Shown piece after piece: positions 1-42,546 of a DNA stretch of 42,546 nucleotides; position 1 is the stretch's first letter; every line of letters begins with the position of its first letter. The stretch is from a virus: positions 1 through 42,546 of the IMG/VR virus record IMGVR_UViG_3300050016_000064, one strand, 5' to 3'. A model generated the notes under the pieces. That model was not told the origin of the DNA. It saw nothing but the letters and a program-made list of their open reading frames with translations, and did not search any database. A program made the position numbers and the translations under genes.

Positions 1-198
1 AGCCCCCGCCGCATCCCACGCCGCATCCCCCGCCGCAGCCCCCGCCGCAGCCCGCGCCGCATCCCCCGCCGCATCCCCCGCCGCAGCCCCCGCCGCAGCC
101 CGCGCCGCAGCCCACGCCGCATCCCACGCCGCATCCCACGCCGCAGCCCGCGCCGCATCCCACGCCGCAGCCCCCGCCACATCCCGCGCCGCAGCCGC
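1..198. repeat. 12-bp tandem repeat array, left half of the terminal array
   Basis: About 16 head-to-tail units of the consensus GCCGCAKCCCVC (K = T/G, V = A/C/G) are visible. Variation is limited to position 7 (T or G) and position 11 (A, C or G). These changes swap Asp/Ala and Trp/Gly/Arg in the encoded protein on the minus strand. The array continues at 42382-42546, so the window boundary falls inside it. The G-rich strand has runs of three to five G with 7-nt spacers, a pattern compatible with G-quadruplexes. Confidence 0.95.
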
Positions 199-639
199 AT
201 CGCGGCGAGCTGCTTCAATGGGTCCTTTAATGGAAGGAACCTGTTTCATGCTCGTAATTTCGGGAAGTTCTTCCAGCGCCTTCGCTTGTTCCACAAGGCC
301 TGCGAGGCGAAGCCATGCTGGAGTGTGGACGCGCACAAGCCAGTCGGCAAACATCATCGAGCGTTTATGCTCAAGGGATTTGTCGCGAGTATTAACGAGC
401 TTGGGGATTAGCGGCTTGAGGAGCCTGTCACGATCCGCGTCAGACGGTAGAGCATCGTTCCACGAACGCAGAAAGGCAGAAATCACGGGACAGGCGCATT
501 CCGGTGAATCGCTCCATTTCTCACCGGCGACATAGGCGACCGCTTCCATGACGCAGAAAGTAGAATCGGGCGAGTGAGCGCCAGCTTTTAGCGTCCAGCT
601 CTCGAATTTCTTCCAACGTTCTTCGATGATTTCGATCAT
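1..639 (-). CDS. Alanine-rich tetrapeptide-repeat phage protein, N-terminal part (continues at the right window end)
   Basis: The ATG at 639 overlaps the upstream stop (ATGA). The frame stays open to base 1, giving 213 codons with no stop. Residues 1 to about 146 form a non-repetitive domain with a CxC pair (ECACPV) followed by FLRSWNDAL, a pattern I recall from many phage hypotheticals. From about residue 147 the protein is a repeat of four residues: AAWD, AARD, AAGD, AAWA, AARA, AAGA. It is encoded by a 12-bp DNA repeat, so each unit adds about one helical turn, and a long amphipathic alanine helix is likely. The gene resumes at 42546 and stops at 42308. With one base restored at the junction the protein would be at least 292 residues. 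The function is unknown. It belongs to the leftward early operon. The open frame and overlaps are seen; the fold is inferred. Confidence 0.85.
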   Translation of the reverse strand, partial: MIEIIEERWKKFESWTLKAGAHSPDSTFCVMEAVAYVAGEKWSDSPECACPVISAFLRSWNDALPSDADRDRLLKPLIPKLVNTRDKSLEHKRSMMFADWLVRVHTPAWLRLAGLVEQAKALEELPEITSMKQVPSIKGPIEAARRDAAAARDVAGAAAWDAARAAAWDAAWDAAWAAARAAAGAAAGDAAGDAARAAAGAAAGDAAWDAAGA

Positions 640-929
640 GCTGTTTTATCCTTTCGCTCAAACAGAGGAACGCTCTTGGGACTGACGGCAATTTCCCTGT
701 GGCGCAGCAATTCTGTGCGATGTTCAATCATCCAGCGTGCGAGCATTGCTGATGCGGTGATAGTGTTTTCAATAGGCTGCATAGCTCCTCGTCTCGAGGC
801 GGGGAATAACCCCATGAGCGCCGTGAGCTGGTCAATTTCGCCAATACTCGGGTGAGCGCAACTAGAATGTGCATCTCCTGGCAAATCTCTTCGGTGCTTG
901 CACTCGTAGCAATTCGGTTTCTCGCTCAC
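636..929 (-). CDS. Small cysteine-rich phage protein (97 aa)
   Basis: I chose GTG at 929 because it overlaps the upstream stop (GTGA) and starts just before the conserved-looking motif. The product begins VSEKPNCYECKHRRDLPGDA and continues SSCAHP, so C7, C10, C24 and H26 make a plausible zinc site. I recall 'NCYECKxRxxxPGDAHSxC' as a recurrent motif of small phage proteins. The remainder is an amphipathic helical segment (MLARWMIEHRTELLRHREIA). Its TGA overlaps the ATG of the alanine-repeat gene at 639, so the two are translationally coupled. Function unknown; a zinc-binding nucleic-acid role is only a guess. Confidence 0.8.
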   Translation of the reverse strand: MSEKPNCYECKHRRDLPGDAHSSCAHPSIGEIDQLTALMGLFPASRRGAMQPIENTITASAMLARWMIEHRTELLRHREIAVSPKSVPLFERKDKTA

Positions 930-1078
930 AATTTCCCCCAAACAGCCAGCCCCAGCAGCACCACCGACACGCCAAACGCGGCCAGGATGGTGAACGTGAT
1001 CCAAAATTGCCGCCGCTCACGAGCTTTGCGGCCATCAACGATGTCGTCATACGTGAGGCGGCGATGTAGGTTGCTCAT
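926..1078 (-). CDS. Small single-span membrane protein (50 aa)
   Basis: ATG at 1078 opens a 50-residue frame. It has a basic cytoplasmic N-terminus (MSNLHRRLTYDDIVDGRKAR), then one membrane span (FWITFTILAAFGVSVVLLGLAVWG) ending at the C-terminus. The stop overlaps the GTG start of the next gene by 4 bp. The longer frames in the two other phases across this interval lack such features. An early-expressed tiny membrane protein could act in superinfection exclusion or host takeover, but nothing in the sequence proves it. Confidence 0.75.
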   Translation of the reverse strand: MSNLHRRLTYDDIVDGRKARERRQFWITFTILAAFGVSVVLLGLAVWGKL

Positions 1079-1103
1079 AAGTTTGACCTGTTCTTTCTAA
1101 ATC

Positions 1104-1438
1104 CCTTGCCATGGCATGCCTGCCGCGCCAGGCCATGCCGTGCCACGCCATTCCACGCCCAGCCAAGCCTCGCCTTGCCTGCCATGCCTCGCCTTTCCCA
1201 GCCACGCCTTGCCGTACCGAGCCTGGCCTGCCACGCCTCGCCCAGCCGCATCAAGCCCAGCCAAGCCCTGCCTCGCCCTGCCTGCCACGCCGAGACTCGC
1301 CCTGCCACGCCACGCCGAGCCCAGCCCTGCCAAGCCAGGCCTTGCCGTGCCCAGCCGAGCCATGCCTGCCGCGCCGCGCCGCGCCGTGCCTGGCCTAGCC
1401 ACGCCCCGCCCAGCCGCGCCGCGCCCAGCCACGCCTAG
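1104..1438. repeat. Pentanucleotide GCCNN tandem array (about 335 bp)
   Basis: Almost every fifth base begins GCC, with the two intervening bases free (GCCAT, GCCGT, GCCAC, GCCAA, GCCTC and so on). A few units have slipped by one base or mutated to TCC. It fills the gap between the stop of the gene at 1435-2088 and the start of the small membrane gene at 1078, the only large gap in an operon otherwise packed with 4-bp overlaps. Because 5 is not a multiple of 3 and the unit rarely makes stops, several frames on both strands stay open; these are artefacts of composition. On the leftward transcript it would be a GGCNN repeat. Confidence 0.9.
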
Positions 1439-2088
1439 CCTGCCTGGACCTCAAATAACCCGAATCCCATCCCGCAGGAATCTTTGGAATCGGGTCGGCC
1501 TTCCCCAACCCCCACTTGCATTCCAATTCGCGCAAAAAGATTTACGATGTCTTCAGCAGAAAACTGATCCGCGTCGAAGCGCACACGTACGGTGACCGAC
1601 CATGAGCGCCACATAGCACGGACTCGTATGTCAGCAACGCCGGTGCTGTTTCTTACTGGAGCTTCGTACTTTTCGGGTTTGCCTGAAATTTTGACGAGTG
1701 GTGTCCCATCTGTTTCATCGAAACCATCCGCGAGAATGAATATGGACAGCTTCGCCTTGGTCATTGCAAAGCCTACCGTGCGACATGCCGAGATTGCCGC
1801 GTTGCGAAACGCCGATGCCGGAATCCCTCCCCAGCCTTCTTCGGTTCGATACTGAGCGGCGATAAACTCCTGGTCATAGTTACGCACGGTGCGCTTTTTG
1901 CCCTTTTTCGCTTGATCGCCTTTTGCCATTTTTTCGCGCATCTCGTTGCGGGCTTTTTCACCGAAGCGGAGTTGCACGTATGGCGAAGTACAATTACATT
2001 TCAAACCGAGCACCTTAAAATTCGGAGCCTTGATGACCACTTGCTCAGGCAACGGCTGTTTCGCTGGCATGACTGCTGTTTGCGGCAT
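1435..2088 (-). CDS. Conserved phage protein with RAMP-like glycine-rich loop (217 aa)
   Basis: ATG at 2088 follows an excellent ribosome site (AGGAGG, 6 nt upstream). The product has a lysine-rich patch (KMAKGDQAKKGKKR, about residues 53-67). It then has a conserved-looking core (GIPASAFRNAAISACRTVGF, ATGVADIRVRAMW-type segment) and a C-terminal motif GVGEGRPDSKDSCGMGFG. That motif resembles the glycine-rich loop of Cas7/Cas6-type RAMP domains (GhG, spacer, GhG). I recall similar proteins in actinophages and other phages annotated as hypothetical. The gene overlaps the upstream gene's 3' end by 44 bp and shares the operon with an SSB-like protein and a Cas4/RecB-like nuclease. A nucleic-acid-binding role is an inference. 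Confidence 0.8.
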   Translation of the reverse strand: MPQTAVMPAKQPLPEQVVIKAPNFKVLGLKCNCTSPYVQLRFGEKARNEMREKMAKGDQAKKGKKRTVRNYDQEFIAAQYRTEEGWGGIPASAFRNAAISACRTVGFAMTKAKLSIFILADGFDETDGTPLVKISGKPEKYEAPVRNSTGVADIRVRAMWRSWSVTVRVRFDADQFSAEDIVNLFARIGMQVGVGEGRPDSKDSCGMGFGLFEVQAG

Positions 2089-2602
2089 CGTTTACCTCCT
2101 CTTTCTTAGTTGTAGAGAGCTTCTTTTCGGTGATTTGAATGCCTTTTTCGATCATCCGCGACAGAGAGGCGAGTTCTGGGACCCCTAGCCACCTAAAAAG
2201 CCATTGACGCAATTCGTTGATTGCTCGCTCGGCCGCTTCTGCGGAATGCTCTTCCCGAATTTCAAGCGCGGATTCATATCCACGCCCAGCATCGGTGCCC
2301 GCCTGAGTGATATTGACGAAGGCGCGTACTTCTTCTTCTGCTCCATCGCTGAGAATGATGATGTTAATAGATTGAACCAGACGCGTAGCTTCCTGGCGCC
2401 TGTACAACTCCGCCGCATGAGCATCGTCCCAATCAAAATATTTATGGAGCGGATTGCTCTTCGGCTTTGCGGTCTTTACGATGTCCTCGCTTTTAAGTAT
2501 TCCGTGTTTTTCCTTGATACTTTCCAACGCCTCGCCCACAATTTGGACATCGTCGTCCTTGACCACCGAATGAGTTTTCGAATTCACGTACTTTTTATTC
2601 AC
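2045..2602 (-). CDS. Conserved phage protein with 'PLHKYFDWDD' motif (185 aa)
   Basis: The start is GTG at 2602, 6 nt after GGGAGG. Residues 27-60 (ESIKEKHGILKSEDIVKTAK, then SNPLHKYFDWDDAHAAELYR) match a pattern I know from phage hypotheticals: an N-terminal helical domain followed by 'PLHxYFxWDD'. Residues 60-150 are helical and charged. The serine- and alanine-rich C-terminus is probably disordered. It is the second gene of the leftward operon, about 70 bp downstream of the zinc-ribbon gene, and overlaps the next gene. The role is unknown; the early position suggests DNA metabolism or host takeover. Confidence 0.8.
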   Translation of the reverse strand: MNKKYVNSKTHSVVKDDDVQIVGEALESIKEKHGILKSEDIVKTAKPKSNPLHKYFDWDDAHAAELYRRQEATRLVQSINIIILSDGAEEEVRAFVNITQAGTDAGRGYESALEIREEHSAEAAERAINELRQWLFRWLGVPELASLSRMIEKGIQITEKKLSTTKKEEVNDAANSSHASETAVA

Positions 2603-2672
2603 GTCGCCTCCCTTTAGTATAGCTTATCAGCCAAGCTGGAAGCGCGGATTGGAGTTGAGTAAGCACTGGGTT

Positions 2673-2822
2673 TTAGGCTGTTTTGGATTTCGGCGCTGAG
2701 AACGATTTACCGCACGTGCGGCACTGATAGTTTTCCGTTGTGAGGCGGTAATAAACCTGGCCTGATTCGCAATACGGGCAGCGCGGCTTTACCAGTTCTT
2801 CGGTAACTTGTTTGGTTGCCAT
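2673..2822 (-). CDS. Zinc-ribbon protein, first gene of the leftward operon (49 aa)
   Basis: ATG at 2822 opens a 49-residue protein with two CxxC knuckles, CPYC and CRTCGKSF, 17-18 residues apart. This is a classic zinc ribbon like those of transposases, TFIIB-type and small regulatory proteins. There is no ribosome-binding sequence upstream. The ATG lies only 6 nt beyond a good -10 element, so the message is predicted to be leaderless. Being first in the early operon, it may be a DNA- or RNA-polymerase-binding regulator; this is inferred. Confidence 0.8.
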   Translation of the reverse strand: MATKQVTEELVKPRCPYCESGQVYYRLTTENYQCRTCGKSFSAPKSKTA

Positions 2823-2828
2823 GCTGCG

Positions 2829-2857
2829 AGAGTACACACACATAGAAACCATGTCAA
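2829..2857 (-). promoter_or_regulatory. Sigma70-type promoter of the leftward early operon, leaderless
   Basis: On the minus strand TTGACA (2857-2852) is followed by a 17-bp spacer and TACTCT (2834-2829). The -35 is perfect. Expected initiation about 7 nt downstream falls at about 2822, the A of the ATG of the zinc-ribbon gene, and no Shine-Dalgarno sequence is present. The 12-bp repeat array begins about 35 bp upstream of the -35. Confidence 0.65.
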
Positions 2858-2892
2858 TGAGAAAATAGTCCTATCTCGATCGCCTGTGGAAA

Positions 2893-3124
2893 ACCGCCGC
2901 CGCATCCCCCGCCGCATCCCCCGCCGCAGCCCCCGCCGCATCCCCCGCCGCATCCCCGCGTTACTCTCAGGCACAGCCGGCGCCGCATCCCACGCCGCAT
3001 CCCACGCCGCATCCCACGCCGCATCCCACGCCGCATCCCACGCCGCAGCCCACGCCGCATCCCACGCCGCATCCCCCGCCGCATCCCACGCCGCATCCCC
3101 GCGTTACTCTCAGGCACAGCCGGC
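2893..3124. repeat. Second 12-bp GCCGCAKCCCMC array, intergenic, with a duplicated 24-bp spacer
   Basis: It contains about 5 units (2896-2957), a 24-bp spacer GCGTTACTCTCAGG... (2958-2981), about 10 more units, and the same spacer again at 3101-3124. It uses the same unit and orientation as the terminal array but is not in a usable frame. In the alanine frame it meets a TAA in the spacer, and the two blocks are out of phase with each other. It therefore looks like a non-coding copy or scar of the repeat. It sits directly upstream of the leftward early promoter. Confidence 0.9.
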
Positions 3125-3271
3125 GCCGATCGGTCTCATGTTGAGATTGACAGCGCGGGCTAAGTCTTGTAAAACGGTACCCGAGCGCAGCATCCTGGTG
3201 AGCGGCAGGACTATGCAAGGTCCGTTCCTCTCAATTTTTCAGGCGTTACAGCCATCTCCAAAACCTTCCAG

Positions 3272-3556
3272 TTGACATACCCTGACGGCAGCAAAAAGCA
3301 CATCGGTCGAGCCGAGCGTGATGATTTGCTATTGTCGGGCCTCGCCAGGCAAACCTCACCCCAGAAGTATCTCTACACCGGCCAGCAGCGAACCATGCAC
3401 AGTTTTGCGGAATTAAAAGGCCTAAATATCGGCTTTCAAGAGCAGCTCAAGCGTCGTTTTCTGCCAGGATCGTTCGTCTTCGAACTTCGCGGCAAGCGCC
3501 AGCGCGAGCTGATGGAAACGCCGGAAGCCTGTGGTTTGAGATTGCGACCAGCATGA
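3272..3556 (+). CDS. Possible small phage protein, start unclear (94 aa or more)
   Basis: The reading frame is open from a TAA at about 3172 to 3556, and the only start-like codon early in it is TTG at 3272. The stretch LTYPDGSKKHIGRAERD and SGLARQTSPQKYLYTG looks like real protein and recalls short phage proteins. Sensible-looking sequence continues upstream of the TTG (FSGVTAISKTFQ) without a standard start, so the gene may be N-terminally truncated. The C-terminal half is less convincing, and the opposite strand (3768-3436) carries a competing 110-residue frame with plausible helical composition. I could not decide between them. Confidence 0.35.
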   Translation: MTYPDGSKKHIGRAERDDLLLSGLARQTSPQKYLYTGQQRTMHSFAELKGLNIGFQEQLKRRFLPGSFVFELRGKRQRELMETPEACGLRLRPA

Positions 3557-3761
3557 GCCGGGAAACGCGAATAGTATTCAGCCATCGAACGCATAGCATG
3601 GACATTATTGGGGGTTGTCCCGCTAATTTTCAAGGCGGCGAGTGCGAATTGCTGGGCTTTTGCGACCAAGTTGAGCAGGAAAAATGCGACATGGGACACT
3701 GGCACGCCGTCAGGCGCGAACCCATTCTGAGGGTTGAGCAGTCGAAAGCAGCATGAATATC

Positions 3762-3772
3762 TATGCACACTA
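3762..3772. promoter_or_regulatory. Putative operator, upstream copy
   Basis: TATGCACACTA matches TGTGCACACTA at 3804-3814 in 10 of 11 bases. The copies are 42 bp apart (four helical turns) and bracket the predicted -35 and start site of the rightward promoter. The arrangement fits cooperative autorepression by the small DNA-binding protein encoded immediately downstream. Confidence 0.45.
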
Positions 3773-3775
3773 ACC

Positions 3776-3804
3776 TTGATTCCCCGCTAAAATGATTGGA
3801 TACT
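3776..3804 (+). promoter_or_regulatory. Rightward promoter of the RHH/zinc gene, leaderless
   Basis: TTGATT (3776-3781), a 17-bp spacer and GATACT (3799-3804) form a sigma70-like promoter. The ATG at 3814 is 9 nt beyond the -10 and has no ribosome-binding sequence, so transcription should start at or within a few bases of the start codon. Confidence 0.5.
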
Positions 3805-3814
3805 GTGCACACTA
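3804..3814. promoter_or_regulatory. Putative operator, downstream copy overlapping the start site
   Basis: TGTGCACACTA overlaps the end of the -10 element and the first base of the start codon. A bound protein here would block initiation directly. It is paired with the near-identical site at 3762-3772. Confidence 0.45.
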
Positions 3815-4173
3815 TGGGCAGGCCGCGACTGATGGACGACCGGCGCAGAATCGTGATCTACCTGGGTGAAGCGGACGCAAAGTGGATTGAACTGCAAGCG
3901 GCCGGCAATGTGAGTTCATGGTGCCGGGACAGGATCCTTGAAGGCCGAGATCATCAGAGTGAAGAGTTGCCACGGGATAACGCAATACGTTCGCCTGTCG
4001 GACGGCAGTCTGTTGCCGGCCCAGTTGTGGCAGTAGAGACAGTCAAACAGTTCCAGCGATCAACCGAGCCAAGTCCAACGCTCTGCGTCAACTGCGACCA
4101 CAAGCGATCTAAGCACGGCGGGTTCGGCGGATGCTGCCAAGAAGAACGCTGCCTCTGCGCGAGATTTGAATGA
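3814..4173 (+). CDS. Putative small DNA-binding regulator with C-terminal zinc motif (119 aa)
   Basis: I chose ATG at 3814 because a promoter -10 ends 9 nt earlier; TTG or GTG starts further up would lie in the promoter. The N-terminus (MGRPRLMDDRRRIVIYLGEA, then DAKWIELQAAGNVSSWCRDRI) looks like a ribbon-helix-helix domain: basic beta strand, then two helices. The C-terminus CVNCDHKRSKHGGFGGCCQE and CLCARFE is a cysteine/histidine module that recurs in phage proteins. The middle is low-complexity linker. A repressor controlling its own promoter through the paired sites at 3762 and 3804 is a reasonable inference. It is transcribed divergently from the early operon. Confidence 0.7.
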   Translation: MGRPRLMDDRRRIVIYLGEADAKWIELQAAGNVSSWCRDRILEGRDHQSEELPRDNAIRSPVGRQSVAGPVVAVETVKQFQRSTEPSPTLCVNCDHKRSKHGGFGGCCQEERCLCARFE

Positions 4174-4229
4174 GACATAAGCAGTTTGCCAGTTACCGCT
4201 TTTGATGGTCGGCCCCCTAGCAACTATCC

Positions 4230-4299
4230 ACCTCAGTAATGAGGTCAAGCGGCGAAAACGCCAAACCGTGTTGAGCAGCCATGCAAACCACACACGGTG
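4230..4299. other. Cluster of three hairpins between the regulator and the GIY-YIG gene
   Basis: ACCTCA-GTAA-TGAGGT (4230-4245) is a perfect 6-bp stem with a tetraloop. GGCG-AAAA-CGCC (4251-4262) follows 5 bp later. CCGTGT pairs with ACACGG across about 25 bp just downstream. The non-coding stretch 4174-4393 could hold a terminator for the regulator gene or a structured RNA. There is no clear T-tract. Confidence 0.35.
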
Positions 4300-4393
4300 G
4301 ATCAGGTCGCGGTAATCGTTGACAAACGAACAGACAAAAGCAGCCTATGGGGCCTGTACTTCGATTAAGTTTTCGTGTATTGTTCGCCTCATT

Positions 4394-4819
4394 ATGCAAC
4401 CCAAAGACCTCGAAGAGATTGAATCGCTTGTGATTGAGGGCGCTGCACAGTCTTTTGCAGGTGATGATTTTAGGTCCATGCCCTTGCCCGGCGTTTACGT
4501 CCTAATGCTCGCGTCTGAGTGCCTCTATGTCGGCATCAGCGGTAGCGTCATGGGACGCATACGCAGTGGGCGTCATCATTCGTGGAAAGCAATCAAGGAA
4601 TGCGACAAAGTCCTCCTATGGCCGTGTATAAGCTTTGACGCAGCCCTTAGACTTGAGAGCATTCTCATCCAAAGACTTCACCCGCGTTACAACAAGCGCG
4701 GACGTCTCGCAGATCTCAAGAAGGTTATGGGTATTCAGCAAACTCCTAGCGTCCGGTGTTATGAAGATCATGGTGATGCAATAGCGATTGAGAATTGGTC
4801 AAGATCAGACCGACAATAA
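4394..4819 (+). CDS. GIY-YIG family endonuclease (141 aa)
   Basis: The catalytic core runs from about residue 32 to 103: PGVYVLM and CLYVGIS give the two beta strands that define the family. R55 or R57 is the probable catalytic arginine, E88 (RLESILIQRLHPRYN) the metal-binding glutamate, and N100 the terminal asparagine. The product is a stand-alone nuclease with a short C-terminal extension. Such genes in phages are usually homing endonucleases or small DNA-processing enzymes. ATG at 4394 is preferred over an upstream TTG because conserved sequence starts after it. The flanks (4174-4393 and 4820-5136) are non-coding and AT-rich, consistent with an inserted mobile gene; no intron is evident. 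Confidence 0.85.
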   Translation: MQPKDLEEIESLVIEGAAQSFAGDDFRSMPLPGVYVLMLASECLYVGISGSVMGRIRSGRHHSWKAIKECDKVLLWPCISFDAALRLESILIQRLHPRYNKRGRLADLKKVMGIQQTPSVRCYEDHGDAIAIENWSRSDRQ

Positions 4820-5136
4820 GCGTAACTGTCTGATAATGTTAGAATATGTATAAACACAACTGCATTGTTATCAATGACATCGCTGTAACTTATGCAGCAT
4901 AATCGCATGTCTGCATAATCATCACTGAAAACAAACGACTTTAGTTTTTCCGTGCTTCACGTGCATAATCGTGCCGACATGCAGTCAGCTGTTGATTCTA
5001 AGGGACTTAGAGTTCCTTTTGCCAGAGTTTGACCCGGTGTAGGGCCCCCCAGGGATTCCTAGCCGCTAAGCTAGGCATGGTCATTTCCACAGGTTTGCCA
5101 CACACTTACTAAATATCTTAAAGTAAAGGACTTACC
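4820..5136. promoter_or_regulatory. 317-bp AT-rich intergenic control region before the late block
   Basis: There is no convincing gene on either strand. It contains three direct copies of GCATAATC (4897-4904, 4913-4920, 4963-4970) and a dyad CTAAG-GGA-CTTAG at about 4999-5011. A perfect hairpin CCTAGC-CGCTAA-GCTAGG lies at 5058-5075. AT-rich stretches TAATGTTAGAATATGTATAA (about 4834-4854) and TACTAAATATCTTAAAGTAA (about 5107-5127) are candidate promoters. The region precedes the rightward glycan and structural genes, so it should hold the late promoter, but I cannot pick a confident -35/-10 pair. Confidence 0.5.
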
Positions 5137-6543
5137 ACGGGACCGAACAGCAATTACACTCTCGTCATAACCTCCTGCGACCGTCACGACTTGCTTAAGG
5201 TGACGCTGGAGTCGTACTTCGCGCGTGTGGATCAGCCGCCGCGGGAGGTCATCGTTATCGAGGATGGGCCGGCGGAGAAACCGGCGTTCCTCGAGGATTT
5301 CATCTGGCGCCAGCGGTCGCTGAAGTGGATGTCCAACGGGGAGCGGCGCGGACAGATATTCTCGATTGACCGTGCCTATCGTGAAGTAAACACAGAATTT
5401 ATAATGCACTGCGAAGACGACTGGCTGTTCGAGCGCGGCGCCGGGGAGTTCGTGCGGGAGTCCAAGGCCATCCTGGGCGAGTACCCGGAGATCCTTCAAG
5501 TCTCTCTGCGTGGGGACACCGGCTGGCATCCACTCGTCAAGGTGCCGCGGTTTCCGTTTCTGATTGCTACGCCGTACTGGCGGGGCGTGTGGGGCGGGAT
5601 TGCGTTCAACCCGGGGCTGCGTCGGGTCTCGGACTATAAGAAGCTGGGGACGTATGGGGCGCACGTGTCATTCGGCCAGACGGGGTTACAACATGAGGAA
5701 GCTCTCTCTCGACTCCTTTTGGATGCTGGTTATAGAATTGCAGACCTGGGACGCGCGATCTGCGTCCATATTGGCGGCGGCCGGTCCCGCGCGGTCGAGA
5801 AGCTGCCGCCCCTCCCGAAGATCTTAATTGCAGTCCCCACATGTTGGACCTTTGATTACGAGGAGAAGTGGGAGCACAGGGGAAATCCTGAATATGGCAA
5901 AGACATGCACGTCTCGGGGCCGAACGAGCAAACGCAAGCCGTCCGGGAAACCTGGGGGCAAGACATCGCCCCGTTCCAAGAGCACGTCACGCTCAAGTTC
6001 TTCTACGGTAAGCCGCCAGGAGGTTATCCGCGCGCACAGCTTCCTGACGAAGTATTTCTTGATTGCCCAGACTCCTACGGTAGCTTGCCCCTCAAGACGG
6101 TCGGCGTGTGCGATTACGTGGTCGGGAATGGCTACCGGTACGTGGCAAAATTCGACACGGACAGCGCCGTCTATATCGACAAACTTTTAATGGAGATCAT
6201 GGAGAACAAGTTCGACTACGCCGGATTCCGGCATTCCGAGGTCGCCTCGGGAGGGCCCGGGTATCTGCTTTCAGACCATGCGTGCCAGATCGTCTCGACC
6301 CATGGGCGGACCCCCCGGCACTGGGCTGAGGATGTTCACGTAAGCCGCGTTCTGGCGGACGCTGGAATACAGCCTTTGATGCTTCCTGGACACAAAAGCG
6401 GGATGAGCGCGCACTTCTTCTTTCCCCAGGGCTTCGATCCGTCCAAGCTGACCGATGACATCGTGACCATGCACGCCCTGTTCCCGAAGGACCTCCGCGC
6501 CTGGCACGCCTACACCAAGAGCCGGGAGCTGGTCGCGGCGTGA
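5137..6543 (+). CDS. Fused glycosyltransferase: GT2-like plus GT31 (beta-1,3-galactosyltransferase)-like, ACG start
   Basis: The N-terminal domain begins TLVITSCDRHDLLKVTLESY, the first strand and helix of a GT-A fold. It carries HCEDDW (about residues 92-97), the DxD-type nucleotide-sugar and metal site. From about residue 227 a second domain starts ILIAVPTCWTFDYEEKW and contains AVRETWG (about 268-274), FFYGKP, PDSYGSLPLKTV (about 311-322) and YVAKFDTDSAVYI (about 335-347). These are in the order and spacing of GT31 galactosyltransferases (RxTW, DSYxNLTxKT, KxDDD). A TAA at about 5117 limits the frame. The only well-placed start is ACG at 5137, 6 nt after AAAGGA; the TTG at 5191 would delete the first Rossmann strand. 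It heads a cassette with two methyltransferases and probably decorates virion or host-surface glycan. Confidence 0.8.
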   Translation, partial: TGPNSNYTLVITSCDRHDLLKVTLESYFARVDQPPREVIVIEDGPAEKPAFLEDFIWRQRSLKWMSNGERRGQIFSIDRAYREVNTEFIMHCEDDWLFERGAGEFVRESKAILGEYPEILQVSLRGDTGWHPLVKVPRFPFLIATPYWRGVWGGIAFNPGLRRVSDYKKLGTYGAHVSFGQTGLQHEEALSRLLLDAGYRIADLGRAICVHIGGGRSRAVEKLPPLPKILIAVPTCWTFDYEEKWEHRGNPEYGKDMHVSGPNEQTQAVRETWGQDIAPFQEHVTLKFFYGKPPGGYPRAQLPDEVFLDCPDSYGSLPLKTVGVCDYVVGNGYRYVAKFDTDSAVYIDKLLMEIMENKFDYAGFRHSEVASGGPGYLLSDHACQIVSTHGRTPRHWAEDVHVSRVLADAGIQPLMLPGHKSGMSAHFFFPQGFDPSKLTDDIVTMHALFPKDLRAWHAYTKSRELVAA

Positions 6544-7079
6544 TCACCAAGCTCTGCGAGATTGCCCAGACCTACCGCACCGACAAAGCCGGATGGTACA
6601 CGCCGTTCTATTCCCTGCTCTTTGAGCCGCGGCGCCAGGAAATCAAGAAAGTGCTGGAAGTGGGAATTGGCACCAAGGAAGCCATGAGTCACGTGGATGG
6701 TTACCTGCCAGGCGCTTCTCTGTTCATGTGGCGGGATTACTTCCCGCGCGCCGAGGTCTGGGGCGTTGACCTCGACCCGGCCGTCATGGTGCTGGCGCCG
6801 GGGATTCGCTCAGTGCATTCCGACTCTCGGAATCCGGAGCTTCCCGCCAAGCTGCCCTCGGACTTTGACTTGATCGTGGACGATGGCTCGCACAGCGCCG
6901 ATGCCCAGGCGGACACGTTCGTAAACCTGATCAACCTTGTCAGGGATGGCGGTCTGTACATCGTCGAGGACGCCGAGGAGTGGCGCGACCTTTCCGATCG
7001 CCTGGAAGGCTACACGCACCACATTGTCCTTTCCCCACTCAGGGCCGGATCAGGAAAGCTCATCGTCATCCAGAAGTAA
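6540..7079 (+). CDS. SAM-dependent methyltransferase, TylF/CmcI-like class I (179 aa)
   Basis: The start is GTG at 6540, overlapping the previous stop by 4 bp (GTGA). The product opens with ITKLCEIAQTYRTDKAGW, then YTPFYSLLFEPRR and the SAM-binding KVLEVGIGT. GVDLDP is the ribose-binding acidic end of strand 2, and IVDDGSH is at strand 4. This pattern is typical of sugar and macrolide O-methyltransferases and their relatives in glycan clusters. It is encoded between the GT2-GT31 fusion and an FkbM methyltransferase, so the likely substrate is the same glycan. The length is near that of a minimal domain. Confidence 0.85.
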   Translation: MITKLCEIAQTYRTDKAGWYTPFYSLLFEPRRQEIKKVLEVGIGTKEAMSHVDGYLPGASLFMWRDYFPRAEVWGVDLDPAVMVLAPGIRSVHSDSRNPELPAKLPSDFDLIVDDGSHSADAQADTFVNLINLVRDGGLYIVEDAEEWRDLSDRLEGYTHHIVLSPLRAGSGKLIVIQK

Positions 7080-7721
7080 ATGGAAGTAGAAATTGGGGGA
7101 CATAAATTTCAGGTAGGCGAGAATCCTTCAGACTTCTGGCAATGGGTCGCCGAAGGCCGCTATGACAAAGAGTGGAACCTCATCGCCGCCTATCTTCGGC
7201 CCGAGCATACCTTCCTCGACCTCGGCGCCTGGGTCGGCTCGCACAGTCTTTTCGCCAGTACGATCGCAAAGCGGGTCGTGGCCGTTGAGCCTGACCCCGT
7301 GGCTTATGAAATCCTCATTCGAAATGTCGATCTCTCGGACTCGCCGATCGAGGTCTTTCGAATGGCTGTAACCGGCCATGAAGGCGTACTGACTCTCGGC
7401 TCCGGGCTCCTTGGCGCATCCACTACCCGACTTAACCCGAATGCGGGAGGGGGGATTGGAAGGTGGGAGCCCGGACAAACTTTTGAGGTCCGCTCGACGA
7501 CGCTGAGAAGGTTCGTGCGGGATCACCGGCTCGAAGATCCGCTGTTCATCAAAATGGACGTGGAAGGCTCCGAGGAAGAGATTCTCGATGACGTTGAATT
7601 CTTCTGGGAGCATAAACCCGTTCTGTATCTGGAACAGCATCCTTGGTGGTGGAAGGACGAGACTCACACCCGCAAACTCATCGGGCTTGTGTCCGAACAC
7701 GCGAAGGTGATCCTCGGATGA
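7080..7721 (+). CDS. FkbM-family methyltransferase (213 aa)
   Basis: ATG at 7080 directly abuts the preceding TAA. Residues 44-60 (TFLDLGAWVGSHSLFAS) are motif I of a class I methyltransferase, VVAVEPDPVAYEILIRNV is the strand-2 acidic motif with helix, and PLFIKMDVEGSEEEILDD is the signature that defines the FkbM family. Members O-methylate sugars, lipids or antibiotics. As the third gene of the glycan cassette it may cap or modify what the fused glycosyltransferase builds. The stop overlaps the next ATG at 7718. Confidence 0.9.
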   Translation: MEVEIGGHKFQVGENPSDFWQWVAEGRYDKEWNLIAAYLRPEHTFLDLGAWVGSHSLFASTIAKRVVAVEPDPVAYEILIRNVDLSDSPIEVFRMAVTGHEGVLTLGSGLLGASTTRLNPNAGGGIGRWEPGQTFEVRSTTLRRFVRDHRLEDPLFIKMDVEGSEEEILDDVEFFWEHKPVLYLEQHPWWWKDETHTRKLIGLVSEHAKVILG

Positions 7722-8059
7722 GACCGAACCTTTCAGAGGCGAGCAGGCCCGCGACAAAAAAGCTCAGCCGCTCCGAGATCCTGAAGATCATCGACGGCAG
7801 GCTCAAGAAAGATTTTTTGAAGACCGGCGACCTGATTAAGCTTCTGAAGATGCGCGTCGATATCGCGGGCCTAAAGAAACCCAGGCCCAGAGCGAAGCCC
7901 AAGAAAAAGATTGAAGCGCCGGCCGAGCCGACGATGGACGAAGTGATTTTGCAACTGGAGAAGGAGAATCATGGACAACAGCATCCTGTCGGGCAAGGGC
8001 GAGAAGCCGGGAAAGAAAACGAAAGTGGTCCAGCTCACAGCGAAGTCCAAGGGCCGTAA
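7718..8059 (+). CDS. Small basic phage protein (113 aa)
   Basis: The ATG at 7718 overlaps the FkbM stop. Residues 15-55 are helical (SRSEILKIIDGRLKKDFLKT, then GDLIKLLKMRVDIAGL). A Lys/Pro/Arg-rich linker follows (KKPRPRAKPKKKIEAP) and then an acidic helix. The last 30 residues are read through the start of the next gene in another frame and look non-native, so the overlap may be tolerated sequence. The position just before the virion genes would suit a small terminase or DNA-binding accessory protein. I do not recognise it. Confidence 0.65.
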   Translation: MRPNLSEASRPATKKLSRSEILKIIDGRLKKDFLKTGDLIKLLKMRVDIAGLKKPRPRAKPKKKIEAPAEPTMDEVILQLEKENHGQQHPVGQGREAGKENESGPAHSEVQGP

Positions 8060-8108
8060 ACCAAAAGCCGCACCCGCGAAAGGCAAGTTGAAAGCCGCCA
8101 AGGGATAA
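7971..8108 (+). CDS. Very basic 45-residue protein
   Basis: ATG at 7971 is preceded by a strong ribosome site (AAGGAGAATC). The product (MDNSILSGKGEKPGKKTKVV and a tail of lysine, alanine and proline repeats) has about one third lysine and arginine and is likely disordered. It may be a nucleic-acid condenser. It overlaps the preceding gene by 89 bp in another frame, and its TAA overlaps the next ATG. Confidence 0.65.
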   Translation: MDNSILSGKGEKPGKKTKVVQLTAKSKGRKPKAAPAKGKLKAAKG

Positions 8109-8392
8109 TGGTTCCTGAGCTTATCGGCGGGACTGTTCTGGTCTGTTCCGCCGTCCATATTCCTATCTTTGTCACGCTTCGTGCCAAACTCAAAGCCGCC
8201 GAAGCCGCCAGGCAAGAACTTGCGAGCGAGCGCAGGCAGTTCTTTGAGGGCATCCAGGAAAAAGCCGCTGCGAACGCCACGACCTTATGTCGCACCTGTT
8301 CGGCGTGCAAGAGAGTGGTGCATCGCTATAGACCCTTTGCAGATGGCGTTATTTGCAAAGAATGTGACGTAGAAACCAAGACATTCAGATAA
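8108..8392 (+). CDS. Membrane-anchored coiled-coil protein with zinc knuckle (94 aa)
   Basis: The start at 8108 overlaps the previous TAA (TAATG). Residues 3-24 (PELIGGTVLVCSAVHIPIFV) form one membrane span. Residues 25-56 are a charged coiled coil (LRAKLKAAEAARQELASERR). Residues 61-90 carry CRTCSACK and, about 18 residues later, CKEC, a four-cysteine zinc site. This would be a type of small inner-membrane protein with a cytoplasmic zinc ribbon. It lies at the front of the structural block; no function is assignable. Confidence 0.75.
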   Translation: MVPELIGGTVLVCSAVHIPIFVTLRAKLKAAEAARQELASERRQFFEGIQEKAAANATTLCRTCSACKRVVHRYRPFADGVICKECDVETKTFR

Positions 8393-9243
8393 TGGCTTTC
8401 CCCCAACAATTCGGATCGCCGACTCCCGTTGTGATAACGGATGCGTCCGGCAACACGGGAACGTCGGCCAATCTCCCGGTCATCGACGCGTCTGTCGGAG
8501 CCTTGAATGCCGCGGGCCCGGTTTTCTGTGAACTGATCGGATGGCTCGATGGAGCCGGAAAACTCCAGGCCGTCTCTGCCGCGAATCCTCTTCCGGTTAC
8601 GTCTGCGGGCGGCGGAGGCGGCGGCGCAGTCACGAACGCGGGAACTTTCGCTGTCCAAGCTTCTATTACCACGCTCGGCCAAGCTCTAGCGGCGGCTTCC
8701 GTGCCGGTCGTGCTGCCCGCTGCGCAAATCACGACACTCACCCCGCCGGCAGCGATCACAGGATTTGCCCTCGAAGCTGGGAACCTTGCTTCCATCAAAG
8801 CGGACACCGACAAGATCCCGGCGCTTGGTCAGGCACTCGCGGCAGCTTCCGTCCCCGTGGTACTTACTGCCGCGCAACTTACGACGCTGACCCCTCCCGC
8901 GTCAGTTTCGGTTAGCAACTTCCCTGCTACGCAGGCCGTGTCGCTTGCTTCGATGCCAAGCACTCCCGTGACGGGAACTTTCTTTCAAACGACACAGCCC
9001 GTCAGCGCCGCTTCCCTTCCCCTTCCCTCGAATGCCGCCCAGGAAACGGGCGGGAATCTGGCCGCAATTGCCGCGAGCCAAGCGACTACCGCGCTCCAGA
9101 CGCGCAACGATGCGCAGGCGATGGACGTGCTCTGCGAAATTCTCGCGCAGTTGCGGCTGCTCAACATGAACTTCGCCTCCTGCGCGCCAAGCGCGCTTGT
9201 CGATCAGGATGGAATGGTCACGGACATATTCCCAGTGAACTAA
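8392..9243 (+). CDS. Repeat-rich virion or decoration protein (283 aa)
   Basis: ATG at 8392 overlaps the previous stop. The product is rich in Ala, Thr, Pro and Val. It has a glycine run (SAGGGGGGAV, about residue 72) and an internal duplication: LGQALAAASVPVVLPAAQIT followed later by LGQALAAASVPVVLTAAQLT. Between them is LEAGNLASIKADTDKIPA. These 'NLAxIKxxTDxIP...LGQALAAASVPVVL' modules are common in phage structural proteins, often fibre or neck-associated beta-rich repeats. The C-terminus (ILAQLRLLNMNFASCAP) is helical. Its position just before the terminase is unusual but is found in related phage maps. Confidence 0.75.
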   Translation: MAFPQQFGSPTPVVITDASGNTGTSANLPVIDASVGALNAAGPVFCELIGWLDGAGKLQAVSAANPLPVTSAGGGGGGAVTNAGTFAVQASITTLGQALAAASVPVVLPAAQITTLTPPAAITGFALEAGNLASIKADTDKIPALGQALAAASVPVVLTAAQLTTLTPPASVSVSNFPATQAVSLASMPSTPVTGTFFQTTQPVSAASLPLPSNAAQETGGNLAAIAASQATTALQTRNDAQAMDVLCEILAQLRLLNMNFASCAPSALVDQDGMVTDIFPVN

Positions 9244-9252
9244 AGGAGAATC

Positions 9253-9870
9253 ATGGCGCTGCAAACCTCTGGGCAAAGTTACAAAACTGGAGCACCGGGT
9301 CTTCCGTTTCCACAAGATCAGCAAAATGTCCAACTGTTTTCGGAATTCAATGGCCGCTACTACAATCTTGGATACAACGGCCTGATCTTTGCGGCCACGA
9401 ATTCAGCAGCCCAGGCCGTCTCCCTGACGGGCACAACGACCTACACGGGACTCGTTGTTTACAATCCGACGGGCTCAGGCAAAAATCTTGCTCTTCTCGA
9501 AGCCATCTACACGCCGACCATTCTCGCCACGGGCGTTTATGCGATGATGCTTTTCTCGCAGCCCGTTGCACTCGCTCCTCCAGCCTTGACCGTCACCAAC
9601 GCCGCCGGCCCCTTCTCGACCAACTTGAACTCGGGCGCCAACTCAGTGGCAAAGGTAGGCTCGTCCTGCACGCTTGCCGCGAACCCTGTTTTCCTTCGTC
9701 CCCTGTACGGGTTCGGATGGATCACGGCGGTCGCGCAAAATGCGCTTGGCCTCAAGGATGAAATTGCTGGAGGGATCATCGTGCCTCCTGGCAGCGCCGT
9801 GGGGTTCGTCGCGCTCACAACCACGATCACAGGACTCGGTTATTTGTCTTGGGCTGAACTTCCGATTTAA
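9253..9870 (+). CDS. Putative virion protein, beta-rich (205 aa)
   Basis: The ATG follows AAAGGAGAATC, an excellent ribosome site. The sequence is Gly/Thr/Ala rich with alternating hydrophobics (TTTYTGLVVYNPTGSGKNLA) and ends IIVPPGSAVGFVALTT and TGLGYLSWAEL, typical of jelly-roll decoration or fibre-associated phage proteins. There are no catalytic motifs. It lies between the repeat protein at 8392 and the terminase, and its stop abuts the terminase ATG. Confidence 0.7.
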   Translation: MALQTSGQSYKTGAPGLPFPQDQQNVQLFSEFNGRYYNLGYNGLIFAATNSAAQAVSLTGTTTYTGLVVYNPTGSGKNLALLEAIYTPTILATGVYAMMLFSQPVALAPPALTVTNAAGPFSTNLNSGANSVAKVGSSCTLAANPVFLRPLYGFGWITAVAQNALGLKDEIAGGIIVPPGSAVGFVALTTTITGLGYLSWAELPI

Positions 9871-11448
9871 ATGCAAATCTCCCCCGAAGTACAGAAGCGC
9901 CTGGACGACCGCGTGAGGTGCCGCAAGGAGTATCAGTACCTCTCCGAAGTCATGGGGTATGACTTTTTGCCAGAAGTTCACGGGGAGTTGTTCGCCACGC
10001 TTCCCGACTTCGATCCTGCCGAGCCCTGGGCCACGCAATCGGAAATCAAGAAATGGCTGATCCTGTGGTCGCGCGGCCACTATAAGACAACCGCCGTCGT
10101 GGTCTGCATTGTGCGAATCATCCTGAACTTCCCAGACATTCGCATTCTCATCATGCAGGGCAGCACGGTCGTTACCAAGAATCTCTTGCACGAAATTAAA
10201 TCCCATTTCACGGGCGAGAATACCAACTCCCGTATCCGGGAACTGTTCCCCGAATTCTGCGCGGACAAGCTTGGCAGCGCGTACCGCTTCACCGTACTGG
10301 CCAGAAAGAATAAGGGTCTCGCGCAAGACACTGTGACCGTGGCCTCGCCGCGCAGCGTGAAGACCGGCCAGCACTACGACATTTTCTTTCCTGACGACCT
10401 TGTGAACGACCAGAACTATCGCAGCGATGCGCTCCTCGGGAAAGTGAAGCAGGACTTCAGCATGTGCCTGCCGCTGATCGACCCGCCGCATTACGTCGTG
10501 ATGACGGGGACGCGCTACGCGTTCGGCGATCTGTACGAGGAATTGATCCGCTGGAATAAAGGCGAATGGAAGGTCTCGCAAAAGACCTGCTGGACCGATG
10601 ACATCCCGTCCGGCAACCCGCGTTTTCCTCTCCAGGAAGCCAAGGGCAAGCCCGGCAAGATGATCGGGTTCACGCGCGAAGGTCTTCTCCTGATGCAGGA
10701 GAACGACCCCGAGATGTTCGCCGGGCAGTACCTCAACAAACCGATTCAGCACGGCGGCCAGACGCTCACGAGGGCCATTCTCGAAACGGGACTCATCTCT
10801 CCCGCTGAAGCTCCCACGCTCAGCGCCGCGCATCTGTTCGTGGATTTGGCCACGACCGAAAACAGAACCTCCGACGATTCGGTCATCATCGCCGCAAGAC
10901 ACGATTTGCAAATGATTCCGTACGTCGTGGACGGCCGCGGCGACAAGTGGCTAACTCCAGTGCTCGCGCACAATGTAATCGAAATGACGCTCATTCACCG
11001 GCCGGAACGGATTTGGCTTGAAGATTATCCCGCCGCTAAAGCGTTTGCTGAATATCTGAAACTCATCGCCAAGTTCCAGAATATTTTCCTGCCGATCGAC
11101 TTCATCAAGGTCAACAACAAACCCGACGCGAAGAAAGTGCGCATCGGGGCCATTGCTGGACTTCTGAAATACAAGCGCCTGAAATTCTTCATCGGTCTTC
11201 CGATCTGGGAAAAGCTCGTCCTGCAATCCGAGCAGTTCACGGGCGAACGGAAAAAGCACGACGACTACCCCGACACCGTTGCCTTGATGATCCAGCAATT
11301 CTCAGCCGGGGCTCTTGCCGCGCCCATGCGCCCGGCCCACAAGAATCCGATTCTCGCAATGATCGCCCAGAGAGAACAGGACACCGCGCACATTATGGAC
11401 GAGCCCGAACTGTCCGATGGCGCAGATGGTTTCATGGCATTTTCGTAA
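9871..11448 (+). CDS. terL: Terminase large subunit (525 aa)
   Basis: This is the ATP-driven DNA packaging motor and headful or cos nuclease. Walker A is WSRGHYKTT (residues 66-74). Walker B is IFFPDD (171-176), followed by the coupling motif VVMTGTRY (about 209-216). The RNase-H-like nuclease begins HLFVDLATT (D325) with further acids at D335/D336 and late DDYPD (about 470). The length is usual for the family. The ATG directly follows the TAA of the previous gene. Order terminase, small protein, portal is standard. No small terminase is recognisable nearby; candidates are the small proteins at 7718-8108. Confidence 0.95.
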   Translation: MQISPEVQKRLDDRVRCRKEYQYLSEVMGYDFLPEVHGELFATLPDFDPAEPWATQSEIKKWLILWSRGHYKTTAVVVCIVRIILNFPDIRILIMQGSTVVTKNLLHEIKSHFTGENTNSRIRELFPEFCADKLGSAYRFTVLARKNKGLAQDTVTVASPRSVKTGQHYDIFFPDDLVNDQNYRSDALLGKVKQDFSMCLPLIDPPHYVVMTGTRYAFGDLYEELIRWNKGEWKVSQKTCWTDDIPSGNPRFPLQEAKGKPGKMIGFTREGLLLMQENDPEMFAGQYLNKPIQHGGQTLTRAILETGLISPAEAPTLSAAHLFVDLATTENRTSDDSVIIAARHDLQMIPYVVDGRGDKWLTPVLAHNVIEMTLIHRPERIWLEDYPAAKAFAEYLKLIAKFQNIFLPIDFIKVNNKPDAKKVRIGAIAGLLKYKRLKFFIGLPIWEKLVLQSEQFTGERKKHDDYPDTVALMIQQFSAGALAAPMRPAHKNPILAMIAQREQDTAHIMDEPELSDGADGFMAFS

Positions 11449-11458
11449 AGGAGAGACA

Positions 11459-11836
11459 ATGGCAAATCCGATCGTTGGAACAGATAATTTCGGCAATCCG
11501 ATTGACGCGAATGGCGTGATCGTCCTGCAACCAGGCGTCAATGTGGCAGTCGGAAGAAACATGGCAGGCTATCCGATCGACGCGCAGGGCAACGTTGTCA
11601 CGCAACCAGGGCGCGGCTTCGGCAAGGCTCCAGTCGCCTCGGAAAATCTGACGCCCGCAGGACACCCGAACTATCCCCCAGTCACCATCACCGTTTCATC
11701 CGTTGAGGATGTCAGCATCAGCCTGCCCAAGGGCGCGTCGGTGAATTCCAACGGCACCGTCATACTGGCCGACGGCACGCCGCTGAATATCAACGATGTG
11801 ATCCGGGCCTGGCGCAATGCTCAGACGCACGTCTAA
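11459..11836 (+). CDS. Small beta-repeat protein between terminase and portal (125 aa)
   Basis: I chose ATG at 11459, after AAAGGAGAGACA. The sequence shows a duplicated module: NPIVGTDNFGNPIDANGVIV, and later GYPIDAQGNVVTQPGRGF. The rest is strand-turn-like (SLPKGASVNSNGTVILADGT). A small capsid-vertex, neck or decoration protein is plausible. I do not know a named family. Confidence 0.7.
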   Translation: MANPIVGTDNFGNPIDANGVIVLQPGVNVAVGRNMAGYPIDAQGNVVTQPGRGFGKAPVASENLTPAGHPNYPPVTITVSSVEDVSISLPKGASVNSNGTVILADGTPLNINDVIRAWRNAQTHV

Positions 11837-11840
11837 ATAA

Positions 11841-13832
11841 ATGGCTGTAAATTTCGCGGACCTCCCCGAAGCAATTGATCCAGCAGTAGCGTTAAATCCG
11901 GTCATCCCCGCAGACAAGACAGCGTTTGCGACGGAAGAGCTGGACGATGCTACCGCCTTGGGGATTGCTCTGTCCGATGTGTCCACTGCCATTTCATATT
12001 TCCAGTCGAAGGGTTTGCTGCCAGCCGGGGTTGATCTTGCGGACGATTTGATCCGCGCGTATGTGAAGCCCCGGCTTTGGTCGGACGGCAAGCCACGCGC
12101 CAGCATGCCCATGTATGTCGTGCTCGAAGCCGTCGAGAAGATCATGCCCACGCTCTACATGGCCATGTTCGGCAGCGGGAAGGTGCAGCCTTTCCTTGTG
12201 ACACCGCAAGGCAAGACAACAGATGCCGCCGCTCGAGCGAAGGGGAAAGTACTTTACTGGGCAGTAAAACAGGCCGGACTCAAAGAGCAAATCCGCCTTT
12301 CGCTCAAGACGTGCCTGTCTTACGGATTCTGCGCGGGATGGACCGGCTGGGAATCCAAGAACGTCAAAAAAAGAATCTACGAGAAAGGCAAGGACAACAA
12401 GGTCAAGGGAACCTGGAAAGAAGTTCCCATGAACTTGCCAACCTACGAAAACGTCCCGCTCAAGAATTTCGGTTTCGATCCGCGTTGCATCGAGCAGAAC
12501 GTCCACACCGGCGCCGGGTACGTTTACAAGCAAGCGATGATCTCGGCCAATGACCTTCAGTGGATGCGCGAGGACACCGAGCACTACAAGAACATTCCAT
12601 CCGACGAAGAGTTGCGGGAAATTCTTTCGGCCAAGAACGAGCCCACGGAAGACTCACTTTCAACGCAAAAACGCGCCGTATGGCGCGAGTTCCAAGCTGA
12701 ATTAGACTCGCAGGCGACATCCAAAGATCCACTGGAGCAGCCCCTTGAATACATCGAATATGTCACAGCCGACCGGGTCATTGGGGTCTTACAACGAAAA
12801 CTCTGCATACGAAACCAGGAGAACGAACGAAATAAACTCCCTGCCCGGTCCTGTGCCTTTGTCGATGTACTCGGGTCAGCGTGGGGCTTTGGTGTCGCTC
12901 GGCTCTTATCCGGGGAGCAACGATTCCAAGTCGGCATAGCCTGCAATTGGGTCGATGGCCTTTCACTCACGCTAAATCCCATGTACCAGATCCTCAAGGG
13001 AATCGGCGGCGTCGGAACGCAAAACATTCCCGTATCTCCAGGGAAAGTTATGAACTTGGGCGGCGAATTGAAAGTCCTGGAAGCCCCGGACATAACCGCG
13101 CCTGCAATGGCGGCCATCGAATCTTCCGAAGCGCGCGCCGTGAAACGCGTGGGCGCAAACGGCGGCGCCGATCTTCCGCACCAGGCACTCCGTACTGGGA
13201 CGGGAGTGCAGGCGTTGACTGGTGATGTAGTGCAGCGACTGCAATACTTCCTTGAGATTTTCATCAGCAACATCTATTTGCCGGTGCTCGAAGAATTCCT
13301 GGAACTCTGCTACGACCATCTGCAACCCGAGCAGATCAATCACATCCTCACCGAGGAAGGCGAGAAGGCTTGGGAAGGCGACATCATTGATGTCTATAAC
13401 GCGCAAGTGGACATCGACGTTCTGGGCGGCGCGAACCTTATGGCGAAGTACGCAGCCGCGCAGCTCGTTCCCCAATTCTTGCAACTGATGTCCGCCGGCC
13501 CGGTCGCCGAACAACTCGATACGCAAGGCATCTACTTCGACTTCGCCAACTATACCGAGGACATTGCGCAACTCATGGGCATCGACCCGGATGTTTACTT
13601 TAAGCAGATGACCCCGGAAATGAAGCAAGTGCGCGACGCGCGGAACCAGGCCGCGATCAAAGCCGCCGCCGATACGCAACTCCAGGACCAAAAGCATCAG
13701 GACGCGCTTTCGGAGATCAATGAAAAAGGCACCGTGAACGCAGGCGTGGCGATCGTCAAGAAAGCCGCTGAAACACACTTGCAAGTTGCCCAGGACGCTA
13801 TGCAGGGACTCGAGGAAGGGGGCGGCCAGTAA
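11841..13832 (+). CDS. Portal protein (663 aa)
   Basis: The gene lies between the terminase and scaffold, the position expected for the portal. The length fits podovirus portals (P22 or N4 type, about 650-750 aa). Features include the clip/stem-like region with GFGVARLLSGEQRFQVGIAC (about 350-370) and a helical tail from about 560 with QTPEMKQ-type segments. A long Ala/Gln/Lys coiled coil (DARNQAAIKAAADTQLQDQK) ends the protein. The portal dodecamer forms the packaging and ejection channel. The stop overlaps the next ATG (TAATG). Confidence 0.85.
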   Translation: MAVNFADLPEAIDPAVALNPVIPADKTAFATEELDDATALGIALSDVSTAISYFQSKGLLPAGVDLADDLIRAYVKPRLWSDGKPRASMPMYVVLEAVEKIMPTLYMAMFGSGKVQPFLVTPQGKTTDAAARAKGKVLYWAVKQAGLKEQIRLSLKTCLSYGFCAGWTGWESKNVKKRIYEKGKDNKVKGTWKEVPMNLPTYENVPLKNFGFDPRCIEQNVHTGAGYVYKQAMISANDLQWMREDTEHYKNIPSDEELREILSAKNEPTEDSLSTQKRAVWREFQAELDSQATSKDPLEQPLEYIEYVTADRVIGVLQRKLCIRNQENERNKLPARSCAFVDVLGSAWGFGVARLLSGEQRFQVGIACNWVDGLSLTLNPMYQILKGIGGVGTQNIPVSPGKVMNLGGELKVLEAPDITAPAMAAIESSEARAVKRVGANGGADLPHQALRTGTGVQALTGDVVQRLQYFLEIFISNIYLPVLEEFLELCYDHLQPEQINHILTEEGEKAWEGDIIDVYNAQVDIDVLGGANLMAKYAAAQLVPQFLQLMSAGPVAEQLDTQGIYFDFANYTEDIAQLMGIDPDVYFKQMTPEMKQVRDARNQAAIKAAADTQLQDQKHQDALSEINEKGTVNAGVAIVKKAAETHLQVAQDAMQGLEEGGGQ

Positions 13833-14161
13833 TGCCGATCACTGAGACCGAACGCTTGCTCGCTGTTCGCGCGGCCCTCATGCAAACCACGCACACGATC
13901 GGCTGGGAGTACGTCAAGCAGATGGCTGACAACATCGTGAAGATGTCCACGCAGGCCGCGCTCGATGAGGAGAATCCCACTATCGGCGAAGCAAAGCGCC
14001 TGAAGGCCAAAGCCCTGCAAGCGGGATTCAAGGATTTCTTCAGCGTGATCGAGGCAAGCAAATCATTTGGAACGGACGAGGAACCAGACTGGTTCGCAAA
14101 GTTAAACGAATTCGAGGAGTTATCCAATGGACAAGCCCGAACAGCAAGAACTGAATCTTGA
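13832..14161 (+). CDS. Small helical protein between portal and scaffold (109 aa)
   Basis: ATG at 13832 is coupled to the portal stop. The product is almost entirely helical (TERLLAVRAALMQTTHTIGW, DEENPTIGEAKRLKAKALQA) and acidic overall. Its last 35 bp overlap the scaffold gene. Such small proteins at this site are often head-assembly or portal-associated. No family is recognised. Confidence 0.7.
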   Translation: MPITETERLLAVRAALMQTTHTIGWEYVKQMADNIVKMSTQAALDEENPTIGEAKRLKAKALQAGFKDFFSVIEASKSFGTDEEPDWFAKLNEFEELSNGQARTARTES

Positions 14162-15005
14162 AACCATGCCGCTTGAGGAATTGAAAGCGGCCGCGCTCGC
14201 CGAAGAAGCCAAGGAAGCGGAGAAAAAGCCCGATGCGGTCGCCGCGAAAGACGAAGACGTTCTCGACAATTCAGCGGAGGCCGATCTTGAGCATGATCAG
14301 ATTATCGTTCGCAGCGAGATCGATCTCGGCGATGGGTCTGGCGTTCAGGTTTTCACGGGCACGGGCGCCACTGAACTCGAAGCCTTGCGAGACCAAAACT
14401 CGAAACTTCTTGATGCACAACGTCATGCGAGCAAGAAGATCCACGAACAGAACCTTCAGAAGAAGACCGAGGACACGCGAACGGCGCAGCAAAAAACCGA
14501 CGATGAGTACGTCATTGCGCAGCGGCTCACGAAAGAGCCGACGCGGGCGATCCGCGATGTGGTGACGGAAGTGATCGCCGAACGCGAAGCAGAAACGAAG
14601 CGTAGCGTTGCCGCACAGCAAGCTTTTGTCGATTCGCACCCAGATTATGTCGCGGATCGTGACAACGGGGCGCGAATCATGTCCGAAGTGCAACGTCTCG
14701 GCTACAACGAATTTACCGAGCAAAGTTTGGAAAAGGCTTACCAATCCTTGAAAGCGAGCGGATTGCTCAAAATCAAGGCCGAGGAAGCGGGCGGGACCAC
14801 GGAAGCGGAAACTGAGGAGACGGAACGGATTGTTCCTCCCAAGGTCGAAACTACGCAGCCCCGAAGTCCAAGGAAGGCCAGCACTGTTTCCACTCGTGGA
14901 AGCGGCGCGCCGGCCGTGAAGACCGGGCCGACCGAGGACGAGTTGTACACCATGCCTCTCGACAAGTTGCGGAATCTCGCAAACAAACAGCTTGCCGGGG
15001 AATAG
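14127..15005 (+). CDS. Scaffolding protein (292 aa)
   Basis: ATG at 14127 follows GAGGAG. The protein is highly charged and coiled-coil rich, with acidic N-terminus (EELKAAALAEEAKEAEKKPD), a central helical region and a Pro/Thr/Ser-rich linker. It ends in a basic amphipathic helix (LDKLRNLANKQLAGE) typical of coat-binding scaffold tails. Position directly before the major capsid gene and size support the call. It includes a conserved-looking AFVDSHPDYVADRDNG segment (about residues 165-182). Scaffold assists procapsid assembly and is lost on maturation. Confidence 0.85.
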   Translation: MDKPEQQELNLETMPLEELKAAALAEEAKEAEKKPDAVAAKDEDVLDNSAEADLEHDQIIVRSEIDLGDGSGVQVFTGTGATELEALRDQNSKLLDAQRHASKKIHEQNLQKKTEDTRTAQQKTDDEYVIAQRLTKEPTRAIRDVVTEVIAEREAETKRSVAAQQAFVDSHPDYVADRDNGARIMSEVQRLGYNEFTEQSLEKAYQSLKASGLLKIKAEEAGGTTEAETEETERIVPPKVETTQPRSPRKASTVSTRGSGAPAVKTGPTEDELYTMPLDKLRNLANKQLAGE

Positions 15006-15034
15006 TGTCAACCATCTCAATCTGAGGTAACTAC

Positions 15035-16030
15035 ATGGCTCTACCGACAGTAGCATCCGTAGTTTCCAGCGGATTGGCCGCCTACCCGACCGTTTACTAC
15101 GACCGCGTGGCGCTCGATACGCTGTACTCGAACTTGTTTTTCTACGCCGCTTGCGATCTCAGAATCATGCCCGACATGAGCGGCGTCGCCCTCCAGGGAT
15201 TCGATTATTCCAAGATGGGCGCGAACACCACGCCGGCAACCGAAGGAACTCCCGGCGCGGGGCAAGCACTCACCCAGAACACCTACACCATCAACCTGTC
15301 CAACTACGTGGACTACATCAGCTATTCGAACAAAGTGAAGCTCACCGCCATCAGCGACACCGTTTCGGAAGGCAATGCCCTACTTGCTTATCGCGGCGCC
15401 CTGTCCGTGGATAACATCATTTCCACGGCGCTCGACGTGGCTGCAAACTCAACCACGCTCGACCGCATCGACGTGAACGATGCCACGTACATGACCGCTT
15501 CACTCGCCCGCAAGGCTTACTGGCAACTTCGTAGCTTCGATGCCAAGCCCAAGGCGAACGGTCTCATGTACGGGATCATCCATTCGCTGTCCGCGTACGA
15601 TCTCATCAACGATTCAACGGCGGCTGGATTCACCGACCTCCAGAAGTACAACAGCTCACTCGCTCCCGAGAATCCGGCGCTCGTCGGAATTAAGGGTGCC
15701 ATCGTGGGTAATGTCGGAGGGGTACTTTATTACGAAAGTAACGCAGTGCCCACCGAGACAAATTGGCAAAGCACTTCCCACATTGCCTATCACAATTACG
15801 TGATCGGGCATCAGGGGATCATGGCCAGCTCACTCGGCAAAACAAACCTCTCTCAGAAGAATTTCACCGTCAAAACCCAGAATTTCCCGATGGGTTCCAA
15901 CTCCCTCGATCCCGGCGGCCTGATCGCTGCGGCCTCGGCGTACAACTTCTTTTTCGGTTGTGCAATTCCGCCGACGCACGCTTCGTCAGATAAATTCCGC
16001 CGCATCCGGGTTGAGTCCTCGATCGGCTAA
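15035..16030 (+). CDS. Major capsid protein, N4-gp56 type (331 aa)
   Basis: The ATG follows GAGGTAACTAC. The N-terminus (ASVVSSGLAAYPTVYYDRVA) and the segment INLSNYVDYISYSNKVKLTA (about residues 89-108) are typical of the N4-gp56 HK97-fold coat family. The ending resembles that family too. The length of about 330 is slightly short but within range. A hairpin terminator follows at 16044, as is common after capsid genes. Confidence 0.9.
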   Translation: MALPTVASVVSSGLAAYPTVYYDRVALDTLYSNLFFYAACDLRIMPDMSGVALQGFDYSKMGANTTPATEGTPGAGQALTQNTYTINLSNYVDYISYSNKVKLTAISDTVSEGNALLAYRGALSVDNIISTALDVAANSTTLDRIDVNDATYMTASLARKAYWQLRSFDAKPKANGLMYGIIHSLSAYDLINDSTAAGFTDLQKYNSSLAPENPALVGIKGAIVGNVGGVLYYESNAVPTETNWQSTSHIAYHNYVIGHQGIMASSLGKTNLSQKNFTVKTQNFPMGSNSLDPGGLIAAASAYNFFFGCAIPPTHASSDKFRRIRVESSIG

Positions 16031-16043
16031 CAGCACGTGGAGT

Positions 16044-16073
16044 AAGGGGAGGAGATGCGCGGCCTCCCCTTTT
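16044..16073 (+). terminator. Hairpin terminator or attenuator after the capsid gene
   Basis: AAGGGGAGG (16044-16052), a 10-nt loop, and CCTCCCCTT (16063-16071) form a perfect 9-bp stem followed by TT. Partial termination here would favour capsid transcripts over the genes beyond. Confidence 0.75.
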
Positions 16074-16090
16074 CCTCAAGGAGAAAAGTC

Positions 16091-16300
16091 ATGTCAACGC
16101 CAGTGTTTTTGCACGTCATGAGCAATGGGGATATGTGGGTCAGCAACAATATTGGGGATACGCCCGCCGGAACCGTCACCGGAACCTACCGTTTCCTCGA
16201 TGATGCGAAGCTCCAAAAGATCGGCACGCTCAGCGGGACTTTCAGTTCCAGCCTGGTTGCAGGTGGCAAGACCGGGAAGTACGGCACAGAACTCACGTAA
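16091..16300 (+). CDS. Small capsid-associated protein candidate (69 aa)
   Basis: The ATG follows CAAGGAGAAAAGTC. The 69-residue product is strand-rich (FLHVMSNGDMWVSNNIGDTP, TLSGTFSSSLVAGGKTG). Position just behind the major capsid gene and its terminator suits a decoration protein. No family is recognised. Confidence 0.65.
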   Translation: MSTPVFLHVMSNGDMWVSNNIGDTPAGTVTGTYRFLDDAKLQKIGTLSGTFSSSLVAGGKTGKYGTELT

Positions 16301-16632
16301 TGGAAGCAGGGGCCACCGTCCCGCGCGCCTACATGCTGTCCCGCGAGGCGACGGCCGGGCTCGTGGAGACGGCCCTTGCCGCGTTCACGATCACGCCGCT
16401 GTCGTGCGTGCTGATTTCGGACATGAAGGATTTTCCGCTCGCGCATGAGTTTCACGAACTCGTTGTGCGGACGCCCAGCGAAATGGATTCCGTTGACTTC
16501 GCCCTAACAAGTTTCGATGAAACGCATATGCCGGCCCTCGTGATTGGAACGAGGCCCGGAATGACCGCAGTTTACACAGACGGACACGTGGAGAATCTAC
16601 TTTGGCAGGCAGCCGACTCAATCCCCAATTAG
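16300..16632 (+). CDS. Hypothetical structural-block protein (110 aa)
   Basis: The ATG at 16300 overlaps the previous TAA. It is a mixed alpha/beta sequence (FTITPLSCVLISDMKDFPLA, THMPALVIGTRPGMTAVYTD) with no catalytic signature. It lies in the head-to-tail gene interval, and its end overlaps the following gene by 31 bp. Confidence 0.65.
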   Translation: MEAGATVPRAYMLSREATAGLVETALAAFTITPLSCVLISDMKDFPLAHEFHELVVRTPSEMDSVDFALTSFDETHMPALVIGTRPGMTAVYTDGHVENLLWQAADSIPN

Positions 16633-17192
16633 GCGATAAGCACCTCAACCCAGAAGAAGAAGTGATCCGGCAGCGCGAGGATTTGCGGCATGACATTTCC
16701 GGGCGCGAGGCTTACGGGCAAAAAGACATCGAGAAGGCCGAGCGGTCGGAGGGGCCGCGTCTGTACTATTCGACTTTGCTTAAAAAGATGAAGAATATAT
16801 ATCCGCATTTCCTCATCAAGGATGGCATTCCTGGCAACGTGGCTGTCTATCGACCTAAAACAAAAGATGAAATAGAGCGCGATGGCTACGACATGATTTT
16901 TCCGCAATGGCGCAACGAACACAAGTATGTGACAGGGTTCCCGAAGGAATGGATTCCTGAATGGGGTCATTACGTCAATGACACGGATGGAATCGCGCTA
17001 CGCGAGGACCCTCGCGGCTGGCGGACTGTCCATATAGCAATGGTCAAGCAAAGGCTTGTTACCTATGCTGCCTCTATCGCTGAATTTGGCGAACCCATTC
17101 ACGATCAAAGAAGTAAGTATTTTTTCGAACAGCTTGCCCCTTATATGAACGAGGAGAAAACGAATGCCGGAAGAAAAATCACTCTCAATTGA
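16602..17192 (+). CDS. Hypothetical head-tail interval protein (196 aa), TTG start
   Basis: The start TTG at 16602 lies 8 nt after GGAG; no ATG occurs before conserved-looking sequence. The protein is charged and helical at the N-terminus (NPEEEVIRQREDLRHDIS). A globular segment rich in aromatic residues follows (YPHFLIKDGIPGNVAVYRPK, FPQWRNEHKYVTGFPKEWIP). Its C-terminus overlaps the next gene by 29 bp. Function unknown; it is likely a virion assembly component by context. Confidence 0.65.
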   Translation: MAGSRLNPQLGDKHLNPEEEVIRQREDLRHDISGREAYGQKDIEKAERSEGPRLYYSTLLKKMKNIYPHFLIKDGIPGNVAVYRPKTKDEIERDGYDMIFPQWRNEHKYVTGFPKEWIPEWGHYVNDTDGIALREDPRGWRTVHIAMVKQRLVTYAASIAEFGEPIHDQRSKYFFEQLAPYMNEEKTNAGRKITLN

Positions 17193-17622
17193 AACTGTGA
17201 AGGAAATGATGCGGGAGATGCAGGCCCAGAACGCCGAGATGCTGAAAGAAGTCATTCAGGAACTCAAAAAGCCCACGGTCCTCGAACAGAAGGAAATAGA
17301 CGCGGAAGTCGCCCGTCTCAGAGCGGCCAACGAGGAGCGCAAGACCAACTCTCAAGGCATCTTGCAACAGATGCGCGATGTGCGTTTCCAGCGGACCGTC
17401 TGCAGCCACAAACATGCCGCTGCTGAAGGCGGTCACAGCCACGGCGTTTTCGTCATGGAGAAAGCCCCATCACCGGGGTACATCCACTGCCAAAAATGCC
17501 ACGTGAACATCAGGCCCGGCCCCGTTCCAAGTGGGAACACGGACCCGCTGGGGCTTTACGATACGGGGCTGTTCAATCGGATCTTCCAAGAACTCCCCAC
17601 TGCGAATGAAATGTTCTCGTAA
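17164..17622 (+). CDS. Coiled-coil protein with C-terminal zinc site (152 aa)
   Basis: The N-terminal 75 residues form a charged coiled coil (ETVKEMMREMQAQNAEMLKE and on). A CSHKHAAAEGGHSHG segment then precedes CQKC, giving C, H, H and CxxC as possible zinc ligands. The C-terminal tail has PLGLYDTGLFNRIFQ. The start at 17164 overlaps the previous gene. It lies in the connector region; no family is recognised. Confidence 0.7.
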   Translation: MPEEKSLSIETVKEMMREMQAQNAEMLKEVIQELKKPTVLEQKEIDAEVARLRAANEERKTNSQGILQQMRDVRFQRTVCSHKHAAAEGGHSHGVFVMEKAPSPGYIHCQKCHVNIRPGPVPSGNTDPLGLYDTGLFNRIFQELPTANEMFS

Positions 17623-18647
17623 TGTCCTTTCAGATCACGCTCCAAAATATTCTTAACTTCACCAGCACCCATGCTGACCTTTTGCCGCTTTCCGGCATAG
17701 GGGGATACACAAACGAGCCGGGACTCTCGATTTGCAACGACGCCCTCTCCGACCTCATCACCGATCCGAATGACTGGAAATGCAACCGCAACGAACTCCC
17801 CCTCCTCGTCACCTGCCCACAGAAACAGGATTACCTTTTCGCAGGCGCGTGCGCGTTCTCGCTCGGTTCAACTTCTCAGGGATGGGCAATTGACCTTGCT
17901 TCGAGTTCAGCAATTACCGTGTCGGCAGGCGTGGTCACGGTCAACACGATTGAAGCGCACAGGTTTGCGGTGGGCGACACGATCTACCTGAACAACGTCA
18001 CGATGACCACGGGGACGGCCTCGGCGTACAACTCCATCTTTACCGACACGGGAGCGATGACTTCCTGGTCGCAAGGCTATGTCATCACCACGATCGGAAC
18101 AAAGAGTTTCACATTTGCCGCTGGCACAGGGCAGAACAATGCCGACGTAGGCGGCGCTCCCGGCATCTTCAATTTCGGCTACGGCACTTCGGGCAGCATG
18201 GTGCAGATGATCAACACCTCCAGCCCGCAGTACAGCCAGGAGATGACGTTCTACCGCGAGCAGCCGGTCACAAGCATGGTCTCGAATCCCGAAAAGGTTG
18301 CGATGATGAGTGACAACGGCGCGGGCACGCTGAAAATCCGCTTCTACCGCGCGCCCGGCTCGACCACCTGGGGCGTGAAGCTCGTCTATCAGGCGCAAGC
18401 CCCGGTGAAGCAGTCGCTCGGCGATACCTGGGCTCCCTTCCCCGATCACTACTCCGCGCTCTACCGCCAAGCGGTCGTGTACCGCATGTACCGCTGGCTG
18501 AACTCCCCGAAGGCGGAAGTCGAGTACCAGAAACTCCAGCAGGAAATCACGAAGATTCAGGCGTTCGATGACACCGAAGAAACCAGCGTCAGCCTCAAGC
18601 CCGAATCGCCGATCATGGATTCTGGCGACTCCTGGTGGGGGTGGTGA
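17622..18647 (+). CDS. Head-tail connector or tail-tube protein (341 aa)
   Basis: The start is coupled to the previous stop (TAATG). The N-terminus (QNILNFTSTHADLLPLSGIG, ICNDALSDLI) and the C-terminal helix set (FPDHYSALYRQAVVYRMYRW, AEVEYQKLQQEITKIQAFDD) resemble tail-tubular-A or stopper-type connector proteins of short-tailed phages. The middle is beta-rich. The order capsid, small proteins, connector, very large tail protein fits podophages. Assignment is by motif impression and synteny. Confidence 0.65.
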   Translation: MSFQITLQNILNFTSTHADLLPLSGIGGYTNEPGLSICNDALSDLITDPNDWKCNRNELPLLVTCPQKQDYLFAGACAFSLGSTSQGWAIDLASSSAITVSAGVVTVNTIEAHRFAVGDTIYLNNVTMTTGTASAYNSIFTDTGAMTSWSQGYVITTIGTKSFTFAAGTGQNNADVGGAPGIFNFGYGTSGSMVQMINTSSPQYSQEMTFYREQPVTSMVSNPEKVAMMSDNGAGTLKIRFYRAPGSTTWGVKLVYQAQAPVKQSLGDTWAPFPDHYSALYRQAVVYRMYRWLNSPKAEVEYQKLQQEITKIQAFDDTEETSVSLKPESPIMDSGDSWWGW

Positions 18648-18649
18648 AA

Positions 18650-18757
18650 ATGTGCATTCATAAATTAAAGCCGTCCAAGAAATTCAAAACCAAGGGCAGC
18701 GAATATTGCGTGAAATGCAAGAAAGAGTTTAGGAGGATTTATGGCCAAAATAGATGA
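18650..18757 (+). CDS. Tiny zinc-knuckle protein (35 aa)
   Basis: ATG at 18650 gives MCIHKLKPSKKFKTKGSEYC and then VKCKKEF. C2, H4 and the CxxC at 20-23 could hold one zinc. It is extremely basic. Its last 17 bp contain the ribosome site (AGGAGG) and the ATG of the next gene. Confidence 0.6.
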   Translation: MCIHKLKPSKKFKTKGSEYCVKCKKEFRRIYGQNR

Positions 18758-18905
18758 CAGCGACTTCACTCCGAAACCTCCGACCATTCCCAAGGTCGGC
18801 GAAAAGCTCGGCGAGCTTGACGGCTGGGTGTACAGCGAAGATCCGCAAAGAGGGCGCTTCGCCGACGATGACGACGACTGCGAACAGGATCACGCCTCCA
18901 GGTAG
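18741..18905 (+). CDS. Small acidic-tailed protein (54 aa)
   Basis: ATG at 18741 follows AGGAGGATTT. The product (MAKIDDSDFTPKPPTIPKVG) ends with a run of five aspartates (FADDDDDCEQDH). It is short, charged and probably disordered. It sits between the connector and the large tail gene. Confidence 0.6.
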   Translation: MAKIDDSDFTPKPPTIPKVGEKLGELDGWVYSEDPQRGRFADDDDDCEQDHASR

Positions 18906-18907
18906 CA

Positions 18908-21900
18908 ATGCCGCAAGCTAAGACTCCAGAACCTCTCCTGCTCCCGTTTTTTACTGCGGGACTGTTTCTCAACAGGAGTCCGCTATTCAATGCGCTGTCC
19001 AGCGTTGGCATTCAGTTTGTCACGCGCCATGACGCATTGATTGACGGCGTGAACATCGAGGTGACCGACCGCCTGACGCTCCAGCGCCGACCTGGCTTCG
19101 TGAAGTATTGCACGCAACAGCTTCAGGCCGGGGAAAAGGTCAACCAGTTCTACTCCGTGCGGAACCTGTCCGGCACTGTGACGCCGATGGTCGATACGAA
19201 CTTGGCACTCTACACGCTCACGCCCACGGCCCTTACGTCCATCCTGACAAAAACCACCACGGGCCAAGCATTCGTTCAGCAAGTCGGGAACATCACCTAC
19301 ATCTCGGACGGCGTTGATTTTTACAAGTGGGACGGCATGACGCTGACCGGCTGGGGAACGGCGGCGCCGAGTGTTGCGCCAGTTGTTTCCAACGGGCTGA
19401 CACGCCCCGGCTACTGGATTCCAGGCTTCGCCTATTCGGCCAACACGTGCCTGTTGGACATCAACGGCAACATTGAATTCATTAAGACCACCGGCAGAAG
19501 CGGCGCGAGCGTGCCTCAATGGACCGGAATCATCGGAGCCACAACAACTGACGGCACGGCGGTCTGGACGAATGTCGGCCCGCCCTCTCAGTGGGTCGCA
19601 AGCGTTGGGTACTTGGCGCCCACCGTCATCACCGACACGAACAACAATATTCAGCTTGTGACGGCGGCCGGAACCTCGGGCTCAAGCGCGCCGTCCTGGA
19701 ACGCAACTCTGGGCGGCACGACCACGGACTCGGGCGTAACCTGGACGAATATCGGCCCCGGCACAGTGCAGGCGTATGCCGGATATTCGTGGGTCTATGC
19801 TTTTCGGACCATGCACGGCAATCTCAGCACGTCTTCTCCCGCGTCCCCGAGCACCGGCCCCATACTTTCCTCGACCACACTTGCCCCGGTCACGATCACG
19901 GCATGGAGCGTGACCTCGAACGTCGCCACATTCACGGCGGCAAACAGCTTCAGCGTTGGGCAGTACGTGACGCTCAACGGCTTTCCGGTCACCACGGGAT
20001 TCAACGGGCAACAGGTGCAAGTCCTGGCGGCCGGACTTTCCGGCTCGCAGTTTGAAGCCAACTTCATGCTGGCGAATAGCAGCGCGACGGAAACTGGGAC
20101 GGGTACGCCGGTCCTAGCAACGCTTGCATGCAGGCAGTCGCTTGACCCGGACTGCAACGGCACTGCCACGATCACAGCGATCCAGTTGCTTTCAAACGTT
20201 GTGACGGTTTTTTGCTCGAACAGCTTTACGCCTGGCCTCGGCATCGGCCTCTCGGGAATCACGACCGCTACATTTCTGAACGGGCAGACGCTCTATGTCC
20301 TCTCGGCAACTAGCACCCAATTCACCGCCGCGTTCACTCATGCTGATTATTCAAGCACCCCGGATACCGGGACGGCAACATTTTTCGCCATTGAAATCTA
20401 TAGGACGGACGATGGCGGGGGGATCTGGTACTTCGACAGCGCGATCCTGAATCCGAGCTTCAGCAGCCCGCTCGGTCCTTACGACAGCGGCCTCACGATC
20501 TGCGGCGCGGGCGCGGATACGGGCGTTCCGGGAACGAACACCTGGACGAATCCAGGCAATGTGACCTCGGCGTCGAGCTATGCCACATCCGCTTTTAACC
20601 CTGGATCTGGTTCCGTGGCTTTCTCCGTCATTCAAAGCGCGAAGTACGGCGTCAATAACAGCCTGTTTACAGGCAGCATTTCGGTCACGCTTCCATCCGC
20701 TGTGAATGCAGCAAACAAGTTGCTCGTGTTCTGCATGGGTGAGAACGTCACCTCGATCAGCGATTCTCAGGGGAATGCCTATACCAACTTGGTCACTGGG
20801 GGATCATTTAACTTTTTTAATGCCTGGATCGTCAACTCCCCCGCTGCCGGTTCAACGCGGATCACCGTGAATTGTGGATCTTCCGACACCCTCTGGCACC
20901 TATTCGCCATCGAGATTTCTGGAGCGGTTTCGGCTTCGCCGGTTGACCAGACGGCCAGCAGTCTCACGGGCGCGTCGGGCAGCACATTTAATACGGGGAG
21001 CGTGACAACCTTAAACGCCACGGATGGTGTAATCACCGCCGCGTATGCCAGCCCCGGCACGGGGCAGGTAAAACCTTCCGGCTATACGCTGATCGACAGC
21101 CTAATCTCCAATCCCAGCGGTCAGAATAACGTAGAGACTGCCGTCGCTTACGAGGCGTTCAACAGCACGAGCACCTACTCTCCGACGTGGAGTCACAGTG
21201 GCAGCGTGCCTCATTGGTACGGCTGCACAATCGCTTTGAAGCTCAATGCGACCGCCCTAAGCGATCCCCTGAATGCCACGACATTCAGCATCCCTGTTCC
21301 AGCAGGCGTGACGCCTCAGGGCCTCACGTTCTCATTCGATGCGAAATTCGACGGCGGTGCGGGCGATGGAACCATGACCGCGCAAATCCTGCGCAATGGA
21401 GTGCCATACTCGAACATCAAGACCATTACGCTCACATCGAGCACGGTCACCTACTCGCTCGGGGGGGCAAACGATTCCTGGGGCGTCACGTTCGTACCAG
21501 CCGACATCACGGACGACACCAACTGGGGCCTTCAGCTCGTCGGGATTCAAGCGGCGGAAGCGGGCGGTCCCTACACCTTCTCCGTGCGCCACGTGAAAGG
21601 AAGAGTCCAGGGCCTATACGGCATCGAGACGGCCAGCTTCTACGACACGAACACCGACGCCGAACTCGACAATGAGCTGGTCGCGCCATTGTTCCACCTG
21701 AACGATCCACCTCCAGGAGCGACAGGCTCCCTCTCAGCCACTGGCGGAACGATCATTGCGTACTGGATGGGGCGAATCTGGATGCTCGTCGGAAACAACC
21801 TGTACTTCAGCGGCGGCCCCGACACGCTCAATGGCATCAGCGAGGAATGCTTCCCTCCCGCCAATGTGTTCACTTTCCCCGGCGCTGGCACTGGTTTGTG

Positions 21901-22816
21901 GCCCACCACAAATGGGCTTGTCGTCGGCACGACCGCTGAATGGTATGCAATCCTCGGAGGCCCGCAGACCGTTTCGTTTTACCCGCAAAGAATCCTCACG
22001 AATTTCGGAAGCCTTTCTCCGAACGCCGCGCACCAGGACGGCGATGACATTTACATCTACACGACGCAGAAACAGGCGTTCAAGATTTCAGGCGGCAAAG
22101 AGGAAATCGGCTGGAATGTCGGACCGCTGCTTTCCAAAGGGCAGAGCACGGCATCGGCAACGGCAAGCGCGTGGGCTCCCGGCTCAACCTACCTCACAAT
22201 GCACCGTAACGGAGAGGACTCGGGAATCTATCTCTCAAATGCCGTCGAGTCAATCGCGCGCTTCAGCCTGAATGCGAACAACTGGAGCCCGATCTACCAA
22301 CCTCTTTTGACCGGAAGCCCATCCATCGGGGCCATCAATTCGGTCGAGACCTCCAGTGGGATCTTCTCGCTTCTCGCCGCCTCGAATGCGACCGGGGACT
22401 ACATCTACGCGCGAAGCCTGACCACCTTCACGGACAACGGGCACGCGTATGACGCTAAAGTGATCGTTGGCAATATCGTCGTGACGCAGCCCGGACAGCC
22501 GATGGTCCCGCTGTATTTTATCAACCTGATCGGAATGAACGTCGGAAGCATTCCCACGGTCGCCTTTATGTCGAATGAAATAGCCACGACGGGCGGCGCG
22601 GCCTTTACGACCCTGCCCCTGGCGCAAGATGATCCTGCATTTCTGAAGACGAGCAAGACGCTGATGGCGAAACGCTGGCCCACACAGATGAATCAGATTG
22701 CGACCCCGCTCCTTATGAAACACTTGCAAGTGAGCGTCGATTTCGGCAACACCGATACGGTCGCCAACGAAATCTTGACCCTTGGCCTCCGTTTCGACCA
22801 GGAGCAGATGGGATGA
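18908..22816 (+). CDS. Large tail or nozzle protein, tail-tubular-B-like (1302 aa)
   Basis: The N-terminus (FNALSSVGIQFVTRHDALID, VTDRLTLQRRPGFVKYCTQQ) and the C-terminal part (RIWMLVGNNLYFSGGPDTLN, TTAEWYAILGGPQ, GDDIYIYTTQKQAFKISGG) are typical of podophage nozzle proteins (T7 gp12 class), which form a beta-propeller-like hub. About residues 180-900 are an expansion of repeated Thr/Ser-rich Ig-like or lectin-like modules. One is built around SISDSQGNAYTNLV and another repeats TDGTAVWTNVGP / TDSGVTWTNIGP. This makes the protein much longer than the roughly 800-residue norm. ATG at 18908 starts 3 bp after the preceding stop. Confidence 0.75.
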   Translation: MPQAKTPEPLLLPFFTAGLFLNRSPLFNALSSVGIQFVTRHDALIDGVNIEVTDRLTLQRRPGFVKYCTQQLQAGEKVNQFYSVRNLSGTVTPMVDTNLALYTLTPTALTSILTKTTTGQAFVQQVGNITYISDGVDFYKWDGMTLTGWGTAAPSVAPVVSNGLTRPGYWIPGFAYSANTCLLDINGNIEFIKTTGRSGASVPQWTGIIGATTTDGTAVWTNVGPPSQWVASVGYLAPTVITDTNNNIQLVTAAGTSGSSAPSWNATLGGTTTDSGVTWTNIGPGTVQAYAGYSWVYAFRTMHGNLSTSSPASPSTGPILSSTTLAPVTITAWSVTSNVATFTAANSFSVGQYVTLNGFPVTTGFNGQQVQVLAAGLSGSQFEANFMLANSSATETGTGTPVLATLACRQSLDPDCNGTATITAIQLLSNVVTVFCSNSFTPGLGIGLSGITTATFLNGQTLYVLSATSTQFTAAFTHADYSSTPDTGTATFFAIEIYRTDDGGGIWYFDSAILNPSFSSPLGPYDSGLTICGAGADTGVPGTNTWTNPGNVTSASSYATSAFNPGSGSVAFSVIQSAKYGVNNSLFTGSISVTLPSAVNAANKLLVFCMGENVTSISDSQGNAYTNLVTGGSFNFFNAWIVNSPAAGSTRITVNCGSSDTLWHLFAIEISGAVSASPVDQTASSLTGASGSTFNTGSVTTLNATDGVITAAYASPGTGQVKPSGYTLIDSLISNPSGQNNVETAVAYEAFNSTSTYSPTWSHSGSVPHWYGCTIALKLNATALSDPLNATTFSIPVPAGVTPQGLTFSFDAKFDGGAGDGTMTAQILRNGVPYSNIKTITLTSSTVTYSLGGANDSWGVTFVPADITDDTNWGLQLVGIQAAEAGGPYTFSVRHVKGRVQGLYGIETASFYDTNTDAELDNELVAPLFHLNDPPPGATGSLSATGGTIIAYWMGRIWMLVGNNLYFSGGPDTLNGISEECFPPANVFTFPGAGTGLWPTTNGLVVGTTAEWYAILGGPQTVSFYPQRILTNFGSLSPNAAHQDGDDIYIYTTQKQAFKISGGKEEIGWNVGPLLSKGQSTASATASAWAPGSTYLTMHRNGEDSGIYLSNAVESIARFSLNANNWSPIYQPLLTGSPSIGAINSVETSSGIFSLLAASNATGDYIYARSLTTFTDNGHAYDAKVIVGNIVVTQPGQPMVPLYFINLIGMNVGSIPTVAFMSNEIATTGGAAFTTLPLAQDDPAFLKTSKTLMAKRWPTQMNQIATPLLMKHLQVSVDFGNTDTVANEILTLGLRFDQEQMG

Positions 22817-23232
22817 ATCCGAGGCAGGGAATGCGCTGGCCGAATATCAGTGCTCAGACCGAGCTGGCTCAAGTGAAGGTCGCCGGCACGGCGCCGCTTT
22901 CTTCTCTTTCGCAGCCAGCGCGGCAGGGCACGCAGGGGGTCCCCCAGGCAGTCAGCAGCGTGTCCGCAACCAAGCGCATTCTCACGGCTACAACGTGCAG
23001 GGTCACGGTGTCCTTCGCCCGCAATCCGGGTGACCCCTACTTCACGCAGGCCAAGGCTTACCTGAAACTCGGGTCGGGCGTGCCAAGTCTCGTAGCGGAA
23101 GGAACCACTTCCCCGCTGACGTTCGTTACGGCGCGCACGGGAGTACCGGCTACGGTCTTTGTTGTGTCGATCGGCAACTGGGGCAGCACGGCGCTCGCAA
23201 ACAGCCCTGGGAAGGCGCTATCTCTTGCTTAA
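22813..23232 (+). CDS. Small tail-associated protein (139 aa)
   Basis: ATG overlaps the stop of the large tail gene (ATGA). The N-terminus is basic and Gln/Ser-rich, and the rest is strand-rich (ILTATTCRVTVSFARNPGDP, TGVPATVFVVSIGNWGS). It is probably a small tail-fitting protein. No family recognised. Confidence 0.65.
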   Translation: MNPRQGMRWPNISAQTELAQVKVAGTAPLSSLSQPARQGTQGVPQAVSSVSATKRILTATTCRVTVSFARNPGDPYFTQAKAYLKLGSGVPSLVAEGTTSPLTFVTARTGVPATVFVVSIGNWGSTALANSPGKALSLA

Positions 23233-23686
23233 AATCACGGCAGAGACCATGCCGCTGGCCGTTTTTCCTGAGTCGGATGCCAAATTGTTTACGAAATGGA
23301 TGTGGAGGCAGAAGGAATCGAGCAATTTCGATCCGGCGGTCATCGCTGCGCCTCGAACCTGCATGGTCAAAGCCTCCCAGGACGGCCAGACCATCGCCTT
23401 GCTCCCGGTTCAGCCTGTTCTTTCGCTCGAGTCTCTGTGCAACGATGAGAACCTCACCAAAAGCCAACTAACTCTCGCGCTGTACGAGATCCACGTGCTC
23501 ATCAAGAAGATCATGCGCGATTCCGAATGCACCGAAGCCTACTTCACGACGAGCCACGATGAATTTGCCGAACTGTGCGAGGCGAACGGCTGGAAAAGGC
23601 ACCTTTTCGATGAAAAGAAACACACCTGGCTGATGCGGTTGCAGCTTCCCTCTGATTTGCTAGGAAAACTATGCGAATTACCCTGA
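23225..23686 (+). CDS. GNAT-fold-like podophage protein (about 153 aa)
   Basis: The frame has TTG at 23225, overlapping the previous stop, and ATG at 23249 as possible starts. It reads MPLAVFPESDAKLFTKWMWR, a helical block, LYEIHVLIKKIMRDSECTEA and HDEFAELCEANGWKR. The pattern of strand, amphipathic helix and 'FxxLCExNGWKR' resembles acyltransferase-fold (GNAT) proteins. These are often seen among tail or internal virion genes of short-tailed phages. No acetyl-CoA loop is evident, so an enzymatic role is doubtful. Confidence 0.6.
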   Translation: MLKITAETMPLAVFPESDAKLFTKWMWRQKESSNFDPAVIAAPRTCMVKASQDGQTIALLPVQPVLSLESLCNDENLTKSQLTLALYEIHVLIKKIMRDSECTEAYFTTSHDEFAELCEANGWKRHLFDEKKHTWLMRLQLPSDLLGKLCELP

Positions 23687-24363
23687 ATCCAATTTTGGAC
23701 ATCGAGACGCTGACCTTTGTCGGCCACGACGGCTGCTACGAGTACACTGGGCCGATTTGGCGGTGTAAAGGCGATCCGACCGCGCAGGCCGCCGAAACCT
23801 CTCAGGCCAACTTCGATAACCAGCTCACTTCCCTGTTCACGGCGCAGTACGGCAAGCAGTCCGCCATTACGAATTACCTGACAAATCAGCTTGAGCCGAA
23901 CATCTCCAAGGGCGGCCAAGGCGAATCTCCAGCGGCGCTGACTGCGGCGCGCACCGGCGCAACGGACACGATTTCCTCGCAGTATCAGAATGCGCAGAGG
24001 GCTGCCGGGGCTGTGGCGGCCGAACACGGAGGCGATGCTCTGCCTTCTGGCGTCAACGCGCAAGTCGCCGGGTCGATCGCGGCGGGGGAAGCCGGGGCAC
24101 AGTCAGAGGCGCAGAACACGATCACGGCTCAAAACGAAGCCCTGAAGCAGCAAAACTACTGGAACAGCGTCGGAGCGTTGAGCGGGAATGCGAGCCTTGA
24201 GAATCCGTTGGGGTATGCCGGGGCGGCCTCTGGCGGATCAAACGCCGTGAGCGGGCTGTCTCAAGCTGAGACGGCGGCACAGGGCCCGACGCTTGGGGCA
24301 ATCATCGGTTCGGTCGCTGGCGGGGCCGGATCGGCTCTGGGCGGCTATCTGGCACGCAGATGA
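23671..24363 (+). CDS. Putative internal virion or tail protein (230 aa)
   Basis: The start ATG at 23671 follows AGGAAAACT. The protein is Ala/Gln/Gly-rich and helical, with LTSLFTAQYGKQSAITNYLT and long AAGAVAAEHGGDALP / VAGSIAAGEAGAQSEAQNTI tracts. It ends in a glycine-zipper-like hydrophobic helix (LGAIIGSVAGGAGSALGGYL). This composition matches T7- or P22-like ejection proteins that insert in the host envelope. Function is inferred from composition and position. Confidence 0.7.
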   Translation: MRITLNPILDIETLTFVGHDGCYEYTGPIWRCKGDPTAQAAETSQANFDNQLTSLFTAQYGKQSAITNYLTNQLEPNISKGGQGESPAALTAARTGATDTISSQYQNAQRAAGAVAAEHGGDALPSGVNAQVAGSIAAGEAGAQSEAQNTITAQNEALKQQNYWNSVGALSGNASLENPLGYAGAASGGSNAVSGLSQAETAAQGPTLGAIIGSVAGGAGSALGGYLARR

Positions 24364-24373
24364 GGGCATAATT

Positions 24374-26266
24374 ATGACAGACGAACCATTGATGGGAACA
24401 GACGCGCCGGACGTTGGATCGCCCGCTCCCGCGCCCATGCCCGCAATTCCATCTCCCGCTCCTGGGATCAATCCCTCAGAGGCTCCCGCTGCGCCCGCCG
24501 CACCTGGCCCGGCAAAGCCCGGACTCTGGGCATCGGTGCTTCAAGGTGCCCTTTCCGGACTTGCTGGCGTAAACAACGTCAGAGGGCGTGGAGGATTCGG
24601 ATCGGGAGCCGGCGCGGGCGCGGAGAACGAATTCAAGCAGCAGGTGGTGCAAAAGCAGCTTCAGTTCGAGAGTGCGCGTGCGGCTGACTCTCATGTCCAG
24701 GCTTCCAAAACAGCTCAACTCATCGCGGCGCAAACGGAAGAAACGCGGGCAAAGATTGCCAAAGACCAAATCGAAGCCAATGCCTTCGCCGACCAGCAAG
24801 GCTACCCGCATCCCTTCGCAACGATCAAGGGCGACAACCAGGAGGATCTGAGCAATCAGGGGCAGGGTGCTATGCAGGCGAACGCGGCTCGCAACGGCGG
24901 GCTCATTGGACCTGTCACTGCCACGAACATCCCGCACTCGGCAGACGAGCCGAACCACGAGATACATGGCCGTCAAATCATCCTGAACGACTTGACCACG
25001 AATCCCAACGGCGTGCTGAAAGCGATTAACGATGGTCAGCTCGCAAACGGTCAACTGCCCTTCGCCTCGATGGAGGACGCCAAGCAGCACTATCGGATGT
25101 CCAATCCCAAGGCCCCCATGGGGGACCTGCTGAACGACGCCAACTCGGGAATGTCCAGAATGATTTCGCCCATGCTGCCGACGAAAGATTTGGCGGCGGA
25201 TCAGGCGACCGTCACGAAGCTCACGAGTCAATCCGACTTCGCCGCGCAATATGCGAAGGAGCACCCGGAATTTCAAGCGACGGCGGATCGGTTGAAATCG
25301 CAACTCGGGACGTTCTCCGATCTTGTTCAGCAGGAAAAGTCAGGGCAGACGAAACTAGCGCAGAGTCAGGCACTCAGCAGCAATATCACGAAGCTGGAAT
25401 CCAGCCCCGAGGAACTTGCCAAGCCCGGCGCTCAGGCGAGCATCCAGGGGATGCTGAAAGACCCGAACCTGGACCCGGCTGACGCGCCACGGCTCCAGTC
25501 GTTAATTCCCAAGGCCCAGCAGGCACTCATTGGCGATTTGGACCTCACGAAGCAAAAAGAGGAAAACGCCGCCAAGGTCAAGATGGCCTTCGACAATAAG
25601 CCGGTTTATGCCGTGGATTCTGGCGGCAAAACGATTATGACCACGCAAGCCGCGGTCAACGCGAACACGAGCGCCTACGGTTCGGTGCGGCCGGTCAAGG
25701 AAACGGATGTTCGCGCGGATCAGCATGACATCAAGGTGCTCAACGACATTCAGGTCAAATCGGACAACGTGAAAACGGCAGCCTCGGCCCTGGATTCGAC
25801 ATCCTGGGGTCAAGCTGCGGGCGTGGCGAAATATCTCACGGACCATCCAGAAACGACCTCGGACAGCATCGTCAATTCGAAGATTCTGGCTGGACTCACG
25901 CCACAGGCGCGGTCCTATGTCATCAACGTACTGTCTCTGCGCGAGTCGGCAATGGGCCTCCAGAAAGTCCTAACCGGCAGTGCACGCAGCAACGAACAGC
26001 AGATCAAAGCCCTCCAGGCCACACTGCCGGGCTTTGAATCGAATTCCGGGGTAGTGGGCCAGAAACTTGGCGCGTTCGACCAGAACCTCGGGATGCTGTC
26101 CCAGGGGCTGCCTGAGAATACGGGCGTGGCGATTCAGGTTAAACCGGCAGCGACACCGCAGACTCACGTCTTTGACTCAAAGGCATGGGGAGCAGCGAAT
26201 CCGGGCAAGGACGTGAATGCCGCAATTGCTCAGGCTAAATCCCAGGGCTTCCAAATAAAACAATGA
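24374..26266 (+). CDS. Internal virion (ejection) protein, large coiled coil (630 aa)
   Basis: I chose ATG at 24374 as the first codon after GAGGGCATAATT. The N-terminus is Pro/Ala-rich (APAPMPAIPSPAPGINPSEA) and the remainder is a long charged helical protein with many Gln and Lys (KQQVVQKQLQFESARAADSH; QADQHDIKV-type segment). It lies second of three adjacent genes with the composition of ejection proteins. Its stop overlaps the next start (ATGA). Confidence 0.7.
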   Translation: MTDEPLMGTDAPDVGSPAPAPMPAIPSPAPGINPSEAPAAPAAPGPAKPGLWASVLQGALSGLAGVNNVRGRGGFGSGAGAGAENEFKQQVVQKQLQFESARAADSHVQASKTAQLIAAQTEETRAKIAKDQIEANAFADQQGYPHPFATIKGDNQEDLSNQGQGAMQANAARNGGLIGPVTATNIPHSADEPNHEIHGRQIILNDLTTNPNGVLKAINDGQLANGQLPFASMEDAKQHYRMSNPKAPMGDLLNDANSGMSRMISPMLPTKDLAADQATVTKLTSQSDFAAQYAKEHPEFQATADRLKSQLGTFSDLVQQEKSGQTKLAQSQALSSNITKLESSPEELAKPGAQASIQGMLKDPNLDPADAPRLQSLIPKAQQALIGDLDLTKQKEENAAKVKMAFDNKPVYAVDSGGKTIMTTQAAVNANTSAYGSVRPVKETDVRADQHDIKVLNDIQVKSDNVKTAASALDSTSWGQAAGVAKYLTDHPETTSDSIVNSKILAGLTPQARSYVINVLSLRESAMGLQKVLTGSARSNEQQIKALQATLPGFESNSGVVGQKLGAFDQNLGMLSQGLPENTGVAIQVKPAATPQTHVFDSKAWGAANPGKDVNAAIAQAKSQGFQIKQ

Positions 26267-27543
26267 GTGGTGAGACTCTCGACCTAAGCGCTGGCCTGAC
26301 TCCTGCGCCTATAGATTTGAGCGCTGGACTCACTCCAGCAACGACCACGCCTCCTGGGCAGAACAATCCGCCCATGAGCGCGGATCAGCAGGCAGCCTAT
26401 GCACGCGGTCAGGCTCCAGCACAGCAAGACTCCGCAGAGCCTTCGACTCTTTCCAGCGTCGGCACAGGAATTGAAAAAGGTGCGGCTGAGACTGTGCACA
26501 CAGCTGGAAAGTTTCTCCATGACAAGCTCGGCATTCCGATGCCTGACGAAGTTCTGCGTCCAGAATTGGAAGGCGGGACTGGATCTAAAAACACAGCGGA
26601 GAGCGCTGGCAAGTTTGGCGAAGGCGTTGCCGAATTCTTTCTTGGCGATGAAGGGGTTAAGGGTTTGGGGCTTGCGGAACGGCTCGGCATGGCGCAGAAG
26701 GTAATAAAGATTTCTGCCGAGCATCCGATTATCGGCAAGGCCATCGCAATGGGAATGCACTCGATGCGTACCGGCGCGGTCAGCGGAGGCGAAGCGCTTT
26801 TGAAGGGAGCAACGCCTGGAGAAGCGGCAGAGACGGCCGGTGGAGTGGCTGCTGGCGGCGCGGCCCTTGACGCCGCTGGTGCTGGTATCAGCGCATTGAG
26901 AAGCCCCGCAAAAGCAGTTCAGGAAGGAATTGCGAACATTGCCAGGGATGCGGGCAACGCTAAGGGAGCAATCACACCCACAGCAGCCGACCCGTATGGT
27001 TTCCGGCAAGTGGCCGATGAGCAGGTCGGACGCTACAAGGTGCTGGCCAATAAGCTAGACACGCTCTCGAATAATGCTTTCTCCGACGCACAACAAGAAG
27101 TCGCGGACGCGAGAGATGACTTTACCGCTGCGGGCAAGAAAGCCTTTCGGGAGGCACTGACCAAAATGGATACTGTGATAGACACGTACGGCAAGGGGTT
27201 CGATACCGCTGGGATGAAAGCGGACTACAAGGCGGCGATGGCAAACAATCGGATCGCTGCTTTCTTGAATCCTACCACGGAAGAAACTGGATCAGGCGCT
27301 CCCGAGGCCACCGCCAAGGTCGGGCCTGCGTTGAAGGAGAAATTCCTAGACTTGGTACAGAACCAAAAGGGCCTACTAGACAGGGCTGGATGGACGGAAG
27401 ATCACGTGACCCAAGCTATGAATTTGGCGAGAAAGCTGGCTGGGACTCAAACAGTGAGAACTGTGGCTAAGATAGGGGCAACGGCCGCAGGGGCAGGCGT
27501 CGTTGGAGAACTGGCTCACAAGGGCATTAGTGGTTCTTGGTAG
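26263..27543 (+). CDS. Third internal virion (ejection) protein (426 aa)
   Basis: The N-terminus contains a duplicated decapeptide (LDLSAGLTPAP, IDLSAGLTPAT). The centre has glycine-rich hydrophobic segments (AETAGGVAAGGAALDAAGAG), and the C-terminus has helices plus GATAAGAGVVGELAHKG, again a glycine-zipper membrane-insertion profile. With the two preceding genes it forms a likely ejection trio. No lytic transglycosylase motif is visible in any of the three. Confidence 0.65.
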   Translation: MSGETLDLSAGLTPAPIDLSAGLTPATTTPPGQNNPPMSADQQAAYARGQAPAQQDSAEPSTLSSVGTGIEKGAAETVHTAGKFLHDKLGIPMPDEVLRPELEGGTGSKNTAESAGKFGEGVAEFFLGDEGVKGLGLAERLGMAQKVIKISAEHPIIGKAIAMGMHSMRTGAVSGGEALLKGATPGEAAETAGGVAAGGAALDAAGAGISALRSPAKAVQEGIANIARDAGNAKGAITPTAADPYGFRQVADEQVGRYKVLANKLDTLSNNAFSDAQQEVADARDDFTAAGKKAFREALTKMDTVIDTYGKGFDTAGMKADYKAAMANNRIAAFLNPTTEETGSGAPEATAKVGPALKEKFLDLVQNQKGLLDRAGWTEDHVTQAMNLARKLAGTQTVRTVAKIGATAAGAGVVGELAHKGISGSW

Positions 27544-27546
27544 GGT

Positions 27547-27792
27547 TCAGAGCAATTTTGTCAGAACGATACATGCGAGCCCCGCAAATATTCCGAAACC
27601 TTTACCTTCTGCTGGAGACGTAAGGACCGCAAGGGCGAACAAGACAGCAAAGGCAGTGAGGCCAGCGGCAACCTTGAGCCACTTCTTATTCTTGTCAGAC
27701 AATGAAAACAGAAAGTCAATCGCCTTATCAAATGGAAAATTCCAGATAGCCAGTCCGAGAACAACTCCCGCCGCAATCGTTAGAATTAGCAT
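27547..27792 (-). CDS. Two-span membrane protein encoded against the late operon (81 aa)
   Basis: On the minus strand ATG at 27792 gives MLILTIAAGVVLGLAIWNFP, a loop rich in lysine (SLSDKNKKW), and a second span (VAAGLTAFAVLFALAVLTSP), and ends with a third hydrophobic stretch. A longer start at 27873 adds a basic leader. GAGGGA lies upstream of 27792. A minus-strand TTGACA occurs at about 27830. It fills a roughly 340-bp gap between two rightward genes, which marks it as a moron-like insertion. Possible roles are holin-like or superinfection exclusion; unproven. Confidence 0.6.
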   Translation of the reverse strand: MLILTIAAGVVLGLAIWNFPFDKAIDFLFSLSDKNKKWLKVAAGLTAFAVLFALAVLTSPAEGKGFGIFAGLACIVLTKLL

Positions 27793-27885
27793 GTGTATAT
27801 GTTCCCTCAAAGTGACGCTTCTGTCAATGGCGAACGTTTTACGAATGTGTCTGCGAACAAATAGCGAAAACATGAGTCCACGACT

Positions 27886-29673
27886 ATGAGCATGGTACAG
27901 GTAGAGACCTACGCATTCGGCACGATAGAGAACCCGCTGTCAAACGGCGGTGTGTTCACGATTGTGGCCGACGTCGCTTTCACCGGCTCTTTAAAGGTCA
28001 TAGCCGGCAACCTCTGCGAGACAGTAACCGCGGCCGCCGTTGGGGCTACTCTTTATTCAGGATCGGTTCCCGCGCCAGGCAACACTTGGCCCGCCGATCA
28101 GTACGCCGAATTGACTTTAACGACGTTTGCAACGTCCGGCGATCTCGCCTATATGCTCGTCCGTCAAGGCACTGCTGCGAGCGGGACTCGATACGCCGCC
28201 CGATTGGATCTCACTGCGCAGACCTGGGCGCTCTACGCCTGGGTTGCCGGAAGCCTTAACACACTCGTCGCCCCCGCTGCCCAGGCGTCCGTTCAAGGCG
28301 ACCTTTTCAGGCTGTCCGTCACGGGGAATGTTCTTTCCCTGAGCCGCAACGGGTCCGTCGTTCAATCGTTTACCGACACGAACAACTACATTGCCAGCGG
28401 ATCGCCCGGTTTCGGACTCTACGCCACGACCGCCATAGCCGGTATCCAAACTTCCCTTTGGGCAGCCGGCGCAAATCAGGCAGCGACGCCGACATTTAGT
28501 CCGGTCGCCGGATCATACACCGGAACGCAGAATGTCACGGTTACGTCCGCGTCCGGTGGAACGATCTACTACACGACGGACGGCTCGACGCCGACACATG
28601 CCTCTAATTCAATTTCAAGCGGCGGCACGGTCTCTGTATCCGCAAGCGAGACCCTTAAGGCCATTGCCTCCGTGGCTAATTTCGTGGATAGCGCGGTCGG
28701 CAGCGCGGCATATACCATCACCCCGGTAGCCGCCACTCCGACCTTCAGTCCGAACGGCGGGACGTTCAATAACGTCGCCTCGTTAGTCATCACCATCACG
28801 TCAGCTACTCCCGGCGCGACGATTTACTACACCAAGGATGGGACCGTACCGACACACGGCTCCAGTTCCATTTCGAATGGCGGGACGATTTCGATCACCG
28901 CGTCGGCCACGGTGAAAGCGCTCGCCGCAATAGCCGGTTCGGCGGATAGCACTGTAGCTAGCGCGATATTTACGCTCACGCAGTCACCAGGAGTTTTTCT
29001 CTCGGGAACGATCACAAGCATCGCAGGCGCGAGCCAAGCCGGGACCGTAACGGCCACGCTTGGGTATTTCGGTTCAAATCCTCCAATTATCACCGGCAGC
29101 TCTGCGCTCGTTCCGATCACGGTCTCGACAGTGGCGGCGAGCAACGGAACGTGGGCCTTGAACCTGTGGGGCCAGGACCAAATCACTCCCGTCGGCACGA
29201 TTTACACGATCGCCATCACGCCTGCGGGATCTTACCAGGCCATATGGATCGCTGAATACGTAATGACGAGCGGGACGTATGACCTCAGCACCTTAACGCC
29301 TGCGACTTCCCTTCCCGCCATGTTCATTCCGGCAGGGCCGCGAGGTCTAACGGGCGCAGCCGGTCCGGCCGGACCGAGCGGCGGCTTGGTTTCGATTGTC
29401 ACGGAATCGGCAAACTTTGCTGCGGCGACTGGTGCCCTGTACCTCGTGACGACGGCAGCGAGCACCATCAATGCCACACTGCCGACGGCGGTGGGGATTA
29501 CAGGTCAATTAGCATGTATAAAAAAAGTGGATGCCGGGGCAGGAACGGTATCCGTGCTCACCACGTCCGCGCAGACCATAGACGGACTTTCTTCCTACCA
29601 GCTCACGAATCAATTCCAATATGTCGAGGTAATCAGCGATGGTTCGAATTGGCAAATTATCAGCAATAATTAG
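27886..29673 (+). CDS. Tail fibre with chitobiase-C-type repeats and collagen-like stretch (595 aa)
   Basis: The N-terminal 190 residues look like a lectin/laminin-G-type beta sandwich. Residues about 200-275 (ATPTFSPVAGSYTGTQNVTV, TIYYTTDGSTPTHAS) and 283-360 (ATPTFSPNGGTFNNVASLVI, TIYYTKDGTVPTHGS) are two copies of the chitobiase/beta-hexosaminidase C-terminal-type domain. Further on is a short collagen-like GPRGLTGAAGPAGPSGG (about residue 485). A C-terminal module (YLVTTAASTINATLPTAVGI, YVEVISDGSNWQIISNN) follows that is seen in fibre tips. This would be the host-binding fibre. Start is ATG at 27886 with a second ATG two codons on; no clear ribosome site. Confidence 0.8.
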   Translation: MSMVQVETYAFGTIENPLSNGGVFTIVADVAFTGSLKVIAGNLCETVTAAAVGATLYSGSVPAPGNTWPADQYAELTLTTFATSGDLAYMLVRQGTAASGTRYAARLDLTAQTWALYAWVAGSLNTLVAPAAQASVQGDLFRLSVTGNVLSLSRNGSVVQSFTDTNNYIASGSPGFGLYATTAIAGIQTSLWAAGANQAATPTFSPVAGSYTGTQNVTVTSASGGTIYYTTDGSTPTHASNSISSGGTVSVSASETLKAIASVANFVDSAVGSAAYTITPVAATPTFSPNGGTFNNVASLVITITSATPGATIYYTKDGTVPTHGSSSISNGGTISITASATVKALAAIAGSADSTVASAIFTLTQSPGVFLSGTITSIAGASQAGTVTATLGYFGSNPPIITGSSALVPITVSTVAASNGTWALNLWGQDQITPVGTIYTIAITPAGSYQAIWIAEYVMTSGTYDLSTLTPATSLPAMFIPAGPRGLTGAAGPAGPSGGLVSIVTESANFAAATGALYLVTTAASTINATLPTAVGITGQLACIKKVDAGAGTVSVLTTSAQTIDGLSSYQLTNQFQYVEVISDGSNWQIISNN

Positions 29674-31039
29674 CGCGATTCTTTTACTCTCCGGCATTGC
29701 CCGCGCACAAGGAACGGCCAGCAACGTCCGCCACGGCGCCGCGCTTCCAGCTACGTGCAACGCAAGCACGGGTCAAGTATTTTTTCTGACCACAGCGAGT
29801 CCGGCGATAGGTCTGTATTCCTGTACGGCGACGAACACATGGACGACTGCATCTAGCACGCCCACCTTAAACCAAGTTCTCAGCCCTACATCGTCCGCGA
29901 CATTCAATGTTGGCGCGACTGCCCCGGTAACTTTCACTGACCCAGGATCATTTTCAAGCGCGGCGCAGAATACCGACCTTCAAAGCACCGTCACCGGCGG
30001 CGGCACTTGCAACACGACCAGCCTGACGACACCGTATTTTTTCACCAGCGCAATGGTCGCGCTCACCTGCGACCCGGTGGGCTCTGCTGGCGTGACGGAT
30101 GCCTACTCAAACGGAATTTGGGGCGCCTACGTCGGACGCAATACCGGAACAGGTGGTCAGTTTGGATGGGTCGGCGGCGTCGGACTTTATGGAAGCGGGT
30201 TCGCCTATGCCAACAACGAGCACGTGTGGGGCGGCAACCTAAGCGTCACGGACCAAGCAAGTCAAACCGGCAACGTCATCATCGCCAACGAGCTAGACAC
30301 CTCGGTAAGCAATACCGCGACCACTGGATATGCGGCACTTGCCAGCATGAGAGGCAATGCTCAATCCACAAACTTTCCAGCGTACTACGTTCAGGCCCCA
30401 GCGGGATCGGGCTCCTATACTGTCGGCTTTCAATGTGCAGACGGCTCTATTCTTACCGCCGCTGTCGATTGCATCGACATCGGTCAAGCGACCGCTGGCG
30501 CAGTACAAACGAACTCTCTCGCTCTCTACATCAGAAGTCGTGACAATGGTGGCGCGGTAACGTCTTTCTTGCAACAGCAAAAAGGCGACGTGTTGATGGA
30601 TGTTGGGGTTCCATTCGCTTTATATAATCCCAGTACGGGCGTCGAATCCTACGGCATTGCTCTTACTTCCGCGAGCGCCTCCATCGTCACGAACATGCTT
30701 GTAAAAGTAAACACCGGGGCAGCGGATTCCGTTATCCCATGCACCACGGCAGACACGCTCTGCCTTGGATTTGTACAGTCACAAGAAGCTAGCGGACAAT
30801 ATTTGTGCAACAACACATCCACAGATTGTCCGGTTGCCACAATTCCGGGCAGCAAGGTCAAAGGCATCCTCGGGACCGGGACGTGTGCGATCGGCAACAA
30901 TGTGATCGCGGATACAACCACCAACGGCCGCATCAAGTGTCAGGCGGGAATCCCAGCCCAAGGCGCCTGGGTGGGAATCGCAATTTCCGCACAAGCCTCA
31001 GTGGGGAGCACGGTCGATATCATTCTCAAGATGCAGTGA
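29639..31039 (+). CDS. Exported cysteine-rich fibre-like protein with Sec signal peptide (466 aa)
   Basis: ATG at 29639 overlaps the fibre gene by 35 bp in another frame. Residues 1-24 are a textbook signal peptide: MVRIGK, the hydrophobic LSAIISAILLLSGI, then ARA before QG. The mature part has a CTATNTWT motif near residue 60 and Gly/Asn-rich beta modules (GAYVGRNTGTGGQFGWVGGV). A C-terminal domain follows. About twelve cysteines, an even number, suggest disulphides formed after export. A signal peptide is not expected on a virion protein, so the product may be secreted or surface-displayed by the infected cell. Confidence 0.75.
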   Translation: MVRIGKLSAIISAILLLSGIARAQGTASNVRHGAALPATCNASTGQVFFLTTASPAIGLYSCTATNTWTTASSTPTLNQVLSPTSSATFNVGATAPVTFTDPGSFSSAAQNTDLQSTVTGGGTCNTTSLTTPYFFTSAMVALTCDPVGSAGVTDAYSNGIWGAYVGRNTGTGGQFGWVGGVGLYGSGFAYANNEHVWGGNLSVTDQASQTGNVIIANELDTSVSNTATTGYAALASMRGNAQSTNFPAYYVQAPAGSGSYTVGFQCADGSILTAAVDCIDIGQATAGAVQTNSLALYIRSRDNGGAVTSFLQQQKGDVLMDVGVPFALYNPSTGVESYGIALTSASASIVTNMLVKVNTGAADSVIPCTTADTLCLGFVQSQEASGQYLCNNTSTDCPVATIPGSKVKGILGTGTCAIGNNVIADTTTNGRIKCQAGIPAQGAWVGIAISAQASVGSTVDIILKMQ

Positions 31040-31051
31040 GCAGGAACTTTT

Positions 31052-31486
31052 ATGGGATCACCCATTCCAATCACGGTAGGAAACTTTGCCGGGTACGCGC
31101 TGGCGATAACGAGCCCTACGCTCGGCTCCTTCGCGGCAAATCCCATTCCAGTCGTGTTCTGCGATGCGAACGGAAACGAATACACAGTCACTGGAGCCAC
31201 AAAGGGCAGCTTCAGTCAGTCGCCCATTCCGGTAGTGCTGTGCAATTCCAATGGACTGCCCATCACGCCGCCGATTGTCGCCACCTCGAACGGCAACTCC
31301 ATCTCCGTGACATCCACTCTCACCGGAAACAAGCTTGGGCGGCCGCTCCCTGTCTGCCTCACAGATCCCAACGGAAATGCGCTGGGACTCAGCGGATTCA
31401 GCTTTGGCACGGAAGCAGGTTCTCCGACGCCAGTGGTTCTCTGCGGCACGACCGGAAAGACGGTCACCGCAACGCTCGCAACCTAA
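31052..31486 (+). CDS. Four-repeat beta protein with one cysteine per repeat (144 aa)
   Basis: ATG follows AGGAACTTTT. The sequence repeats about every 30 residues: NPIPVVFCDANGN, SPIPVVLCNSNGL, RPLPVCLTDPNGN, SPTPVVLCGTTGK. Each unit is a strand-turn-strand with cysteine and a DxNGN turn. It is probably a fibre-associated or trimer-forming repeat protein. It directly follows the exported cysteine-rich protein. Confidence 0.75.
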   Translation: MGSPIPITVGNFAGYALAITSPTLGSFAANPIPVVFCDANGNEYTVTGATKGSFSQSPIPVVLCNSNGLPITPPIVATSNGNSISVTSTLTGNKLGRPLPVCLTDPNGNALGLSGFSFGTEAGSPTPVVLCGTTGKTVTATLAT

Positions 31487-31492
31487 TGACCT

Positions 31493-31819
31493 ATGAATCC
31501 ACGAATGAACATCAGGGCAAGGGAAGGCGACACACCGGAAAAGCGCATCGTAGCCGTACTGCGCACGCTTATTTTGGAAATGATTCACCCGCCGCCCGCC
31601 GTCCCTGATTATGCGGACATCGCGGAGAGGCTTGGCCCTTACCTCGAATACGAACTCCTGGCCGCGCAACTGAAGGAAGCCAAGAACACCATCGCAGAGT
31701 TGGCGAGAATAGCCAGCCCGATCGCTCGAGAACTCTACCTTACGACGCGCGAAGATGACTTACAGAAGGCGCTCGATCTCCTTGCGGGGCGCATTCAGGA
31801 TAAAGACTTGCAGAAATGA
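31493..31819 (+). CDS. Helical protein of the lysis interval (108 aa)
   Basis: The product is wholly helical and charged (KRIVAVLRTLILEMIHPPPA, ELLAAQLKEAKNTIAELARI, DDLQKALDLLAGRIQDKDLQ). There is no membrane span and no recognised family. Its stop overlaps the next ATG (ATGA). Confidence 0.65.
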   Translation: MNPRMNIRAREGDTPEKRIVAVLRTLILEMIHPPPAVPDYADIAERLGPYLEYELLAAQLKEAKNTIAELARIASPIARELYLTTREDDLQKALDLLAGRIQDKDLQK

Positions 31820-32097
31820 ACTCTCTCGACATCGCAATCCTAAGCCTTGTCTGTATGGTTGTCGGGGTAGTGATAAGCAAAATTTGGATTGGCGCATCCC
31901 AGGTTGCAGCCTTTCAGGCGGCTATAGCAAAGGCCAAACAGGACGTGAACAACGTGGGCGTGAACGTGCGAAACAATGACAGAAAGGCAAATCGCAGGAA
32001 TCAGCAGATGGTAGCGGCGCAATTGGACATCCACGCCGAGAACCCGAAAGCTATCAGGAGAATCAGCACACTTTTGAAAGACGATTCCTGGGAGTGA
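31816..32097 (+). CDS. Single-span membrane protein with coiled coil, spanin/holin-like topology (93 aa)
   Basis: A membrane span lies at residues 4-26 (LDIAILSLVCMVVGVVISKI). A coiled coil follows (QVAAFQAAIAKAKQDVNNVG, RNQQMVAAQLDIHAE). That topology matches Rz-like inner-membrane spanin subunits or accessory holins. There is no nested lipoprotein (Rz1) reading frame that I can see. It starts the group of small membrane genes before the lysin. Confidence 0.65.
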   Translation: MNSLDIAILSLVCMVVGVVISKIWIGASQVAAFQAAIAKAKQDVNNVGVNVRNNDRKANRRNQQMVAAQLDIHAENPKAIRRISTLLKDDSWE

Positions 32098-32107
32098 GGC
32101 GGACCTA

Positions 32108-32326
32108 GTGACATTGAGCCATGAGACGCGCGACCAATCCCTCGCCAATGCCATTCTTACCATGTGGCGAATCCTTTCCTCGATGCGCATGGCTCTCATG
32201 CCGATGGAAAAACTGATTCGCGTGGCCTGGGTCATTCAAGCCCTGCCGCCCGAATTGCGCGACACAATCCGTAAAGAAGCGGAGAAGCGCGCCCTCGTGA
32301 AAGACGATAACCCTGGGAAATTCTAA
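32108..32326 (+). CDS. Small helical protein (72 aa), GTG start
   Basis: GTG at 32108 opens the frame. The protein is MTLSHETRDQSLANAILTMW followed by amphipathic helices (RILSSMRMALMPMEKLIRVA) and a basic tail. It has no membrane span. It is encoded among lysis genes; role unknown. Confidence 0.6.
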   Translation: MTLSHETRDQSLANAILTMWRILSSMRMALMPMEKLIRVAWVIQALPPELRDTIRKEAEKRALVKDDNPGKF

Positions 32327-32335
32327 GGAGAAAAG

Positions 32336-32746
32336 ATGCCGGATCCCAACGCAGTCTCAAATGTTCTCTCTACGCAGGTCGCCGCGGCCGCTGCAACGGT
32401 GTGGATCATGCAAAAGCTCAAAAGCTCGCCCTGGTTCCCGCTCCTTCAGCACGGCCAAAAGACTGCCAGTCGAGCCGCAAGCATCATTGTCGCTTTCTTC
32501 GTCTCGATCGGGATTGGCTACACCTGGAATCGTAACGTGGATGGGTCGCATGTGCTGATTCTCGCTATTCCCACGACTGGTGTGCTGGCCCTCGGCGCCT
32601 GGCACTGGTTTCAGCAGTTTACCTTCCACGAACTCATCTACCAGACCACTGTGAATAAGCTCTCCATCACAACTTCAACGCACGGAGAAGCAACTGCTGC
32701 GGCGCGCGTCACGCCAGAGGGGCAAGTGGTGATCCCGAAGCCATGA
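32336..32746 (+). CDS. Two-span holin-like membrane protein (136 aa)
   Basis: ATG follows AAGGAGAAAAG. The protein has a helical N-terminus, a span at about residues 48-64 (AASIIVAFFVSIGIGYTW) and a second at about 75-90 (HVLILAIPTTGVLALGAW). A soluble tail follows (LSITTSTHGEATAAARVTPE). Two spans and location just before the lysin fit a class II or III holin. The assignment is by topology and context only. Confidence 0.65.
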   Translation: MPDPNAVSNVLSTQVAAAAATVWIMQKLKSSPWFPLLQHGQKTASRAASIIVAFFVSIGIGYTWNRNVDGSHVLILAIPTTGVLALGAWHWFQQFTFHELIYQTTVNKLSITTSTHGEATAAARVTPEGQVVIPKP

Positions 32747-32949
32747 AACTTTTTGGCAATCAAATCAGATGGACCGACCCAGAGCATGACGCATGGAAAC
32801 GGGAGCAAAGTGCAAAGTACGGGTGGGGCGGACCCGATTCGATTTGGACGGTGAAATTCATGCTGCTGGTGGCCTTTATTGTTCTGGTGTTCGCTGTGAT
32901 CACTGCGGCACTTTCCATATCCCTGTTTGGCAGTTGGAAACTCCAATGA
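32743..32949 (+). CDS. Single-span membrane protein (68 aa)
   Basis: The ATG overlaps the previous stop. A soluble 35-residue N-terminus (IRWTDPEHDAWKREQSAKYG) is followed by one span (FMLLVAFIVLVFAVITAALS). It is a possible antiholin or accessory lysis protein. No family recognised. Confidence 0.65.
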   Translation: MKLFGNQIRWTDPEHDAWKREQSAKYGWGGPDSIWTVKFMLLVAFIVLVFAVITAALSISLFGSWKLQ

Positions 32950-33035
32950 CCGGGGACGCAGGCTTGCTTTTGATGTTGGGATTGTTCTTTTGCGGCGGAT
33001 TTCTGGTGCGCTACTTCTCAGAGGAGGAAAGATGA
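32946..33035 (+). CDS. 29-residue membrane peptide
   Basis: ATG at 32946 overlaps the previous stop (ATGA). The product is MTGDAGLLLMLGLFFCGGFL followed by VRYFSEEER: one span and a charged cytoplasmic tail. Its 3' end carries the GAGGAGG ribosome site for the next gene, and its TGA overlaps that gene's ATG. Confidence 0.6.
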   Translation: MTGDAGLLLMLGLFFCGGFLVRYFSEEER

Positions 33036-33193
33036 TTATTTACCTGAATTTGCTCGTGGCAGTGATCGGCCTTTTGATGTATGCCCTCTCCGCGAACGGC
33101 AAGCTCGTGGAAATCGGGCGCATCATGTTTTTCTGCGGGCTCTTGGCGTTTCTGCTTGGAGACGCCGCACTCGTGAATGTGATTCGGCACTGA
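33032..33193 (+). CDS. Two-span membrane peptide (53 aa)
   Basis: ATG at 33032 follows GAGGAGGAAAG. The product MIIYLNLLVAVIGLLMYALS, a short loop (ANGKLVEIGR), then IMFFCGLLAFLLGDAALVNV is a helical hairpin. It resembles small phage holin-like or DUF-type membrane peptides. It is encoded in tight coupling with neighbours. Confidence 0.65.
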   Translation: MIIYLNLLVAVIGLLMYALSANGKLVEIGRIMFFCGLLAFLLGDAALVNVIRH

Positions 33194-33203
33194 GGAGGGC
33201 GCG

Positions 33204-33374
33204 ATGCCGTTCTGGTTTGTGGTTTTACTTCTGATTTTGTTTCTCGGTGTCCCTGGTGGCTACTACGGCTACCACACCTACGGCATGGCCGGCGGGATCG
33301 GCCCACTCGGACTCATCGTACTTGTGCTCGTCATCCTGTGGATTGCTGGCGTGTTTCCGCGTAACCGGGCGTAG
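33204..33374 (+). CDS. Two-span small membrane protein (56 aa)
   Basis: ATG at 33204 follows GAGGAGGGCGCG. The sequence MPFWFVVLLLILFLGVPGGY, a Gly/Tyr-rich loop (YGYHTYGMAGGIG), then PLGLIVLVLVILWIAGVF matches the pattern of DUF3309-like bacterial membrane proteins. It is the last of the membrane genes before the lysin. Confidence 0.65.
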   Translation: MPFWFVVLLLILFLGVPGGYYGYHTYGMAGGIGPLGLIVLVLVILWIAGVFPRNRA

Positions 33375-33376
33375 CC

Positions 33377-33760
33377 ATGTGGATCTGGGAGCAGAAAACT
33401 GGCCGAATGCTGAAACAAGGCAGCGGCCTGCTGGCGTCCGGCTATTCCGGAGCAGGAGTGGGGAAAAATGCCCCGACCGAAGAAAACGTCAAAAACGTCG
33501 GACCCATCCCCGAGGGATTCTACGATGTCCAAGCTCCCTTCGACTCTCCGACCCACGGCCCTTTCGCCTTACGACTACTCCCCGACGCTGGAAATGCAAT
33601 GTTTGGCCGAGGAGGTTTCCTCATCCACGGAGATTCCATCGAAAGGCCGGGGCAAGCGTCGGAGGGCTGCGTCATCCTCCCCCGATTCGCCCGAGAAATA
33701 ATCTGGAACGGCGGGGACCACCGGCTTCAGGTCGTGAAGGAACTTCTGACCAGTACATAG
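33377..33760 (+). CDS. L,D-transpeptidase-like lysin (DUF2778/Tlde1-type) (127 aa)
   Basis: The protein has SGYSGAGVGKN (about 21-31), NVGPIPEGFYDV (about 40-51), LRLLPDAGNAMFGRGGFLIH (about 66-84, with H84) and ASEGCVILPR (C98). Histidine and cysteine in IHGD and SEGC motifs are the catalytic pair of the L,D-transpeptidase (YkuD) fold. The sequence closely follows the DUF2778/Tlde1 pattern (GPIPxGxY, DPGNxMFGRxGFLIHG). It would cleave or exchange peptidoglycan cross-links at lysis. There is no signal peptide, so release would depend on a holin, and holin-like genes precede it. Confidence 0.8.
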   Translation: MWIWEQKTGRMLKQGSGLLASGYSGAGVGKNAPTEENVKNVGPIPEGFYDVQAPFDSPTHGPFALRLLPDAGNAMFGRGGFLIHGDSIERPGQASEGCVILPRFAREIIWNGGDHRLQVVKELLTST

Positions 33761-33820
33761 CCTCCCCGAGCGCCCGCCACTTTACCCCAACGCAACGCAC
33801 AATTGGGACGCTCACAATTG

Positions 33821-33851
33821 GGCCGGATGGCTGACGAAAGGCCGTCCGGCC
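33821..33851 (+). terminator. Strong hairpin between lysin and next gene
   Basis: GGCCGGATGGC (33821-33831), a 9-nt loop, and GCCGTCCGGCC (33841-33851) form an 11-bp stem with one G:U pair. No T-tract follows. It ends 10 bp before ATG 33861 and may terminate transcription or mask that start. Upstream, CACAATTGGG occurs twice (about 33798 and 33813). Confidence 0.55.
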
Positions 33852-33860
33852 TCCCTCACC

Positions 33861-34208
33861 ATGAACATTCTGAATCGCTTTTTCAAAGGCAAGCTCGACC
33901 AGGTGAAAGACTGGCAGAATCCAGATCGTGAGGAGACACCCATGCCGTGCCCGGAAATCACGCTGGATGGAATCGACAAAGACCTTTACGCAAAGCTGCT
34001 TGCTGAGGCCACCGAAGCCGGCATTGAATTCAACGGCTCACAAGCAACCATCCACGAGGGTCCCATTCTTCTTTTGTTCGACTGGAATTACGATTCCGAA
34101 ACGCGGACGTTGCACGTCACCTGCCTCAAAAAGCCTTTCCTTTACGGCTGCGGGGCAGTCGAAACCCAAATCCGAGAGTTAGTCCAGAAAGCCAAAGGAG
34201 CTATTTGA
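33861..34208 (+). CDS. Hypothetical late protein (115 aa; alternative start 33942)
   Basis: The frame opens at ATG 33861, which has no ribosome site and sits against a hairpin. An internal ATG at 33942 follows GAGGAGACACCC and begins MPCPEITLDGIDKDLYAKLL, the conserved-looking part (about 88 residues). I regard the shorter product as more likely. The fold is alpha/beta (ATIHEGPILLLFDWNYDSET, VETQIRELVQKAKGAI). No family recognised. Confidence 0.6.
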   Translation: MNILNRFFKGKLDQVKDWQNPDREETPMPCPEITLDGIDKDLYAKLLAEATEAGIEFNGSQATIHEGPILLLFDWNYDSETRTLHVTCLKKPFLYGCGAVETQIRELVQKAKGAI

Positions 34209-34603
34209 TGACAAATAAATTCATCACGGTCATGGAAGCAATCGGCCGAGACGCACTGAAGGCTTTGACGTTCGTCGAAACCTACCTGCCGAAAGCCGCG
34301 GAACTTGCATCCCTGTTCTTTCCAGCAGAAGCCGCAACGATTACAGGCGTCGTGAACGCTACGGCCCTGATTCAAAAGGCTGTCGTTCTGGCGGAACAAA
34401 AGATGGCGGCTGGCGGCCAGGCAACGGGCACGGGACTCCAGAAAGCGGCGGACGTGATTTCCACCGTGGAACCGACCGTCACGCAGCTTTTGAGCGAAGC
34501 GGGGATCTCTAACGTGGACACGGCCTACATCCAGAAGATCGTTGATGCGGTGGTAGCGGATTTGAATGTGCGCGACGCTACGGCAACGGCAACGTCAGCT
34601 TAG
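34208..34603 (+). CDS. Last gene of the late block, helical protein (131 aa)
   Basis: ATG at 34208 follows AAAGGAGCTATTTG. Helices are ALKALTFVETYLPKAAELAS, an Ala-rich amphipathic centre (TGVVNATALIQKAVVLAEQK) and a C-terminal helix. Such proteins are common near phage lysis genes. The hydrophobic stretch is too weak for a certain membrane span. The terminator hairpin begins 4 bp after the stop. Confidence 0.65.
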   Translation: MTNKFITVMEAIGRDALKALTFVETYLPKAAELASLFFPAEAATITGVVNATALIQKAVVLAEQKMAAGGQATGTGLQKAADVISTVEPTVTQLLSEAGISNVDTAYIQKIVDAVVADLNVRDATATATSA

Positions 34604-34606
34604 GAT

Positions 34607-34654
34607 CTTTCGGAAGAGATGGCTGGGCCGCTCGCGGGGTGCGGCTTCCGAAAG
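34607..34654. terminator. Bidirectional terminator hairpin between convergent arms
   Basis: CTTTCGGAAG (34607-34616) pairs perfectly with CTTCCGAAAG (34645-34654). Nested inside is GCCGC/GCGGC. It separates the end of the rightward late block (34603) from the end of the leftward early operon (34741), exactly where two converging transcripts must stop. Confidence 0.7.
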
Positions 34655-34740
34655 CCCCGCATACTTCTTTTCCAAGCCTCTACCCACGTGGCTCGCTGCT
34701 TTCGTTCGCCTAATAGGCTGTAGTCGCCAGCAATGCCCAT

Positions 34741-35241
34741 TTACGTGATCCGTTCGCCGCTTTTGACCAGTTCAGGGCCAGGGCCGGAAGTTTCGCGGGA
34801 TCTTGCCTTCCTCAATGCCCGCACAGCTCGGCGCCTTCGAGAATAAATCACTTGATCGGCATTCTCACACTTGCGACATCTTCGTGAACCATAAGCCCTG
34901 ATGATTAGATTCTTGCCGCTAAGTTCGTGACCCCTAATGCAATGTGTTCGCTTTGCATTTTGAGCTGGAGGAGATACGCCTCTTATATAATTTTCGTAGC
35001 GAGTGACGGCTTCCAGATGTTCAGGATTCACGCATCTTCTGTTTCGGCACAAATGATCGATTTGCAGTCCATCCGGTATTTTACCTTTTGATATTTCATA
35101 GGAAAATCTGTGAGCTAGGATTGCTTTTCTGCCATTTCTAGAGAAATTGCCGTAACCAGTCCCGCTTATGGCTCCAGTCCAGTTCCAGCAACCGTTGGTC
35201 TGGACGCTTAACTTGCGCTCAAACCTAGCACGCTCGTTCAT
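34741..35241 (-). CDS. HNH homing-type endonuclease (166 aa)
   Basis: ATG at 35241 overlaps the upstream stop (ATGA). Residues 15-80 contain CWNWTGAISGTGYGNF, AHRFSYEISKGKIP (H44) and GLQIDHLCRNRRCVNPEHLE (H63, N72, H75), the HNH nuclease core of the phage homing family. A CIRGHELSG zinc-associated element and a CRKC pair follow at about 110-135. The C-terminus RAVRALRKARSR closely matches the C-terminus of the upstream gene's product (RAIRALRKARAK). It is the last gene of the leftward operon and probably a mobile insertion. Confidence 0.85.
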   Translation of the reverse strand: MNERARFERKLSVQTNGCWNWTGAISGTGYGNFSRNGRKAILAHRFSYEISKGKIPDGLQIDHLCRNRRCVNPEHLEAVTRYENYIRGVSPPAQNAKRTHCIRGHELSGKNLIIRAYGSRRCRKCENADQVIYSRRRRAVRALRKARSRETSGPGPELVKSGERIT

Positions 35242-35468
35242 TTGGCCCTCGCTTTTCTCAGTGCTCGAATTGCCCGGCAACTCCAACATCGGCATGGATA
35301 TGGCTTGCCCTCATGCAACGTTTCGGGCCCTCGGAGGCAAATTTGGAGGTCGATCAACTCGTAAAGTTCCGCAGCGGCCTTATGGAACGGACAGTGCACC
35401 ACGCTCGCTGGGAAATGGGCATCAGCAAGGTCGTACTTCACTCGGCAATCGCATCTAGGGACTGAGAT
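35238..35468 (-). CDS. Small cysteine/histidine protein (76 aa) with apparent ATC start
   Basis: The frame runs from a TGA at about 35520 and has no ATG, GTG or TTG before GTG 35441, which lacks a ribosome site. ATC at 35468 is 4 nt after GAGGAGGAAAC and gives xSVPRCDCRVKYDLADAHFP. It keeps a CxC pair ahead of HCPFHKAAAELYEL, a common phage element, and a later CRCWSC. I therefore place the start at ATC. The C-terminus RAIRALRKARAK resembles that of the adjacent HNH protein. Function unknown; probably zinc-binding. Confidence 0.6.
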   Translation of the reverse strand: MSVPRCDCRVKYDLADAHFPASVVHCPFHKAAAELYELIDLQICLRGPETLHEGKPYPCRCWSCRAIRALRKARAK

Positions 35469-35516
35469 GTTTCCTCCTCGCCGCGCTCCCTCCTGCGGCC
35501 TGAAAGTCTCGGGCGG

Positions 35517-35759
35517 TCAGTCGGCTAGAATCTGATGCTCACAAAGCAAAGCTCCCTTTGGCGCCCAGTCGTCTTCCGGGTGAACTCGATATGCTTTCCT
35601 CGGATGCAAAGAATCCTTAGCGATCGCCACTTTCACGACGCGAACAATCTTTCCCTCTGGCCATGTAAAACCTCGATCATAAAACGTCGGACACATCCTG
35701 CGCATCTTATCCGACACGAGCCTCACCGGCTGCCACCCTCGTTCGTCGCTCACGTCCAT
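35517..35759 (-). CDS. Small hypothetical early protein (80 aa)
   Basis: ATG at 35759 follows GGGGAAAGGA within a 25-bp leader that is repeated exactly upstream of the next gene. The protein (MDVSDERGWQPVRLVSDKMR, FTWPEGKIVRVVKVAIAKDS, YRVHPEDDWAPKGALLCEHQ) is a small beta-rich domain. It shares MD-V/M-S-(D/E) at its start with the neighbour because the repeat covers the first codons. Confidence 0.7.
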   Translation of the reverse strand: MDVSDERGWQPVRLVSDKMRRMCPTFYDRGFTWPEGKIVRVVKVAIAKDSLHPRKAYRVHPEDDWAPKGALLCEHQILAD

Positions 35760-35778
35760 TCCTTTCCCCGAGTCTCGG
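35754..35778. repeat. 25-bp leader repeat, copy A
   Basis: It is identical to 35922-35946 and covers the palindrome CCGAGACTCGG, the ribosome site GGGGAAAGGA and the start ATGGAC on the minus strand. A related fragment (AGTCTCGGGCGGTC) recurs at 35505-35518 and 35771-35784. Confidence 0.85.
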
Positions 35779-35786
35779 GCGGTCGG

Positions 35787-35927
35787 TCAGTCGTCTTCAT
35801 CATCCTCGTAAAACCAACGACAGCCACAATTTATGCAATGATGCTGCCCTTCGTGCTCTATTTTCCGGTCGCACTGCGCCCCACAAGATGGGCAGGTGCT
35901 TTCATCGCACAACTCGCTCATGTCCAT
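35787..35927 (-). CDS. Zinc-ribbon protein (46 aa)
   Basis: ATG at 35927 follows the 25-bp leader with GGGGAAAGGA. The product has CPSC, then about 15 residues, then CINCGC, followed by WFYEDDEDD: a compact zinc ribbon with an acidic tail. An extra cysteine lies at residue 7. It overlaps the upstream gene's end by 26 bp. Probably a nucleic-acid or protein-binding early regulator; inferred. Confidence 0.75.
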   Translation of the reverse strand: MDMSELCDESTCPSCGAQCDRKIEHEGQHHCINCGCRWFYEDDEDD

Positions 35928-36165
35928 TCCTTTCCCCGAGTCTCGGCGAGTAAGATGGGTGACGCCTATGTCTGCCGATTGCGTGGATCACCCCAATGCG
36001 CCAACCAACAAGCTCGGTAGGAACTGCCGAGTTAAGTTCGATGATTGGCTTCGCAAGCAATAGTTTCGCCCGCTTTTTTTCGGACTTTTCATCCAGAGGG
36101 CCGTTAATGCGCACACGGATTGTGGCTATGCATTCATATTCGCGCCAACATCCCTTTTCAGCCAC
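35902..36165 (-). CDS. Small basic early protein (87 aa)
   Basis: GTG at 36165 follows GGAAAGGAGCAGC. The product is CWREYECIATIRVRINGPLD, a helical KSEKKRAKLLLAKPIIELN, then VGWRIGVIHAIGRHRRHPSY with a basic tail. It looks like a small beta-alpha-beta domain. The last 26 bp underlie the next gene's start and leader repeat, so the true C-terminus may have been extended by that repeat. No family recognised. Confidence 0.65.
   Translation of the reverse strand: MAEKGCWREYECIATIRVRINGPLDEKSEKKRAKLLLAKPIIELNSAVPTELVGWRIGVIHAIGRHRRHPSYSPRLGERNGHERVVR
35922..35946. repeat. 25-bp leader repeat, copy B
   Basis: This is a perfect copy of 35754-35778, 168 bp away in direct orientation. It places the same hairpin, ribosome site and first codons in front of two unrelated small genes. 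Confidence 0.85.
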
Positions 36166-36338
36166 GCTGCTCCTTTCCCCGAATGCGCCGGGGCCCGCGG
36201 GCATCCAGAAGGCCAGACCCTATAGCCGCCCGGTGCATAGGACTCTCAGCGTCGCCGCCTGTCCAGTTCTGCGGTTCCCAGTATCGGCCTAGTTTGTCCG
36301 GCCATCTCGATGCTCGCCGCGCCGGGTGCGAGGGTGGC

Positions 36339-36497
36339 TCACTGCACGTCGGGAGGCGGTTCTACGAGTGCCATAATCGTCCCCTCTTCGTCGTAAGTGA
36401 ATCCGCCGCAATCATCACTAGAACAGTATATACAGCGGCCTGAGTCGTCGTGGCAATCTTCGGGACAGCCGCAGAAGCATAGTCGAAAATCGCTCAC
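36339..36497 (-). CDS. Cysteine-rich small protein (52 aa)
   Basis: GTG at 36497 follows GGTGAGC. The product has CFCGCPEDCHDDSGRCIYCS and then DDCGG: seven cysteines and one histidine within 30 residues, enough for two zinc ions. The C-terminus is acidic. It is one of several tiny zinc proteins in this operon. Start and stop fit the spacing of neighbours. Confidence 0.7.
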   Translation of the reverse strand: MSDFRLCFCGCPEDCHDDSGRCIYCSSDDCGGFTYDEEGTIMALVEPPPDVQ

Positions 36498-36504
36498 GCT
36501 CACC

Positions 36505-37182
36505 TCACCCGCCCTTGTGCTTGCCGTCTCCCGGTTGCGCTGCGTGCACTCGACACAACGGATTGAGTAGCCTAATCAAATTGTTATTTGTCAGCGGCGT
36601 GCATGTGCAGGTCGGCTGCGCTGCATCCGGTCCATTGTCGCCACCCCATTCAGTGTCTAGGAATGCGGGCTGCGCTGCCCCTTCACCTAACGCGGCCTGG
36701 CAAATGTCGCAGACTTGGTGCTCATGTAAATGGCAATCACAAGATGGGCTAGAAGTTTTACTTCTCCGCTGTCTTATTCGACCAGCGCCACCACAATGAA
36801 AGCAATGATGTCTGTATTCAGGGTCGCAATCGCATTCGATTTCTACCCATTCCATTGTCCCTTCGCCTGACGCGGCCGGCGCGGCTGACGAGTCGATGGC
36901 CTTTCGATACTCGTAGTACAGATTTCCGATAAACTCCAATGTTTCAGCAGCACCGCTGTCCACCGGAACATGGGTCCCGGTCGACGTCGGATACGACTTT
37001 CGGAATGAGCGAATTTGGAGTAGTACGTCCATTGCGCCATTTAACTTCGCCCCACGCGCCATTTGCTCACAGTGGGCGGCGATGAGTTCGGCAACGTCCG
37101 CTATCCACTCATCGGATGTTTTAGTGGCTTTTCCCGGTTTACTCCATATCTTCTCGGCCAACTCTCTATCGCTCTCATTCAT
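36505..37182 (-). CDS. Cysteine-rich early protein with DnaJ-like zinc clusters (225 aa)
   Basis: ATG at 37182 overlaps the upstream stop. Residues 1-100 are helical (ELAEKIWSKPGKATKTSDEW, LIAAHCEQMARGAKLNGAMD). The centre has CDCDPEYRHHCFHCGGAGRI (about residues 118-137), reminiscent of the DnaJ CxxCxGxG element, then CDCHLHEHQVCDICQ and a TCTC pair. Several intervening segments repeat the AAQP motif. A zinc-binding adaptor is plausible; no known family. Confidence 0.7.
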   Translation of the reverse strand: MNESDRELAEKIWSKPGKATKTSDEWIADVAELIAAHCEQMARGAKLNGAMDVLLQIRSFRKSYPTSTGTHVPVDSGAAETLEFIGNLYYEYRKAIDSSAAPAASGEGTMEWVEIECDCDPEYRHHCFHCGGAGRIRQRRSKTSSPSCDCHLHEHQVCDICQAALGEGAAQPAFLDTEWGGDNGPDAAQPTCTCTPLTNNNLIRLLNPLCRVHAAQPGDGKHKGG

Positions 37183-37364
37183 GGCTGTACTCTCCGGTAT
37201 TCGACGGCTCGGTATTCATCACAGCCTTTGATGGCCTTTTCACGTTCCATTTCCTTTGCTGCCTTATTTTCAGCAATTGCCCGTCCGAGCGAAGCCCAAT
37301 GGCAAACTGGCGTCCAATCTTCCCTTGGCGACCTGGTTTCGATAATCCACACGCTGTCGCTCAT
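37179..37364 (-). CDS. Small early protein, tandem paralogue 2 (61 aa)
   Basis: ATG at 37364 overlaps the upstream stop (ATGA). The sequence MSDSVWIIETRSPREDWTPV ends YRAVEYRRVQP. It shares SVWIIE at the N-terminus, an internal TRS/DW pattern and the C-terminal RRVQP with the gene immediately upstream, so the pair arose by tandem duplication. The pattern is like small phage proteins that adopt a beta-alpha-beta fold. Function unknown. Confidence 0.75.
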   Translation of the reverse strand: MSDSVWIIETRSPREDWTPVCHWASLGRAIAENKAAKEMEREKAIKGCDEYRAVEYRRVQP

Positions 37365-37543
37365 GGCTGGACTCTCCGACATTCAACAAGGCGATACTCT
37401 CTTTGAGGAAAAGTTGTTTCGTTCATTTTAAGAGTGTCATTAGCCAACTGCTCCGATAGCATGGGGAGAACATCAGCAATGTGCCAATCTCCCACGTTTG
37501 ATTTGGTGCGTCGAAACTCGATAATCCACACGCTGCCCGTCAT
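37361..37543 (-). CDS. Small early protein, tandem paralogue 1 (60 aa)
   Basis: ATG at 37543 overlaps the upstream stop. MTGSVWIIEFRRTKSNVGDW ends YRLVECRRVQP. It aligns with the following gene over its whole length at clear but moderate identity. The central helix differs (LPMLSEQLANDTLKMNETTF versus GRAIAENKAAKEMEREKAIK), so the duplicates have diverged in the exposed part. Confidence 0.75.
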   Translation of the reverse strand: MTGSVWIIEFRRTKSNVGDWHIADVLPMLSEQLANDTLKMNETTFPQREYRLVECRRVQP

Positions 37544-37698
37544 TTCTCCCTCGCTTTCCCGGCTTCTTTCGCGGTCCGGTGAACGTGCCCGGCGCACCAG
37601 TTGCAGACCAGTTTATTGCAGTCCTTGCAGCGCAGTCGGCGTCCCGGTACTTCCTCGCCGCAATCTTCACACTCGCGGTTAGCCTTCTTTCGCGCCAT
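37540..37698 (-). CDS. Zinc-finger protein (52 aa)
   Basis: I chose ATG at 37698 because it overlaps the upstream gene's end and begins MARKKANRECEDCGEEVPGR. CEDC, CKDC and CNWC make three CxxC knuckles (six cysteines) plus HVH, like a compact treble-clef or FYVE-like finger. The tails are basic. It is a likely nucleic-acid or protein adaptor of the early operon. Confidence 0.75.
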   Translation of the reverse strand: MARKKANRECEDCGEEVPGRRLRCKDCNKLVCNWCAGHVHRTAKEAGKAREK

Positions 37699-38065
37699 TC
37701 GTCCCCCTCGCTTGCCGGAGTGCGGCCTCAAGTAGCCCGACGAACTTCTTAACGTGGTCACAGTCCATTCGTACCGCGTATTCTCGGCCTTCCTTAACCA
37801 GATTCTCCATCGGCTCCAGCAGGCGGGCGTCATGCTCGGCCAGCGCGTTGCCTGTGGAGATGAGTTCTTCTATGGCGTCTTGAGCGGCATCACAGATGGG
37901 CTGTCCGATTTGAATTTCCGTGTACATACCCGCATCCCGACCGCCGGCGCCCAATCCATCCTTCACCCTTTTAACCGCGCCTATTGCACTCCTGTACGCC
38001 GCTTCGACCGCTGCCAATGAATAATTAGCGCAATCGGGACAATCCTTGTGTTTTTTGCAGGGCAC
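37679..38065 (-). CDS. Helical early protein with N-terminal CxxC motif (128 aa)
   Basis: GTG at 38065 directly follows GAAGGAGGGAAC, an ideal ribosome site; an upstream ATG at 38107 has none. The product starts VPCKKHKDCPDCANYSLAAV. It continues with helices and GQPICDAAQDAIEELISTGN, and ends in a helical tail. The cluster C3, H6, C9, C12 could bind zinc. No family recognised. Confidence 0.7.
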   Translation of the reverse strand: MPCKKHKDCPDCANYSLAAVEAAYRSAIGAVKRVKDGLGAGGRDAGMYTEIQIGQPICDAAQDAIEELISTGNALAEHDARLLEPMENLVKEGREYAVRMDCDHVKKFVGLLEAALRQARGTNGAKEG

Positions 38066-38145
38066 GTTCCCTCCTTCTACGACGTTTACTGACGCGATCC
38101 TTTGCATTTTTGCAGAACTTACAACCCCGAAAACTTCTGTGCCAT
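38025..38145 (-). pseudogene. Frameshifted tiny basic CxxC gene
   Basis: ATG at 38145 follows TAGGAGGCAGCC but stops after eight codons (MAQKFSGL). One base fewer in the TTTT run at 38130-38133 would give MAQKFRGCKFCKNAKDRVSK followed by a run of arginines and a stop at 38027-38025, overlapping the next gene's start. Strong ribosome site, CxxC and basic run suggest a real 39-residue gene that is broken, sequence-erroneous or read by frameshift. Confidence 0.35.
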
Positions 38146-38155
38146 TGGCTGCCTC

Positions 38156-38338
38156 CTACGAATCACCACGGCCAATTAACCCGACTGCAAACTGAATCTG
38201 TTTCAAGAGCTTTGCCGATCCCTTTTCGAAATCAAAATCCTTTGGGATTAAAATGTGAATCTCGCACCACTGCACAAGATGGCCGTTCTCGTCTGGCTCG
38301 GCGTGCGTGGCTATGTTTTCAATGCTAAACGCTGGCAT
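38156..38338 (-). CDS. Small hypothetical early protein (60 aa)
   Basis: ATG at 38338 overlaps the upstream stop and follows GAGCGAGG. The product is MPAFSIENIATHAEPDENGH, then LVQWCEIHILIPKDFDFEKG and a helix. This gives a beta-rich fold with a C-terminal helix. No family recognised. Confidence 0.65.
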   Translation of the reverse strand: MPAFSIENIATHAEPDENGHLVQWCEIHILIPKDFDFEKGSAKLLKQIQFAVGLIGRGDS

Positions 38339-38586
38339 CTAAGCCTCGCTCTTCTGTTTCTTTCATCAGCCGCGTGCCTGTCTTTCCTGCATGTTCGACA
38401 ATTACGACCACCACGATGAAAATATGTATTTTCCACAGTGAGTTGTATTTTGGAATCTAAAGCTCGCTCGACAGGCCATCCCCGCCTGATTCTCTGAAGA
38501 ATGGTGGTTTTTCCAATTCCCAACTGTCGCGCCCAGGCACTTAGTTTCTGGGTCTGCCCACTACTTGTTATGAAAAGAGACTTCAC
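38311..38586 (-). CDS. Helix-turn-helix protein of the phage HNH-associated type (91 aa)
   Basis: GTG at 38586 follows GGGGAAGGAGCGGCAATT. Residues 8-45 (SGQTQKLSAWARQLGIGKTT, ILQRIRRGWPVERAL) are the short helix-turn-helix that often precedes HNH or AP2 domains in phages ('xLxEWsrxxGisxxTIxxRlxxGWsvExAL'). The nuclease part is absent. The C-terminus CRTCRKDRHAADE is basic with CxxC. It may be a DNA-binding regulator or remnant of a homing gene. Confidence 0.7.
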   Translation of the reverse strand: MKSLFITSSGQTQKLSAWARQLGIGKTTILQRIRRGWPVERALDSKIQLTVENTYFHRGGRNCRTCRKDRHAADERNRRARLRCQRLALKT

Positions 38587-38771
38587 AATTGCCGCTCCTT
38601 CCCCGCTCGCCGCCGCTGCTCTGCCGTCACTTCCTCGCGCACAATTTGCAAAATCGTCGGCGCCAGCTCCCGGATCACATGCCGTGCCACGGCCAAGCGG
38701 TCAGGGAGGATGGAGCCGGACATCTCCACTTTGGCGAGCAAGCGTCTCACGAGATCGTTTTGGGTCAGCAC
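38583..38771 (-). CDS. Small helical early protein (62 aa)
   Basis: The start is GTG at 38771, overlapping the upstream gene. The product (LTQNDLVRRLLAKVEMSGSI, DRLAVARHVIRELAPTILQI) is wholly helical with a basic C-terminus. No family recognised. Its stop overlaps the next GTG. Confidence 0.65.
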   Translation of the reverse strand: MLTQNDLVRRLLAKVEMSGSILPDRLAVARHVIRELAPTILQIVREEVTAEQRRRAGKERQL

Positions 38772-38974
38772 CGCAAGTCCTTCACGTAAACGTAAGAACC
38801 GCGACGAACATGCCAGAAATTACATTCCGCGCACGCTTCCGCACGGAATGGCCGATGTGACTCTGGTTTATCCCAATTGAATTCTATGGCGTAGTTCTTT
38901 GCGAGCTGCTCGGGCAAGCATGCTGCCAACTTATGCTTGTGAGTGATAATCTTCGAGGCTTCGATGTAGGTCAA
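38765..38974 (-). CDS. Small early protein with CxxC/H motif (69 aa)
   Basis: ATG at 38974 overlaps the replication gene's end. The product has a helical N-terminus (YIEASKIITHKHKLAACLPE) and a C-terminal AEACAECNFWHVRRGSYVYV with CAEC and H. The pattern is one I recall in phage proteins of this size ('CxxCxxWHxxR'). Function unknown. Confidence 0.65.
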   Translation of the reverse strand: MTYIEASKIITHKHKLAACLPEQLAKNYAIEFNWDKPESHRPFRAEACAECNFWHVRRGSYVYVKDLRC

Positions 38975-39549
38975 AGGGCTTTCCTTTTGAAGAACTCATC
39001 CAATTGCTCACTCATCCAGTTCCGGCCAGTGTTGGCTACCTTCCGGGCCTCAGATTCCTTTTCAAGTCTCCGATCCCTAGCATGTACGATTTGCCTTTGA
39101 TCTTCCTCGGAACGATGTGGATGGGGGGCGCGCTGGGGTTGCGCGGCTTTTTTCTTTAGTTTTACTTCTTGCAGTACTTCTTTATACGGTGTCACCACAG
39201 ACGCCTTATTTGGCCGAAAGGCGACACCACAGACGCCTTCTGCCTCGGAAGGTGTCACCACAGACGCCTTATTGAAGTACTTATTGACACGTATCGAGTA
39301 CCGGCCTCTCCCGTTCGAGGGGGCAGCAAATATGTATCCCTTCTTTCGTAGACAAGCCAAAACACGCTGACACCATCGCCCTGACTTCCTGATCTGTCCT
39401 GCAAGAGTAAGGGCGCAGCCATGCCATACACCTGATCTATAGTCAGCGTTGATAAGCAGGACGGTAAAAACACCATATTCCTCCAGGGTTATTCGACCGT
39501 CCTGCAAGTGATCTCGGACGGTACGCCTCAGTTTTACGAATCCTTGCAA
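38971..39549 (-). CDS. Replication initiation protein, winged-helix (lambda-O/DnaD-like) (192 aa)
   Basis: The start is TTG at 39549 after GGGGGAGTAGGAC. The N-terminal 95 residues (VKLRRTVRDHLQDGRITLEE, YGVFTVLLINADYRSG, ALTLAGQIRKSGRWCQRVLA, CLRKKGYIFA) form a winged-helix domain typical of phage replication initiators. The middle of the gene holds three DNA iterons read in different frames, followed by an AT-rich tract, as in lambda O. The C-terminus is charged and helical (EARKVANTGRNWMSEQLDEF), suited to recruit host helicase loader. No helicase gene is present. Confidence 0.75.
   Translation of the reverse strand: MQGFVKLRRTVRDHLQDGRITLEEYGVFTVLLINADYRSGVWHGCALTLAGQIRKSGRWCQRVLACLRKKGYIFAAPSNGRGRYSIRVNKYFNKASVVTPSEAEGVCGVAFRPNKASVVTPYKEVLQEVKLKKKAAQPQRAPHPHRSEEDQRQIVHARDRRLEKESEARKVANTGRNWMSEQLDEFFKRKAL
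39147..39270. repeat. Three iterons plus AT-rich tract, candidate replication origin
   Basis: GGTGTCACCACAGACGCCTT occurs at 39188-39207 and 39251-39270. A copy with two changes (GGCGACACCACAGACGCCTT) lies at 39220-39239. Starts are 32 and 31 bp apart, three helical turns. The middle copy is in a different codon phase, so selection is on DNA, not protein. A tract of about 40 bp rich in A and T (39147-39187) lies immediately on the downstream side of the gene. The layout copies lambda ori. Confidence 0.7.
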
Positions 39550-39552
39550 GTC

Positions 39553-39738
39553 CTACTCCCCCTCGGGTCGTGCTGCCATCTCGAGCTGTTGTGCTTCCGT
39601 TTCGTCAATTTCGCAAAGGCTATTAAGCAGATCCCAGTGAATGCGCACCTGGTCGCGTAATTCTTTCGCGTCGCCTCTCAGCCAAAAGATGAACTTTCCA
39701 TCTTTCGTGACTGTTCGAAGTTCGATCTCTGTACTCAT
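39553..39738 (-). CDS. Small hypothetical early protein (61 aa)
   Basis: ATG at 39738 gives MSTEIELRTVTKDGKFIFWL, then a charged helix with acidic tail (EIDETEAQQLEMAARPEGE). It is probably a small beta-hairpin plus helix domain. No family recognised. It lies just before the replication gene. Confidence 0.65.
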   Translation of the reverse strand: MSTEIELRTVTKDGKFIFWLRGDAKELRDQVRIHWDLLNSLCEIDETEAQQLEMAARPEGE

Positions 39739-39739
39739 G

Positions 39740-39961
39740 TCACGCGCTCACGACCTCGGAACGCACAAGCCGGTAAGCAGTCCTACGCTGGCCTTTTTGC
39801 CACACGTCCCGAAGTTCCACGGTATAACCTGCTTCCCGTATCTCGTGGATACGCCGTGTAAAGCTGAGAGAGATGCGCCCGAGGTCCCAGGCATCGACAA
39901 AGCCCTCGGTTGCCATCAAGCAGTCAAGGATTCTTACGCATTGCGGGCTTAGGTCGTTCAT
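39740..39961 (-). CDS. Winged helix-turn-helix protein (73 aa)
   Basis: ATG at 39961 overlaps the upstream stop. The sequence (CVRILDCLMATEGFVDAWDL, TRRIHEIREAGYTVEL, TAYRLVRSE) matches the common phage wHTH: helix, turn, recognition helix (SxxFTRRIHEIReaGY), wing and short strand. It is likely a DNA-binding accessory of replication or a regulator. Confidence 0.75.
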   Translation of the reverse strand: MNDLSPQCVRILDCLMATEGFVDAWDLGRISLSFTRRIHEIREAGYTVELRDVWQKGQRRTAYRLVRSEVVSA

Positions 39962-40143
39962 TTTCGGAACCTCTCTAGGATTGACTCAAGTTCGTTGTAA
40001 CAACTCTGCAAACATCGGTTATAGGCAGCCTCAGACGTATCTCCGTGATTGTCGCCATCGTATTCCATCAGGTGTTTTTCGGGATCTCGAATCCACGTCC
40101 TGCCTAGAGCAGTTAGTGAATTAAGAAGAGCTTCATCTCGCAC
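39958..40143 (-). CDS. Small helical early protein (61 aa)
   Basis: The start is GTG at 40143 after GGAGGGGGATGAA. The product is helical and acidic (LLNSLTALGRTWIRDPEKHL, AAYNRCLQSCYNELESILER). It is preceded by a 14-bp motif (GGCGCGCCCCGGAG) also found upstream of the next gene up. No family recognised. Confidence 0.65.
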   Translation of the reverse strand: MRDEALLNSLTALGRTWIRDPEKHLMEYDGDNHGDTSEAAYNRCLQSCYNELESILERFRK

Positions 40144-40152
40144 TTCATCCCC

Positions 40153-40166
40153 CTCCGGGGCGCGCC
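40153..40166. repeat. 14-bp leader motif containing GGCGCGCC, copy 1
   Basis: On the minus strand this is GGCGCGCCCCGGAG, the last four bases being part of the ribosome site. An exact copy lies at 40514-40527, in front of the neighbouring gene. Confidence 0.8.
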
Positions 40167-40171
40167 GCAGG

Positions 40172-40504
40172 CTATGTGCCCCATCCGACTCCTAATCCGT
40201 CGTCTGCCTCTTTTTGTTCCCGCAGCCATTTCCTGCATTCTTTCTCATCGAATCGTTCAATCAGCCCAATTAGTAACTCCCGCGCTCCCGGCCCGTTGGT
40301 GCAAATCGAAATGTCATAATCCGCTGCATATTTATGGCAAGCGAGAGTGAAAGAGACTTCGCCAGTCGTCAGAACCTCGGCCTCGATGGTAAGTCCGCAC
40401 ATAGCTATTTCTGTCAGAATCGGTGCCAGATAGTCCGGCGCATCAAACGATGTGTCACGTTTTCGGCCATCTGGCAGCAAATATTGCATGACATGGACTT
40501 CCAT
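40172..40504 (-). CDS. Hypothetical early protein (110 aa)
   Basis: ATG at 40504 follows GGAGGAGAAGTCA; an in-frame ATG at 40546 lies upstream of the ribosome site and is unlikely. The protein has strand-helix character (MEVHVMQYLLPDGRKRDTSF, LTEIAMCGLTIEAEVLTTGE) and an acidic tail (WLREQKEADDG). No family recognised. Confidence 0.7.
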   Translation of the reverse strand: MEVHVMQYLLPDGRKRDTSFDAPDYLAPILTEIAMCGLTIEAEVLTTGEVSFTLACHKYAADYDISICTNGPGARELLIGLIERFDEKECRKWLREQKEADDGLGVGWGT

Positions 40505-40513
40505 TGACTTCTC

Positions 40514-40527
40514 CTCCGGGGCGCGCC
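40514..40527. repeat. 14-bp leader motif containing GGCGCGCC, copy 2
   Basis: This is an exact copy of 40153-40166, upstream of the ribosome site of the gene starting at 40504. Confidence 0.8.
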
Positions 40528-40555
40528 AATTCCATGGAGATTTCACTGGCGAATC

Positions 40556-41344
40556 TCACGTCACGGCCACCAATTCCTCTTTTTTGTTCAGCCACTTCCA
40601 AAGGTCCAGAACGCTCAGAAAGCATTTGAATAGATCTGGCTCCGGTTCAGTTACAGGTTGTACCTGGAACTCTGGGTCAGTTTCCACCTTTGGCAGCCGC
40701 ACGATCATCCCATCGGCTTTCCCGTAAACGCCCATTTCTAGGAGCGCATGGCGGTAGGCCGCGTTTTGCAGGAAGGACTCTTGGTAGATGGCCTTACCTG
40801 TTTTCCAATCGAGAAGAGTTGGACGTCCGTTGACTTCGGCCAGCAAGTCCATCGTGCCGGCATATTCGTGCGTCTCGCTCCAGACCGGTTGCTCGCATAG
40901 AAGCGGTTTGAAGTTGACGGAATCTTTCCACCGCTCCCAAGCTGATACCGCAAGCATTGCGGGAGCGTCTATTACCGGGCATGGGCCTTGTTCATGCAGC
41001 AGTTGAGACTTGATCTGCCACTCAATCCACGCGTGGGCCTGTGATCCAATCTCGCTCGCTTTGGCCAATTCCTTCTGGCTCGCTTTCGTCTTGCCGAGCC
41101 TGCTTGTCAGCGTGGTTATCCAGCCGATCTTCGACATTCTGGGGGTGTCTATCAGCGTCTCGTACAGGTTCGCTGATTCCTCGATTATCATCTCCCGTTC
41201 CACTTTCGCGGCCCAAGCAATCAGGGCAGGTTTGCCGATGCAGCCAAGAATCGTAGTTACAGAAGGGTATTCCTTGCCCTTCACGTTGTAGAAACGGCTC
41301 CGGTCTCCCCATTTGTTCTCCTTTGCTACTCGTTTTGCGCACAT
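40556..41344 (-). CDS. RecB/Cas4-family PD-(D/E)XK exonuclease (262 aa)
   Basis: The ATG at 41344 overlaps the upstream TAA. Motifs of the restriction-like nuclease fold are SQAHAWIEW (H104), YAGTMDLLAEV (D166), TLLDWKTGK (D179, K181) and ESFLQNAAYRHAL (Q193, Y197). N-terminal PSVTTILG is characteristic of phage RecB-like nucleases. A role as a 5'-3' or end-processing exonuclease in recombination with the SSB-like partner encoded immediately upstream is likely. No iron-sulphur cysteine cluster of Cas4 is visible, so the Cas4 name refers only to the nuclease superfamily. Confidence 0.85.
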   Translation of the reverse strand: MCAKRVAKENKWGDRSRFYNVKGKEYPSVTTILGCIGKPALIAWAAKVEREMIIEESANLYETLIDTPRMSKIGWITTLTSRLGKTKASQKELAKASEIGSQAHAWIEWQIKSQLLHEQGPCPVIDAPAMLAVSAWERWKDSVNFKPLLCEQPVWSETHEYAGTMDLLAEVNGRPTLLDWKTGKAIYQESFLQNAAYRHALLEMGVYGKADGMIVRLPKVETDPEFQVQPVTEPEPDLFKCFLSVLDLWKWLNKKEELVAVT

Positions 41345-41889
41345 TAGAAAGGCACATCTTCCTCTGCGGCTTCGTAGGAATCCGATTCAGACTCGGAACT
41401 ATTGCCATTTCCGTTCGGGTGCTTTTCAAGTTCTTCTCGTCGGTCGCGTTCTTCCTGGCGAATGTAATCCTGGGGAATGGTCATTTTCTGCGCGCCACGC
41501 GGGAGCGGTAGGACAGCTTGCACATTAGCGTAGGTATTTCCCTTGGACTCGTTATGGATGATTTGGATTTGCCCGCACACGCCGAGCAATCTTTCCGGGT
41601 CAAATCCCATGAGTTCTTCCTTGGTGAACGCCCTGCCGCGCCACGCTTCTAGGAACGGGCGGAGTTTGTTGTTCTCGCCGGCGAGCGTGTAGCCAAACAT
41701 CCGAGCCACGATGTATGGGCGCCCATCTTCCATCGGCGGATCGGCGTCCACCACCCATCGAATCTGAATCATGTGCCGCGGTTTATAGAGGGCGGACTTT
41801 ACGATTCCCTTGTCCACTACATCCACGCACACTCCATGCCACAACCCTTGCGGCGCCGGCGTGAAGTCGCTTCCCTTTAACGGTTTCAT
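41344..41889 (-). CDS. Putative single-stranded DNA-binding protein (181 aa)
   Basis: ATG at 41889 follows GGAGGAAAACGAA; a start at 41940 lacks a site. The core is a beta-barrel-like sequence (GLWHGVCVDVVDKGIV, HMIQIRWVVDAD, ILGVCGQIQIIHNESKGNTY). The C-terminus is acidic and ends YEAAEEDVPF, like the acidic DDIPF tip of bacterial SSB that recruits partners. It is coupled to the exonuclease gene, forming a recombination or replication pair. I recall phage relatives with 'LRPFLEAWRGRAFT' (about residue 85). Confidence 0.75.
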   Translation of the reverse strand: MKPLKGSDFTPAPQGLWHGVCVDVVDKGIVKSALYKPRHMIQIRWVVDADPPMEDGRPYIVARMFGYTLAGENNKLRPFLEAWRGRAFTKEELMGFDPERLLGVCGQIQIIHNESKGNTYANVQAVLPLPRGAQKMTIPQDYIRQEERDRREELEKHPNGNGNSSESESDSYEAAEEDVPF

Positions 41890-41958
41890 TTCGTTTTCCT
41901 CCACAGAGAGACGCTGTAAGATTTTTGAGCCAGATATCAATTGCGCTGCGGACCGCGT

Positions 41959-42189
41959 TCACGATTGCACCTGAAACGTAAGATCGAAAATCCAATCACA
42001 CACCAGGCATTTGTATATGCCCGTTGGCCCGATCGGTTTCTGCGTGCTGAATATCTCAACAGTCACGCCCCCGCATTCCGGGCAGAAGTGGTAGGCAGCG
42101 CGGCGTTTGTGCAGCTCGGCCATCGTGATTTCCAGCAGATCGGCAAGGATTTGGTCAACGTCCATTTGCGCTCGCTCTAGGTTGCTCAC
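41959..42189 (-). CDS. Zinc-ribbon protein with helical N-terminus (76 aa)
   Basis: GTG at 42189 overlaps the upstream stop (GTGA). Residues 1-30 are helical (ERAQMDVDQILADLLEITMA). FCPECGG and, 25 residues later, KCLVCDW form the two CxxC knuckles. It is encoded between a small membrane protein and the SSB-like gene. Probable zinc-binding adaptor; function unknown. Confidence 0.75.
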   Translation of the reverse strand: MSNLERAQMDVDQILADLLEITMAELHKRRAAYHFCPECGGVTVEIFSTQKPIGPTGIYKCLVCDWIFDLTFQVQS

Positions 42190-42311
42190 TTCAGGCCTCC
42201 TGAAAGCGTGTACACACCCAGAAACAGCGAGCCCATGAATACGATCCCGCCCACCACATTCAGCAGGAACAGAAATAGATTGCGGTAAGATTCGAACATT
42301 CCAGGTTTCAT
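42186..42311 (-). CDS. Small single-span membrane protein (41 aa)
   Basis: ATG at 42311 overlaps the stop of the alanine-repeat gene. The product MKPGMFESYRNLFLFLLNVV and GGIVFMGSLFLGVYTLSGGL contains one long membrane span. It resembles the 50-residue membrane protein encoded at 926-1078 in being tiny, early and coupled on both sides. Confidence 0.7.
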   Translation of the reverse strand: MKPGMFESYRNLFLFLLNVVGGIVFMGSLFLGVYTLSGGLK

Positions 42312-42546
42312 GCGGCAATCATCCTTTCCACAAGTTCAAGGGCAGACTGCTGGAGTTTTGCAACTGTCGGAGCGAGTTTTTCCCCCGCCGCAGCCCACGC
42401 CGCAGCCCCCGCCGCAGTCCGCTCCGCATCCCGCGCCGCATCCCGCGCCGCAGCCCACGCCGCAGCCCCCGCCGCAGCCCCCGCCGCAGCCCCCGCCGCA
42501 TCCCCCGCCGCAGCCCCCGCCGCATCCCACGCCGCATCCCACGCCG
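42308..42546 (-). CDS. Alanine-rich tetrapeptide-repeat phage protein, C-terminal part (continues from base 1)
   Basis: In the frame AAWDAAWDAAGA the right-hand array reads as alanine-rich repeats and then leaves the repeat through GEKLAPTVAKLQQSALELVE to a TGA at 42310-42308. The segment is 79 codons plus two bases. The left half of the gene ends exactly on a codon boundary at base 1. Exactly one missing base (or 1 plus a multiple of 12) is therefore needed to fuse both halves in frame and in repeat phase. The non-repeat C-terminus looks like a normal amphipathic helix, which supports this frame over the arginine-glycine and cysteine-glycine readings of the same array. The stop overlaps the ATG of the next small gene at 42311. 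Confidence 0.8.
   Translation of the reverse strand, partial: AWDAAWDAAGAAAGDAAGAAAGAAAGAAAWAAARDAARDAERTAAGAAAWAAAGEKLAPTVAKLQQSALELVERMIAA
42382..42546. repeat. 12-bp tandem repeat array, right half of the terminal array
   Basis: This has the same GCCGCAKCCCVC unit as bases 1-198, with about 13 further copies and one diverged unit (GTCCGCTC at about 42417). It abuts the unique C-terminal coding sequence of the alanine-repeat gene. The total copy number across the junction cannot be read, because a break inside such a repeat usually reflects an assembly limit. Confidence 0.95.

What the first reader, a model, noticed from the sequence alone, without database searches (positions are those of the whole stretch)
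1104..1438. A roughly 335-bp GCCNN pentanucleotide array with free fourth and fifth bases
The spacing of GCC every 5 bases is kept while the other two bases vary freely. This is not simple slippage, which would copy the whole unit. Something selects the GCC periodicity, or an unusual mutation process produces it. It is the only large gap in a tightly overlapped operon. Its transcript would be GGCNN repeated about 65 times. I know no named element of this kind.
Basis: seen in the sequence. Interest (0 to 1): 0.65.

Follow-up and report, generated by a model that had tools for sequence, protein, structure and literature searches.

The report
Phage VIPR guide-RNA array
The strange GCCNN repeat is a phage-encoded array of RNA guides of the newly described VIPR system, a relative of CRISPR in which two variable letters of every five spell out the DNA target, and the two VIPR protein genes lie right next to it.

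Summary
Window 1108-1444 holds 62 GCC triplets, 50 of the steps exactly 5 nt, with near-random NN. Read on the minus strand, in the direction of the operon, it is GGCNN RNA. It is not a gene, not slippage and not a lone DNA repeat. It is a VIPR array (Viral Interference Programmable Repeat, bioRxiv 2026, PMC13142463). The gene just upstream (1435-2088-) is a Vipr/RAMP protein: its family profile hits the solved SUSP1 Vipr chain at E 1e-32, and its AlphaFold model matches Csm3/Cas7 subunits. The next gene (2045-2602-) is a near-constant partner, probably the accessory (vap) gene. Homologues of either gene, fetched without regard to repeats, carry sense-strand arrays in 42/80 and 50/80 loci, never antisense. 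Beyond the paper's main text: arrays of this type are punctuated by a 4-nt GGCA step every ~49 nt. The window is thereby cut into five guides of 14, 16, 10, 9 and 11 units, within the published 9-16. In cluster-F mycobacteriophages these segments are gained or lost whole. The published 1-nt-skip rule gets modest independent support for the class; no target was found for the window's own guides. New member of a known, very recent kind.

The parts
1108..1444 (-). vrRNA array: GGC(NN) pentamers, divided by GGCA tetramers
1371..1440 (-). guide segment 1, 14 units: TA GT TG GC GC TG GG GT TA CA AC GC GC GC
   Evidence: boundary role of GGCA inferred
1287..1366 (-). guide segment 2, 16 units: AT TC TG AC AA CT TT AG TG TC GT GT AG GA TC GT
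1233..1282 (-). guide segment 3, 10 units: AG GA AG TT TG TT GC TG GA GT
1184..1228 (-). guide segment 4, 9 units: CA TC AC AA GT TG AA GA AT
1125..1179 (-). guide segment 5, 11 units: AA GA TT TG GT AT GT AC AT CT GC
1104..1144 (-). 3' end of the array, possible tail hairpin (weak: z -1.8)
1435..2088 (-). vipr gene (F1, phrog_4652): RAMP-fold Vipr protein, 217 aa; its stop codon TAG lies inside the first array unit
   Evidence: profile to PDB 36pp_D SUSP1 Vipr E 1.1e-32; AF2 pLDDT 93; Foldseek/VIA-align to Csm3/Cas7 subunits, Z up to 11.9
2045..2602 (-). probable vipr-accessory gene (F2, phrog_15946), 185 aa, no detectable homology to SUSP1 vap1
   Evidence: co-occurs with vipr in 79/80, 74/80 and 6/6 loci; hhalign to SUSP1 vap1 probability 0.3%; no PDB fold match at E <= 0.001
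1097..1432 (-). open frame of 111 aa over the array (GxAxx repeat); judged spurious

Best explanation
It is the guide-RNA array of a phage-encoded VIPR system. The early operon is transcribed leftward through vap (2045-2602), vipr (1435-2088) and the array, giving RNA of GGC/NN pentamers. Vipr, a small RAMP related to Cas7/Csm3, is expected to coat this RNA as one subunit per pentamer, holding each GGC and presenting each NN. Consecutive NN pairs then recognise double-stranded DNA with one skipped base between pairs (NNxNNx...), and the bound complex silences genes of competing phages or prophages. In this system the array probably encodes five guides of 14, 16, 10, 9 and 11 units, punctuated by the tetramer GGCA. 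Shown here: the array, its constraint, its strand and place, its linkage to vipr and F2, the RAMP fold, the GGCA punctuation. Taken from the preprint: RNA binding, the skip rule, repression. Inferred: one subunit per pentamer, that each GGCA-bounded segment is one guide, and that F2 is the vap.
For: Profile of the F1 family hits SUSP1 Vipr (PDB 36pp_D) at E 1.1e-32; the SUSP1 Vipr protein scores E 9e-38 against the F1 profile when searched alone. AF2 model of the window's protein (pLDDT 93) matches CRISPR Csm3/Cas7-type subunits in nearly all top rows. PMC13142463 describes exactly this pairing: Vipr plus vrRNAs of alternating GGY/NN, 9-16 repeats, mostly phage-borne. Loci fetched by protein only: arrays on the sense strand in 42/80 (F2) and 50/80 (F1), 0 antisense, 1 in the reversed controls of the F2 set; six of six named-phage loci found by tblastn carry arrays. 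Of 62 IMG/VR loci with high-entropy arrays, 51 hold vipr. First GGC lies -17 to +7 nt from the stop of a co-directional gene in about 32 arrays. GGCA steps: 452 of 516 four-nt steps, spacing peaked at 49 nt; 108/129 arrays with F1+F2 against 13/97 with F1 only. Cluster-F phages gain or lose whole GGCA-bounded segments. Skip-1 matching of 427 segments to 2.4 Mb of phage DNA: 69 good hits against 51 +/- 7.5 in 22 shuffles and 36/51/45 for skips 0/2/3.
Against: No target was found for the window's guides: scans of IMG/VR with three of the five gave only chance-level matches. The skip-rule signal on my data is modest, and the striking part of the first test was one guide (L332) hitting conserved vipr codons in many phages. 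The window's 3' tail hairpin is weak. No expression data. About 40% of homologous loci lack a strong GGC array, though many of these have a degenerate or other-core period-5 array. The system is known from one preprint, whose supplement I could not read.
Confidence: 0.95

Rival explanations
1. The array is a protein-coding gene: GGCNN reads as a GxAxx repeat in any frame, and the minus-strand ORF 1097-1432 is open.
For: One minus-strand frame is open over the array; annotators have called hypothetical proteins over such arrays in Gordonia and Mycobacterium phages.
Against: Only TAG can stop such a repeat, so open frames are expected: 69 arrays observed, 70.5 expected. Several arrays have stops in all six frames. 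ORF calls differ among near-identical phages.
Confidence: 0.02
2. A pentanucleotide microsatellite that expanded by slippage and then decayed.
For: Period 5; perfect (GGCTC)n-type arrays are common in bacterial genomes.
Against: Adjacent units are no more alike than chance while GGC is kept; arrays are tied to two gene families, to one strand and to a site just after a stop codon; GGCA punctuation at ~49 nt.
Confidence: 0.01
3. An RNA sponge or regulatory binding array, like the TRAP target (GAGNN)11, with Vipr acting only as an RNA-binding protein on its own message and NN as idle spacers.
For: Fixed triplet and free dinucleotide with period 5; the array sits next to the gene of its likely binding protein.
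Against: NN strings are kept in cluster-F phages (a 9-unit string shared by all 16 loci though flanks differ); published target recognition by NN (PMC13142463); skip-1 excess; NN composition follows codon positions 1-2 best of six phases, r 0.50.
Confidence: 0.02

Closest known systems
VIPR system of Escherichia phage SUSP1 (type II; Vipr, vap1, four vrRNAs; PMC13142463)
   Same: Homologous Vipr protein, phage-borne minimal locus, RNA of GGY/NN pentamers flanking vipr.
   Different: SUSP1 has GGT-rich separate vrRNAs, each with a structured 3' tail (paper; sequence seen); the window has one long GGC array punctuated by GGCA and another accessory protein.
VIPR staggered arrays with overlapping vrRNAs (named in PMC13142463, fig. 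S18)
   Same: Possibly the same architecture: one long array holding several guides.
Class 1 CRISPR-Cas (Csm3/Cas7 RAMP on crRNA)
   Same: RAMP fold; guide RNA laid along protein subunits; periodic unpaired positions.
   Different: No near-identical direct repeats with unique spacers; the guide letters are spread two per pentamer.
TRAP RNA target, (G/U)AGNN x 11 (from memory, not tested)
   Same: Fixed triplet with a two-base spacer, period 5.
   Different: Short regulatory site; the spacer letters carry no target information.

Membership tests
VIPR system | Vipr protein (single-RRM RAMP with G-loop) | tested here: met
   E 1.1e-32 to PDB 36pp_D; AF2 pLDDT 93; Csm3/Cas7-type matches with Z up to 11.9 (134 residues, 3.3 A)
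VIPR system | RNA region of alternating GGY/NN with hypervariable NN | tested here: met
   62 GGC, 50 steps of 5, NN entropy 3.6 bits
VIPR system | 9-16 repeats per vrRNA | tested here: met
   segments between GGCA: 14, 16, 10, 9, 11 units; depends on GGCA being the boundary
VIPR system | vipr-accessory (vap) gene beside vipr | tested here: inconclusive
   F2 is a constant partner, but its identity with one of vap1-6 could not be checked; no homology to SUSP1 vap1 was detected
VIPR system | Structured invariant 3' tail | tested here: inconclusive
   weak hairpin in the window (z -1.8); a conserved hairpin ends the cluster-F arrays
VIPR system | Phage, prophage or mobile-element location | tested here: met
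   IMG/VR record; terminase large subunit, major head protein, exonuclease
VIPR system | NN target with 1-nt skip | tested here: inconclusive
   class-level excess z 2.3-2.8; none for the window's guides
VIPR system | vrRNA transcribed and bound by Vipr; DNA-directed repression | not testable with these tools
   needs sRNA-seq, pull-down and reporter assays
CRISPR array | near-identical direct repeats separated by unique spacers | tested here: not met
   tandem repeat search gives only degenerate, mostly 5-nt-based periods in the array
Protein-coding repeat gene | one conserved open frame | tested here: not met
   no frame preference in the class; inconsistent ORFs among close relatives

The most novel reading that the evidence does not exclude
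VIPR systems with the F2 partner store their guides as cassettes in one continuous array with a punctuation mark: each GGCA-to-GGCA segment of about 9 pentamers is one guide, and cassettes are gained and lost whole, as spacers are in CRISPR. This would mean that a guide-turnover process exists without Cas1. The main text of the preprint does not describe this; its fig. S18, which I could not read, may.
Probability: 0.45. Interest if true: 0.72.

Novelty: new member of a known kind. Interest (0 to 1): 0.55.

Why it matters
VIPR was reported only in April 2026 as a phage-borne, RNA-guided, noncontiguous DNA code proposed to predate CRISPR. This locus was found from raw sequence with no knowledge of it, which is independent support for the repeat as a real element. 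The wider set adds that arrays are common in IMG/VR, strictly sense-oriented beside vipr, often placed right after a stop codon, and punctuated by GGCA in one sub-type. It also brings well-known laboratory phages (cluster-F mycobacteriophages, Gordonia phages) into reach as test systems, and offers a way to read individual guides, and so targets, directly from sequence.

Tried and rejected
Rfam (0 hits), tRNA search (0), PADLOC (0), Pfam and NCBIfam for F1 (only scattered weak chance matches). No PDB fold match for F2 at E <= 0.001. Ideas dropped: coding repeat (frame test), microsatellite (no copying of NN), A-specific mutagenesis as in diversity-generating retroelements (the single A of GGCA is not randomised), G-quadruplex (would not need the C). 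Bacterial genome scan for 12 perfect units returned mostly low-entropy microsatellites, a different class. Target searches for window segments 1, 2 and 5 and for a conserved mycobacteriophage guide gave chance-level hits. L442 matches 10 of 11 units of segment 5, but roughly 0.2 such hits are expected by chance by my own estimate, so it is not claimed. First skip-rule count (30 against 2-8) was downgraded because one guide caused most of it.

Full report
OBSERVATION. The repeat is real. Between 1104 and 1440 there are 62 GCC triplets against 21 expected, with steps 50 x 5, 6 x 10 and 5 x 4 nt; lag-5 self-match is 0.65; the chain score of 104 compares with at most 11.5 in 500 dinucleotide shuffles; it is the strongest period-5 stretch of the window. 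The two other bases are near random and neighbouring units are not copies of each other. On the minus strand, which is the coding strand of this operon, it reads GGCNN.

NOT A GENE, NOT SLIPPAGE. Most of the strong arrays there share the same traits: high NN entropy and, where 4-nt steps occur, nearly always GGCA. A scan of bacterial genomes found instead mostly low-entropy microsatellites such as (GGCTC)n. In 87 high-entropy arrays open frames are as frequent as after shuffling the units (69 against 70.5). The first GGC lies within -17 to +7 nt of the stop codon of a co-directional gene in about 32 arrays, and the next gene often starts 26-110 nt after the array.

THE NEIGHBOUR GENES. Clustering of flanking proteins gave two recurrent families: F1 (window 1435-2088-, phrog_4652) and F2 (window 2045-2602-, phrog_15946). 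Homologues were then fetched by protein alone. Sense arrays lie in 42 of 80 F2 loci and 50 of 80 F1 loci, none antisense. Many of the rest hold degenerate arrays or arrays with other cores: GGT, GGA, GTT, GTA, AGC. tblastn found F1 in cluster-F mycobacteriophages, Gordonia phages and Cyanophage Cy-LDV1, and all six regions first fetched have arrays. F1 and F2 occur together in 79/80, 74/80 and 6/6 loci, and 51 of 62 IMG/VR loci with high-entropy arrays have F1.

IDENTITY. The F1 profile hits one solved chain with significance: SUSP1 Vipr, PDB 36pp_D, E 1.1e-32. The AF2 model of the window's F1 (pLDDT 93) matches Csm3 and other Cas7-type RAMPs. The preprint PMC13142463 (main text read in full, supplement not readable) describes VIPR: a Vipr RAMP, an accessory gene and vrRNAs of alternating GGY/NN, 9-16 repeats with a 3' tail, recognising DNA through NN pairs with one skipped base, used against competing phages. 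The window fits: vipr, a constant partner gene, and the array, in a phage early operon with exonuclease and replication genes. I cannot say which of the seven types it is; no homology of F2 to SUSP1 vap1 was detected.

GRAMMAR OF THE ARRAY. In 187 non-redundant arrays 516 four-nt steps were found, 452 of them GGCA, with spacing sharply peaked at 49 nt (nine pentamers and one tetramer), almost always 4 modulo 5. In the GGT-core array of L290 the tetramer is still GGCA (sequence). The feature goes with the F2 partner: 108 of 129 arrays, against 13 of 97 with F1 alone. In the window GGCA steps begin at 1444, 1370, 1286, 1232, 1183 and 1124, giving segments of 14, 16, 10, 9 and 11 units. In 16 closely related mycobacteriophages arrays differ mainly by whole GGCA-bounded segments: ByChance lacks exactly one that James has, Donkeykong has two more than Brocalys; a 9-unit NN string survives nearly unchanged in all, even where its flanks differ; and the arrays end in one conserved hairpin. 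That each segment is one guide is my inference.

TARGETING. Of six codon phases, NN composition correlates best with codon positions 1-2 on the sense strand (r 0.50, 16 points, others at most 0.15), as expected if the skipped base is the wobble base. A direct test with 427 segments against 2.4 Mb of phage DNA gave 69 good skip-1 matches against 51 +/- 7.5 in 22 shuffles and 36, 51 and 45 for skips 0, 2 and 3; strict matches 8 against 3.9 +/- 1.5. This is modest support. The clearest case is an 8-unit segment of L332 ending at GGCA that matches, wobble-aligned and 16 of 16, the conserved vipr codons E-D-M-V-R-V-G-M of other phages, in line with the published remark that vrRNAs can target other VIPR systems. 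For the window's own guides no convincing target was found.

VERDICT. This is a new member of a known kind, with an array punctuation that the main text of the preprint does not mention.

Noticed in passing
window 1-196, 2897-3100 and 42382-42546: Twelve-bp arrays (GCCGCATCCCAC and variants) that read AAWDAAGDAA... on the minus strand; the first is the C-terminal part of an ORF starting near 639. Both window ends lie in such an array, so the record may be a circular genome broken in a repeat. The copy at 2897-3100 is interrupted by a repeated CCGCGTTACTCTCAGGCACAGCCGGCGCCG and may be displaced.
   Followed up: partly
L290, L273 (GGT), L320 (GGA), L293 (GTT), L267/L271 (GT, GTA), L301 (AGC): Arrays beside F1/F2 homologues with other cores; the AT-richest loci carry the T-rich cores.
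   Followed up: partly
L027, L037, L097, L102, L111 (12-nt steps); L026, L081 (11-nt steps); L014, L032, L105 (9-nt steps): Arrays without GGCA have other regularly recurring odd steps, perhaps other punctuation marks of other VIPR types.
   Followed up: no
L175, 892-1716- and 3762-4355- (Alphaproteobacteria MAG): Two vipr-family genes within 4 kb of one bacterial contig, with a high-entropy array.
   Followed up: no
L041 1282-1755 and L107 3450-3638 (minus-strand coordinates): High-entropy GGCNN arrays that start right after a gene of a ParB-like partition protein family.
   Followed up: no
L047, L089, L103, L113: A third family beside arrays (phrog_5926 in the two members scanned) that by eye resembles SUSP1 vap1.
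   Followed up: partly
Mycobacterium phages Donkeykong gp48, LastJedi gp43, Florinda 59, BobaPhett gp51; Gordonia phages Pipp gp43, UmaThurman gp40: Annotated hypothetical proteins lie over the arrays, and the calls differ between near-identical mycobacteriophages; probably spurious gene calls.
   Followed up: yes
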